This document shows, in pieces, positions 1-35,973 of a stretch of 35,973 nt of DNA. Location of the stretch: positions 1 through 35,973 of the forward strand of contig JAVHLY010000029.1 in assembly GCA_031081585.1 (NCBI GenBank), given 5' to 3'. The position numbers and the translations under genes were made by a program. The notes beneath the pieces are model-generated. The model was not told where the DNA came from. It searched no databases and saw nothing but the letters and a program-made list of their open reading frames with translations. Positions within the stretch are counted from its first letter, which is position 1, and every line of letters starts with the position of its first letter. The stretch comes from Armatimonadota bacterium. GTDB lineage: Bacteria; Sysuimicrobiota; Sysuimicrobiia; Sysuimicrobiales; Humicultoraceae.

Positions 1-1
1 A

Positions 2-115
2 TGGTGCCATATCCTGTTCCCGTGGTACCTGGGCTATGCGGCTTTCCGCAAGAAGACCCCGGAGGAGATGGGTGAGCTGGCGCGCTTCTACACTGAAGCC
101 CTCGAGCGGATGTGA
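2..115 (+). CDS. 3' end of an unidentified gene (partial)
   Basis: The reading frame from base 2 is open to a TGA at 113-115 and gives a 37-residue C-terminus. It has a hydrophobic, aromatic stretch (FPWYLGYAAF) followed by a charged amphipathic helix ending in ALERM. The gene starts outside the window. The fragment is too short to assign to a family. The FMN riboswitch promoter begins about 140 bases downstream, so it is probably a separate transcript. Nothing else recognisable lies between 116 and 250. Confidence 0.5.
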   Translation, partial: WCHILFPWYLGYAAFRKKTPEEMGELARFYTEALERM

Positions 116-252
116 AGCATACGGCCGGCTCGCTTCGCGTGCAGCACGGCATCGCCTCCGTGGCGGCCGGTGCGCCCGGGCAGTTTCCTCGCCCCCCGGT
201 CAGCCGCCGCAAGGCCCGGCAGGATCCTCTTCGTGCCGGTGCTTCGCCGGTC

Positions 253-261
253 TGCTATTAT
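253..261 (+). promoter_or_regulatory. Extended -10 promoter of the riboflavin operon
   Basis: TGCTATTAT (253-261) combines the extended TGn element with a 5/6 match to TATAAT, in a short AT-rich island within very GC-rich DNA. No convincing -35 lies 17 bases upstream, as is common for extended -10 promoters. The start point would be near 268, about 20 bases before the riboswitch. Inferred from position and consensus. Confidence 0.55.
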
Positions 262-290
262 AGTTGTCGGTTCCTATAGCGACTAGCGAC

Positions 291-429
291 GACCTTCGGG
301 GCAGGGTGAGCCCGTAGCGGGCAATTCCCGACCGGCGGTAAAGCCCGCGAGCGGCGCGGCAGGCAGGTGCCGCGCCGCAGACCCGGTGAGATTCCGGGGC
401 CGACGGTACAGTCCGGATGGGAGAAGGTC
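291..429 (+). promoter_or_regulatory. FMN riboswitch (RFN element)
   Basis: All the conserved blocks of the RFN aptamer are present in order: TTCGGGGCAGGGTG near 295, AATTCCCGACCGGCGGTA near 321, AAGCCCGCGAGC near 340, GCAGACCCGGTGAGATTCC near 378, and CCGACGGTACAGTCCGGATG followed by GGAGAAGG up to 428. The variable arm is a short GC-rich stem (about 349-376). The element lies directly upstream of ribD and should shut the operon down when FMN is plentiful. Confidence 0.97.
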
Positions 430-472
430 GCCGGATCCCTCTGTCGCTCCCGGCGGCAGAGGCACCCGGCTA

Positions 473-505
473 TCTCCGCCCGGAGGTCATCGCTCCGGGC
501 GGAGA
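473..505 (+). promoter_or_regulatory. Perfect 13-bp hairpin, probable riboswitch expression platform
   Basis: Bases 473-485 (TCTCCGCCCGGAG) pair perfectly with 493-505 around a 7-base loop. The hairpin sits 43 bases after the FMN aptamer and 40 bases before the ribD start. There is no T-run behind it, so it is not a classic intrinsic terminator. It may be a terminator of another type or an element that gates the ribD ribosome site (AGGGAGG, 527-533). The choice between these is open. Confidence 0.6.
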
Positions 506-544
506 CGTTCCAGCCGCCCGGGGGGCAGGGAGGTGCCAGGCGGC

Positions 545-1714
545 GTGGACGGACCGCGGGCCGGGACCGAGCCGGGCGACGACGAGCGGTACATGCGCGA
601 GGCCCTGGCCTGGGCTCGCAAGGGGCTGGGGCGTACCAGCCCCAACCCGGCCGTGGGAGCGGTGGTCGTGCGCGACGGGCAGATCGTCGGGTGCGGCTAC
701 CACCGCCGGGCGGGCGAGCCCCACGCCGAGGTCGAGGCCCTGCGCGACGCCGGCCCGCGCGCCCGCGGCGCGACCCTCTACGTCACGCTCGAGCCCTGTC
801 CCCACCAGGGGCGCACCGGTCCCTGCACGCGCGCCATCCTGGAGGCCGGCATCGCCCGCGTGGTCGTGGCGCTCGGCCGTGACCCCGACCCCCACGTCGA
901 CGGCAGAGGGGTGGCGGCGTTGCGGGCGGCCGGGCTCGAGGTCACCGAGGGCGTCCTGGAAGCCGAAGCGGCCCGCCTCAACGAGGCGTACCTGAAGCAC
1001 CGCCGCGCCGGGCTGCCCTTCGTCACGCTGAAGTGGGCGATGAGCCTGGACGGCCGCCTCTCCGCGCGCCCCGACGCCCCCACGCCCATCAGCGGCGCCC
1101 GCTCGTTGCGCTACGCCCACGAGCTCCGCAACGTCCACGACGCCGTGATGGTGGGGATCAACACCGTGCTCGCCGACGACCCGCTGCTTACCTGCCGCAT
1201 CCCGGGCGGCCGCGACCCTGCGCGGCTGGTCCTGGACTCCCGGCTGCGCATGCCTCTCGACGCGCGCATGCTGCGCCAGCCCTCGCCGGCGCCGACGATC
1301 GTCTTCGCCGGGGAGGACGCGCCTGCGGAGCGCGCCGCGGCGCTGCGGGCGGCGGGGGCCGAGGTCGTGATCCTGCCGGGACGGCGCCCGGCCATCCGCG
1401 CCGTGCTGGCCTGGTGCGCGGCGCGGGGGATGCTCAGCGTCATGGTGGAGGGCGGGAGTACGGTGCAGGGGGCCGTCCTGGCCGAGGGCATGGCCGACCG
1501 CGTGGCGGTCGTGGTGGCGCCGGGGCTGGTGGGCGCCCGCGACGCCCCCGCCCCCGCCGGCGGCCCCGCACCGCTCGCCGGGCGCGCGTTGCTGCGGCTG
1601 CGCGAGGTGACCGTCAGGCGGCTGGGGGAAGACGTCCTGATCGAGGGGTACCTGCCCCAGGCGCCGGAGTCGGTGGTCGGCCGGAGGACGGCCGACCTGC
1701 ACCGGATGCGTTGA
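545..1714 (+). CDS. ribD: Bifunctional riboflavin deaminase/reductase RibD
   Basis: Converts the pyrimidine product of GTP cyclohydrolase II by deamination and then side-chain reduction. The GTG at 545 gives 389 residues, the usual RibD length, with GGGAGG 11 bases upstream. The reading frame is open further upstream but that part overlaps the leader. The N-terminal deaminase domain has the substrate loop RTSPNPAVGAV (about 30-40), the zinc motif HAE (60-62) and PCPHQGRTGPC (84-94). The C-terminal reductase domain starts near 155 (FVTLKWAMSLDGR) and has the nucleotide-site segment MVEGGSTVQGA. First gene behind the FMN riboswitch; ribE follows after 2 bases. Confidence 0.97.
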   Translation: MDGPRAGTEPGDDERYMREALAWARKGLGRTSPNPAVGAVVVRDGQIVGCGYHRRAGEPHAEVEALRDAGPRARGATLYVTLEPCPHQGRTGPCTRAILEAGIARVVVALGRDPDPHVDGRGVAALRAAGLEVTEGVLEAEAARLNEAYLKHRRAGLPFVTLKWAMSLDGRLSARPDAPTPISGARSLRYAHELRNVHDAVMVGINTVLADDPLLTCRIPGGRDPARLVLDSRLRMPLDARMLRQPSPAPTIVFAGEDAPAERAAALRAAGAEVVILPGRRPAIRAVLAWCAARGMLSVMVEGGSTVQGAVLAEGMADRVAVVVAPGLVGARDAPAPAGGPAPLAGRALLRLREVTVRRLGEDVLIEGYLPQAPESVVGRRTADLHRMR

Positions 1715-1716
1715 CG

Positions 1717-2343
1717 GTGTTCACCGGGCTCGTGGAGGGCACAGGCGACGTCCTGGCGGTGGAGGCGCGGCCGGACGGGCGGCGGTTGCGGCTGCGCGTG
1801 CCCCGTGACCTCGGGCCGGTGCAGGTGGGGGAGAGCCTGGCCGTGGACGGCGTCTGCCTGACCGTGGCCGCGCTCTCGGGCGGAGATGACGGCGACGGGC
1901 TCGTGGCCGAGTTCGACCTGGTCCCCGAGACGCTGCGCCGCACCACGCTGGGCGTCCGAGGTCCCGGCGACCGGGTGAACCTGGAGCGCCCCGTCCCGGT
2001 GGGCGGGCGGCTCGGCGGCCACCTCGTGCAGGGGCATGTCGACGGCGTCGGCACCGTCACCGCCGTGGCCGGCGAGGGTGGAGGACGGTGGCTCGAGGTG
2101 GCGCTGCCCGCGGGGCTCGAGCGCTACGTGGTGGAGCGCGGGGCGATCGCCCTGGACGGGGTCAGCCTCACGGTCGCGGCGGTGCGCGACGGGGGGCGGA
2201 TCGGGGTGGCGCTGGTGCCGCACACGCTCGCCGCCACCACGCTGGGGACGAAGGCGGTGGGCGATCTCGTGAACGTGGAGGTGGACGTCGTGGCCAGGTA
2301 CGTCGAGCGGCTGCTCCGGCCGGAGGACGGTGAGGGGCGATGA
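1717..2343 (+). CDS. ribE: Riboflavin synthase alpha chain
   Basis: Dismutates two 6,7-dimethyl-8-ribityllumazine molecules to riboflavin and the pyrimidine precursor. The protein has 208 residues, normal for the family, and starts [10 protein letters not shown] from a GTG. The two lumazine-binding repeats are visible: the first has [14 protein letters not shown] and GDRVNLERP, the second has [13 protein letters not shown] and [15 protein letters not shown] with GDLVNVEVD. The stop overlaps the ribBA start as ATGA (2340-2343), which implies translational coupling. Confidence 0.97.
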
Positions 2344-3569
2344 GCCAGCCCGAGACGCAGCGCGCAGGGGTCTTCGCCTCGGCCGAGGAGGCCATCGAGG
2401 AGATCCGCCGCGGGCGCATGGTCATCGTCGTGGACGACGAGGACCGGGAGAACGAGGGCGACCTGGTGATGGCCGCCGAGGCGGTCACGCCCGAGGCCGT
2501 GAACTTCATGACGCGCTTCGGCCGCGGGCTCATCTGCGTCCCCATGCCGGCCGAGCGGCTGCGCCAGCTCGACCTGCCGCTCATGGTGGACCGCAACACC
2601 TCCCTGCACGGGACCGCCTTCACCATCACCGTGGACGTGCGCCACGGGACCACCACGGGGACGTCGGCCTTCGACCGTGCCGCCACCATCCGGGCGCTGG
2701 CCGACCCGTCGTCGCGGCCGGAGGACTTCGCCCGGCCCGGCCACATCTTCCCGCTCATGGCCATGGAGGGGGGCGTGTTGCGCCGCAGCGGCCACACCGA
2801 GGCCGCCGTGGACCTGGCCCGCCTGGCCGGGTTCCAGCCGGTGGGCGTGCTCTGCGAGATCCTGGCCGACGACGGGACGATGGCGCGGCTGCCGCAGCTC
2901 GCCCTCTTCGCCGCGGAGCACGACCTGCGCATCGTCACCATCGCCGACCTCATCCGCTACCGGAAGGCCCGCGAGCCCTTCGTCCGCCGCGAGGGCGAGA
3001 CGCGCCTGCCCACCCGCCACGGGGAGTTCCGCGCCGTCGTCTACGAGAACACGCTGGACGGGAGCAGCCACCTGGCCCTGGTGCGCGGGGAGGTGGCCGA
3101 CGGGACGCCGGTGCTGGTGCGTATGCACTCGGAGTGCCTGACCGGGGACGTCTTCGGGTCGCTGCGCTGCGACTGCGGGGAGCAGCTGCAGGCGGCGCTG
3201 GCGATGATCGCACGCGAAGGGCGCGGGGTGGTCGTCTACATCCGTCAGGAAGGGCGGGGGATCGGGCTGACCAACAAGATCAAGGCCTACGCCCTGCAGG
3301 ACGACGGCAAGGACACGGTGGAGGCCAACCTGCTGCTCGGCTTCCCGCCCGACCCGCGCGACTACGGGGTGGGCGCGCAGATCCTGGCCGACCTGGGCGT
3401 GCGGCAGCTGCGCCTGATCACCAACAACCCGCGCAAGCGCGCCGGGCTGGAGGGGTACGGCCTCACCGTGGTGGACCGGGTCCCCCTGGAGATGCCGCCC
3501 AACCGCGAGAACTACCGCTACCTGCAGACGAAGCGCCACAAGCTTGGCCACCTCCTCTCCATCGACTGA
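2340..3569 (+). CDS. ribBA: Bifunctional DHBP synthase / GTP cyclohydrolase II
   Basis: Provides both starting compounds of riboflavin synthesis. The 409 residues split into RibB (about 1-205) and RibA (about 210-409). RibB has the acidic [10 protein letters not shown] (32-41), [13 protein letters not shown] (101-113) and [10 protein letters not shown] (151-160). RibA has the zinc cysteines C266, C277 and C279 in [17 protein letters not shown], then [19 protein letters not shown] and [10 protein letters not shown]. One oddity is [11 protein letters not shown] at 137-147: most relatives have Arg at 140 (FPLRA). ribH follows after 6 bases. Confidence 0.97.
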
Positions 3570-3575
3570 GCGTCC

Positions 3576-4043
3576 ATGGGCGCGGTCTGGCAGGGGAGCG
3601 AGGACGGGCGCGGGCTGCGCATCGCCATCGTGGTGAGCCGCTACAACCTGGGCATCACCGAACGGCTATTGGCCGCCGCGGAGGCGACGCTGCGCGAGCG
3701 CGGCGCGGCGTGGGACGTGGCCTGGGTCCCGGGTGCCCTGGAATTGCCGCTCGTGGCGCGGCGCCTGGCCGCCTCCGGCGGCTACGACGCCGTGCTGGCG
3801 CTGGGGTGCGTCATCCGCGGGGAGACGGCGCACTTCGAGCACGTGGCCCGGGAGGCGGCCCACGGCCTGGCCCGGGCCGCGGACGAGACCGGGGTGCCGG
3901 TGATCAACCAGGTGCTGGCCGTCTACGACCCCGCCCAGGCGGCGGCGCGCGCCGGCGACGAGGTGAACCGCGGGCGGGAGGGGGCGCTGGCGGCCATCGC
4001 CATGGGGACGCTCATGCGCACGCTGCGCGAGGCGGGGCTGTGA
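3576..4043 (+). CDS. ribH: 6,7-dimethyl-8-ribityllumazine synthase, divergent
   Basis: Condenses the ribityl-pyrimidine with DHBP to give the lumazine. The protein has 155 residues, typical length. Family landmarks are SRYN (21-24), VPGALELPL, ALGCVIRGETAHFEHV with the catalytic-type His86, and RAGDEVNRG. Compared with the usual pattern (VIFGVLTT and NKG), this copy has VINQVLAVYD, placing Asn at 111 where Phe is usual. It has Arg132 where the phosphate-contacting Lys is usual, and the RAG to N[K/R]G segment is one residue shorter. It is the only copy in a complete operon, so it is probably active. Confidence 0.93.
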   Translation: MGAVWQGSEDGRGLRIAIVVSRYNLGITERLLAAAEATLRERGAAWDVAWVPGALELPLVARRLAASGGYDAVLALGCVIRGETAHFEHVAREAAHGLARAADETGVPVINQVLAVYDPAQAAARAGDEVNRGREGALAAIAMGTLMRTLREAGL

Positions 4044-5656
4044 GGGGCGGGCCGGCGCCCGTCACGCTTTTCACCGGCCTGCGCGCCCGCACGCTCGATC
4101 CCGCGCTGCCGCAGGCGACCGCCCTGGCGGTGGCGCACGGGCGCGTGCTGGCGGTCGGGGACGACGCGACGCTGCGGGAGGCCTTCCCCCACCACCGCCG
4201 GGTGGACTGCGGGGGGTGGTGGGCGCTACCGGCGCTCAGCGACAGCCACATCCACCTGCTGGCCTACGGGCTGAGCCTGCGGCGCCTCGACCTGCGCGAG
4301 TGCCGCTCCCTGGCCGACGCGGTGGCCGCCGTCGCCGCCGCGGTCCGCCAGACGCCCCCGGGGGTGTGGGTCCTGGGACGCGGCTGGGACCGCAACCGCT
4401 GGGCGGAAGGGCGCTGGCCCACGCGCGACGACCTCGACCCGGTGAGCGACGGCCATCCCGTCGCCCTCACCAGCAAGGACGGCCACCTCCTGTGGGTGAA
4501 CTCCGCCGCCCTGGCCGCCGCCGGCATCGACGCCCGCACGCCCGATCCGCCCGGCGGGGAGATCGTGCGCGACGGTGCCGGCCGGCCCACCGGCCTGCTG
4601 AAGGAAGAGGCGAAGGCGCTCGTCGCGCCCCTGATCGAGCGCCCCGACCCGGCCATGGCGCAGGCGGCGGTCGCCGACGCGGTGCGCGCCCTTCACCGCC
4701 TCGGGATCGCCGCCGTGCACGACATGGAGGGCCCCGAGGCGTTCACCGTCCTGCAGGAGGTGCACGCAGCCGGGCGCCTGCGGTTGCGCGTCTGGATGAC
4801 GGTGCCGGTGGACCGGCTCGAGGCCGCGCTGGCGCTCGGGCTGCGCACCGGCACCGGCGACGCGTGGCTGCGGGTGGGCGGGGTGAAGATCTTCGCCGAC
4901 GGGACCCTGGGCTCCCAGACGGCCAGCATGCTCGAGCCCTTCGACGGCCAGCCGAACAACACCGGCATCGCCGTCCACGACCGGGAAGCGTTGCGGGCAC
5001 TGGTCGCGCGCGCGGTCGAGGGCGGGTGGTGGCCGGTGGTGCACGCCATCGGCGACCGTGCCAACCGCGACGTCCTGGACGCTGTCGCGGCGGTGCGCGA
5101 CCTGGCGCAGGCCCGGGGCGTGCGCAGCCGCATCGAGCACGTCCAGCTCCTCCACCCCGACGACCTGCCGCGCCTGGCCGCCCTGGGGGTCATCGCGTCC
5201 ATGCAGCCCATCCACGCCCTCGCCGACCGGGAGGTCGCCGACCGCTACTGGGGGCGGCGCTGCCGTTGGGCCTACGCCTGGCGGTCGCTGCTCGACGCCG
5301 GGACCGTGGTGGCCTTCGGCTCGGACGCACCGGTGGAGACGCCCGACCCCTGGGAAGGGCTCTACGCGGCGGTAGCGCGGCGGCGCCCCGGCGAGGCGCC
5401 CTGGTACCCCGAGGAGGCCATCACGCCGCTGGAGGCGCTGCGCGCCTACACGGTGGGCGCCGCCGTGGCCGCGGGGGCCGAGCAGTGGGCGGGGCGCCTG
5501 GCCCCGGGATGTGTGGCCGACTTCATCCTCACCGACCGCGACGTGCTGAGCGTCCCGCCGGAAGAGCTGCGGCAGACCCGGGTGCTGGCTACGGCCGTGG
5601 GAGGGGAGATCGTCTTCGCCCAGGGCCCGCTGGCCGGGCTGGAGGGGCCGGACTAA
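4040..5656 (+). CDS. YtcJ-type amidohydrolase
   Basis: Metal-dependent amidohydrolase of the YtcJ-like group; the substrate cannot be told from sequence. GTG at 4040 overlaps the ribH stop as GTGA and gives 538 residues, the normal size. Visible motifs are DSHIH (68-72, metal HxH), GWDRNRWAEGRWPTRDDLD, SKDGHLLWVNSAAL, VKIFADGTLGSQTA, HAIGDRANRDVL, IEHVQLLHPDDLPRL and GSDAPVETPDPWEG, with a C-terminal beta-sandwich segment APGCVADFILTDRDVL. It is translationally coupled to ribH and so is probably made with the riboflavin enzymes. No known riboflavin step needs it. Confidence 0.93.
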   Translation: MRGGPAPVTLFTGLRARTLDPALPQATALAVAHGRVLAVGDDATLREAFPHHRRVDCGGWWALPALSDSHIHLLAYGLSLRRLDLRECRSLADAVAAVAAAVRQTPPGVWVLGRGWDRNRWAEGRWPTRDDLDPVSDGHPVALTSKDGHLLWVNSAALAAAGIDARTPDPPGGEIVRDGAGRPTGLLKEEAKALVAPLIERPDPAMAQAAVADAVRALHRLGIAAVHDMEGPEAFTVLQEVHAAGRLRLRVWMTVPVDRLEAALALGLRTGTGDAWLRVGGVKIFADGTLGSQTASMLEPFDGQPNNTGIAVHDREALRALVARAVEGGWWPVVHAIGDRANRDVLDAVAAVRDLAQARGVRSRIEHVQLLHPDDLPRLAALGVIASMQPIHALADREVADRYWGRRCRWAYAWRSLLDAGTVVAFGSDAPVETPDPWEGLYAAVARRRPGEAPWYPEEAITPLEALRAYTVGAAVAAGAEQWAGRLAPGCVADFILTDRDVLSVPPEELRQTRVLATAVGGEIVFAQGPLAGLEGPD

Positions 5657-5659
5657 ACC

Positions 5660-6409
5660 GTGGAGCGCCTGGCTACGTCTCTTGAAGGGGGGAGAACGGC
5701 GGACCCCGAACCGCCGCGGCGGGAGGCGGGCGTGGAGGAGCAGGAGCGGTCGGCGGCCGGGCGGGGTGCGGGGCTGCCATTCGGGCGGGGTGAGGGGCTG
5801 ACGGAAGAGGACGCCGGGCTGGTCGAGGCCTTCCGGCGAGGCGAGGAGAGCGCGTTTGCCGCCCTCGTCATCAAGTACCGGGAGGCGGTCTACCGGACGG
5901 CACGGCGGCTGGTGGGCAGTCACGAGGACAGCGCCGACATCACCCAGGAAGTCTTCATCCGCGCCTACCGGGCGCTGCCGCGCTTCGACGGGCGGGCGCA
6001 CCTGCGCACCTGGCTCTACCGGATCACCGTGAACCTCTGCCTCGACCTCCACCAGCAGCGCCGGCGCCAGACCTGGGTGGACCTCGAGGAGGTCACCGCC
6101 GAAGCCCCGCCCGAAGACGCCCCGGAGGCCTGCGCCGAGGCCCGCACCCTGCGGCAGGCGGTACGTGCCGCGGTGGCCGCCCTGCCGCCCAGGCAGCGGG
6201 CCATGGTGGTGCTGCGGGTCTACCAGGACCTCCCCTACGCCGAGATCGCGCGCGTCATGGGGTGCGCGGAGGGGACGGTCAAGGCGACGATGTTTGCGGC
6301 GCTGCGCAAGCTGCGCCGCCAGCTCGGAGCGGTGCTGGGAGAGGAGACGGTGGCGACGCTGACGGCAGGCCTGGGGGCGGGGGCCCGGGTGGGCGATGAG
6401 GTGCCGTAG
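5660..6409 (+). CDS. ECF-type RNA polymerase sigma factor
   Basis: Region 2 is clear (LVEAFRRGEESAFAAL, then DITQEVFIRAYRALPRFDG and LRTWLYRITVNLCLD), as is region 4 (LPPRQRAMVVLRVYQDLPY, EIARVMGCAEGTVKATMF). The GTG at 5660, 3 bases after the amidohydrolase stop, gives 249 residues with a charged, disordered-looking N-terminus of about 50. A second GTG at 5732 with GGGAGG 5 bases upstream would give 225 residues and is equally possible. The next gene is a zinc anti-sigma factor overlapping by 14 bases, the usual partner arrangement. Confidence 0.95.
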   Translation: MERLATSLEGGRTADPEPPRREAGVEEQERSAAGRGAGLPFGRGEGLTEEDAGLVEAFRRGEESAFAALVIKYREAVYRTARRLVGSHEDSADITQEVFIRAYRALPRFDGRAHLRTWLYRITVNLCLDLHQQRRRQTWVDLEEVTAEAPPEDAPEACAEARTLRQAVRAAVAALPPRQRAMVVLRVYQDLPYAEIARVMGCAEGTVKATMFAALRKLRRQLGAVLGEETVATLTAGLGAGARVGDEVP

Positions 6410-6917
6410 GGCGCGGGAGCTCCTGCTGGAGGGCGTGACCGGCCGGCTGGACCCGGACCGGCGCCGGGCGCTGCTCGCGCACCTGGCCGGGTGCGAACGC
6501 TGTCGGGCCGAGGCTGCGGAGCTGGAGGAGGGCGTGGCCCTCCTCCAGGCGGTGCCCGAGCCCGTGGCACCCGAAGGCTTCTGGGGCGACTTCATGGCCG
6601 GTCTGGAGGGACGGCTGCGAGCCGAGCCCCTCCCGCTGGGGGTACGGCTGCGCCGGTGGTTCGCGCGGCCGCCGCGCGCCCTGGGCACGGCCGCTGCCAC
6701 GGCGGCGCTCGTCGCCGTGCTCACCCTGGCGCTCGGGCAGCAGCGCTCCGCCCCGCCCGAGACCACCTCTCCGCCGGGTCGGCTCGCCGCCTACGTCACG
6801 CCGGAGGTGCGCGGCGTCCTGCCGGCCCTCAGTCACGCCGTCGAGCTCTGGCGGGCCGGCATGGGAGCCGTCGAACAGGAGCCCCTCTTCGACGACCTGC
6901 CGCCCGCAGCCCCGTGA
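6396..6917 (+). CDS. Zinc-finger (ZAS) anti-sigma factor, single membrane span
   Basis: 173 residues. The N-terminal zinc anti-sigma domain has Cys3 and HLAGCERC (H29, C33, C36), the HxxxCxxC signature. A hydrophobic segment at about residues 95-115 (GTAAATAALVAVLTLALG) is the likely membrane span, leaving a C-terminal extracytoplasmic part of about 60 residues. It should hold the upstream sigma factor inactive until an envelope signal. Its start overlaps the end of the sigma gene, and its stop overlaps the next start as GTGA. Confidence 0.92.
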   Translation: MRCRRARELLLEGVTGRLDPDRRRALLAHLAGCERCRAEAAELEEGVALLQAVPEPVAPEGFWGDFMAGLEGRLRAEPLPLGVRLRRWFARPPRALGTAAATAALVAVLTLALGQQRSAPPETTSPPGRLAAYVTPEVRGVLPALSHAVELWRAGMGAVEQEPLFDDLPPAAP

Positions 6918-7411
6918 CCACGCTCAGGCGGGCCGCCTTCGCGCTGGCGGTGGCGCTGCTGCTGGTCCCACTGCCGGCGCTGAGCCAGCCGCCCACCCCC
7001 AACCCGCGCGCCGAGCGCATCATCGAGGCCCTGCTCATCTGGCGGCTGGTCGACGAGCTGGACCTGACGGAGGCGCAAATCGCCCGCATCTTCCCGCGCA
7101 TCAAGACCCTCAAGGAGATCCGCCTCCAGCTGGGCCGACAGGCGCTGATCCTGCGCGAGGAGCTGCGGGCGCTGCTGCGGCAGCGGCCGCGCGACGAGGC
7201 GGCCATCCGGGCCAAGGTGGCCGAGCTGGACGCGCTGCGCCGGGAGATCGAGACCCGGCGGGAGCGGGTGCTGCGGGAGATCCGTGCGGCGCTCACGGTG
7301 GAGCAGCAGGCGCGCTTCGTGCTGATCCAGGAGCGGTTCGAGGCGGAGACGCTGCGCCTGCTGGAGGAGGTCCGTCGGCTGGTCGAGCAGGGCGGCGGCG
7401 GGCGGCAGTAG
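6914..7411 (+). CDS. Periplasmic Spy/CpxP-like (LTxxQ) protein
   Basis: 165 residues from a GTG that overlaps the anti-sigma stop. A signal peptide (LRRAAFALAVALLLVPLPALSQ) is followed by an almost entirely helical, charged protein. LDLTEAQIARIFPRI and ALTVEQQARFVLIQERF resemble the paired LTxxQ motifs of Spy/CpxP and the heavy-metal-resistance families. The position after a sigma/anti-sigma pair fits a periplasmic sensor or chaperone that sets anti-sigma activity. The role is inferred from context. Confidence 0.85.
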   Translation: MTTLRRAAFALAVALLLVPLPALSQPPTPNPRAERIIEALLIWRLVDELDLTEAQIARIFPRIKTLKEIRLQLGRQALILREELRALLRQRPRDEAAIRAKVAELDALRREIETRRERVLREIRAALTVEQQARFVLIQERFEAETLRLLEEVRRLVEQGGGGRQ

Positions 7412-7487
7412 CTCGCGCGTTGCGATCCGGCGGGCCGACCCGCGGCGGTCGCTTGCCCGCGCCGCCTGATGCTCCTCCTCAAGGGGC

Positions 7488-7506
7488 GGGGGCCGCCGGA
7501 GCCCCC
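7488..7506. terminator. Possible hairpin between convergent genes
   Basis: GGGGGC (7488-7493) pairs with GCCCCC (7501-7506) around a 7-base loop, in the gap between the Spy-like gene (+) and the zinc-ribbon gene (-). There is no clear T-run, so termination here is only a suggestion. Confidence 0.3.
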
Positions 7507-7509
7507 TCC

Positions 7510-7710
7510 TCACCGGGCCGGGGCCGCCGGACCCTCCTCTTCCACCAGGTACTCGCTCTTCCGGTAGGTGGCCCGCACCCCACAGTGCGGGCAGGTGTGG
7601 TAGTTGGCCGCCAGCGTCCCCTGCTCGAAGGACCGGCGGTCCATGCGCCGGCCGGTGAAGTAGGTGCGGCCGCAGGCCTTGCAGACGACGGAAAGCCGCA
7701 GCTTGCCCAC
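7510..7710 (-). CDS. Small zinc-ribbon protein
   Basis: 66 residues beginning VGKLRLSVVCKACGRTYFTG. Two CxxC pairs (CKAC near 10-13 and CPHC near 40-43) form a zinc ribbon, followed by an acidic tail ending in PAAPAR. The GTG start at 7710 overlaps the last base of the upstream TAG, so it is coupled to the HTH gene. Such small ribbons often bind nucleic acid or a partner protein, but no function can be assigned. The open frame continues upstream to 7830, but that part only shadows the neighbouring gene. Confidence 0.8.
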   Translation of the reverse strand: MGKLRLSVVCKACGRTYFTGRRMDRRSFEQGTLAANYHTCPHCGVRATYRKSEYLVEEEGPAAPAR

Positions 7711-8150
7711 TAGTCGCCCGGCCCGGGGCCCTCGCGCCCCTTCGGAGGCGAAGCGACGCGTCCCTCTGAAGGTGAAGCGACGGCCTCGGGGTGCGCCTGC
7801 AGGAAGCTCTCCACCTCGGCGGCGCGCCACAGCCGCCGGTCGCCGTTGGCGAAGAGCGGGGCGGGGAATGCGGGGTGCGCCGCCACCGTTTCCAAGAAGG
7901 TGCGGGGGTGGAGGCCGAGCCGCTCCGCCACCTCGACCGGGCTCACGACCTCCTCGCCCGCAGCCACCAGGCGCGCCACGGCGGCGACGAACGAATCGCC
8001 GGCGGACGGCCGCCTGAGGAGGAAGTCGATCGCCGAGATGCCCCGCGGGTGGGCCTGCTTGATCAGGTTGCTGTAGTGGCGCAGCTCGTCGGGGTATCCT
8101 CTCAGATGGCGGAGGACCAGGGTGTCGCGGACCAGTGGGTCGTCCATCAC
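7710..8150 (-). CDS. Helix-turn-helix (excisionase/MerR-like) protein
   Basis: 146 residues (GTG at 8150, or 145 from the ATG at 8147). The N-terminal half is helical (DDPLVRDTLVLRHLRGYPDE) and unrecognised. A winged-helix motif runs from about 75 to 122: VSPVEVAERLGLHPRTFLE, a wing with GDRRLWRAAEV, and a closing helix. This resembles excisionase/MerR N-terminal DNA-binding domains. The tail carries a short imperfect repeat (ASPSEGRVASPPKGREG). It is coupled to the zinc-ribbon gene and diverges from the putative selenoprotein gene 38 bases away. Confidence 0.75.
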   Translation of the reverse strand: MMDDPLVRDTLVLRHLRGYPDELRHYSNLIKQAHPRGISAIDFLLRRPSAGDSFVAAVARLVAAGEEVVSPVEVAERLGLHPRTFLETVAAHPAFPAPLFANGDRRLWRAAEVESFLQAHPEAVASPSEGRVASPPKGREGPGPGD

Positions 8151-8188
8151 AGTACGAGGATGATCATCGCCCCATCGAGGAGCATAGC

Positions 8189-8941
8189 ATGCCCTTCCTG
8201 ACCGACCGGGACGCCGAGGTGATCCGCCGACGCTTCGCCGCCGACCTGGAGGCGCCGGTGCGCCTGCTGCTCTTCCTGCCCACCCTGGGCGGGCTCGCCC
8301 TCGCCGGGCAGGACTCGGAGATCCCCGAGTACACCCGCCGCCTGGTGCACGAGGTGGCCGCGCTCTCGGACCGGCTCCGGGTCGAGGAGGCCAGCCTGGT
8401 CTCCCAGGGCGACCTGGCCGCCCGCTACGGGGTGGCCTACGCGCCGACGCTGGTCTTCCTGCGGGAGACCGACGGCGGCCCGCCCCAGGACCTGGGGCTG
8501 CGCTACGTGGGGCTGCCCGGCGGGTACGAGCTGGTGACGCTGCTGGAGATGGTCATCGGCGTCTCCCGCGGCCGCCCCGACCTAGCCCCTGAGACGGTGG
8601 CGCGGCTGGAGGGGCTCGGCCGCGACGTGCACCTGCAGGTCTTCGTCACCCCCACCTGACCACACTGTCCCCGCGCGGCCAGGCTGGCCGCGCACCTGGC
8701 CATCGCCTCCCCGCGCGTGCGCACGGACGTCGTGGAGGTCTCCGAGTTCCCGGACCTGGCGCAGCGGTACAACGTCTATGCCGTGCCGAAGACGGTGGTG
8801 AACGACGCCTACGAGATCGTGGGGGCCCTGCCCGAGCGGCAGTTCGTGGAGGCGGTGCTGCGTGGGGCGGAAGGTCAGGAGGCCGAGGGGGAGGGGTCGG
8901 ACACCGCGGGGGAGACCACCCCGATCGAGTCCGACGGCTGA
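8189..8941 (+). CDS. Putative selenocysteine-containing two-domain thioredoxin-fold protein (PDO-like), in-frame TGA at 8657-8659
   Basis: Seen: ATG 8189 with GAGGAG 6 bases upstream, an open frame to TGA 8657-8659, and the same frame continuing to TGA 8939-8941. Read through, this gives 250 residues with the typical layout of a protein-disulfide-oxidoreductase/glutaredoxin-like family member. The N-terminal thioredoxin fold (about 1-125) has GVAYAPTLVFL with the cis-Pro. The second fold has VHLQVFVTPT, then [TGA]157-Pro-His-Cys160-PRAARLAAHLA, and a second cis-Pro segment YNVYAVPKTVVND. The TGA falls exactly on the first Cys of the expected CxxC, so the site would be UxxC. The N-terminal domain has no CxxC. 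A SECIS-like hairpin follows at 8673-8693. Alternatives are a nonsense mutation or a base error (TGC to TGA). The last 25 residues are acidic and low in complexity. Confidence 0.85.
8673..8693 (+). promoter_or_regulatory. Candidate bacterial SECIS element
   Basis: GCGCGGCCA (8673-8681) pairs perfectly with TGGCCGCGC (8685-8693) around an apical GGC loop (8682-8684). From the end of the TGA to the loop there are 22 bases. Known bacterial SECIS hairpins have an apical loop 16-37 bases after the UGA with a G in the first two loop positions, and this hairpin meets those rules. The CAGG-CUG apex resembles the E. coli fdhF apex (CAGGUCUG). It lies inside coding sequence, as expected for bacteria. 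Confidence 0.75.
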
Positions 8942-9252
8942 AGCGCGTCGACCTCTCCGACCTGCCGAAATGGGTCAGTCTCCGCTGCCCGCATCGCCTT
9001 CAGGCGTCGGGCCAGGGCCACGCCCAGCGGCGTGAGGCAGTACGTCCCGCTCCCGGCCTCGTACTGGAAGAGCCCGTGCAACCGTCCGTGCCAGCACCCC
9101 CGCCGCACCTGCAGCTCGTTGAGGCCGGTGAGGGCGCCCAGCGCATCCCCCGGGACCCCGCGGCGGAACCAGGCTTGGCGGTCGAGGAGGGCGAGGGCGA
9201 TCTGCTCGGCCCAGTCGTTGATGGTGTGGTAGGGCGTCTTCGGTACGGCCAT
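8875..9252 (-). CDS. Small winged-helix-like protein of unknown function
   Basis: 125 residues from ATG 9252 (GGAGG 3 bases upstream), beginning MAVPKTPYHTINDWAEQIAL. The order of helices and an aromatic turn (ALTGLNELQVRRGCWHGRLH, then YCLTPLGVALARRLK) looks like a winged helix with a final hairpin, as in small transcriptional regulators. No family name can be given. The 3' end overlaps the tail of the convergent selenoprotein candidate by 67 bases, and both tails are low-complexity there. Confidence 0.6.
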   Translation of the reverse strand: MAVPKTPYHTINDWAEQIALALLDRQAWFRRGVPGDALGALTGLNELQVRRGCWHGRLHGLFQYEAGSGTYCLTPLGVALARRLKAMRAAETDPFRQVGEVDALQPSDSIGVVSPAVSDPSPSAS

Positions 9253-9421
9253 GAGCCTCCAGAATGGCCCGGAACGTGTTCGGACAGACACTAGAGACGT
9301 GCCCACGACCTCCCGAGATTAGACTGCAATCCGGCCAGATCGGGACATTTCGCAGCTCCTGCGCCTTTCGGAGCTCCCGCCGCTGGCCGGCCGTGCTCCG
9401 GCTCCGGTTCCCCGGACCGCG

Positions 9422-9970
9422 TCACCGACCGCCGGCGCCCCCGCGCCACCGCCAGTAGCAGGCGATCGTCCCCGCGCGCAGGTAGGGGTGGGCGTCCCCG
9501 AAGCGGCCCGCGGCGATGAAGGCTTCGACGTCGGCAGGCGGCGCCAGGCGGACCTCGGCGATTTCGCCGGCATCCTCGGGGCGCAGCTCGCCGCCTGCGG
9601 CGAGGGCGGCAAAGACCGTGGTGGTGGACTCGACCACGCCCGCCTGCGGGGCCACGCGCCCTGTCTGGATCACGCCCAGGGGCTGTGCCCAGGCCAGCTC
9701 CAGCCCGGTCTCCTCCCGCACTTCGCGGCGTACCGCCTCCTCCGGCGTCTCGCCGGGCTCGACCGCCCCGCCGGGGGGGAGCCATCGGTCCACCAGCTGG
9801 TCATCGCGCAGCCGCACCAGCACGAGGCGGCCCGCATGTTCCACCAGGGCCAGGGCAAACCGCATGGCCGGTCCGTGGCGCTCGCGCAGGCGCCGCACCA
9901 CGTCGTCGGGGCTGGGTAGCAGGGGGTAGGCGAGGGGCTTCTGAGACCTTCGCGCCGAGTCATGAGACAT
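9422..9970 (-). CDS. Nudix hydrolase
   Basis: 182 residues. The Nudix box GX5EX7REUXEEXGU is intact from Gly68 to Leu90: Gly68, Glu74, then REVREETGL at 82-90. It is preceded by RFALALVEHAGRLVLVRLR and DRWLPPGG, the usual first strands. It should hydrolyse a nucleoside-diphosphate-linked compound; the substrate cannot be told. A 15-bp tandem repeat stands just upstream of the start (9992-10021). No close ribosome site is evident. The gene stands alone. Confidence 0.93.
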   Translation of the reverse strand: MSHDSARRSQKPLAYPLLPSPDDVVRRLRERHGPAMRFALALVEHAGRLVLVRLRDDQLVDRWLPPGGAVEPGETPEEAVRREVREETGLELAWAQPLGVIQTGRVAPQAGVVESTTTVFAALAAGGELRPEDAGEIAEVRLAPPADVEAFIAAGRFGDAHPYLRAGTIACYWRWRGGAGGR

Positions 9971-9991
9971 GGGATCCCCATCTGGACGCGG

Positions 9992-10021
9992 ATGTCTTGG
10001 TTTAGAATGTCTTAGTTTAGA
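9992..10021 (-). repeat. Two tandem 15-bp direct repeats upstream of the Nudix gene
   Basis: ATGTCTTGGTTTAGA (9992-10006) is followed at once by ATGTCTTAGTTTAGA (10007-10021), with one mismatch. On the minus strand it ends 22 bases before the Nudix start codon, where a promoter or operator would be. The AT-rich make-up stands out locally. Adjacent direct repeats of this size suggest a regulator binding side by side on one DNA face pattern; this is inference. Confidence 0.6.
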
Positions 10022-10130
10022 TATGGATACGTGACCTAAGCCGGGACTTCATGGCGGGGGGTCCCGGTGCGCTTAGACCCTTCGCGGACTTAATTGCCAC
10101 GCTCTTGACCATTACGGTGATGGCTCCCCA

Positions 10131-10164
10131 GGGGGCTGTCCGACCCGTAGAGGGTCCTGCCCCC
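10131..10164. other. Imperfect hairpin in the ABC operon / Nudix gap
   Basis: GGGGGC (10131-10136) pairs with GCCCCC (10159-10164), and GACCC (10142-10146) pairs with GGGTC (10152-10156), around a 5-base loop with an internal bulge. It may help end the importer transcript (minus strand), but there is no T-run on that strand. Confidence 0.35.
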
Positions 10165-10277
10165 ATGTGCGCATCCACTCCTCTGTAGGGCGGCCTTCGA
10201 TTGAGTGGGTTATCAGGATACCAGAAGAGAGAGTCTAATCACATTTGCCAAGCGAATCGGCTTGCACGTGTTGACCT

Positions 10278-11159
10278 TTACGAGATGTAAGGCCGCCCCA
10301 GGGCCTCCGGCTTGGCCAGTCCCCAGCGCGTGCGGAACCAGGGCGCGGAGATGACGGCCAGGATGACGATGGTGATGGCAAAGGGCAGCGCCCGCCAGAT
10401 GTAGCGCGACAGGATCCCCGGCAGCACCAGCTCGGGGTTGAGGGAGAGCTGCCACATGGCGGCGAAGAGCGTGGCCCCCATCAGCAGCACCCACGGGTTC
10501 CACATCGAGAAGAAGACCAGCGCCAGGCTTACGAACCCCCAGCCCATCAGGAAGTTGTAGTTCCACACCGGGTTGTAGGAGAGGCTGTAGACCGCCCCCG
10601 CCAGGCCCGCCAGCATCCCTCCGAACGTGACACACAGGTAGCGGACCGCCCCCACGTTGATCCCGGACGCCTGCGCCGCCCCCGGGTGTTCCCCCGCCGA
10701 CCGGATGGCCAGCCCCACCCCGGTGCGGAAGAGCAGGAACCAGGTCGCCCCCACGAGCGCCACGGCCAGGTAGACGAAGGGCGAGAGGCCGAGCCACGTG
10801 CCGATGCGCTCCAGCCCCAGCGGCCCGGTGTAGGGGTTGCCGATGTAGGTGGTGAGGCCGAAGCTGAGGATCCACAGCCCCATGCCGCTCACCACCTGGT
10901 CCCCGCGCAGGGTGATGGCGAAGAACCCGTGCGCGGCGCCGAGCAGCGCGCCCACGGCCAGGGCCGCCAGGAACCCGAGCAGGTAGTCGCGCGTGAGCTG
11001 GGTGGCGATGAAGGCCAGGGTGCCGCCGGAGAGCATCAGCCCCTCCAGGCCGACGTTGAGCACCCCCGCGCGCTGGTCCACCAGCTCCCCCAGCGCCGCG
11101 AAGAGGAAGATGGTCGAGGCCTCCAGGCTGCGCGCCAGCAGCTCCAGCACGGCGCTCAC
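10278..11159 (-). CDS. Nucleoside ABC importer permease 2 (BPD_transp_2 / LivHM-like)
   Basis: 293 residues, almost wholly hydrophobic, about 8-9 membrane spans. Landmarks of the second permease in BMP-type nucleoside importers are GVLNVGLEGLMLSGG (in the cytoplasmic side of span 2), RGDQVVSGMGL, AGEHPGAAQASGINV (the coupling-helix EAA-like region) and AGLAGAVYSL. GTG at 11159 overlaps the stop of the first permease as GTGA. Last gene of the four-gene importer operon. Confidence 0.93.
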   Translation of the reverse strand: MSAVLELLARSLEASTIFLFAALGELVDQRAGVLNVGLEGLMLSGGTLAFIATQLTRDYLLGFLAALAVGALLGAAHGFFAITLRGDQVVSGMGLWILSFGLTTYIGNPYTGPLGLERIGTWLGLSPFVYLAVALVGATWFLLFRTGVGLAIRSAGEHPGAAQASGINVGAVRYLCVTFGGMLAGLAGAVYSLSYNPVWNYNFLMGWGFVSLALVFFSMWNPWVLLMGATLFAAMWQLSLNPELVLPGILSRYIWRALPFAITIVILAVISAPWFRTRWGLAKPEALGRPYIS

Positions 11160-12301
11160 CCCTCCGCGGCGTCGGCCGAGACCGGCGGGACGGCGGGTGC
11201 GGCGGCCGGGCGCCACACCGGCTGGCATTGGTAGAGCACGTGCGAGGCCACGAAGGTCATCATGAGCAGCCCCAGCAGCGCGTAGTCGACGCCGAAGGGC
11301 AGGTGGAGCTGCCCCTGGGCCAGGCGCGCGCCCAGCGACAGCCCCGCGAAGAGCAGCGCCACAGGGACGGCCCCCACGCCGCTGCCCCGGGCGATCAGCG
11401 CGCAGATGATGCCGTAGAAGGCCAGGTCGCCGTAGTAGCCGTAGTTGCCGGGGATCTTGTAGACGCCGGGGACGGCGGCGAAGTAGTGGTACCCGGCCAG
11501 GCCGCCGAAAGCGCCGCCCACCACGAAGACCAGCAGCGGGAGCGTCAGCGGGTCGATCCCGCCGTAGCGGGCAGCCTGCGGGTTGAGCCCGAAGGCGCGG
11601 ATGCGGTAGCCGAGCGCCGTCCGGGCGAAGAGCCAGTCCAGCAGCGCCGCCGCCCCCACGGCCAGCAGCGCGGTGAAGGGGATGCCGGCCCACAGCGGCG
11701 CGTGGAGGAAGGCGGGCAGGCCGAACCCCTCCCCCTCGCCCGTGGCGCTCATGAAGGGGCCGCCCTCTTTGATCATGTAGGCCACGAGCCAGAAGAAGAC
11801 CGAGTTCAGCATCATGGTGACCAGGATCTCGTTCACGTTCAGCCGGGCGCGCAGGAGCCCGGCCACGGCGGCCAGGACCGCTCCGCCCGCCACGCCGGCG
11901 ACGACCATCAGCCCGACGAGGAGGCCGGGGGCCACGGGCGGGGTCGTCAGGTCCGGACCACCCAGCAGGGCCGGGACGGCGAAGGCAGCGAGCCCCCCCG
12001 CGTACACCTGGCTGGGGAGGCCGATGTTCCACAGGCCCGCGCGGAAGGGGACGAGGAAGGCGAAGGTGCACAGCAGCAGGTAGATGGCCCGGTGGACCGT
12101 GGCCAGGAAGCCGTACCGGTCGGCGAAGGCGTAGGCGAAGACCACCCGGTAGGCGTGGAGGGGACCGCCCTCGGCCGGCAGGAAGAGGACGCTGCTCAGC
12201 ACCAGCGCCACGACGATGGCGGCGACGGCGGTCACCACGCCGTGCAGGGGCGAGGAGGCCCGCCGCGGCTCCACGGTCAGGAGGTAGGATCCAACCCTCA
12301 C
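11156..12301 (-). CDS. Nucleoside ABC importer permease 1
   Basis: 381 residues from a GTG overlapping the ATPase stop. After a short basic N-terminus there is a first span (VVTAVAAIVVALVLSSVLFL), a large extracytoplasmic loop and about 8 further spans. Family marks are FRAGLWNIGLPSQVYAGGLA, NVNEILVTMMLNSVF, and the coupling-helix segment GLNPQAARYGGID. GGLAGYHYFAAVPGVYKIP near the end is also usual for the first permease of this importer type. Ends with an Ala/Pro-rich cytoplasmic tail. Confidence 0.93.
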   Translation of the reverse strand: MRVGSYLLTVEPRRASSPLHGVVTAVAAIVVALVLSSVLFLPAEGGPLHAYRVVFAYAFADRYGFLATVHRAIYLLLCTFAFLVPFRAGLWNIGLPSQVYAGGLAAFAVPALLGGPDLTTPPVAPGLLVGLMVVAGVAGGAVLAAVAGLLRARLNVNEILVTMMLNSVFFWLVAYMIKEGGPFMSATGEGEGFGLPAFLHAPLWAGIPFTALLAVGAAALLDWLFARTALGYRIRAFGLNPQAARYGGIDPLTLPLLVFVVGGAFGGLAGYHYFAAVPGVYKIPGNYGYYGDLAFYGIICALIARGSGVGAVPVALLFAGLSLGARLAQGQLHLPFGVDYALLGLLMMTFVASHVLYQCQPVWRPAAAPAVPPVSADAAEG

Positions 12302-13857
12302 GCGTGTGCGGCGGCCTCCCGCCGCCACCCCGCCATCATCGCGCCGACCGTCTCGGGGTGGGCCTCCGCCCGCGGCAGGACGGTCACGAGGCGGCCCTCG
12401 TAGATCGGCGCCACCCGGTCGCTCAGGGAGAGGATCTCGTCCAGGTCCTCCGAGACCAGCAGCACCCCCGCACCGGCGGCCCGCGCCTCCAGGAGGCGGC
12501 CGCGCACGAAGGCGGCCGCTTCCACGTCCAGCCCCTGCGTGGGCAGGTGGGCGAGCAGCACGCGCGGACGCCGCGCCAGCACCCGCCCCAGGATGAGCTT
12601 CTGCAGGTTGCCGCCGGAGAGGTGCTGCGCCGGGACGTGCGGGTGGGGCGCCCGCACCGCGTAGCTGGTCAGGATCTCCCGGGTGAGGCGCTCCAGGCCC
12701 GGGTAGTCGAGGAGGGCCCGCGGCGTGTAGGCGGGGTCGAAGTGGAAGGTGAGCGCCGTATTCTCGACCAGCGTGAAGGGAGCGATGGAGGCCACCTCGA
12801 CGCGCTCCGCCGGGATGTAGCCGATCCCCCGCCGCCACCGCTCCAGCGGCGGCCACCACGTGGCGTCCGCACCGTCGAGCAGGACGCGCCCGCCGGCCGG
12901 CGGGCGCAGGCCGGCCAGCACCTGGACGAGCTCCTCCTGGCCGTTGCCCGTGACGCCGGCGATCCCCAGGATCTCGCCCGCCCGCAACGCGAAGGAGACG
13001 CCGCGCAGGGCCAGCACCCCTTTGTCGTTGTAGGCGGCCAGGTCCTCCACGCGCAGCAGCGCCGGCCGCTCCCCCGCAGCGGCGTCGGTGAGGTGCGGCG
13101 GGGCGATGTCGCGGCCGATCATGTGCGCCACCAGGCGCTCCTCGGTGGCCTCGCGGGTGGGGAGGCGGGCCACGACCCGGCCCGCCCGCAGCACCGTCAC
13201 GGTGTCGCTGAGTGCCATGACGACGGGGAGCTTGTGGGTGACCAGGAGGACGGTGACGCCCTGGTCGCGCACGAGGGTGCGCAGGCCGGCCAGCAGGCGC
13301 TCCACCTCGGGCGGGGTGAGCACCGAGGTGGGCTCGTCCAGGATGAGGATGCGCGCGCCCAGGTAGAGGGCCTTGAGGATCTCCACCCACTGCTTCTCGC
13401 CCTCGGAGAGCTGCCACACGCGCGCCCCCAGGTCGAGGGCGATCCCGTAGCGGGCGCACAGCGCCTCCACCTCGCGGCGGGCGTGGCGCGGGTTGAGGAG
13501 GCCGCGGGCCTGCGGGTGCCCGAGGAGCAGGTTCTCCAGCACGGTGTGGGCGGCCACGAGGCGGCGGGTCTGGTGGACCATGCCGATCCCCAGGGCCAGG
13601 GCGTCGTGCGGGGAGCGGATGTGCACCCGACGACCCCGCAGGTAGACGGCGCCCTCATCGGGCTGCACCAGCCCGAAGAGGACGTTCATGAGGGTGGTCT
13701 TGCCGGCGCCGTTCTGCCCGAGGACCGCGTGGACCCGGCCGGCGTCCACCTCCAGGTCCACGCGGTCCAGGGCGAGCACGCCGGGGAAGCGCTTGGTGAT
13801 CCCGCGTGCCGCCAGGAAGGGCGCGCCGTCGCCGGCCGGCTCGACGGACGTGGTCAC
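12298..13857 (-). CDS. Nucleoside/sugar ABC importer ATPase (two nucleotide-binding domains)
   Basis: 519 residues with two fused ABC domains, as in the YufO/MglA type. Domain 1 has Walker A GQNGAGKT, Q-loop HQTRRLV, signature LSEGEKQ, Walker B ILILDEPTS and H-loop VTHK. Domain 2 has the degenerate P-loop GVTGNGQEEL, signature LSGGNLQKL and Walker B LLAHLPTQGLDV without the catalytic Glu. This asymmetry is normal for the family. GTG at 13857 lies 4 bases after the binding-protein stop. Confidence 0.95.
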   Translation of the reverse strand: MTTSVEPAGDGAPFLAARGITKRFPGVLALDRVDLEVDAGRVHAVLGQNGAGKTTLMNVLFGLVQPDEGAVYLRGRRVHIRSPHDALALGIGMVHQTRRLVAAHTVLENLLLGHPQARGLLNPRHARREVEALCARYGIALDLGARVWQLSEGEKQWVEILKALYLGARILILDEPTSVLTPPEVERLLAGLRTLVRDQGVTVLLVTHKLPVVMALSDTVTVLRAGRVVARLPTREATEERLVAHMIGRDIAPPHLTDAAAGERPALLRVEDLAAYNDKGVLALRGVSFALRAGEILGIAGVTGNGQEELVQVLAGLRPPAGGRVLLDGADATWWPPLERWRRGIGYIPAERVEVASIAPFTLVENTALTFHFDPAYTPRALLDYPGLERLTREILTSYAVRAPHPHVPAQHLSGGNLQKLILGRVLARRPRVLLAHLPTQGLDVEAAAFVRGRLLEARAAGAGVLLVSEDLDEILSLSDRVAPIYEGRLVTVLPRAEAHPETVGAMMAGWRREAAAHA

Positions 13858-13861
13858 GCCG

Positions 13862-15109
13862 CTACTTGAGGATGGTCATCCCCTCGAGGTCGAAGTTGAA
13901 CTTCGACAGGAGCCACTCGTCGGTGGGCATCTGCCGCGCCGGCTTGACCAGCGTCCCCTTGGCCGGGATGGGCGTCCCGCGCAGCGCCAGCCCCGTCCCG
14001 TTGCTGCGGAAGGCGTGCTCGAAGAACGGGTCCCACTGGCCCCGCATCATCTGCTGACGGCGCTGCGCCACCAGGCGCAGGATGGCCGCCGGGATGAGCG
14101 GCCGCGCCTTGGGGCTGATCGCGTCCACCCCGACCTTCTTGTTGTTCATGATGTCCACGGCCGACTCGACCGTGCCGTCGGCCAGCGTCATCGTGTCCTT
14201 CATCCCCAGGTAGAGCAGGGTGGTGGGGGTCTGGTTGCCCGCCATGTACTGGCGGATCATGCGGTCGTAGAGGACCTCCCAGCGCGTGTCGAAGGAGATG
14301 GCCACGGTGTCGGTGCTGGACCAGCCGTAGAAGCCCACGACGTCCATGTCCTTGCCCACGAACCAGATCCTCCGCTCCTGGGCCACGTCCAGGGGCGAGC
14401 CGGAGTCGGTCTGCTGCGTGAGGACGTCCACCCGGTACTGGCTCACCAGGGTGCGGGCCACTTCCCGCTCCTCGGTGGGCTTGTACCAGTCGCCGACGTA
14501 CTTCACGTAGACGTTCACCCGCTTGTTCAGCGCCTTGGCGGCGTCCTGCACCCCCAGGTAGAAGCCGGCGGTGCGGCGCAGCACCTGGATGTTGGGGAAG
14601 GCCGAGACGACGCCGATGTTCCCCGTGCGGGTGAGCGCCCCGGCCACCAGGCCTTCCAGGTAGAGGGCCTGGTACTGGCGGGGGAAGAAGCGGATGAAGT
14701 TGCGCTTGCGGGTGAGGTCGCTCGCCACCACCGAGGCGAAGTAGGTGTTGGGGTACTGGTCGGCGATGGTGGCCAGCGGCAGCCCGATGAACTCCGCGTT
14801 ACCGACGACGATGTTGGCCCCCTGGTCGATCAGCTCCCGGGCGTAGGGGACGGTGGCGTCGGGGCCGACCTCCTCACGGTAGACGTACTTGACGTTGGGG
14901 TACTTCTCGGTGAGACGCTTGGCGGCCCGGTCGTGCGCCCCGGACCAGGTCGTCCCCTTGATGACGCTGAAGTGGAGGATGGCCAGGGTGACGGGGCGTT
15001 GCGGCCCGGCGGTCGCCCGCGCCCACAGCGCGGAGGTGGCCAGCAGGGCGAAGACGACCAGCGGGATCACGACGCGGGCACAGCGACTTCCCCTCCGGAA
15101 CTCGCGCAT
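13862..15109 (-). CDS. BMP-family (basic membrane protein) nucleoside-binding protein
   Basis: 415 residues from ATG 15109; an upstream in-frame ATG at 15130 would add 7. The chosen start has GAGGG 9 bases upstream and gives a clean signal peptide (RVVIPLVVFALLATSALWARATA). No lipobox Cys is visible, unlike many relatives that are lipoproteins. Fold landmarks are DRAAKRLTEKYPNVKYVYRE, ELIDQGANIVVGN, NIGVVSAFPNIQVLRRTAGF and VDVLTQQTDSGSPLDVA. It should capture a nucleoside outside the membrane and hand it to the two permeases encoded behind it. Confidence 0.95.
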   Translation of the reverse strand: MREFRRGSRCARVVIPLVVFALLATSALWARATAGPQRPVTLAILHFSVIKGTTWSGAHDRAAKRLTEKYPNVKYVYREEVGPDATVPYARELIDQGANIVVGNAEFIGLPLATIADQYPNTYFASVVASDLTRKRNFIRFFPRQYQALYLEGLVAGALTRTGNIGVVSAFPNIQVLRRTAGFYLGVQDAAKALNKRVNVYVKYVGDWYKPTEEREVARTLVSQYRVDVLTQQTDSGSPLDVAQERRIWFVGKDMDVVGFYGWSSTDTVAISFDTRWEVLYDRMIRQYMAGNQTPTTLLYLGMKDTMTLADGTVESAVDIMNNKKVGVDAISPKARPLIPAAILRLVAQRRQQMMRGQWDPFFEHAFRSNGTGLALRGTPIPAKGTLVKPARQMPTDEWLLSKFNFDLEGMTILK

Positions 15110-15114
15110 GGACC

Positions 15115-15339
15115 TCATCCCTCCCCCCATGCCCTCGTGGTAGTTGGAGCCTGCTGCTCATCGTCTGGCAGCGCCTGGGATGCCGGGCAACTCGGCGTGG
15201 TTCCGCTTCGGGACACCGGGCGGTTTTCCTCCCGGCGGGTCTGGCCCGCTCCCGCCGGGTCTGGCCCGCTACCGGGGAGCGGGAGGGCCAGGGGCTCGAG
15301 GCGACGCTGCCAGACCAGGTGGGCCGTCCAGATCAGCAC
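15115..15339 (-). CDS. Doubtful small ORF in the importer leader
   Basis: 74 codons from GTG 15339 (VLIWTAHLVWQRRLEPLALP, then Pro/Gly/Arg-rich). It ends 5 bases before the BMP start codon. Two still shorter ORFs precede it in series: 15385-15438 (TTG start, GGAGGAGG 5 bases upstream, 17 residues) and 15333-15392 (GTG start, 19 residues), overlapping by 8 and 7 bases. The composition is not protein-like beyond about 25 residues. Chance open frames are common at this GC content. Confidence 0.2.
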   Translation of the reverse strand: MLIWTAHLVWQRRLEPLALPLPGSGPDPAGAGQTRREENRPVSRSGTTPSCPASQALPDDEQQAPTTTRAWGEG

Positions 15340-15571
15340 CAGAGGAAGTCCTGGATGTCCGCCGACCCGGGCTCAGCGATCAGGTCAGTCACGCTCCCTC
15401 GCGCCCGCACACGGACGACGGGTGGCCTGCTTCTGCAATGTGGCCTCCTCCTAGCTACGTGAGGACACATCATCAACTTGGGTCTTCGCGTGGTCTTGGC
15501 ATGGTGGCCGGATGGGCTGGGGGAATGCCGAAGAGACCTGCGGCGAGCGGTGGGAACGCGGCGCGCACAGG
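15131..15571. other. Leader of the importer operon: no supported gene, one direct repeat
   Basis: Lies between the tRNA-Leu gene and the BMP gene, both on the minus strand. It holds a 15-bp direct repeat CGGGTCTGGCCCGCT at 15236-15250 and 15256-15270 (20-base period) and the doubtful small ORF chain. No purine-type riboswitch core or T-run terminator is visible. Confidence 0.5.
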
Positions 15572-15659
15572 TGGTGCGGAAGGGGGGAGTCGAACCCCCA
15601 CGGGCTTGTGGCCCACAGGCTCCTGAGGCCTGCGCGTCTGCCAGTTCCGCCACTTCCGC
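15572..15659 (-). tRNA. tRNA-Leu (anticodon CAG), CCA encoded
   Basis: Read on the minus strand, the acceptor GCGGAAG at 15659-15653 pairs with CTTCCGC at 15582-15576, followed by discriminator A and encoded CCA. The anticodon stem CAGGC/GCCTG closes the loop CTCAGGA, giving anticodon CAG (codon CUG). The long variable arm (about 15 bases, GTGGGCCACAAGCCC region) is the class II hallmark of leucine tRNA. The T-loop reads GTTCGACTC. Confidence 0.97.
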
Positions 15660-15734
15660 GCCGACGCCCGGCAGGACCAGACGAAGCCCTGCAGGACGGA
15701 AGACGGCGGACAGCCGCTGCCCGCCGCACCTCCT

Positions 15735-15763
15735 ACGTTACGGGGTGCGCCGGAGAGCGTCAA
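15735..15763 (-). promoter_or_regulatory. Promoter of tRNA-Leu
   Basis: On the minus strand, TTGACG (15763-15758) is separated by 17 bases from TAACGT (15740-15735). The -35 is a 5/6 match, the -10 weaker. The start point would be near 15728, about 70 bases before the tRNA. Confidence 0.5.
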
Positions 15764-15776
15764 GGCGAGGACCGGG

Positions 15777-15782
15777 TATACT
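15777..15782 (+). promoter_or_regulatory. -10 element of the helicase gene, near-leaderless
   Basis: TATACT (15777-15782) is a 5/6 match to TATAAT. Transcription would begin about 15789, only some 3 bases before the GTG start at 15792, so the message would be leaderless or nearly so. No convincing -35 is visible on this strand. Confidence 0.4.
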
Positions 15783-15791
15783 GGGGACGCC

Positions 15792-18125
15792 GTGGCCGCC
15801 CGAGCCGCCGCCCCCACGGACCTTGCCGTCGCCCTCGACGCCCTGGAGCGGGACCACGCCTACCGGGGGCAGGTGGTGCACCGCCGGGCCCTGCCGGCCC
15901 GGGGGGCGCGCTACGCGCCGCTCGAGCCGCCGCTGCCCGAGCCCCTGCGGGCGCGCCTGGCCGCCATGGGCATCACCCGCCTCTACACCCACCAGGCCGC
16001 GGCCGTCGACGCGGTGCGCCGCGGCGAGCACATCGCCGTCATCACGCCCACCGCCAGCGGGAAGACCCTGTGCTACAACCTGCCGGTGCTCGAGCACCTG
16101 GTGCAGGCCCCGGCCGCCCGCGCCCTCTACCTCTTCCCCACCAAGGCGCTGGCCCAGGACCAGGTGGACGCCCTGGCGGAGTTCGGCCTGCCCCAGGTGC
16201 ACGCGGCCACCTACGACGGCGACACGCCGGCGGCGGACCGGCGGCGCATCCGCGAGCACGCCACCATCGTCCTGACCAACCCCGACATGCTCCACCGGGG
16301 GATCCTGCCGCAGCACGTCCGCTGGGCGACCTTCCTGCGCGGGCTGCGCTTCGTCGTGCTGGACGACATGCACGTCTACCGGGGCGTCTTCGGCTCTCAC
16401 GTGGCCAACGTCCTGCGCCGGCTGCGCCGCGTCTGCGCGCTGTACGGGGGCCGCCCGCAGTTCATCTGCACCTCCGCCACCATCGCCAACCCCCGGGAGT
16501 TCGCCGAGCGCCTGCTGGGGGTCCCGGTCAGCGTCATCGCCGAGAGCGGCGCCCCCCAGGGGCCGCGCCAAGTGGTCCTGTGGAACCCCCCGCTCCTCGA
16601 CCGGGCGGCCATGGCGCGCCGCAGCCCGTACAGCGAAGCCACCTGGCTCTTCACCCGGCTGGTGCAGGCGGGCGTGCGGACCATCGTCTTCACCAAGGCC
16701 CGCAAGATCACCGAGCTCATCTACCGTTACGCGCGGGCCCGCCTGGCCGAGGAGGCGGCAGCGCTGAGTCAGCGCATCAGCCCGTACCGGGCCGGCTACC
16801 TCCCCGAGGAGCGGCGGCGCATCGAGCAGCGGCTGTTCCGGGGGGAGCTCGTCGGGGTGATCTCCACGAGCGCGCTCGAGCTGGGGATCGACGTGGGCGG
16901 CCTCGACGCCGCCGTGCTGGTGGGCTTCCCCGGCACCATTGCCAGCACCTGGCAGCGCATCGGCCGGGCCGGCCGCGGCACCGACCCCTCCGCCGGCATC
17001 CTCATCGCCCTGGACGACGCCCTCGACCAGTACCTGATGCGCCACCCCGACTACCTCTTCGCCCGCTCCCCCGAGCACGCCGTCATCGACCCCGAGAACC
17101 CCTACATCCTGGCCAACCACCTGCGCTGCGCGGCGGCGGAGGCGCCGCTCGAGCCGGCCGACGCCGAGCTCTTCGGGGAGCGGACCCTGGCGGTGGCGGC
17201 CCTGCTCGGCGAGTTCGGCGACCTGGTGCAGCGTCGCGGCCGCTGGTACTGGGCCAATCCCCGGCGCTACCCCGCCGCCGAGGTGGAGATCCGCGCCGCC
17301 GGCACCCCCTACCGCATCGTGGACGTCCAGGCCCGCGCGGTCATCGGGACGATCGACGAGGCCCGCGCCTTCGAGCAGGTCCACCCCGGCGCGATCTACC
17401 TGCACCAGGGCGAGGCCTACGTGGTGCGCAAGCTCGACCTGGTGGAGAAGGTGGCCTACGTGCAGCCGAGCCCGGCGGACCACTACACCCAGGCGCGGGT
17501 GCTCACCGACGTCCGCATCGTCCGCGCGCACGAGGAGAAGCCCTGGGGGCCCACCCGCGCCGCCTTCGGGGACGTGGAGGTGACGACCCAGGTCACCGAG
17601 TACGTGCGCAAGCAGCTCTTCACCGAGGCGGTGCTGGGCGTGGAGCCGCTCGACCTGCCGCCGCAGGTGCTGGCCACGGCGGCGCTGTGGTTCACCATCC
17701 CGCCCGAGCTGGTGCGGGAGGTGGAGCGACACGGGCTGGACCTGGCCGGGGGGATCCACGCCGTGGAGCACGCCGCCATCGGGCTCCTGCCGCTGTTTGC
17801 CATGTGCGACCGCTGGGACATCGGCGGCGTCTCCTACCCGCGCCACGAGCAGGTGGGGGCGCCGGCCATCTTCATCTACGACGGCCACCCGGGGGGCGTG
17901 GGGATCACTCAGAAGGGATTCGCGCTGCTCGACGAGCTGATGTCCGCCACCCTGGACGCCATCGCCTCGTGTCCGTGCGAGGCCGGGTGTCCTTCCTGCG
18001 TGCAGTCCCCCAAGTGCGGCAACCTGAACACCCCGCTGGACAAGGCGGCGGCGATCCTCCTGCTGCGCGGCTTGCTGGCCCGCCCCGGACGCGCCGCCCG
18101 CGCGGGCGGACGGCGCCGGTCGTGA
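15792..18125 (+). CDS. MrfA/YprA-type SF2 DNA helicase with zinc-binding C-terminal domain
   Basis: 777 residues, the usual size. Motifs in order: THQAAAV (Q-motif region), Walker A TPTASGKT (85-92), FPTKALAQDQ (Ia), TNPDMLH, motif II DDMH (191-194), CTSATIANP (III), VFTKARK (IV), STSALELGIDVGGLD (V) and QRIGRAGRG (VI). The C-terminal DUF1998 domain ends in the four-cysteine cluster CPCEAGCPSCVQSPKCGN. Homologues such as B. subtilis MrfA repair mitomycin-C damage. Oddity: motif II is DDMH, where this family has DExH, so the catalytic Glu is Asp. The MFS gene overlaps as GTGA. Confidence 0.95.
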   Translation: MAARAAAPTDLAVALDALERDHAYRGQVVHRRALPARGARYAPLEPPLPEPLRARLAAMGITRLYTHQAAAVDAVRRGEHIAVITPTASGKTLCYNLPVLEHLVQAPAARALYLFPTKALAQDQVDALAEFGLPQVHAATYDGDTPAADRRRIREHATIVLTNPDMLHRGILPQHVRWATFLRGLRFVVLDDMHVYRGVFGSHVANVLRRLRRVCALYGGRPQFICTSATIANPREFAERLLGVPVSVIAESGAPQGPRQVVLWNPPLLDRAAMARRSPYSEATWLFTRLVQAGVRTIVFTKARKITELIYRYARARLAEEAAALSQRISPYRAGYLPEERRRIEQRLFRGELVGVISTSALELGIDVGGLDAAVLVGFPGTIASTWQRIGRAGRGTDPSAGILIALDDALDQYLMRHPDYLFARSPEHAVIDPENPYILANHLRCAAAEAPLEPADAELFGERTLAVAALLGEFGDLVQRRGRWYWANPRRYPAAEVEIRAAGTPYRIVDVQARAVIGTIDEARAFEQVHPGAIYLHQGEAYVVRKLDLVEKVAYVQPSPADHYTQARVLTDVRIVRAHEEKPWGPTRAAFGDVEVTTQVTEYVRKQLFTEAVLGVEPLDLPPQVLATAALWFTIPPELVREVERHGLDLAGGIHAVEHAAIGLLPLFAMCDRWDIGGVSYPRHEQVGAPAIFIYDGHPGGVGITQKGFALLDELMSATLDAIASCPCEAGCPSCVQSPKCGNLNTPLDKAAAILLLRGLLARPGRAARAGGRRRS

Positions 18126-18210
18126 GCCCCCGCGACAACCCGGCGTCGGTCGTGGACCCGGAGAGTAGCCTGGCACCGGTCGTGGACGCAGACGACAGCC
18201 CGGCCGGCGC
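18121..18210 (+). repeat. Three degenerate 30-bp tandem repeats at the MFS start
   Basis: The core CGGTCGTG recurs at 18117, 18147 and 18177 (exact 30-base period), each time as the junction of a 30-base unit, and encodes decapeptide repeats. The first core contains the GTG start codon of the MFS gene and the helicase stop. Confidence 0.5.
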
Positions 18211-19450
18211 CGCACAGGATGGAAGACCGGCCGCCGGCGCCGTCACCCGCATCACCTGGACGCTCTTCGTCGGGCAGGGGCTGGCCCAGGCGGCGATCCT
18301 GGCCATCTTCCCCCTCTTCGCCATCATTGGAGCCGCCCTGAGCCGCCCCGGGTGGGCGGGTCTGCCGGCCATGGTCTACGCGCTCAGCTCGGCCCTCTCC
18401 GCCTTCGGTTGGGGGCTGGCGATGGACCGCGTGGGCCGACGGCCGGTGCTGGTGGCCGGGTTCCTCCTCGGCACGGGCGGGGCGCTGCTGGCCGGGCAGG
18501 CGGTGCTGGTCTCGGGCTTCCTCATGTTCCAGGTCGGCCTCGCTCTGGTGGGCGCAGCCATGGCCGCCATCACGCTGGGACGGTTCGTCGCCGGGGAGAT
18601 CCACCCGGCGGAGCAGCGCGGCCGCGCCATCTCCCGCGTGGTCCTGGGCGGGACGGTGGGGGCGGTGCTCGCCCCGCTGGTGGTGCGGGCTATCACCCGG
18701 GGCGCCGTCGGGCCGACGGAGCTGGCCTCGCCCTTCTGGGCGGCCGCTGGGCTCTACGGGGTGGCGGCCCTGGCTATGGCCGCGGGGATCTGGCCCGAGC
18801 CGCGTCTGCTGGCGGGCAGCCGCGTGGGCCTGGCGACGCGGATTCCACGGGACGGGCGCAGCCTGTGGCAAATCCTCAGAGGGCGCGCCGTCCGGGTGGC
18901 GGTCGTCGCCATGGTCGGGGGGCAGCTCATCATGGCCATGGTCATGGTGATGACCTCCGTGCACATGCGGGACCACCACCACCCGCTGCCGGCCATCGCC
19001 CTGGTGCTCTCCCTGCATGTCGTCGGGATGTACGCGTTCTCGATGGTGTCCGGGCGCCTCGCCGACCGCTGGGGCCGCGCGCCGGTCATCACGGGCGGGG
19101 CCGCGGCGCTGCTCCTTTCCTGTCTCGCCGCCCCGCTCTCCTCTGCGCTCAGCCCTACGGCGGCGGCCCTCTTCCTCCTCGGACTGGGGTGGAACTTCTG
19201 CTTCGTGGGCGGCTCGGCGCTGCTGGCCGACCAGCTCACCGACGGGGAGGGCGGGCGCGTCCAGGGCTTCAACGACCTGCTGGTCGGGGCCGCCTCCGGG
19301 GCGGGGAGCCTCGGCAGCGGTGCGCTCTTCGCCGCCGCCGGGTTTGCGGTGATGGCGCTGGCCGCCGCGCTCCTGGCGCTGGTACCGCTGGGGCTCACCT
19401 GGTGGTGGATGGCCACCCGCCAGGTTGCCGCCGACGCATCGACGGCGTAG
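18122..19450 (+). CDS. MFS transporter
   Basis: 442 residues with about 12 membrane spans in two six-span halves. The loop 2-3 motif is MDRVGRRPVLVAGF, repeated in the second half as GRLADRWGRAPVI, both the MFS motif A. It resembles drug-efflux-type members, but the substrate is unknown. The GTG start overlaps the helicase stop. The first 40 residues before the first span hold a degenerate 10-residue repeat (VVDPESSLAP, VVDADDSPAG) and look like a disordered cytoplasmic extension. A later start would remove them but none has a better ribosome site. Confidence 0.9.
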   Translation: MSPRDNPASVVDPESSLAPVVDADDSPAGAAQDGRPAAGAVTRITWTLFVGQGLAQAAILAIFPLFAIIGAALSRPGWAGLPAMVYALSSALSAFGWGLAMDRVGRRPVLVAGFLLGTGGALLAGQAVLVSGFLMFQVGLALVGAAMAAITLGRFVAGEIHPAEQRGRAISRVVLGGTVGAVLAPLVVRAITRGAVGPTELASPFWAAAGLYGVAALAMAAGIWPEPRLLAGSRVGLATRIPRDGRSLWQILRGRAVRVAVVAMVGGQLIMAMVMVMTSVHMRDHHHPLPAIALVLSLHVVGMYAFSMVSGRLADRWGRAPVITGGAAALLLSCLAAPLSSALSPTAAALFLLGLGWNFCFVGGSALLADQLTDGEGGRVQGFNDLLVGAASGAGSLGSGALFAAAGFAVMALAAALLALVPLGLTWWWMATRQVAADASTA

Positions 19451-19488
19451 GCACGCGGCGGTCAGGTCACAGCACCGCGGAGGGGGGC

Positions 19489-20130
19489 ATGGCTCGGACG
19501 CGCGTGAAGCATCCTCGTCCAGCACCACGCCGGGATCGTGCCGGAGGCGGGCGCCGCAGGGTGGGACCGCAGCCGGCGCCGCAGACGGCCGCGCGGGCGC
19601 AGCGGTCGCAGCCGGTGGCCGACGCCATCGTCGCGTGGCTAATCCGGCGGGTCGACCGCACCTACCGTCAGGGGAACTGGGCGGGGCGAGGGGTGCTGGC
19701 GGCCATCGCCGACGTCCCCGCAGCGATGGCGCACTGGCGCCCCCACCCCGCGCAGCACACCATCGCCGAGATGGTCCTGCACATGGGCTACTGGAAGGAC
19801 GCCGTCACGGCGCGCCTCCGGGGGCGTCCCTGGCGCTTCGACGAGCAGCAGAACTGGCCTACCCTCTTCCCCACCGCCGAGGCCTGGGAGGAGGCGAAGG
19901 CGGAGCTGGCGGCAGCGCACCGGCGGCTGCGAACCGCCCTGCGCACGGTGAGGGCTGAGCACCTGCTCGCGCGTCCCTCACCGGACGGGGGGCGGACGCC
20001 CACGCTGGCCGACCTGGTGGTGGACATCGCCACCCATGACTCCTACCACGCCGCCCAGATCTTCGTGCTGAAACGGCTCTACCTGGACCGGCGCAGAACG
20101 GGTGCAGACCAGCTCAGGACTACCGCATGA
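19489..20130 (+). CDS. DinB-family (DinB/YfiT-like) protein
   Basis: 213 residues from ATG 19489 with GGAGGGGGG directly upstream. The first 45 residues are Arg/Pro/Ala-rich and look disordered. A four-helix DinB-like bundle follows: HTIAEMVLHMGYWKDAV gives the first metal His, and HDSYHAAQIFVLKR gives the HxxxH pair near the C-terminus. Proteins of this fold include thiol-dependent metalloenzymes and damage-induced proteins; the role is unknown. It lies 38 bases after the MFS gene and probably shares its transcript. Confidence 0.85.
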   Translation: MARTRVKHPRPAPRRDRAGGGRRRVGPQPAPQTAARAQRSQPVADAIVAWLIRRVDRTYRQGNWAGRGVLAAIADVPAAMAHWRPHPAQHTIAEMVLHMGYWKDAVTARLRGRPWRFDEQQNWPTLFPTAEAWEEAKAELAAAHRRLRTALRTVRAEHLLARPSPDGGRTPTLADLVVDIATHDSYHAAQIFVLKRLYLDRRRTGADQLRTTA

Positions 20131-20178
20131 GCGCGCGGCCGCCGATCGGCGGCGTCTCCGGACGGGCCTACCGGTGCG

Positions 20179-20207
20179 TTGCAGCCGCCCTCCGGGCGCC
20201 ATAGAAT
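20179..20207 (+). promoter_or_regulatory. Promoter of the rsmI operon, apparently leaderless
   Basis: TTGCAG (20179-20184) and TAGAAT (20202-20207) are separated by 17 bases. The start point, about 7 bases downstream, falls at or next to the GTG at 20215, so the rsmI message would be leaderless. Confidence 0.5.
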
Positions 20208-20214
20208 GGCCGCC

Positions 20215-21135
20215 GTGAGCTCCCCTGCACCCGGGCGCCTCTTCGTGGTGGGCACCCCCATCGGGAACCTGGAGGACATCACCCTCCGGGCCCTGCGGGT
20301 CCTGGCGCAGGTGGCCGTCATCGCCTGCGAGGACACCCGGCACACGCGCCGCCTCCTCGCCCGCCACGGCATCTCCACCCCGCTCGTCGCCTACCACGAG
20401 CACAACGAGCGGGTGCAGGCCCCCGCGCTGGTGGCGCGGCTCCAGGCCGGGGAGGACGTGGCGCTGGTGAGCGACGCGGGGATGCCGGGCATCTCCGACC
20501 CCGGCTACCACCTGGTCCGCCAGGCCGCCGAGGCCGGGATTCCCGTCGTGGCCGTCCCCGGTCCCAGCGCCGTCACCGCGGCCCTCTCCGTGGCCGGATT
20601 GCCCACTGACCGCTTCTGCTTCCTGGGCTTCCTCCCTCGCTCGGCTGCGGCCCGGCGCGAGGCGCTGCGCGCGGTGGCGGACCTGCCAGCCACCCTGGTG
20701 TTCTTCGAGGCCCCGGGACGGGTGGCGCGCACCCTGGCCGACGTGGCGGCCGTGCTCGGCCCGCGGCGGGTGGCGGTCGTGCGGGAGGCCACCAAGCTGC
20801 ACGAGGAGGTCCGCCGCGGCCGCGCCGACGAGCTGGCGGCAGTCCTGGCGGGTGAACGGGTGCGCGGCGAAGTGACGGTGGTGGTGGAGGGACGGCCCCG
20901 GGCCCAGGCGTCGGAGGAGACCCGGGCGCAGGCTCCGGACGCGAAGCGGCGTGAGGCGGCCGAACCCGAAGCGGCCGCCCTGCTGGCGCAGGGCCTCTCC
21001 CGGCGCGACGTCGCCCGGGTGCTCGCCGCCTCCCACGGGTTGCCGCACCGCGAGGCTTACACCCTGGCCCTGCGCGTCCGGCCCCTCCGTCGGCGTGCCC
21101 GGGCGACCGGGGCCGCCACGGGAGAGCGCGGATGA
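20215..21135 (+). CDS. rsmI: 16S rRNA (cytidine1402-2'-O)-methyltransferase RsmI
   Basis: Methylates the ribose of C1402 in the 30S decoding centre using S-adenosylmethionine. Clear RsmI landmarks: LFVVGTPIGNLEDITLRAL at the N-terminus, CEDTRHTRRLLARHGI, YHEHNE, VALVSDAGMPGISDPGY, VPGPSAVTAALSVAGLP and FEAPGRVARTL. 306 residues from GTG 20215, chosen because the family starts just before this segment and a promoter ends there; ATG 20206 is the alternative. The C-terminal 70 residues after the catalytic fold contain a small helical domain and a basic tail. Stop overlaps the next start as ATGA. Confidence 0.95.
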   Translation: MSSPAPGRLFVVGTPIGNLEDITLRALRVLAQVAVIACEDTRHTRRLLARHGISTPLVAYHEHNERVQAPALVARLQAGEDVALVSDAGMPGISDPGYHLVRQAAEAGIPVVAVPGPSAVTAALSVAGLPTDRFCFLGFLPRSAAARREALRAVADLPATLVFFEAPGRVARTLADVAAVLGPRRVAVVREATKLHEEVRRGRADELAAVLAGERVRGEVTVVVEGRPRAQASEETRAQAPDAKRREAAEPEAAALLAQGLSRRDVARVLAASHGLPHREAYTLALRVRPLRRRARATGAATGERG

Positions 21136-22520
21136 AGGAGGTCCGCGGCGAGGGGGCCGAGGCGGCGCGCAGGCGACGTCTGGGAGGCTGGCCGGGCCGG
21201 CCTCAGGACGTCGTCAGGGTCCACCAGGCCGCCACCGAAGTCGAGGCCCTGGCGGTCGAGCAGGCGCTGCGGAGCGCCGGGATCCGAGCCTGGCTGCGCT
21301 CGCGCCAGGTGCCCGGCTACGGGCAGGCCCTGGCGACGGCGACCGGAGTGTGGGGAGACGTGCTGGTGGCAGCGGAAGACGCCGCCGTGGCGCGCCAGGT
21401 GGTGGCCGACTACCTGGGAGCGGTGCGCCAGGCGGCGCGCGGCACAAGGGTGACGGGCCCCCCCGAGCGGACCGGCGAGGGGGACGACGCGCAGTGGCGG
21501 CAGCGGGAGGAGACGGCGGTGCCACAGGTGCGGCAGGCACGGGACGTGACGGGGTCGCAGGAGCAGCCGACGGTGAGCAGGGCACAGCGCATCCACGGGA
21601 TCATCCCGCCGCTGGTGACGCTCTTCGACGCGCACGGCCGGGTGGACGAGGAGGCGATGGGCCGCCACGTCGACCGGTTGATCGCCGCAGGGGTGCACGG
21701 GCTCTTCGCGCTGGGCACGACGGGGGAGGTGATGCACCTCACCCCGGACGAGCGGCGGCGCGTGGCCGAGCTCGTGGTCCGGCAGACCGCCGGGCGCGTC
21801 CCGGTCCTCATCGGCTGCGGCGGGACGGCCACCGACGAGGTCGTCGCCTACGCGCGCCACGCCGAGGCGGTGGGTGCCGACGCCGTCGTGGTCATCGTCC
21901 CCTACTACTGGACGCTCCCCGACCGGAGCGTGGAGGCGCACTACACCGCCGTGGCACGCGCTGTCAGGGTGCCGGTGATCATCTACAACTTCCCGGCCGT
22001 CAGCGGCCGCAACCTCCCGGCGGCCCTGGTGGCCCGCCTGGCCGCGGCGGCGCCGGGGATTGCCGGCATCAAGGAAACCCTCGACAGCATCGGGCACATC
22101 CAGCAGGTGCTGGCCCACGTCCGCCCCGTGCGGCCGGACTTCGTCGTGCTGTGCGGGTATGAGTACCACCTGCTGAACACCCTCGTCCTGGGCGGGGACG
22201 GCGCCATCCCCGGGATGGCCAACGTCTTCCCCGAGCCGGCGGTGCGCCTGTACGACGCCTTCCGCGCCGGCGACCTGGCCACGGCGGCGGCGCTGGCGCG
22301 CGAGCGGCTGGACTTCCCCGCCCTCTACCAGCTCGACGCGCCGCTCTTCGTCGTGGTCAAGGAGGCGATGGCGCTCGCCGGGGTGATCGAGCGCCCGGTG
22401 GTGCGCCTGCCCGCGCTGCCCCTGGAGGCGGAAGGCCGCCATCGCCTGGGCCGCCTGCTGGCCACCTTCGGGCTGCTGGAGGAAGGCGGGGCGGGCGGCG
22501 GGAAAGGAGCGGCGTCGTGA
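21132..22520 (+). CDS. DUF2007-like domain fused to a DapA-family aldolase/lyase
   Basis: One uninterrupted frame of 462 residues. Residues about 25-97 (VVRVHQAATEVEALAVEQALRSAGI.., VLVAAEDAAVARQVV) look like the small DUF2007 'signal transducing' domain, usually a stand-alone protein. A polar linker (98-147) leads to a full DapA-type TIM barrel: GTTGEVMHLTPDER, YNFP with the catalytic Tyr, and GIKETLDS with the Schiff-base Lys. The Arg of true DHDPS (NxPxRTG) is absent (NFPAVSGRN), so it is more likely a 2-keto-acid aldolase or related lyase. GTG 21573 with AGGAG 9 bases upstream could start a separate 315-residue enzyme. Confidence 0.85.
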   Translation: MKEVRGEGAEAARRRRLGGWPGRPQDVVRVHQAATEVEALAVEQALRSAGIRAWLRSRQVPGYGQALATATGVWGDVLVAAEDAAVARQVVADYLGAVRQAARGTRVTGPPERTGEGDDAQWRQREETAVPQVRQARDVTGSQEQPTVSRAQRIHGIIPPLVTLFDAHGRVDEEAMGRHVDRLIAAGVHGLFALGTTGEVMHLTPDERRRVAELVVRQTAGRVPVLIGCGGTATDEVVAYARHAEAVGADAVVVIVPYYWTLPDRSVEAHYTAVARAVRVPVIIYNFPAVSGRNLPAALVARLAAAAPGIAGIKETLDSIGHIQQVLAHVRPVRPDFVVLCGYEYHLLNTLVLGGDGAIPGMANVFPEPAVRLYDAFRAGDLATAAALARERLDFPALYQLDAPLFVVVKEAMALAGVIERPVVRLPALPLEAEGRHRLGRLLATFGLLEEGGAGGGKGAAS

Positions 22521-23182
22521 CGCACATCTTGCCCTACCACGGCCAGGCCACCTACGACCTGGAGATCGTCGGCACGGTCCGGACCCTGCCGCTCATCCAG
22601 GTGGCGCCGGACACCTGGATCGCCTACTACTACAGCCTGGGCGACACCGAGGTCATCGACCGGGCCGCGCAGGCGCTGGCGCCGCGCCTGGAGGCCGCGG
22701 AGCTGCTCGTCACCACGGAGATCAAGGGGATCCCGCTCACCCACGCCATCGCCACCTACCTGGGCCGGCGTCCCTACGTGATCTGCCAGAAGCGCATCCG
22801 CCCCTTCATGCTCGCCCCGCTCAGCGTCCGCTACCGGCCCATCACCGCCGCCGAGCCGCAGGACCTCTACCTGGACGGGCGGGACGCCGAGAAGATCCGC
22901 GGCCGCCGCGTGGCGCTGGTGGACGACATCGTCAGCACGGGCGAGACGCTCCAGGCGATGGCGCGTCTGGTGGCGCAGGCCGGCGGGGAGGTGATCGCCC
23001 GGGCCGCCATCCTGCTCGAGGGCACCGACCAGGGGGGTATCGAGCACCTCGGCATCCTGCCGATCTTCAAGCGGATGACGGTTGCGGAAGAGGGGAGTGG
23101 CGGCTCGGCCGGGGGCGGGGGACCGTCAGAGACCGACTCGGCCGGGCAGCCCTCTGGCGCCGCGGAAGAGGCGGACCGGTGA
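22517..23182 (+). CDS. Adenine-phosphoribosyltransferase-like protein
   Basis: 221 residues from a GTG overlapping the previous stop. The PRPP-binding loop is VDDIVSTGET (135-144), preceded by RGRRVAL. The earlier segment LLVTTEIKGIPLTHAIATYLG and QKRIRPFM correspond to the flexible hood and dimer region of APRT/XPRT-type enzymes. It should transfer phosphoribose to a purine base or act as a PRT-fold regulator. The last 30 residues are Gly/Ser-rich. Purine salvage would fit with the nucleoside importer elsewhere in the window; this link is inference. Confidence 0.88.
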   Translation: MTHILPYHGQATYDLEIVGTVRTLPLIQVAPDTWIAYYYSLGDTEVIDRAAQALAPRLEAAELLVTTEIKGIPLTHAIATYLGRRPYVICQKRIRPFMLAPLSVRYRPITAAEPQDLYLDGRDAEKIRGRRVALVDDIVSTGETLQAMARLVAQAGGEVIARAAILLEGTDQGGIEHLGILPIFKRMTVAEEGSGGSAGGGGPSETDSAGQPSGAAEEADR

Positions 23183-23727
23183 GCGAGCGTCGCGAGGTGG
23201 CCACGCTCGGCGGCGGGTGCTTCTGGTGCCTGGAGGCGGTCTTCGAGCAGCTCCGCGGGGTGGAGCAGGTGGTCTCGGGGTACGCCGGCGGGACGATGCC
23301 CCACCCCACCTACGAGCAGGTCTGCAGCGGGACGACCGGGCACGCTGAGGTCGTGCAGGTCGCCTTCGACCCCGACGTCCTCTCCTATCGGGAGCTGCTG
23401 GAGGTCTTCTTCACCGTCCACGATCCCACCACGCCGGACCGGCAGGGGCCCGACGTGGGGACACAGTACCGCTCGGTGATCTTCACCCACTCGCCGGCGC
23501 AGCGGGCCACGGCCGAGGAGGTCATCGCCGCCCTCACCGCCGCCCGTGTCTTTCCCGACCCGATCGTCACGGAGGTGCGGCCCTTCGAGGCCTTCTACCC
23601 GGCGGAGCCCTACCACCAGCAGTACTACCGCCGCCACCCGGAGCAGGCGTACTGCCGCCTGGTCATCGCCCCCAAGGTGGCCAAGTTCCGCCAGGCCTTC
23701 CTCGACCGGCTGAAGGCGGCGGTCTGA
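23179..23727 (+). CDS. msrA: Peptide-methionine (S)-S-oxide reductase MsrA
   Basis: Repairs methionine sulfoxide in proteins. 182 residues, standard length. The catalytic motif is GGGCFWCLEA (C14 catalytic, C17), followed by VSGYAGG, PTYEQVCSGTTGHAEVVQV, DVGTQYRSVIF and the C-terminal YCRLVIAPKVAKFRQAF carrying a possible resolving Cys. The GTG start overlaps the previous stop as GTGA. Last gene of the rsmI operon. Confidence 0.97.
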   Translation: MSERREVATLGGGCFWCLEAVFEQLRGVEQVVSGYAGGTMPHPTYEQVCSGTTGHAEVVQVAFDPDVLSYRELLEVFFTVHDPTTPDRQGPDVGTQYRSVIFTHSPAQRATAEEVIAALTAARVFPDPIVTEVRPFEAFYPAEPYHQQYYRRHPEQAYCRLVIAPKVAKFRQAFLDRLKAAV

Positions 23728-23756
23728 CCCCGCGCCAAGGCGGCACGGGGCGGTCA
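23725..23756. terminator. Hairpin between convergent msrA and MBL-fold genes
   Basis: CCCCG (23728-23732) pairs with CGGGG (23746-23750) and CGCC (23733-23736) with GGCG (23739-23742), with a GCA bulge and an AA loop. It sits exactly in the 26-base gap between two convergent stops. No T-run follows on either strand. Confidence 0.4.
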
Positions 23757-24677
23757 GCCCGCGGCCTGGCGCGTCAGGTAGCGGATCACCCCGAGCGCGC
23801 TCTGCACCGAGGGCATGACGATCTCCAGGTGCGCCAGCGCCGCCGCTCCTCCGCGCTCGGCCAGCCTGGTGCGGGCCTCGGCCCGCAGGCGCTCCGCCAG
23901 CACCTCGGCGTCGGCGCCCGAGGCCAGGACTTCCCGGCCCAGTTCGACGAACCGGTCGATGGTCGCGTCCAGCTCGTCGAGCAGCCTGTCGACCCAGTCG
24001 TGGGCGCCGAAGTGGGTGAGGAGCAGCCGGCGCGGGCGGAGCGCGCGCAGGCGCGCCAGCGAGGCGTGCCAGGCGGGAGGGTCGAAGTCGGGCGGTGGGG
24101 TAGGGGCGCGCACGTAGCGCAGGCCCGGGATGGCCACGCCCCCGACGTCCCCGGTGAAGAGGTCGCCGCTGCGGGGATCCCAGTAGGCCAGGTGGTGGCG
24201 GGCGTGCCCGGGGGTATCGACCGCGGTGATCGTCCGGGAGCCGAGCCGCACCTGCGCCCCGTCCTCGAGGACGTGGACCCGGTCGGCCGGCACCGGCGCC
24301 ACCTCGCCGAAGAGCGGCTCGAGGGTCTCGCCGTAGAGGCGCCGCGCGCTGGCCAGCAGGCGCGAGGGGTCGCGCAGGTGAGGCGCGCCGACGGGGTGGA
24401 CGTACACCTCCAGGTGGGGCAGCCGGCGCGCCAGGACGCCGGCCGCGCCGGCGTGGTCGAGGTGGATGTGGGTCACCGCCGCGGCGCGCAGCGCCTCCGG
24501 GCTCAGGCCGGCGGCGCGCACCCCGTCCAGCACGCGTTCCAGGCAGGTGGTGGGGCCGGTCTCGATGAGGGCCGGCCGCTCCCCAAGGAGCAGGTAGACG
24601 CCGATGGCCTGGGGCGTCCCCTGGTAGCCCGCGTCGATCACGAAGAGGTCCGGTGCCAGCGTCGTAAGGGTCGTCAT
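23754..24677 (-). CDS. Metallo-beta-lactamase-fold hydrolase
   Basis: 307 residues from ATG 24677, chosen for GGAGAGG 9 bases upstream; ATG 24698 is an alternative. The metal motif is THIHLDHAG (H70, H72, D74, H75), followed by VDTPGHARHHL (third His), LFTGDVGGV (bridging Asp) and LLTHFGAHDWVD. This is the glyoxalase-II-like layout, with a long helical C-terminal part (about 215-307). The substrate is unknown. It stands alone at the end of a minus-strand cluster. Confidence 0.93.
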   Translation of the reverse strand: MTTLTTLAPDLFVIDAGYQGTPQAIGVYLLLGERPALIETGPTTCLERVLDGVRAAGLSPEALRAAAVTHIHLDHAGAAGVLARRLPHLEVYVHPVGAPHLRDPSRLLASARRLYGETLEPLFGEVAPVPADRVHVLEDGAQVRLGSRTITAVDTPGHARHHLAYWDPRSGDLFTGDVGGVAIPGLRYVRAPTPPPDFDPPAWHASLARLRALRPRRLLLTHFGAHDWVDRLLDELDATIDRFVELGREVLASGADAEVLAERLRAEARTRLAERGGAAALAHLEIVMPSVQSALGVIRYLTRQAAG

Positions 24678-24820
24678 CGCTCGAGGCCTCTCCACCATAG
24701 CAGACGCTCAGAGCGGACGGGGCGGAGAGCGACCCGGCGGTGGAGATGGGAGCTGTGCCAGGGAGGCGGAGGCCGGGCGTCCGGGCGGGCTCCCGGGGTC
24801 GGGCCTCGGAGGGGTGGGGG

Positions 24821-25394
24821 TTACGGAGAAGGCGCTGGTGAGGGGACCGGCGACGGCGAAGGAGGGCCAGGGGCGGCGCTCAGAGTGAACTTGAGTGAGC
24901 GTGCCGGCAGCCCACCCACCGAGGCGCGTAGCGTCCACTCCCCGACCCGCTCCCGGACAGGCTTGCCCTGGACCTCGATGACGAGCAACGCGAGACGGAC
25001 GTTCTCTCCGGCGAGCGTCGACCGGTCGGTGCTGATGGGGAGGATCGCCCAGACCCAGGCGTTGGTGTAGTAGTAACCGGGCTCGGGGTCGAACCGGGTA
25101 CGGCGCGTCCAGACCGCCGTCCCCTCGGGGTCGAGGAGCTGGGCGTCGACGGTCGTGGCCTGGGCGGACACTTTGCAGGTGGACGACGACGGCGACGTAC
25201 CGGTCCTGGGTGGTAAAGCGGGTGCCGCACTCACTCAGGTCGAGGGCGAAGCCGCCGACGTCTCCCCGTGGATTGGCTCGCCGGCAAACCAGCAGGGTGT
25301 GCCGGGCTTCCTGGCTCACCGCCGGGAGGCTTGCTCCCAGGATGAGGAGCAGGCACACCAGCGCGACACCCAACGCACGCCTTCGGGTCCTCAC
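24821..25394 (-). pseudogene. Frameshifted secreted protein of unknown family
   Basis: GTG 25394 with GGAGG 7 bases upstream starts a signal peptide (RALGVALVCLLLILGASLPAVSQ) and about 70 residues ending RYVAVVVHLQ. The protein then continues in the next frame as KVSAQATTVDAQLLDPEG, with GYYYTNAWVWAILPI and a Pro/Ser-rich tail to TAA 24821. Removing one base near 25176-25182 restores one frame of about 190 residues (..VVVHLKVSAQA..). This is either a real single-base insertion or a sequence error. The start overlaps the upstream protease-like gene as GTGA. Confidence 0.7.
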
Positions 25395-25768
25395 GGCGAT
25401 CCTCCCCGGGGAATCAGGTCCTCGTAGTGCAACTGGTCGAGACAGCGCTGGATCCAGGGGGTCGACTCGGCCGCGGCATAGCGCGTCTCCGCCCCCGGAG
25501 GCCGGACCCAGCCCTTCGTCAGCCCGTAGACGCGCCCGTCTCGTACCCACGGTGAGCCGGAGAAGCCGGGCGCGACGAACCCCTCGCCGACCATGACGTT
25601 GCGCCAGGGGTGGGAAGGCGTCCATTGGATCTTCCGTTCCGCCAGGAAGGCCGTCAGGGTGGTGTGGAGGAAGCGCACAGGGGACGGACGGGGGTGGATT
25701 TCGCGCCGCGGGAGGATCAGCAGCTCGTCCCCGACTCGCAGCTCGGCGGGATCGCCCCAGTGCGCCAC
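25391..25768 (-). CDS. Short trypsin-like (Do-type) peptidase fragment
   Basis: 125 residues from GTG 25768. LRVGDELLILPRREIHP and GEGFVAPGFSGSPWVRDGRVYGLTKG match the C-terminal half of trypsin-like peptidases, with the nucleophile in GFSGSP. The His and Asp half is missing: in this frame a TAG stands near 25815, and no other start lies between. It is therefore either an N-terminally lost remnant or a protein that keeps only the Ser half. A promoter-like pair sits just upstream (25811-25839). Confidence 0.55.
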   Translation of the reverse strand: MAHWGDPAELRVGDELLILPRREIHPRPSPVRFLHTTLTAFLAERKIQWTPSHPWRNVMVGEGFVAPGFSGSPWVRDGRVYGLTKGWVRPPGAETRYAAAESTPWIQRCLDQLHYEDLIPRGGSP

Positions 25769-25810
25769 CGTGCTGTTGGTGTGCGCGGCGACACTGCCCT
25801 TGACGGTGTC

Positions 25811-25839
25811 TTTCTACCCTCCGTACACTACCTTGGCAA
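25811..25839 (-). promoter_or_regulatory. Promoter upstream of the protease-like gene
   Basis: On the minus strand, TTGCCA (25839-25834) is separated by exactly 17 bases from TAGAAA (25816-25811). The start point would be near 25804. On the plus strand the same palindromic region offers TTGGCA (25833-25838), a possible -35 for the T-box transcript, but its -10 is unclear. Confidence 0.5.
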
Positions 25840-25870
25840 CGCGAGGAGGAAGCGGGAGTAGCCCTGTCCG

Positions 25871-26126
25871 GGGTCAGGGAGCGAGCCGGGAGGGTGCGAG
25901 CCGGCGGCGGAGGGCGGGGTGAACATGGCTTCCGAGCAGGCGACCTGAAGATCCTTCGGCCCGCGCCGGGGGGGCGGTAGGGTCGCCCGGGTGCCTCCGT
26001 GATCGGGTCAGGGCACTCCGCGCGTAGTGCGGACGTGCCCACGAGGCGCCGGACCGCGAGGCCGGCGCGGAGGCGGTGGTACCGCGAGAGACCCTCTCGC
26101 CCGTGCGGCGGGAGGGTTGTTGTCTT
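25871..26126 (+). promoter_or_regulatory. T-box riboswitch, probable methionine specifier
   Basis: The T-box core GGTGGTACCGCG (26075-26086) is a full match to the tRNA-acceptor-binding antiterminator sequence. Upstream, a stem I can be drawn: base TCAGG (25874-25878) with CCTGA (25944-25948), an apical arm GCCGG-loop-CCGGC (about 25884-25905), and GTGAAC followed by ATG at 25925-25927 then GGC. This is the usual specifier context, reading Met. A terminator follows at 26092-26126. The downstream genes (MetE-like pair, metG) fit a Met specifier. Uncharged tRNA-Met should favour read-through. Confidence 0.92.
26092..26126 (+). terminator. T-box intrinsic terminator
   Basis: CCCTCTCGCC (26092-26101) pairs with GGCGGGAGGG (26107-26116; one G-U pair) around a 5-base loop, followed by the T-rich TTGTTGTCTT (26117-26126). 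It competes with the antiterminator formed by the T-box sequence. Confidence 0.9.
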
Positions 26127-26148
26127 CTGCGCGTGAGGAGGCGAAGCT

Positions 26149-27108
26149 GTGGCGACGGCACACCTGGTGGGGATCTTCCCGAGGTCGGAAGAGCTCGTGG
26201 CGGCCACGCGGGCCTACGAACGGGGCCGGTACGACGAGGCGGCCCTCGACCGCCTCTTCGCCGAGGAGGCCCGACGCGTGGTGGCCCTCCAGGTGGACGC
26301 GGGGCTCGACTACGTCACCGACGGCCTGCTGCGCTGGCAGGACCTGCTGCGCCCGCTCAGCGAGGGTGTCGACGGGATGCACCCCGGGCCGGTGACGCGC
26401 TGGTTCGACAACAACACCTTCTACCGCCGTCCCGTCATCGGCGGCTGGCTCCCCCCCATGGGGGAGGTGGTCCTGCGCTACGTCGACCGCGACGCGCTGG
26501 CGGGGCACCGGTGGAAGGCCATCCTGCCCGCGCCGTGGACCTTCGCCATGCTGGCCGAGGACCACTACTACGCCGACGAGGAGGCCCTGCTGCTCGACGT
26601 GGCCGACATGATCCGCTCGGCGGCGGTGGCCCTGGTGGAGGCCGGGTGCGCCTACGTGCAGTTCTCCGACCCCGTCCTGGTGGCCAGGCCGCGGGAGGGC
26701 GCGGTGGACCGCGCCGGCCGCGCGCTGGCCCGCGTCGTGGAGGGGCTGGGCGTGCGCACGGCCGTGCACACCTGCTTCGGTGACGTGGCTCCCGTGCTGC
26801 CGGCGCTGCTGGAGTGGCCGGTGGACGAGGTGGGCTTCGACCTCTTCGCCGCCACCATGGACCGGCTGGAGGGCCGCGCCGGCAGCAAGACGGTGCTCGT
26901 GGGGGCGCTCGATGGACGCAACTCGCTGCTGGAAGACCCGGTGCGCACTGCCGAGACGGTGCAGCGGGTGGCCGACCGGCTGGGGGCGGAGCGCGTCGGC
27001 GTGGTGCCGAGCTGCGACCTGGAGTTCCTGCCCTGGCCGGTGGCGGCGGAGAAGGTGCGCCGGCTGGGCGAGGTGAAGCGGCGGCTGGCGCCGGTGCCGG
27101 TCGCGTAG
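26149..27108 (+). CDS. Core MetE-like methyltransferase, paralogue 1
   Basis: 319 residues from GTG 26149 (GAGGAGG 8 bases upstream), just after the T-box terminator. It has the barrel of the MetE C-terminal half only: the metal site is H207-T-C209 (AVHTCFGDV), then position 231 and C289 (VPSCDLEFLPW). Position 231 is Asp (VGFDLF), where MetE and the next gene have Glu. It has no N-terminal folate domain, so if active it would take methyl from a partner such as a corrinoid protein, as shown for core MetE of Dehalococcoides. It could also be a non-catalytic or different-substrate partner. Confidence 0.88.
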   Translation: MATAHLVGIFPRSEELVAATRAYERGRYDEAALDRLFAEEARRVVALQVDAGLDYVTDGLLRWQDLLRPLSEGVDGMHPGPVTRWFDNNTFYRRPVIGGWLPPMGEVVLRYVDRDALAGHRWKAILPAPWTFAMLAEDHYYADEEALLLDVADMIRSAAVALVEAGCAYVQFSDPVLVARPREGAVDRAGRALARVVEGLGVRTAVHTCFGDVAPVLPALLEWPVDEVGFDLFAATMDRLEGRAGSKTVLVGALDGRNSLLEDPVRTAETVQRVADRLGAERVGVVPSCDLEFLPWPVAAEKVRRLGEVKRRLAPVPVA

Positions 27109-27114
27109 GGGGCG

Positions 27115-28242
27115 ATGACCGTGGCCAAGCTCTTCCCCACACAAGAGATCGGCAGCCTGGCCAAGCCGGCCTGGCTGGTCAAGGGGGTGCGCGGGGAACG
27201 GCCCGCCCCGGAAGACCTGGCCGAGCTCGACCGGTGGGCAGCGCGCCTGTCCATCGCCGGGACGGAGGAGCTGCGCGCGCTGCTGACCGCCGGGGGGGAG
27301 CGCAGCGAGGCGGACCGGGAGCGCATCCGCGACTGGGGGGCGCTCTTCGCCATCCGCTTCCTCGAGGCGGCGGGGCTGGACGTGGTCTACGACGGTGAGG
27401 CCCGGCGGGTGGAGATGTACGAGTACCCTGTGCGGCGCATCGACGGCTTCCGTTTCTACGGGCACGTACGCTCCTTCGACAACCGCTACTATCGCAAGGC
27501 GGCGGTGGTGGACCGGGTGCGGTTGCGCGAGCCCTTCCACGTGGACGAGCTACGCTTCGTCCGGCAGCATGCCCGCCGCCCGGTGAAGATCCCCATCACC
27601 GGCCCCTACACGCTGGCGGACTGGTCGTTCAACGAGTACTACCTGCAGCAGCTGCAGGACATCCCGGACCTACGGGCGCGCAACTACGAGGCCAAGCGGC
27701 GCTTCACCCTCGACCTGGCCCGCGAGGTCATCCGCCCCACGCTGCTGGCCCTCGAGGCGGCGGGGGCGACGTGGATCCAGATCGACGAGCCGGCGGCGGC
27801 GACCCACCCGGAGGAGGTCCCGATCCTGGTGGAGGCCTTCAACGCCGCCGTGGACGGCGTGCGTGCCAAGAAGTCGATCCACATCTGCTACAGCGACTAC
27901 CGCCTCCTCTACCCGCACCTGCTGGACATGACGGTGGACCACCTGGCCCTGGAGTTCAAGAACACGGGGGACTACGACATCGTCCAGCTCTTCAAGACCT
28001 TCGGCGACCGGCGGGAGATCGGGCTGGGCGTGGTGGACGTGCACAGCGACGTCATCGAGACGCCCGAGGAGATCCGTGACAAGGTGCTCCAGGCCGCGCG
28101 CACCCTGGAGGCGCCCGAGCGCATCTGGGTGAACCCGGACTGCGGCCTGCGCACGCGCACGTGGGACGTGGCCTTCACCAAGCTGCAGCACATGGTAGCG
28201 GGCGCAGAGCTGGCCCGGCAGGCGGTGGGCGCCGCCGCGTGA
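27115..28242 (+). CDS. Core MetE-like methionine synthase, paralogue 2
   Basis: 375 residues, 6 bases after paralogue 1. Metal ligands match MetE: H256 and C258 (IHICYSD), E280 (LALEF) and C343 (NPDCGLRTR), with the C258-E280 spacing equal to E. coli MetE. Homocysteine-site segments include QIDEPA and DVHSDVIETPEEI. An extra segment of about 50 residues (MYEYPVRRIDGF to RYYRKAAVV) distinguishes it from paralogue 1. It should make methionine from homocysteine with a methyl donor that is not read from sequence. Controlled by the Met T-box. Confidence 0.92.
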   Translation: MTVAKLFPTQEIGSLAKPAWLVKGVRGERPAPEDLAELDRWAARLSIAGTEELRALLTAGGERSEADRERIRDWGALFAIRFLEAAGLDVVYDGEARRVEMYEYPVRRIDGFRFYGHVRSFDNRYYRKAAVVDRVRLREPFHVDELRFVRQHARRPVKIPITGPYTLADWSFNEYYLQQLQDIPDLRARNYEAKRRFTLDLAREVIRPTLLALEAAGATWIQIDEPAAATHPEEVPILVEAFNAAVDGVRAKKSIHICYSDYRLLYPHLLDMTVDHLALEFKNTGDYDIVQLFKTFGDRREIGLGVVDVHSDVIETPEEIRDKVLQAARTLEAPERIWVNPDCGLRTRTWDVAFTKLQHMVAGAELARQAVGAAA

Positions 28243-28247
28243 GGACG

Positions 28248-28855
28248 ATGGGGGCGGAGCTCCCTCCCGCGGTGGTGGAGGCGTTCGGCGACCCCCCGAC
28301 GCTGACCACGGTGCGTCTGGTGCTGCGCCGCTTCCGCCCCGAGGACGCGGAGGACATCTTCGCCTACGCCTCGGACCCCCAGATGACCACCTGGGTGCCG
28401 TGGGAGGCGCACCGCTCGCTGGAGGACAGCCGGGCCTTCGTCGAGCGGGTGCTGCAGAAGTACCGGGAGCGGCAGGAGGCGGAGTGGGTGATCACGCTGC
28501 GGCCCGGCGGACGGGTGATCGGCACGATCCGCTTGGGCCAGTACCACCCCGTGCACCGCCGGGCCGACCTCGGGTACGCGGTGGGCAGGGCGTGGTGGGG
28601 CCAGGGCTACGCCACCGAGGCGGCGCGTGCCGTGGTGGCCTTCGGCTTCACCCGGCTCGACCTGAACCGCATCTGGGCCATCTGCGACCTCGGCAACGTG
28701 GCCTCGGAGCGCGTGATGCAGAAGGCGGGGATGCGCTTCGAGGGGATCCTGCGCGAGCACATGTACGAGAAGGGAGAGTTCCGGGACGTGAAGCTCTACG
28801 CGATCCTGCGCCGTGACTGGCGGCCCGACATCGGTTCGCCCGCCCCGACGGGCGC

Positions 28856-28859
<4 letters not shown>
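28248..28859 (+). CDS. GNAT-family N-acetyltransferase (RimJ/RimL type)
   Basis: 203 residues from ATG 28248; GTG 28239, overlapping the previous stop as GTGA, would add 3. The N-terminus TVRLVLRRFRPEDAEDIFAY is the usual RimJ-like opening. The acetyl-CoA site is visible as YAVGRAWWGQGYATEAAR, with SERVMQKAGMRFEG and LREHMYEKGEFRDVKLYA at the end. It transfers acetyl to an amino group, target unknown. It lies inside the Met T-box operon and overlaps metG. Confidence 0.93.
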
Positions 28860-30826
<1,967 letters not shown>

Positions 30827-30827
30827 A

Positions 30828-30866
30828 GGTTTGGGGCCTCGCACCGGTCACGCTCGGGCCCCAACC
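30828..30866. terminator. Hairpin between convergent metG and epimerase genes
   Basis: GGTTTGGGGCC (30828-30838) pairs with GGCCCCAACC (30857-30866) with one bulged T. It starts 2 bases after the metG stop and lies in the 47-base gap between convergent genes. There is no T-run on either strand, so it would act as a bidirectional stop only with help from Rho or supercoiling. Confidence 0.45.
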
Positions 30867-30873
30867 GCGTGCC

Positions 30874-31840
30874 TCACCCTGACCAGGCTTGCGCCAGCCT
30901 GATCTCCTCCGTGCGCCGTTCGTAACCTCTGGACGGCGGCAGTCCGGCTTGCAGGTGCCAGCGCACCGTCTCGGTGACCCAGCGGTCGATGGGCGTCCAG
31001 GGCAGGTCCAGGTCGTGCTGGATGGCGGCGATGTCGAGGAGGAACTGTCGGGCGAAGGTGGGCCGATACCAGGGCGCCGCATCGCGGAGCCTGGGCTCGG
31101 GCACCGTCACGACCGGATCCGGTCGGTCGAGCGCGGCCGCCACCAGGCGGACGAAATCCTCCAGGGCCACCACCTCCGGCATGGCGACGTTGTAGGTCGC
31201 CTTGCGCGCACGCGGATGGCCGGCGGCGGCGACCACGGCGCGGGCAACGTCGCCGCTGTAGGCCTGCCGCCAGACTACCGCCGGGTAGCGCTGTGGGACG
31301 AGCACCGGGCCTCCGTCCGCCACGCGCTGGATCCAGAACCAGCCGCGCAGCGTGGGATCGTGCGGCCCCTGGATGATGAGCGGGCGGAAGACCGTGTACG
31401 GGACACCCGCCTGAGCGCCCAGGACCTGCTCGCAGGCTCGCTTCCCTTCCGCCATAGGGGAGATCACCGCGCAGCGCCAGGTTGGCGTCTCCCTCAGCCA
31501 GCGGGCGGAAGGTCGCCGGCGGCTCGAGGTCGGGGTAGACCGCCCCGCTGCTCATGAGGACGTAGTGGCCGATCCCGCCCCGCAGCACGCTCAAGACTGT
31601 CTCGACGTGAGTTCCCTCGAAGGCGACCATGTCGACGACCACGTCGAAGGTGCGGCCGCGCAGGCGGGCGCCCAGCTCGCCGGGGATGGTCCGGTCCGCG
31701 GCCAGGTGCTCGATGCGGGGCCAGAACGGCGGACGACGCCGGCCCCGGCTGAGCACGGTCACATGGTCGCCGCGGTCGAGGAACAGCTCGACGATCCGCC
31801 GACCGACGAAGGTCGTGCCGCCGATGACCAGGGTCCGCAT
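30874..31840 (-). pseudogene. NAD-dependent epimerase/dehydratase (SDR), frameshifted at YxxxK
   Basis: ATG 31840 opens a Rossmann fold (MRTLVIGGTTFVGRRIVELF, then DVVVDMVAFEG and YVLMSSGAVYPD). The frame then runs into PYGGREASLRAG. The true continuation, EGKRACEQVLGAQAG to VFRPLIIQGPHDPTLRG and on to TGA 30874, is in another frame. Removing one G from GGC (31451-31453) gives PYAEGKRACE, that is, the catalytic YxxxK. With it the protein would have about 321 residues. Either a real inactivating insertion or a sequence error. It diverges from tatD. Confidence 0.85.
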
Positions 31841-31880
31841 GGCGGAGAACATCGCCTTTGATGATAGGATGAAACGGGTC

Positions 31881-32660
31881 ATGGAGCTCGTCGACACGCA
31901 CGCCCACCTGGACGACGAGGCCTTCGCCGCCGACCTGGACGACGTCGTCGCCCGCGCGGCCGCGGCCGGGGTGAGCCTCATCGTCACCGTCGGGACCGAC
32001 CCGGAGTCGTCTGCGCAGGCCGTGGCCCTGGCCCGTCGCCATCCGCAGGTGCGGGCGGCCGTGGGCATCCATCCGCATGAGGCCGGCCGGCACGCCCCCG
32101 ATGCGGTGGCCGGCCTGCAGGACGTCCTCCGGTTCCCCGAGGTGGTGGCGGTGGGCGAGACCGGACTGGACCACTACCGGGACTATGCGCCGCGGGCCGC
32201 CCAGGCGGCCCTCTTCCGAGCGCACCTGGCGCTGGCTGCGGAGACCGGACATCCGGTGATCGTCCACTGCCGCGAGGCGCACGGCGCGGTCCTCGGGGTT
32301 CTGGCCGAGTATCCCGGCCTCTGCGTGGTGATGCACGCCTTCTCGGGGTCCCTCGAGGTGGCGCGGGAGTGCCTGCGCCGCGGCTACTACCTCTCCTTCG
32401 CCGGACCGGTGACCTTCCCGAACGCCCGGGGGCTGCTGGACGTGGCCCGGTTGGTACCGCGCGATCGGCTGCTGCTGGAGACCGATGCCCCCTACCTCAC
32501 CCCCCACCCGCACCGGGGACATCGCAACGAGCCGGCCTTCGTGCGGCTGGTCGTGGAGCGGCTGGCCGCGCTCCGTGGAGAGGCGGTGGAGCGGCTGGCC
32601 GAGGCGGTGCTGACCAACGCGCGCAGGGTGTTCGGTGGCGTGGCGGTGACGGCACCGTGA
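31881..32660 (+). CDS. tatD: TatD-family metal-dependent deoxyribonuclease
   Basis: 259 residues. Metal-site motifs are DTHAHLDD (5-12), GETGLDHY (Glu ligand), PVIVHCREA (His), MHAFSGS (His) and LLETDAPYLTP (Asp), all in place. Family members act as 3'-5' exonucleases or DNases in DNA repair. ATG 31881 was chosen; ATG 31869 would add 4 residues. TAGGAT at 31865-31870 is a possible -10, leaving only about 4 bases of leader. The stop overlaps the next gene as GTGA. Confidence 0.95.
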   Translation: MELVDTHAHLDDEAFAADLDDVVARAAAAGVSLIVTVGTDPESSAQAVALARRHPQVRAAVGIHPHEAGRHAPDAVAGLQDVLRFPEVVAVGETGLDHYRDYAPRAAQAALFRAHLALAAETGHPVIVHCREAHGAVLGVLAEYPGLCVVMHAFSGSLEVARECLRRGYYLSFAGPVTFPNARGLLDVARLVPRDRLLLETDAPYLTPHPHRGHRNEPAFVRLVVERLAALRGEAVERLAEAVLTNARRVFGGVAVTAP

Positions 32661-33802
32661 AGCTGCACGCATCCACCGCCACTGCCGCCCGCGCCGGCGT
32701 CCGCCCGGTCGGGGCATCTCCATGCGTCGGTCGGTCCGTTCCGGTGGTGCTGGTCCTCGTCCTTGCGCTGGCGGCCGGCGCAGGTGCCGCCGTCCCCCCG
32801 CCATCCCCGCAGGAGGTGCAGGTCGGCCAGCAGGCGGCCCGGGAGATCGAGAGCCGCTACCGGGTCGTCCCCGCGGGCCCGGCCGTCGAGCGGGTGCGCC
32901 GGGTGGGGCAGGCCGTCGCCGCCGCGGCCGACCGGCCGGGCGTGACCTACCTCTTTAAGGTCATCGAGCTCGATGTCCCCAACGCCGTGGCGCTGCCGGG
33001 CGGCTTCGTCTACGTGACGACGGCGATGCTGGCCTTGGTCCGCAGCGACCACGAGCTGGCCGCCGTCCTGGCCCACGAGATCGCCCACGTGGCCCACGGG
33101 CACTGGATGGAGCTCTCCCGCCGACAGAACCGGACCGCCCTGCTCACCCTCATCCTGGCCGCCCTCACGCGCGACGCCGCGGTGGCCCAGGGGATGCACC
33201 TGGCCAGCCTCGGGATCCTGGCCCACTACACGCGCGAGATGGAGCGCGACGCCGACCTCACCGCCATCACCTACCTACAGCGCACCCCCTATACCCCCGT
33301 CGCCGTCCTCACGCTCATGGAGCGCATCGCCCGCCTGGAGCAGTACCGGGCCAGCGTGGACCCCGGCGCCTTCGCCGACCACCCCACCAGCGCCGAGCGC
33401 GTCGCCTACATCGAGGCGGAGCTGCGCCGCCGCGGGATCCCCATCGTGCGCCGCCTCAGCGCCAACTACCTGCGCCTGGCGGTGCGCGAGACCGACGGCG
33501 CGGCGGAACTGCTGGTGAACGAGACGGTGATCGTCCGCCTGCCCGACGCCGAGCGGGTGCGGGAGGCGGCCCGCCGCCTCGACCCGCTCTTCAACGCCGA
33601 CCTCCAGCCCTACGAGGTGGGGGTGCGGGAGGACGGGAGCGGCGCCTGGGCCGTGACCGCCCGGGGGCGTCCGGTGCTGGTCCTGACACCGCAGGACGCC
33701 GTCCGCGCCGGCACCAGCGCCCGCGACCTGGCCTCGCAGGTCCAGAGCCGGCTGCGCGAGGTCATCGCCGCCGACATCCGCTGGCGGAAGCTCAACGGGT
33801 GA
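32657..33802 (+). CDS. M48-family zinc metalloprotease
   Basis: 381 residues from a GTG that overlaps the tatD stop. A hydrophobic signal or anchor (VPVVLVLVLALAAGAGAAV, about 29-46) is followed by the protease domain: VALPGGFVYVTTAML, the zinc motif HEIAH (140-144) in LAAVLAHEIAHVAHGHW, and the third-ligand region EMERDADL (E196, D200). DHPTSAERV follows, as in BepA/Oma1-like members. The last 110 residues form an unassigned domain. It probably acts outside the cytoplasmic membrane in envelope protein quality control. Confidence 0.92.
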   Translation: MKLHASTATAARAGVRPVGASPCVGRSVPVVLVLVLALAAGAGAAVPPPSPQEVQVGQQAAREIESRYRVVPAGPAVERVRRVGQAVAAAADRPGVTYLFKVIELDVPNAVALPGGFVYVTTAMLALVRSDHELAAVLAHEIAHVAHGHWMELSRRQNRTALLTLILAALTRDAAVAQGMHLASLGILAHYTREMERDADLTAITYLQRTPYTPVAVLTLMERIARLEQYRASVDPGAFADHPTSAERVAYIEAELRRRGIPIVRRLSANYLRLAVRETDGAAELLVNETVIVRLPDAERVREAARRLDPLFNADLQPYEVGVREDGSGAWAVTARGRPVLVLTPQDAVRAGTSARDLASQVQSRLREVIAADIRWRKLNG

Positions 33803-34521
33803 GCCGCCGCGTCCACGTCGCCTACACACCGCGCGAGCTCGACGGGCCCATGGACGTGGCCATCGTCGTGGACGTCATCCGGGCCAGCACCACCATCGTC
33901 ACGCTGGTGGAGCGCGGCTGCCGTCCGCTGCTGCTGTCCGCGACCGTCCACCGGGCGCGCCAGGCTCGCGCCGCCGCCCCCGACCTCCTGCTGATCGGCG
34001 AGCAGGGCGCGCTGCCGCCGGAGGGCTTCGACCTGGGCAACTCTCCCGTGGAGGTGGCCCGCGCCGCGGTGGCGGGACGCGGCGCGGCGCTGGTCACGAC
34101 GAACGGGGTTCCGGCCATCCACGCCGCGGCGCAGGCGGGCACGGTGCTGGTGGGGTGCCTGCGCAACGCCCGGGCCGTGGCGGAGGCGGCGTGGGCGGCC
34201 GCGCCGGAGGGCGGGGAGATCGTCATCGTCTGCGCCGGCCGCGCCGAGAACCCGGGGGGCTTCGGGCTGGACGACGCCTACGGCGCCGGGGTGCTGGTCG
34301 GGCGCCTCCAGGGGCTCGGGGCGACGACGCTCACCGACGCCGCCGAGGCCGCGCGCCTGCTCACCGTGGCCGAGCCTGACCCGCTGGCGCTGTTCCGCCG
34401 TTCGGCGGCGGGGCGCAACGTCACCCGGCTCGGCCTGGCCGACGACGTCGTCTTCTGCGCCGAGGTCGACCGGACGACGGTTGTGCCGCGGGTGGGGGTG
34501 GACCTGGTCCTGCTCTCCTGA
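33799..34521 (+). CDS. ComB-like 2-phosphosulfolactate phosphatase family protein
   Basis: 240 residues from a GTG overlapping the protease stop. ComB-family marks are VDVIRASTTIVTL (16-36 region), GEQGALPPEGFDLGNSP, ALVTTNGVPAI, VCAGRAENPGGFGLDDAYGAG and the C-terminal GLADDVVFCAEVD. In methanogens ComB makes coenzyme M precursor. Many bacteria without coenzyme M carry homologues of unsettled role, so the reaction here is not certain. No other sulfonate or coenzyme M gene is present in the window. Confidence 0.9.
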   Translation: MSRRVHVAYTPRELDGPMDVAIVVDVIRASTTIVTLVERGCRPLLLSATVHRARQARAAAPDLLLIGEQGALPPEGFDLGNSPVEVARAAVAGRGAALVTTNGVPAIHAAAQAGTVLVGCLRNARAVAEAAWAAAPEGGEIVIVCAGRAENPGGFGLDDAYGAGVLVGRLQGLGATTLTDAAEAARLLTVAEPDPLALFRRSAAGRNVTRLGLADDVVFCAEVDRTTVVPRVGVDLVLLS

Positions 34522-34599
34522 CTGCCGGCGGCACGGGCGAGCGCGTGACGGGTGCGCCTGCCGCAGGGCCTCGAGGCCCGGGTCGTGGGGAGGCACAGG

Positions 34600-35661
34600 A
34601 TGCGCTGGCTCGGGATCCTGGCGTTCGTCACCATCCTGCCGCTCACGTCTGCGGTGCTCCGTCCTGCTGCGGCGGTGCCCACCCTGGGCGCCGGGTTCAC
34701 CATCCGGGTGACCGGCGACATCGTCATCCCCGGGGGCACCACGATGGTCGGCACGGTCGTCACGCTCAACGGCAACATCACGGTGGACGGGCGGCTGGAG
34801 GGGGATGCCGTCACACTGAACGGCGACATCGGTGTACGCGGCGAGGTCACCGGATCGGTCCGCACCCTGAACGGCTCGGTGACCGTGTACGGCACCGGCG
34901 GGGTGGGCGGCGACGCCACCGCCTTCAACGGCGTGGTGACGGTCCTGCCGGGCGGCCACGTGGCAGGACAGGTGCGGCGTGGTGTCTTCCACCCCGCCAC
35001 CCCGACGCCGTCCCCTGGGGTCATGCCGCCTCCGGGAGTGACGCCACCCGCCCTTCCACCGGCCCCACCGCCGGTGGCCACCCCCGCGCCCCCGCCGCCA
35101 GCGGCTGTGCCGCCGCCCTTCGACACGTACCGGGAGGAGTGGTGGCGGCCGCTGCAGGTCCTCTTCTTCGTCTTCAAGCTCTCGGTCCTGGTGGTGCTGG
35201 GAGGCCTCGGGGTCTTGCTGGTGGGGCTGCTTCCCGACACCTTCGTGCGTCTGGCCGAGACCCTCCAGGCCTGGCCGCTGCACACCCTGCTCGCCGGCGT
35301 CGGGTGGTGGGTGGCGCTGGCGGCGGGGGCGGTGGTGCTGGCGGTGAGCCTGGTGGGCATCCCGCTGCTCTTCCTGCTGCCAGCGCTCGTGGGGGCACTC
35401 TCGCTGGTCGGCTACGCCACCGTGGCCTTCTGGGTGGGACGGCGGTTGCAGACGGGGGCGCCGCGTCCGCTGCGTCAGGCGGCCATGGGGGCGGTGGTGG
35501 TCGGGCTCGTGGCGCTGATGCCGGTGGTGGGGAACGTGGTACTGGGGCTGACGCTCACGTGGGGGATCGGCACGGTCCTGGCGGCGGTCTACCGGGCGGT
35601 GCGGCGACCGCCGCCGGCACCCACTGCGCCGGCCCCTTCGCCGCCGCAGCCGATGGTATAA
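34600..35661 (+). CDS. Beta-solenoid (bactofilin/polymer-forming-like) membrane protein
   Basis: 353 residues from ATG 34600, chosen for GGGGAGG 6 bases upstream over GTG 34552. Order: signal peptide (WLGILAFVTILPLTSAVLRPAAA), then about four short repeats with a TLNG or AFNG core (VVTLNGNITV, AVTLNGDIGV, VRTLNGSVTV, ATAFNGVVTV), which resemble polymer-forming solenoid repeats. A Pro-rich linker (about 133-175) follows, then four membrane spans (VLFFVFKLSVLVVLGGLGVL and later) and a Pro-rich tail. The solenoid would lie outside the membrane. Function unknown. Confidence 0.8.
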   Translation: MRWLGILAFVTILPLTSAVLRPAAAVPTLGAGFTIRVTGDIVIPGGTTMVGTVVTLNGNITVDGRLEGDAVTLNGDIGVRGEVTGSVRTLNGSVTVYGTGGVGGDATAFNGVVTVLPGGHVAGQVRRGVFHPATPTPSPGVMPPPGVTPPALPPAPPPVATPAPPPPAAVPPPFDTYREEWWRPLQVLFFVFKLSVLVVLGGLGVLLVGLLPDTFVRLAETLQAWPLHTLLAGVGWWVALAAGAVVLAVSLVGIPLLFLLPALVGALSLVGYATVAFWVGRRLQTGAPRPLRQAAMGAVVVGLVALMPVVGNVVLGLTLTWGIGTVLAAVYRAVRRPPPAPTAPAPSPPQPMV

Positions 35662-35662
35662 T
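35654..35662 (+). promoter_or_regulatory. Extended -10 promoter of tRNA-Arg
   Basis: TGGTATAAT (35654-35662) combines TGn with a perfect TATAAT. It overlaps the stop codon of the preceding gene. Transcription would begin about 35669, 6 bases before the tRNA. No -35 is evident. Confidence 0.7.
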
Positions 35663-35674
35663 GAACCTGCCTAC

Positions 35675-35750
35675 GCGCCCGTAGCTCAGCGGAGAGAGCG
35701 TTGGCCTCCGGAGCCAAAGGTCGGGGGTTCAAATCCCTCCGGGCGCGCCA
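35675..35750 (+). tRNA. tRNA-Arg (anticodon CCG), CCA encoded
   Basis: The acceptor GCGCCCG (35675-35681) pairs with CGGGCGC (35740-35746), followed by discriminator G and encoded CCA (35748-35750). The anticodon stem TTGGC/GCCAA closes the loop CTCCGGA, giving anticodon CCG (codon CGG). D-arm GCTCAGCGGAGAGAGC and T-loop GTTCAAATC are normal. 76 bases. Confidence 0.97.
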
Positions 35751-35771
35751 CCTGGCGAGACTCCCCGCTGT

Positions 35772-35973
35772 TCAACCCGCTCGCGCTGCGGCCAGGAGCT
35801 CCCGCGCCCGCCGCACCACGTTGACGATGTGCTCGGGCGACGGGGGTTCGCCGGCGCGGCCGAAGATCGACCCCCCCAGGGCCACGCCCACCGCCCCGGC
35901 GCGCACCATGGGAGCGATGCGATCCAGCGTCATGTTGCCCACCGCCACCGCCCTGAGCTGCGGGTACGGCCCC
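35772..35973 (-). CDS. KDPG/KHG aldolase-like protein, C-terminal part (partial)
   Basis: The minus-strand frame is open from the window edge to TGA at 35772-35774, giving 66 residues. GPYPQLRAVAVGNMTLDRIAPMV followed by RAGAVGVALGGSIFG matches the last two strands of the KDPG/4-hydroxy-2-oxoglutarate aldolase barrel, with the phosphate-site glycine region near AVGVALGG. The catalytic Lys and Glu lie outside the window. Assignment rests on this short part, so a related barrel enzyme is possible. Confidence 0.7.
   Translation of the reverse strand, partial: GPYPQLRAVAVGNMTLDRIAPMVRAGAVGVALGGSIFGRAGEPPSPEHIVNVVRRARELLAAARAG

Follow-up and report, generated by a model that had tools for sequence, protein, structure and literature searches.

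Does the TGA that interrupts the reading frame at 8189-8941 of this Sysuimicrobiota contig end a gene, or does it encode selenocysteine (Sec) within a longer protein? An earlier note on the window (the whole 35,973-nt stretch of DNA that was analysed) had proposed a putative selenoprotein, and that reading is now strongly supported by the Sec machinery of the genome, the pairing of Cys and Sec at the site and a conserved SECIS-like hairpin. From these computed lines of evidence we infer that UGA157 is read as selenocysteine and that the gene encodes a selenoprotein, with a probability of roughly 0.93. Annotation pipelines otherwise cut the gene at residue 156, and the selenoprotein reading supplies the full gene, with the following landmarks:

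8177-8182, + strand: GAGGAG Shine-Dalgarno-like motif, 6 nt 5' of the ATG, read from the sequence
8189-8941, + strand: predicted selenoprotein gene, 250 aa with UGA157 as Sec, homologue of the TIGR02187 PDO / AhpF N-terminal domain (215 bits versus a cut-off of 185)
8657-8659, + strand: TGA codon 157, predicted selenocysteine and first residue of U-P-H-C; in this column Cys homologues have TGT/TGC and other Sec forms have TGA
8666-8668, + strand: TGT codon 160, predicted resolving Cys and sole cysteine codon of the gene, from the translation and motif alignment

Translation of 8189-8941 through the TGA yields 250 residues, with U157 in the context TPT-U-PHC-PRAARL; this is the single interrupting TGA of the frame, and the gene's own stop is a second TGA at 8939-8941. 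In a profile search, the joined protein matched TIGR02187 (NCBIfam short name PDO_seleno_TRX) at 215.3 bits over residues 6-224, a span that includes the TGA, so the proposal that one frame is coding on both sides of this codon holds. Pfam Thioredoxin_3 was matched by residues 148-224. The gene encodes a two-domain thioredoxin-fold oxidoreductase of the TIGR02187 family, probably cytosolic, and occurs once in the window's genome (2.88 Mb, 96.5% complete).

The fold was predicted with AlphaFold2 from an alignment of 26 window and locus sequences, and the model (pLDDT 91.6) consists of two fused thioredoxin folds:

8201-8569, + strand: first thioredoxin fold (N-terminal domain), spanning approximately residues 5-127 and lacking a CxxC (structure model, motif alignment)
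8627-8890, + strand: second thioredoxin fold (C-terminal domain), spanning approximately residues 147-234 and holding both the UPHC site and the cis-Pro region V199-P200 (Thioredoxin_3, model)

Its top fold matches in the PDB were PDOs, from Pyrococcus (1a8l, E = 1.4e-22) and from Aquifex, together with the AhpF N-terminal domain (5h29, TM 0.92 by target). Like the PDOs of Pyrococcus furiosus (1a8l; E = 3.6e-34 by sequence) and Aquifex aeolicus (2ayt), the window protein has a two-fold architecture over its full length. Canonical PDOs carry a CxxC in both halves, whereas the window protein pairs the two predicted tandem folds with a C-terminal site only, with Sec in place of the first Cys; in an alignment of homologues, the residues at the N-terminal CxxC position are SEIP. 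The description as a two-domain PDO is therefore right as to the two folds and wrong as to the two redox centres that it implied. Within the C-terminal domain the columns C157, C160 and P200 are invariant, and the window protein contains no Cys other than C160. Judged from these alignments, the predicted Sec157-Cys160 pair is the sole redox pair of the protein, leaving a single active site despite the two-domain fold because the N-terminal domain has no CxxC.

The N-terminal CxxC is missing from all TGA forms of families f1 and f3 as well and appears to have been lost in the clade of the window protein. Because the TGA forms of family f4 retain cysteines there, using Sec and losing the N-terminal site are separate traits; one clade of Caldisericota Cys forms likewise has no N-terminal site. 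These observations bear on the possibility that UGA157 is a regulated switch, at which, without selenium, a 156-residue N-terminal domain with a role of its own would be the main product. According to the model, termination at the UGA would leave the N-terminal fold complete. In this clade, however, that fold lacks active-site cysteines, which would make a shortened protein redox-inert, and a function for it has no independent support; we consider this reading highly unlikely.

The AhpF N-terminal domain, too, is a fusion of two thioredoxin folds, of which the second holds the one redox site. The window protein resembles this domain (1hyu, 1zyn, 5h29) in both respects, and because only its second fold is active, it is closer to the AhpF N-terminal domain than to a two-site PDO. 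It differs from AhpF in ending at residue 250 without a fused FAD/NADH reductase domain and in having Sec for the first Cys, and it scores 45 bits against the AhpF model TIGR03140 (cut-off 503).

The earlier note had asked for a search for the Sec machinery, and family searches of the window's genome found all four components, selA, selB, selC (tRNASec) and selD. The selA (561 bits) and selB (362 bits) matches both exceed the family cut-offs and form one cluster on contig C8 with a tRNASec of 78.7 bits and anticodon UCA, while selD (375 bits) lies on contig C23. The selD gene (L016:826-1752, genome G000) has an in-frame TGA of its own in the motif ACAG-U-ASK, at the known Sec place, and the selenophosphate synthetase is thus probably a selenoprotein as well. 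A search for formate dehydrogenase, another potential selenoprotein, gave a best match that fell below the cut-off and had no internal TGA. The complete machinery, together with the position of the codon at a redox-active Cys site, argues against TGA being reassigned to, or leakily read as, a residue such as Trp or Cys throughout the genome, without selenium. Such reassignment would explain that the codon is somehow read through, but TGA at 8939-8941 ends the same gene, and we regard it as less probable still than a regulated switch.

Across 43 genomes searched from the phylum, the TGA form was present in 21 and the Cys form alone in 7, and TGA forms also occur outside the phylum, in MAGs labelled Rokuibacteriota, Bacillota, Chloroflexota, Actinomycetota and Spirochaetota. 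One of the relatives' isolates, O5J2P.bin.109 (relative L020), is a Sysuimicrobiota member (PMC11604079). The codon at site 157 was TGA, TGT or TGC in all loci examined. The alignment of homologues at this column that had been called for thus returned Cys codons or TGA in every homologue checked, bearing out the placement of the TGA on the first Cys of the CxxC. Since 21 of the 43 phylum genomes, and scattered genomes from other phyla, have this codon at the corresponding site, the TGA at 8657-8659 is, by this comparison of genes, not a read error. Nor does the window's genome present the situation that had been named as telling against a selenoprotein, namely absence of selB and selC and a TGA confined to a lone strain: both genes are present and the TGA recurs in other genomes.

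Sec and Cys states on the tree need at least three changes on well-supported branches, and five by parsimony, although the number and direction of these changes are uncertain because of long branches. Sec and Cys PDO paralogues occur together in two genomes, G013 (L079 and L098) and G024 (L099 and L085), and a third (G004) has one Sec form and one partial Cys form. Such coexistence of the two types, seen in a few of the phylum's genomes, may point to divided roles.

Among the 21 genomes with the TGA form, selA exceeded the cut-off in 17, and tRNASec was found in two more (G012 and G019); in G019, it shares one contig with a selB-family fragment that is cut by the contig start. The four genomes without selA above the cut-off are all incomplete or fragmented assemblies, and they include G005 and G011 (69% and 72% complete), in which neither selA above the cut-off nor tRNASec was found. 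Elsewhere in the phylum, a genome with only a Cys-type PDO and no selA or selB above the cut-off (G040) has a strong tRNASec match of 81 bits (contig C14:31379-31467), which may be left over from a Sec trait since lost or may reflect machinery absent from the assembly. Two selA-selB pairs per genome were observed in G029 (contigs C34 and C11) and G028 (contigs C106 and C42), reflecting either real duplication or bin contamination.

Directly downstream of the TGA lies a candidate recoding signal:

8673-8693, + strand: predicted bSECIS hairpin GCGCGGCCA-GGC-TGGCCGCGC, -19.3 kcal/mol, with a 9-bp stem and a 3-nt loop starting GG

The bSECIS model specifies a loop of 3-9 nt, a stem of 4-16 bp, G in the first two loop positions, a spacing of 16-37 nt and an energy of <= -7.5 kcal/mol (PMC13188914). 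The window hairpin lies within all of these limits (loop GGC of 3 nt, stem of 9 bp, -19.3 kcal/mol), its loop beginning 22 nt after the TGA. We caution that hairpin energy alone was not significant at the 0.05 level under codon resampling for 8 of the 20 sequences, the background being GC-rich, and that the distant members L082 and L096 have a weak hairpin signal (codon-resampling P of 0.54 and 0.59) and a different loop. The argument for the putative hairpin is instead carried by synonymous conservation and by one arginine codon. Synonymous identity over codons 163-167 was 1.00, compared with a mean of 0.58 elsewhere (13 genomes, families f1 and f3), and the codon for Arg165 was AGG in 18 of 20 TGA genes but in none of the phylum's 9 Cys genes (Fisher P = 5e-6, kinship of the sequences being ignored); AGG makes up 2.3% of Arg codons in the window's genes and 4.5% in the remainder of the TGA genes. 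Stem pair 21-33 changes by compensation (GC in 16, AU in 3, CG in 1), and none of the slid versions of the helix reaches the observed pairing. A standard stop codon does interrupt the frame, but the idea that a decayed PDO gene owes this TGA to nonsense mutation or to a sequencing error is virtually untenable. It is already refuted by independent genomes (21 in the phylum, with several more from other phyla) that have the TGA at this site between intact flanking frames, and it is opposed by constraint on coding and synonymous codons downstream.

The view that UxxC sites in two-domain PDOs have been described little or not at all proved wrong: a 'homolog of AhpF, amino-terminal domain' was a selenoprotein family by 2006, known from Carboxydothermus hydrogenoformans and Symbiobacterium thermophilum (PMC1794560), TIGR02187 UxxC proteins are tabulated in reviews of 2022 and 2026 (PMC9312934, PMC13188914), and the NCBIfam short name itself refers to selenium. 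The family has been reported from Asgard archaea as well. The window protein shares with these Grx-like domain proteins (C. hydrogenoformans ABB15282.1, S. thermophilum) a family-model score above the cut-off, the UxxC motif and the class of predicted selenoprotein, the likeness to ABB15282.1 being one of family and motif, not of residues; it differs in its lineage, Sysuimicrobiota, and in the absence of the N-terminal CxxC from its clade. What is new here is the presence of TIGR02187 UxxC members in Sysuimicrobiota and this loss in the window's clade. The paper describing Sysuimicrobiota does not mention selenium, although our literature check for other papers was not exhaustive. The gene points to selenoprotein use in Sysuimicrobiota, and a comparison of the naturally occurring forms (two sites with Cys, two sites with Sec, one site with Sec) could test what selenium adds in a PDO.

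In the selenoprotein reading, SelB and Sec-tRNASec would decode UGA157 as selenocysteine, guided by the hairpin directly downstream. In thioredoxin-fold chemistry the first residue of such a motif is the nucleophile and the second the resolving residue; given this and the place of the UxxC, Sec157 would be the nucleophile and Cys160 the resolving residue, with a selenenylsulfide as the oxidised state. The first fold, which has no site, may serve for structure or docking, with the second bearing the site as in the AhpF N-terminal domain. Electrons would most likely pass from an NAD(P)H-dependent thioredoxin reductase through the protein to disulfide or peroxiredoxin substrates, because the genome has a thioredoxin reductase (402 bits, contig C16) and seven AhpC/TSA-family matches (contigs C17 and C6 among them). 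That the protein is a dithiol shuttle of the AhpF-N/PDO type, with thioredoxin reductase as its reductant, stands at about even odds, the partners being guesses because no redox partner conserved next to the gene was seen among the relatives' loci. More tentatively, a two-site PDO may, in the window's Sysuimicrobiota branch, have become a one-site enzyme with Sec-Cys as its only centre, a free-standing selenium AhpF N-terminal domain that could serve its own thioredoxin reductase and peroxiredoxin.

Neighbouring genes include an M20-type peptidase (named by eye from sequence) downstream, in family f3 only, and an opposite-strand gene upstream in some relatives. Elsewhere in the window, an FMN riboswitch (288-432, 98 bits) lies ahead of an apparent riboflavin gene cluster whose frames, named by eye, extend to about 4043.
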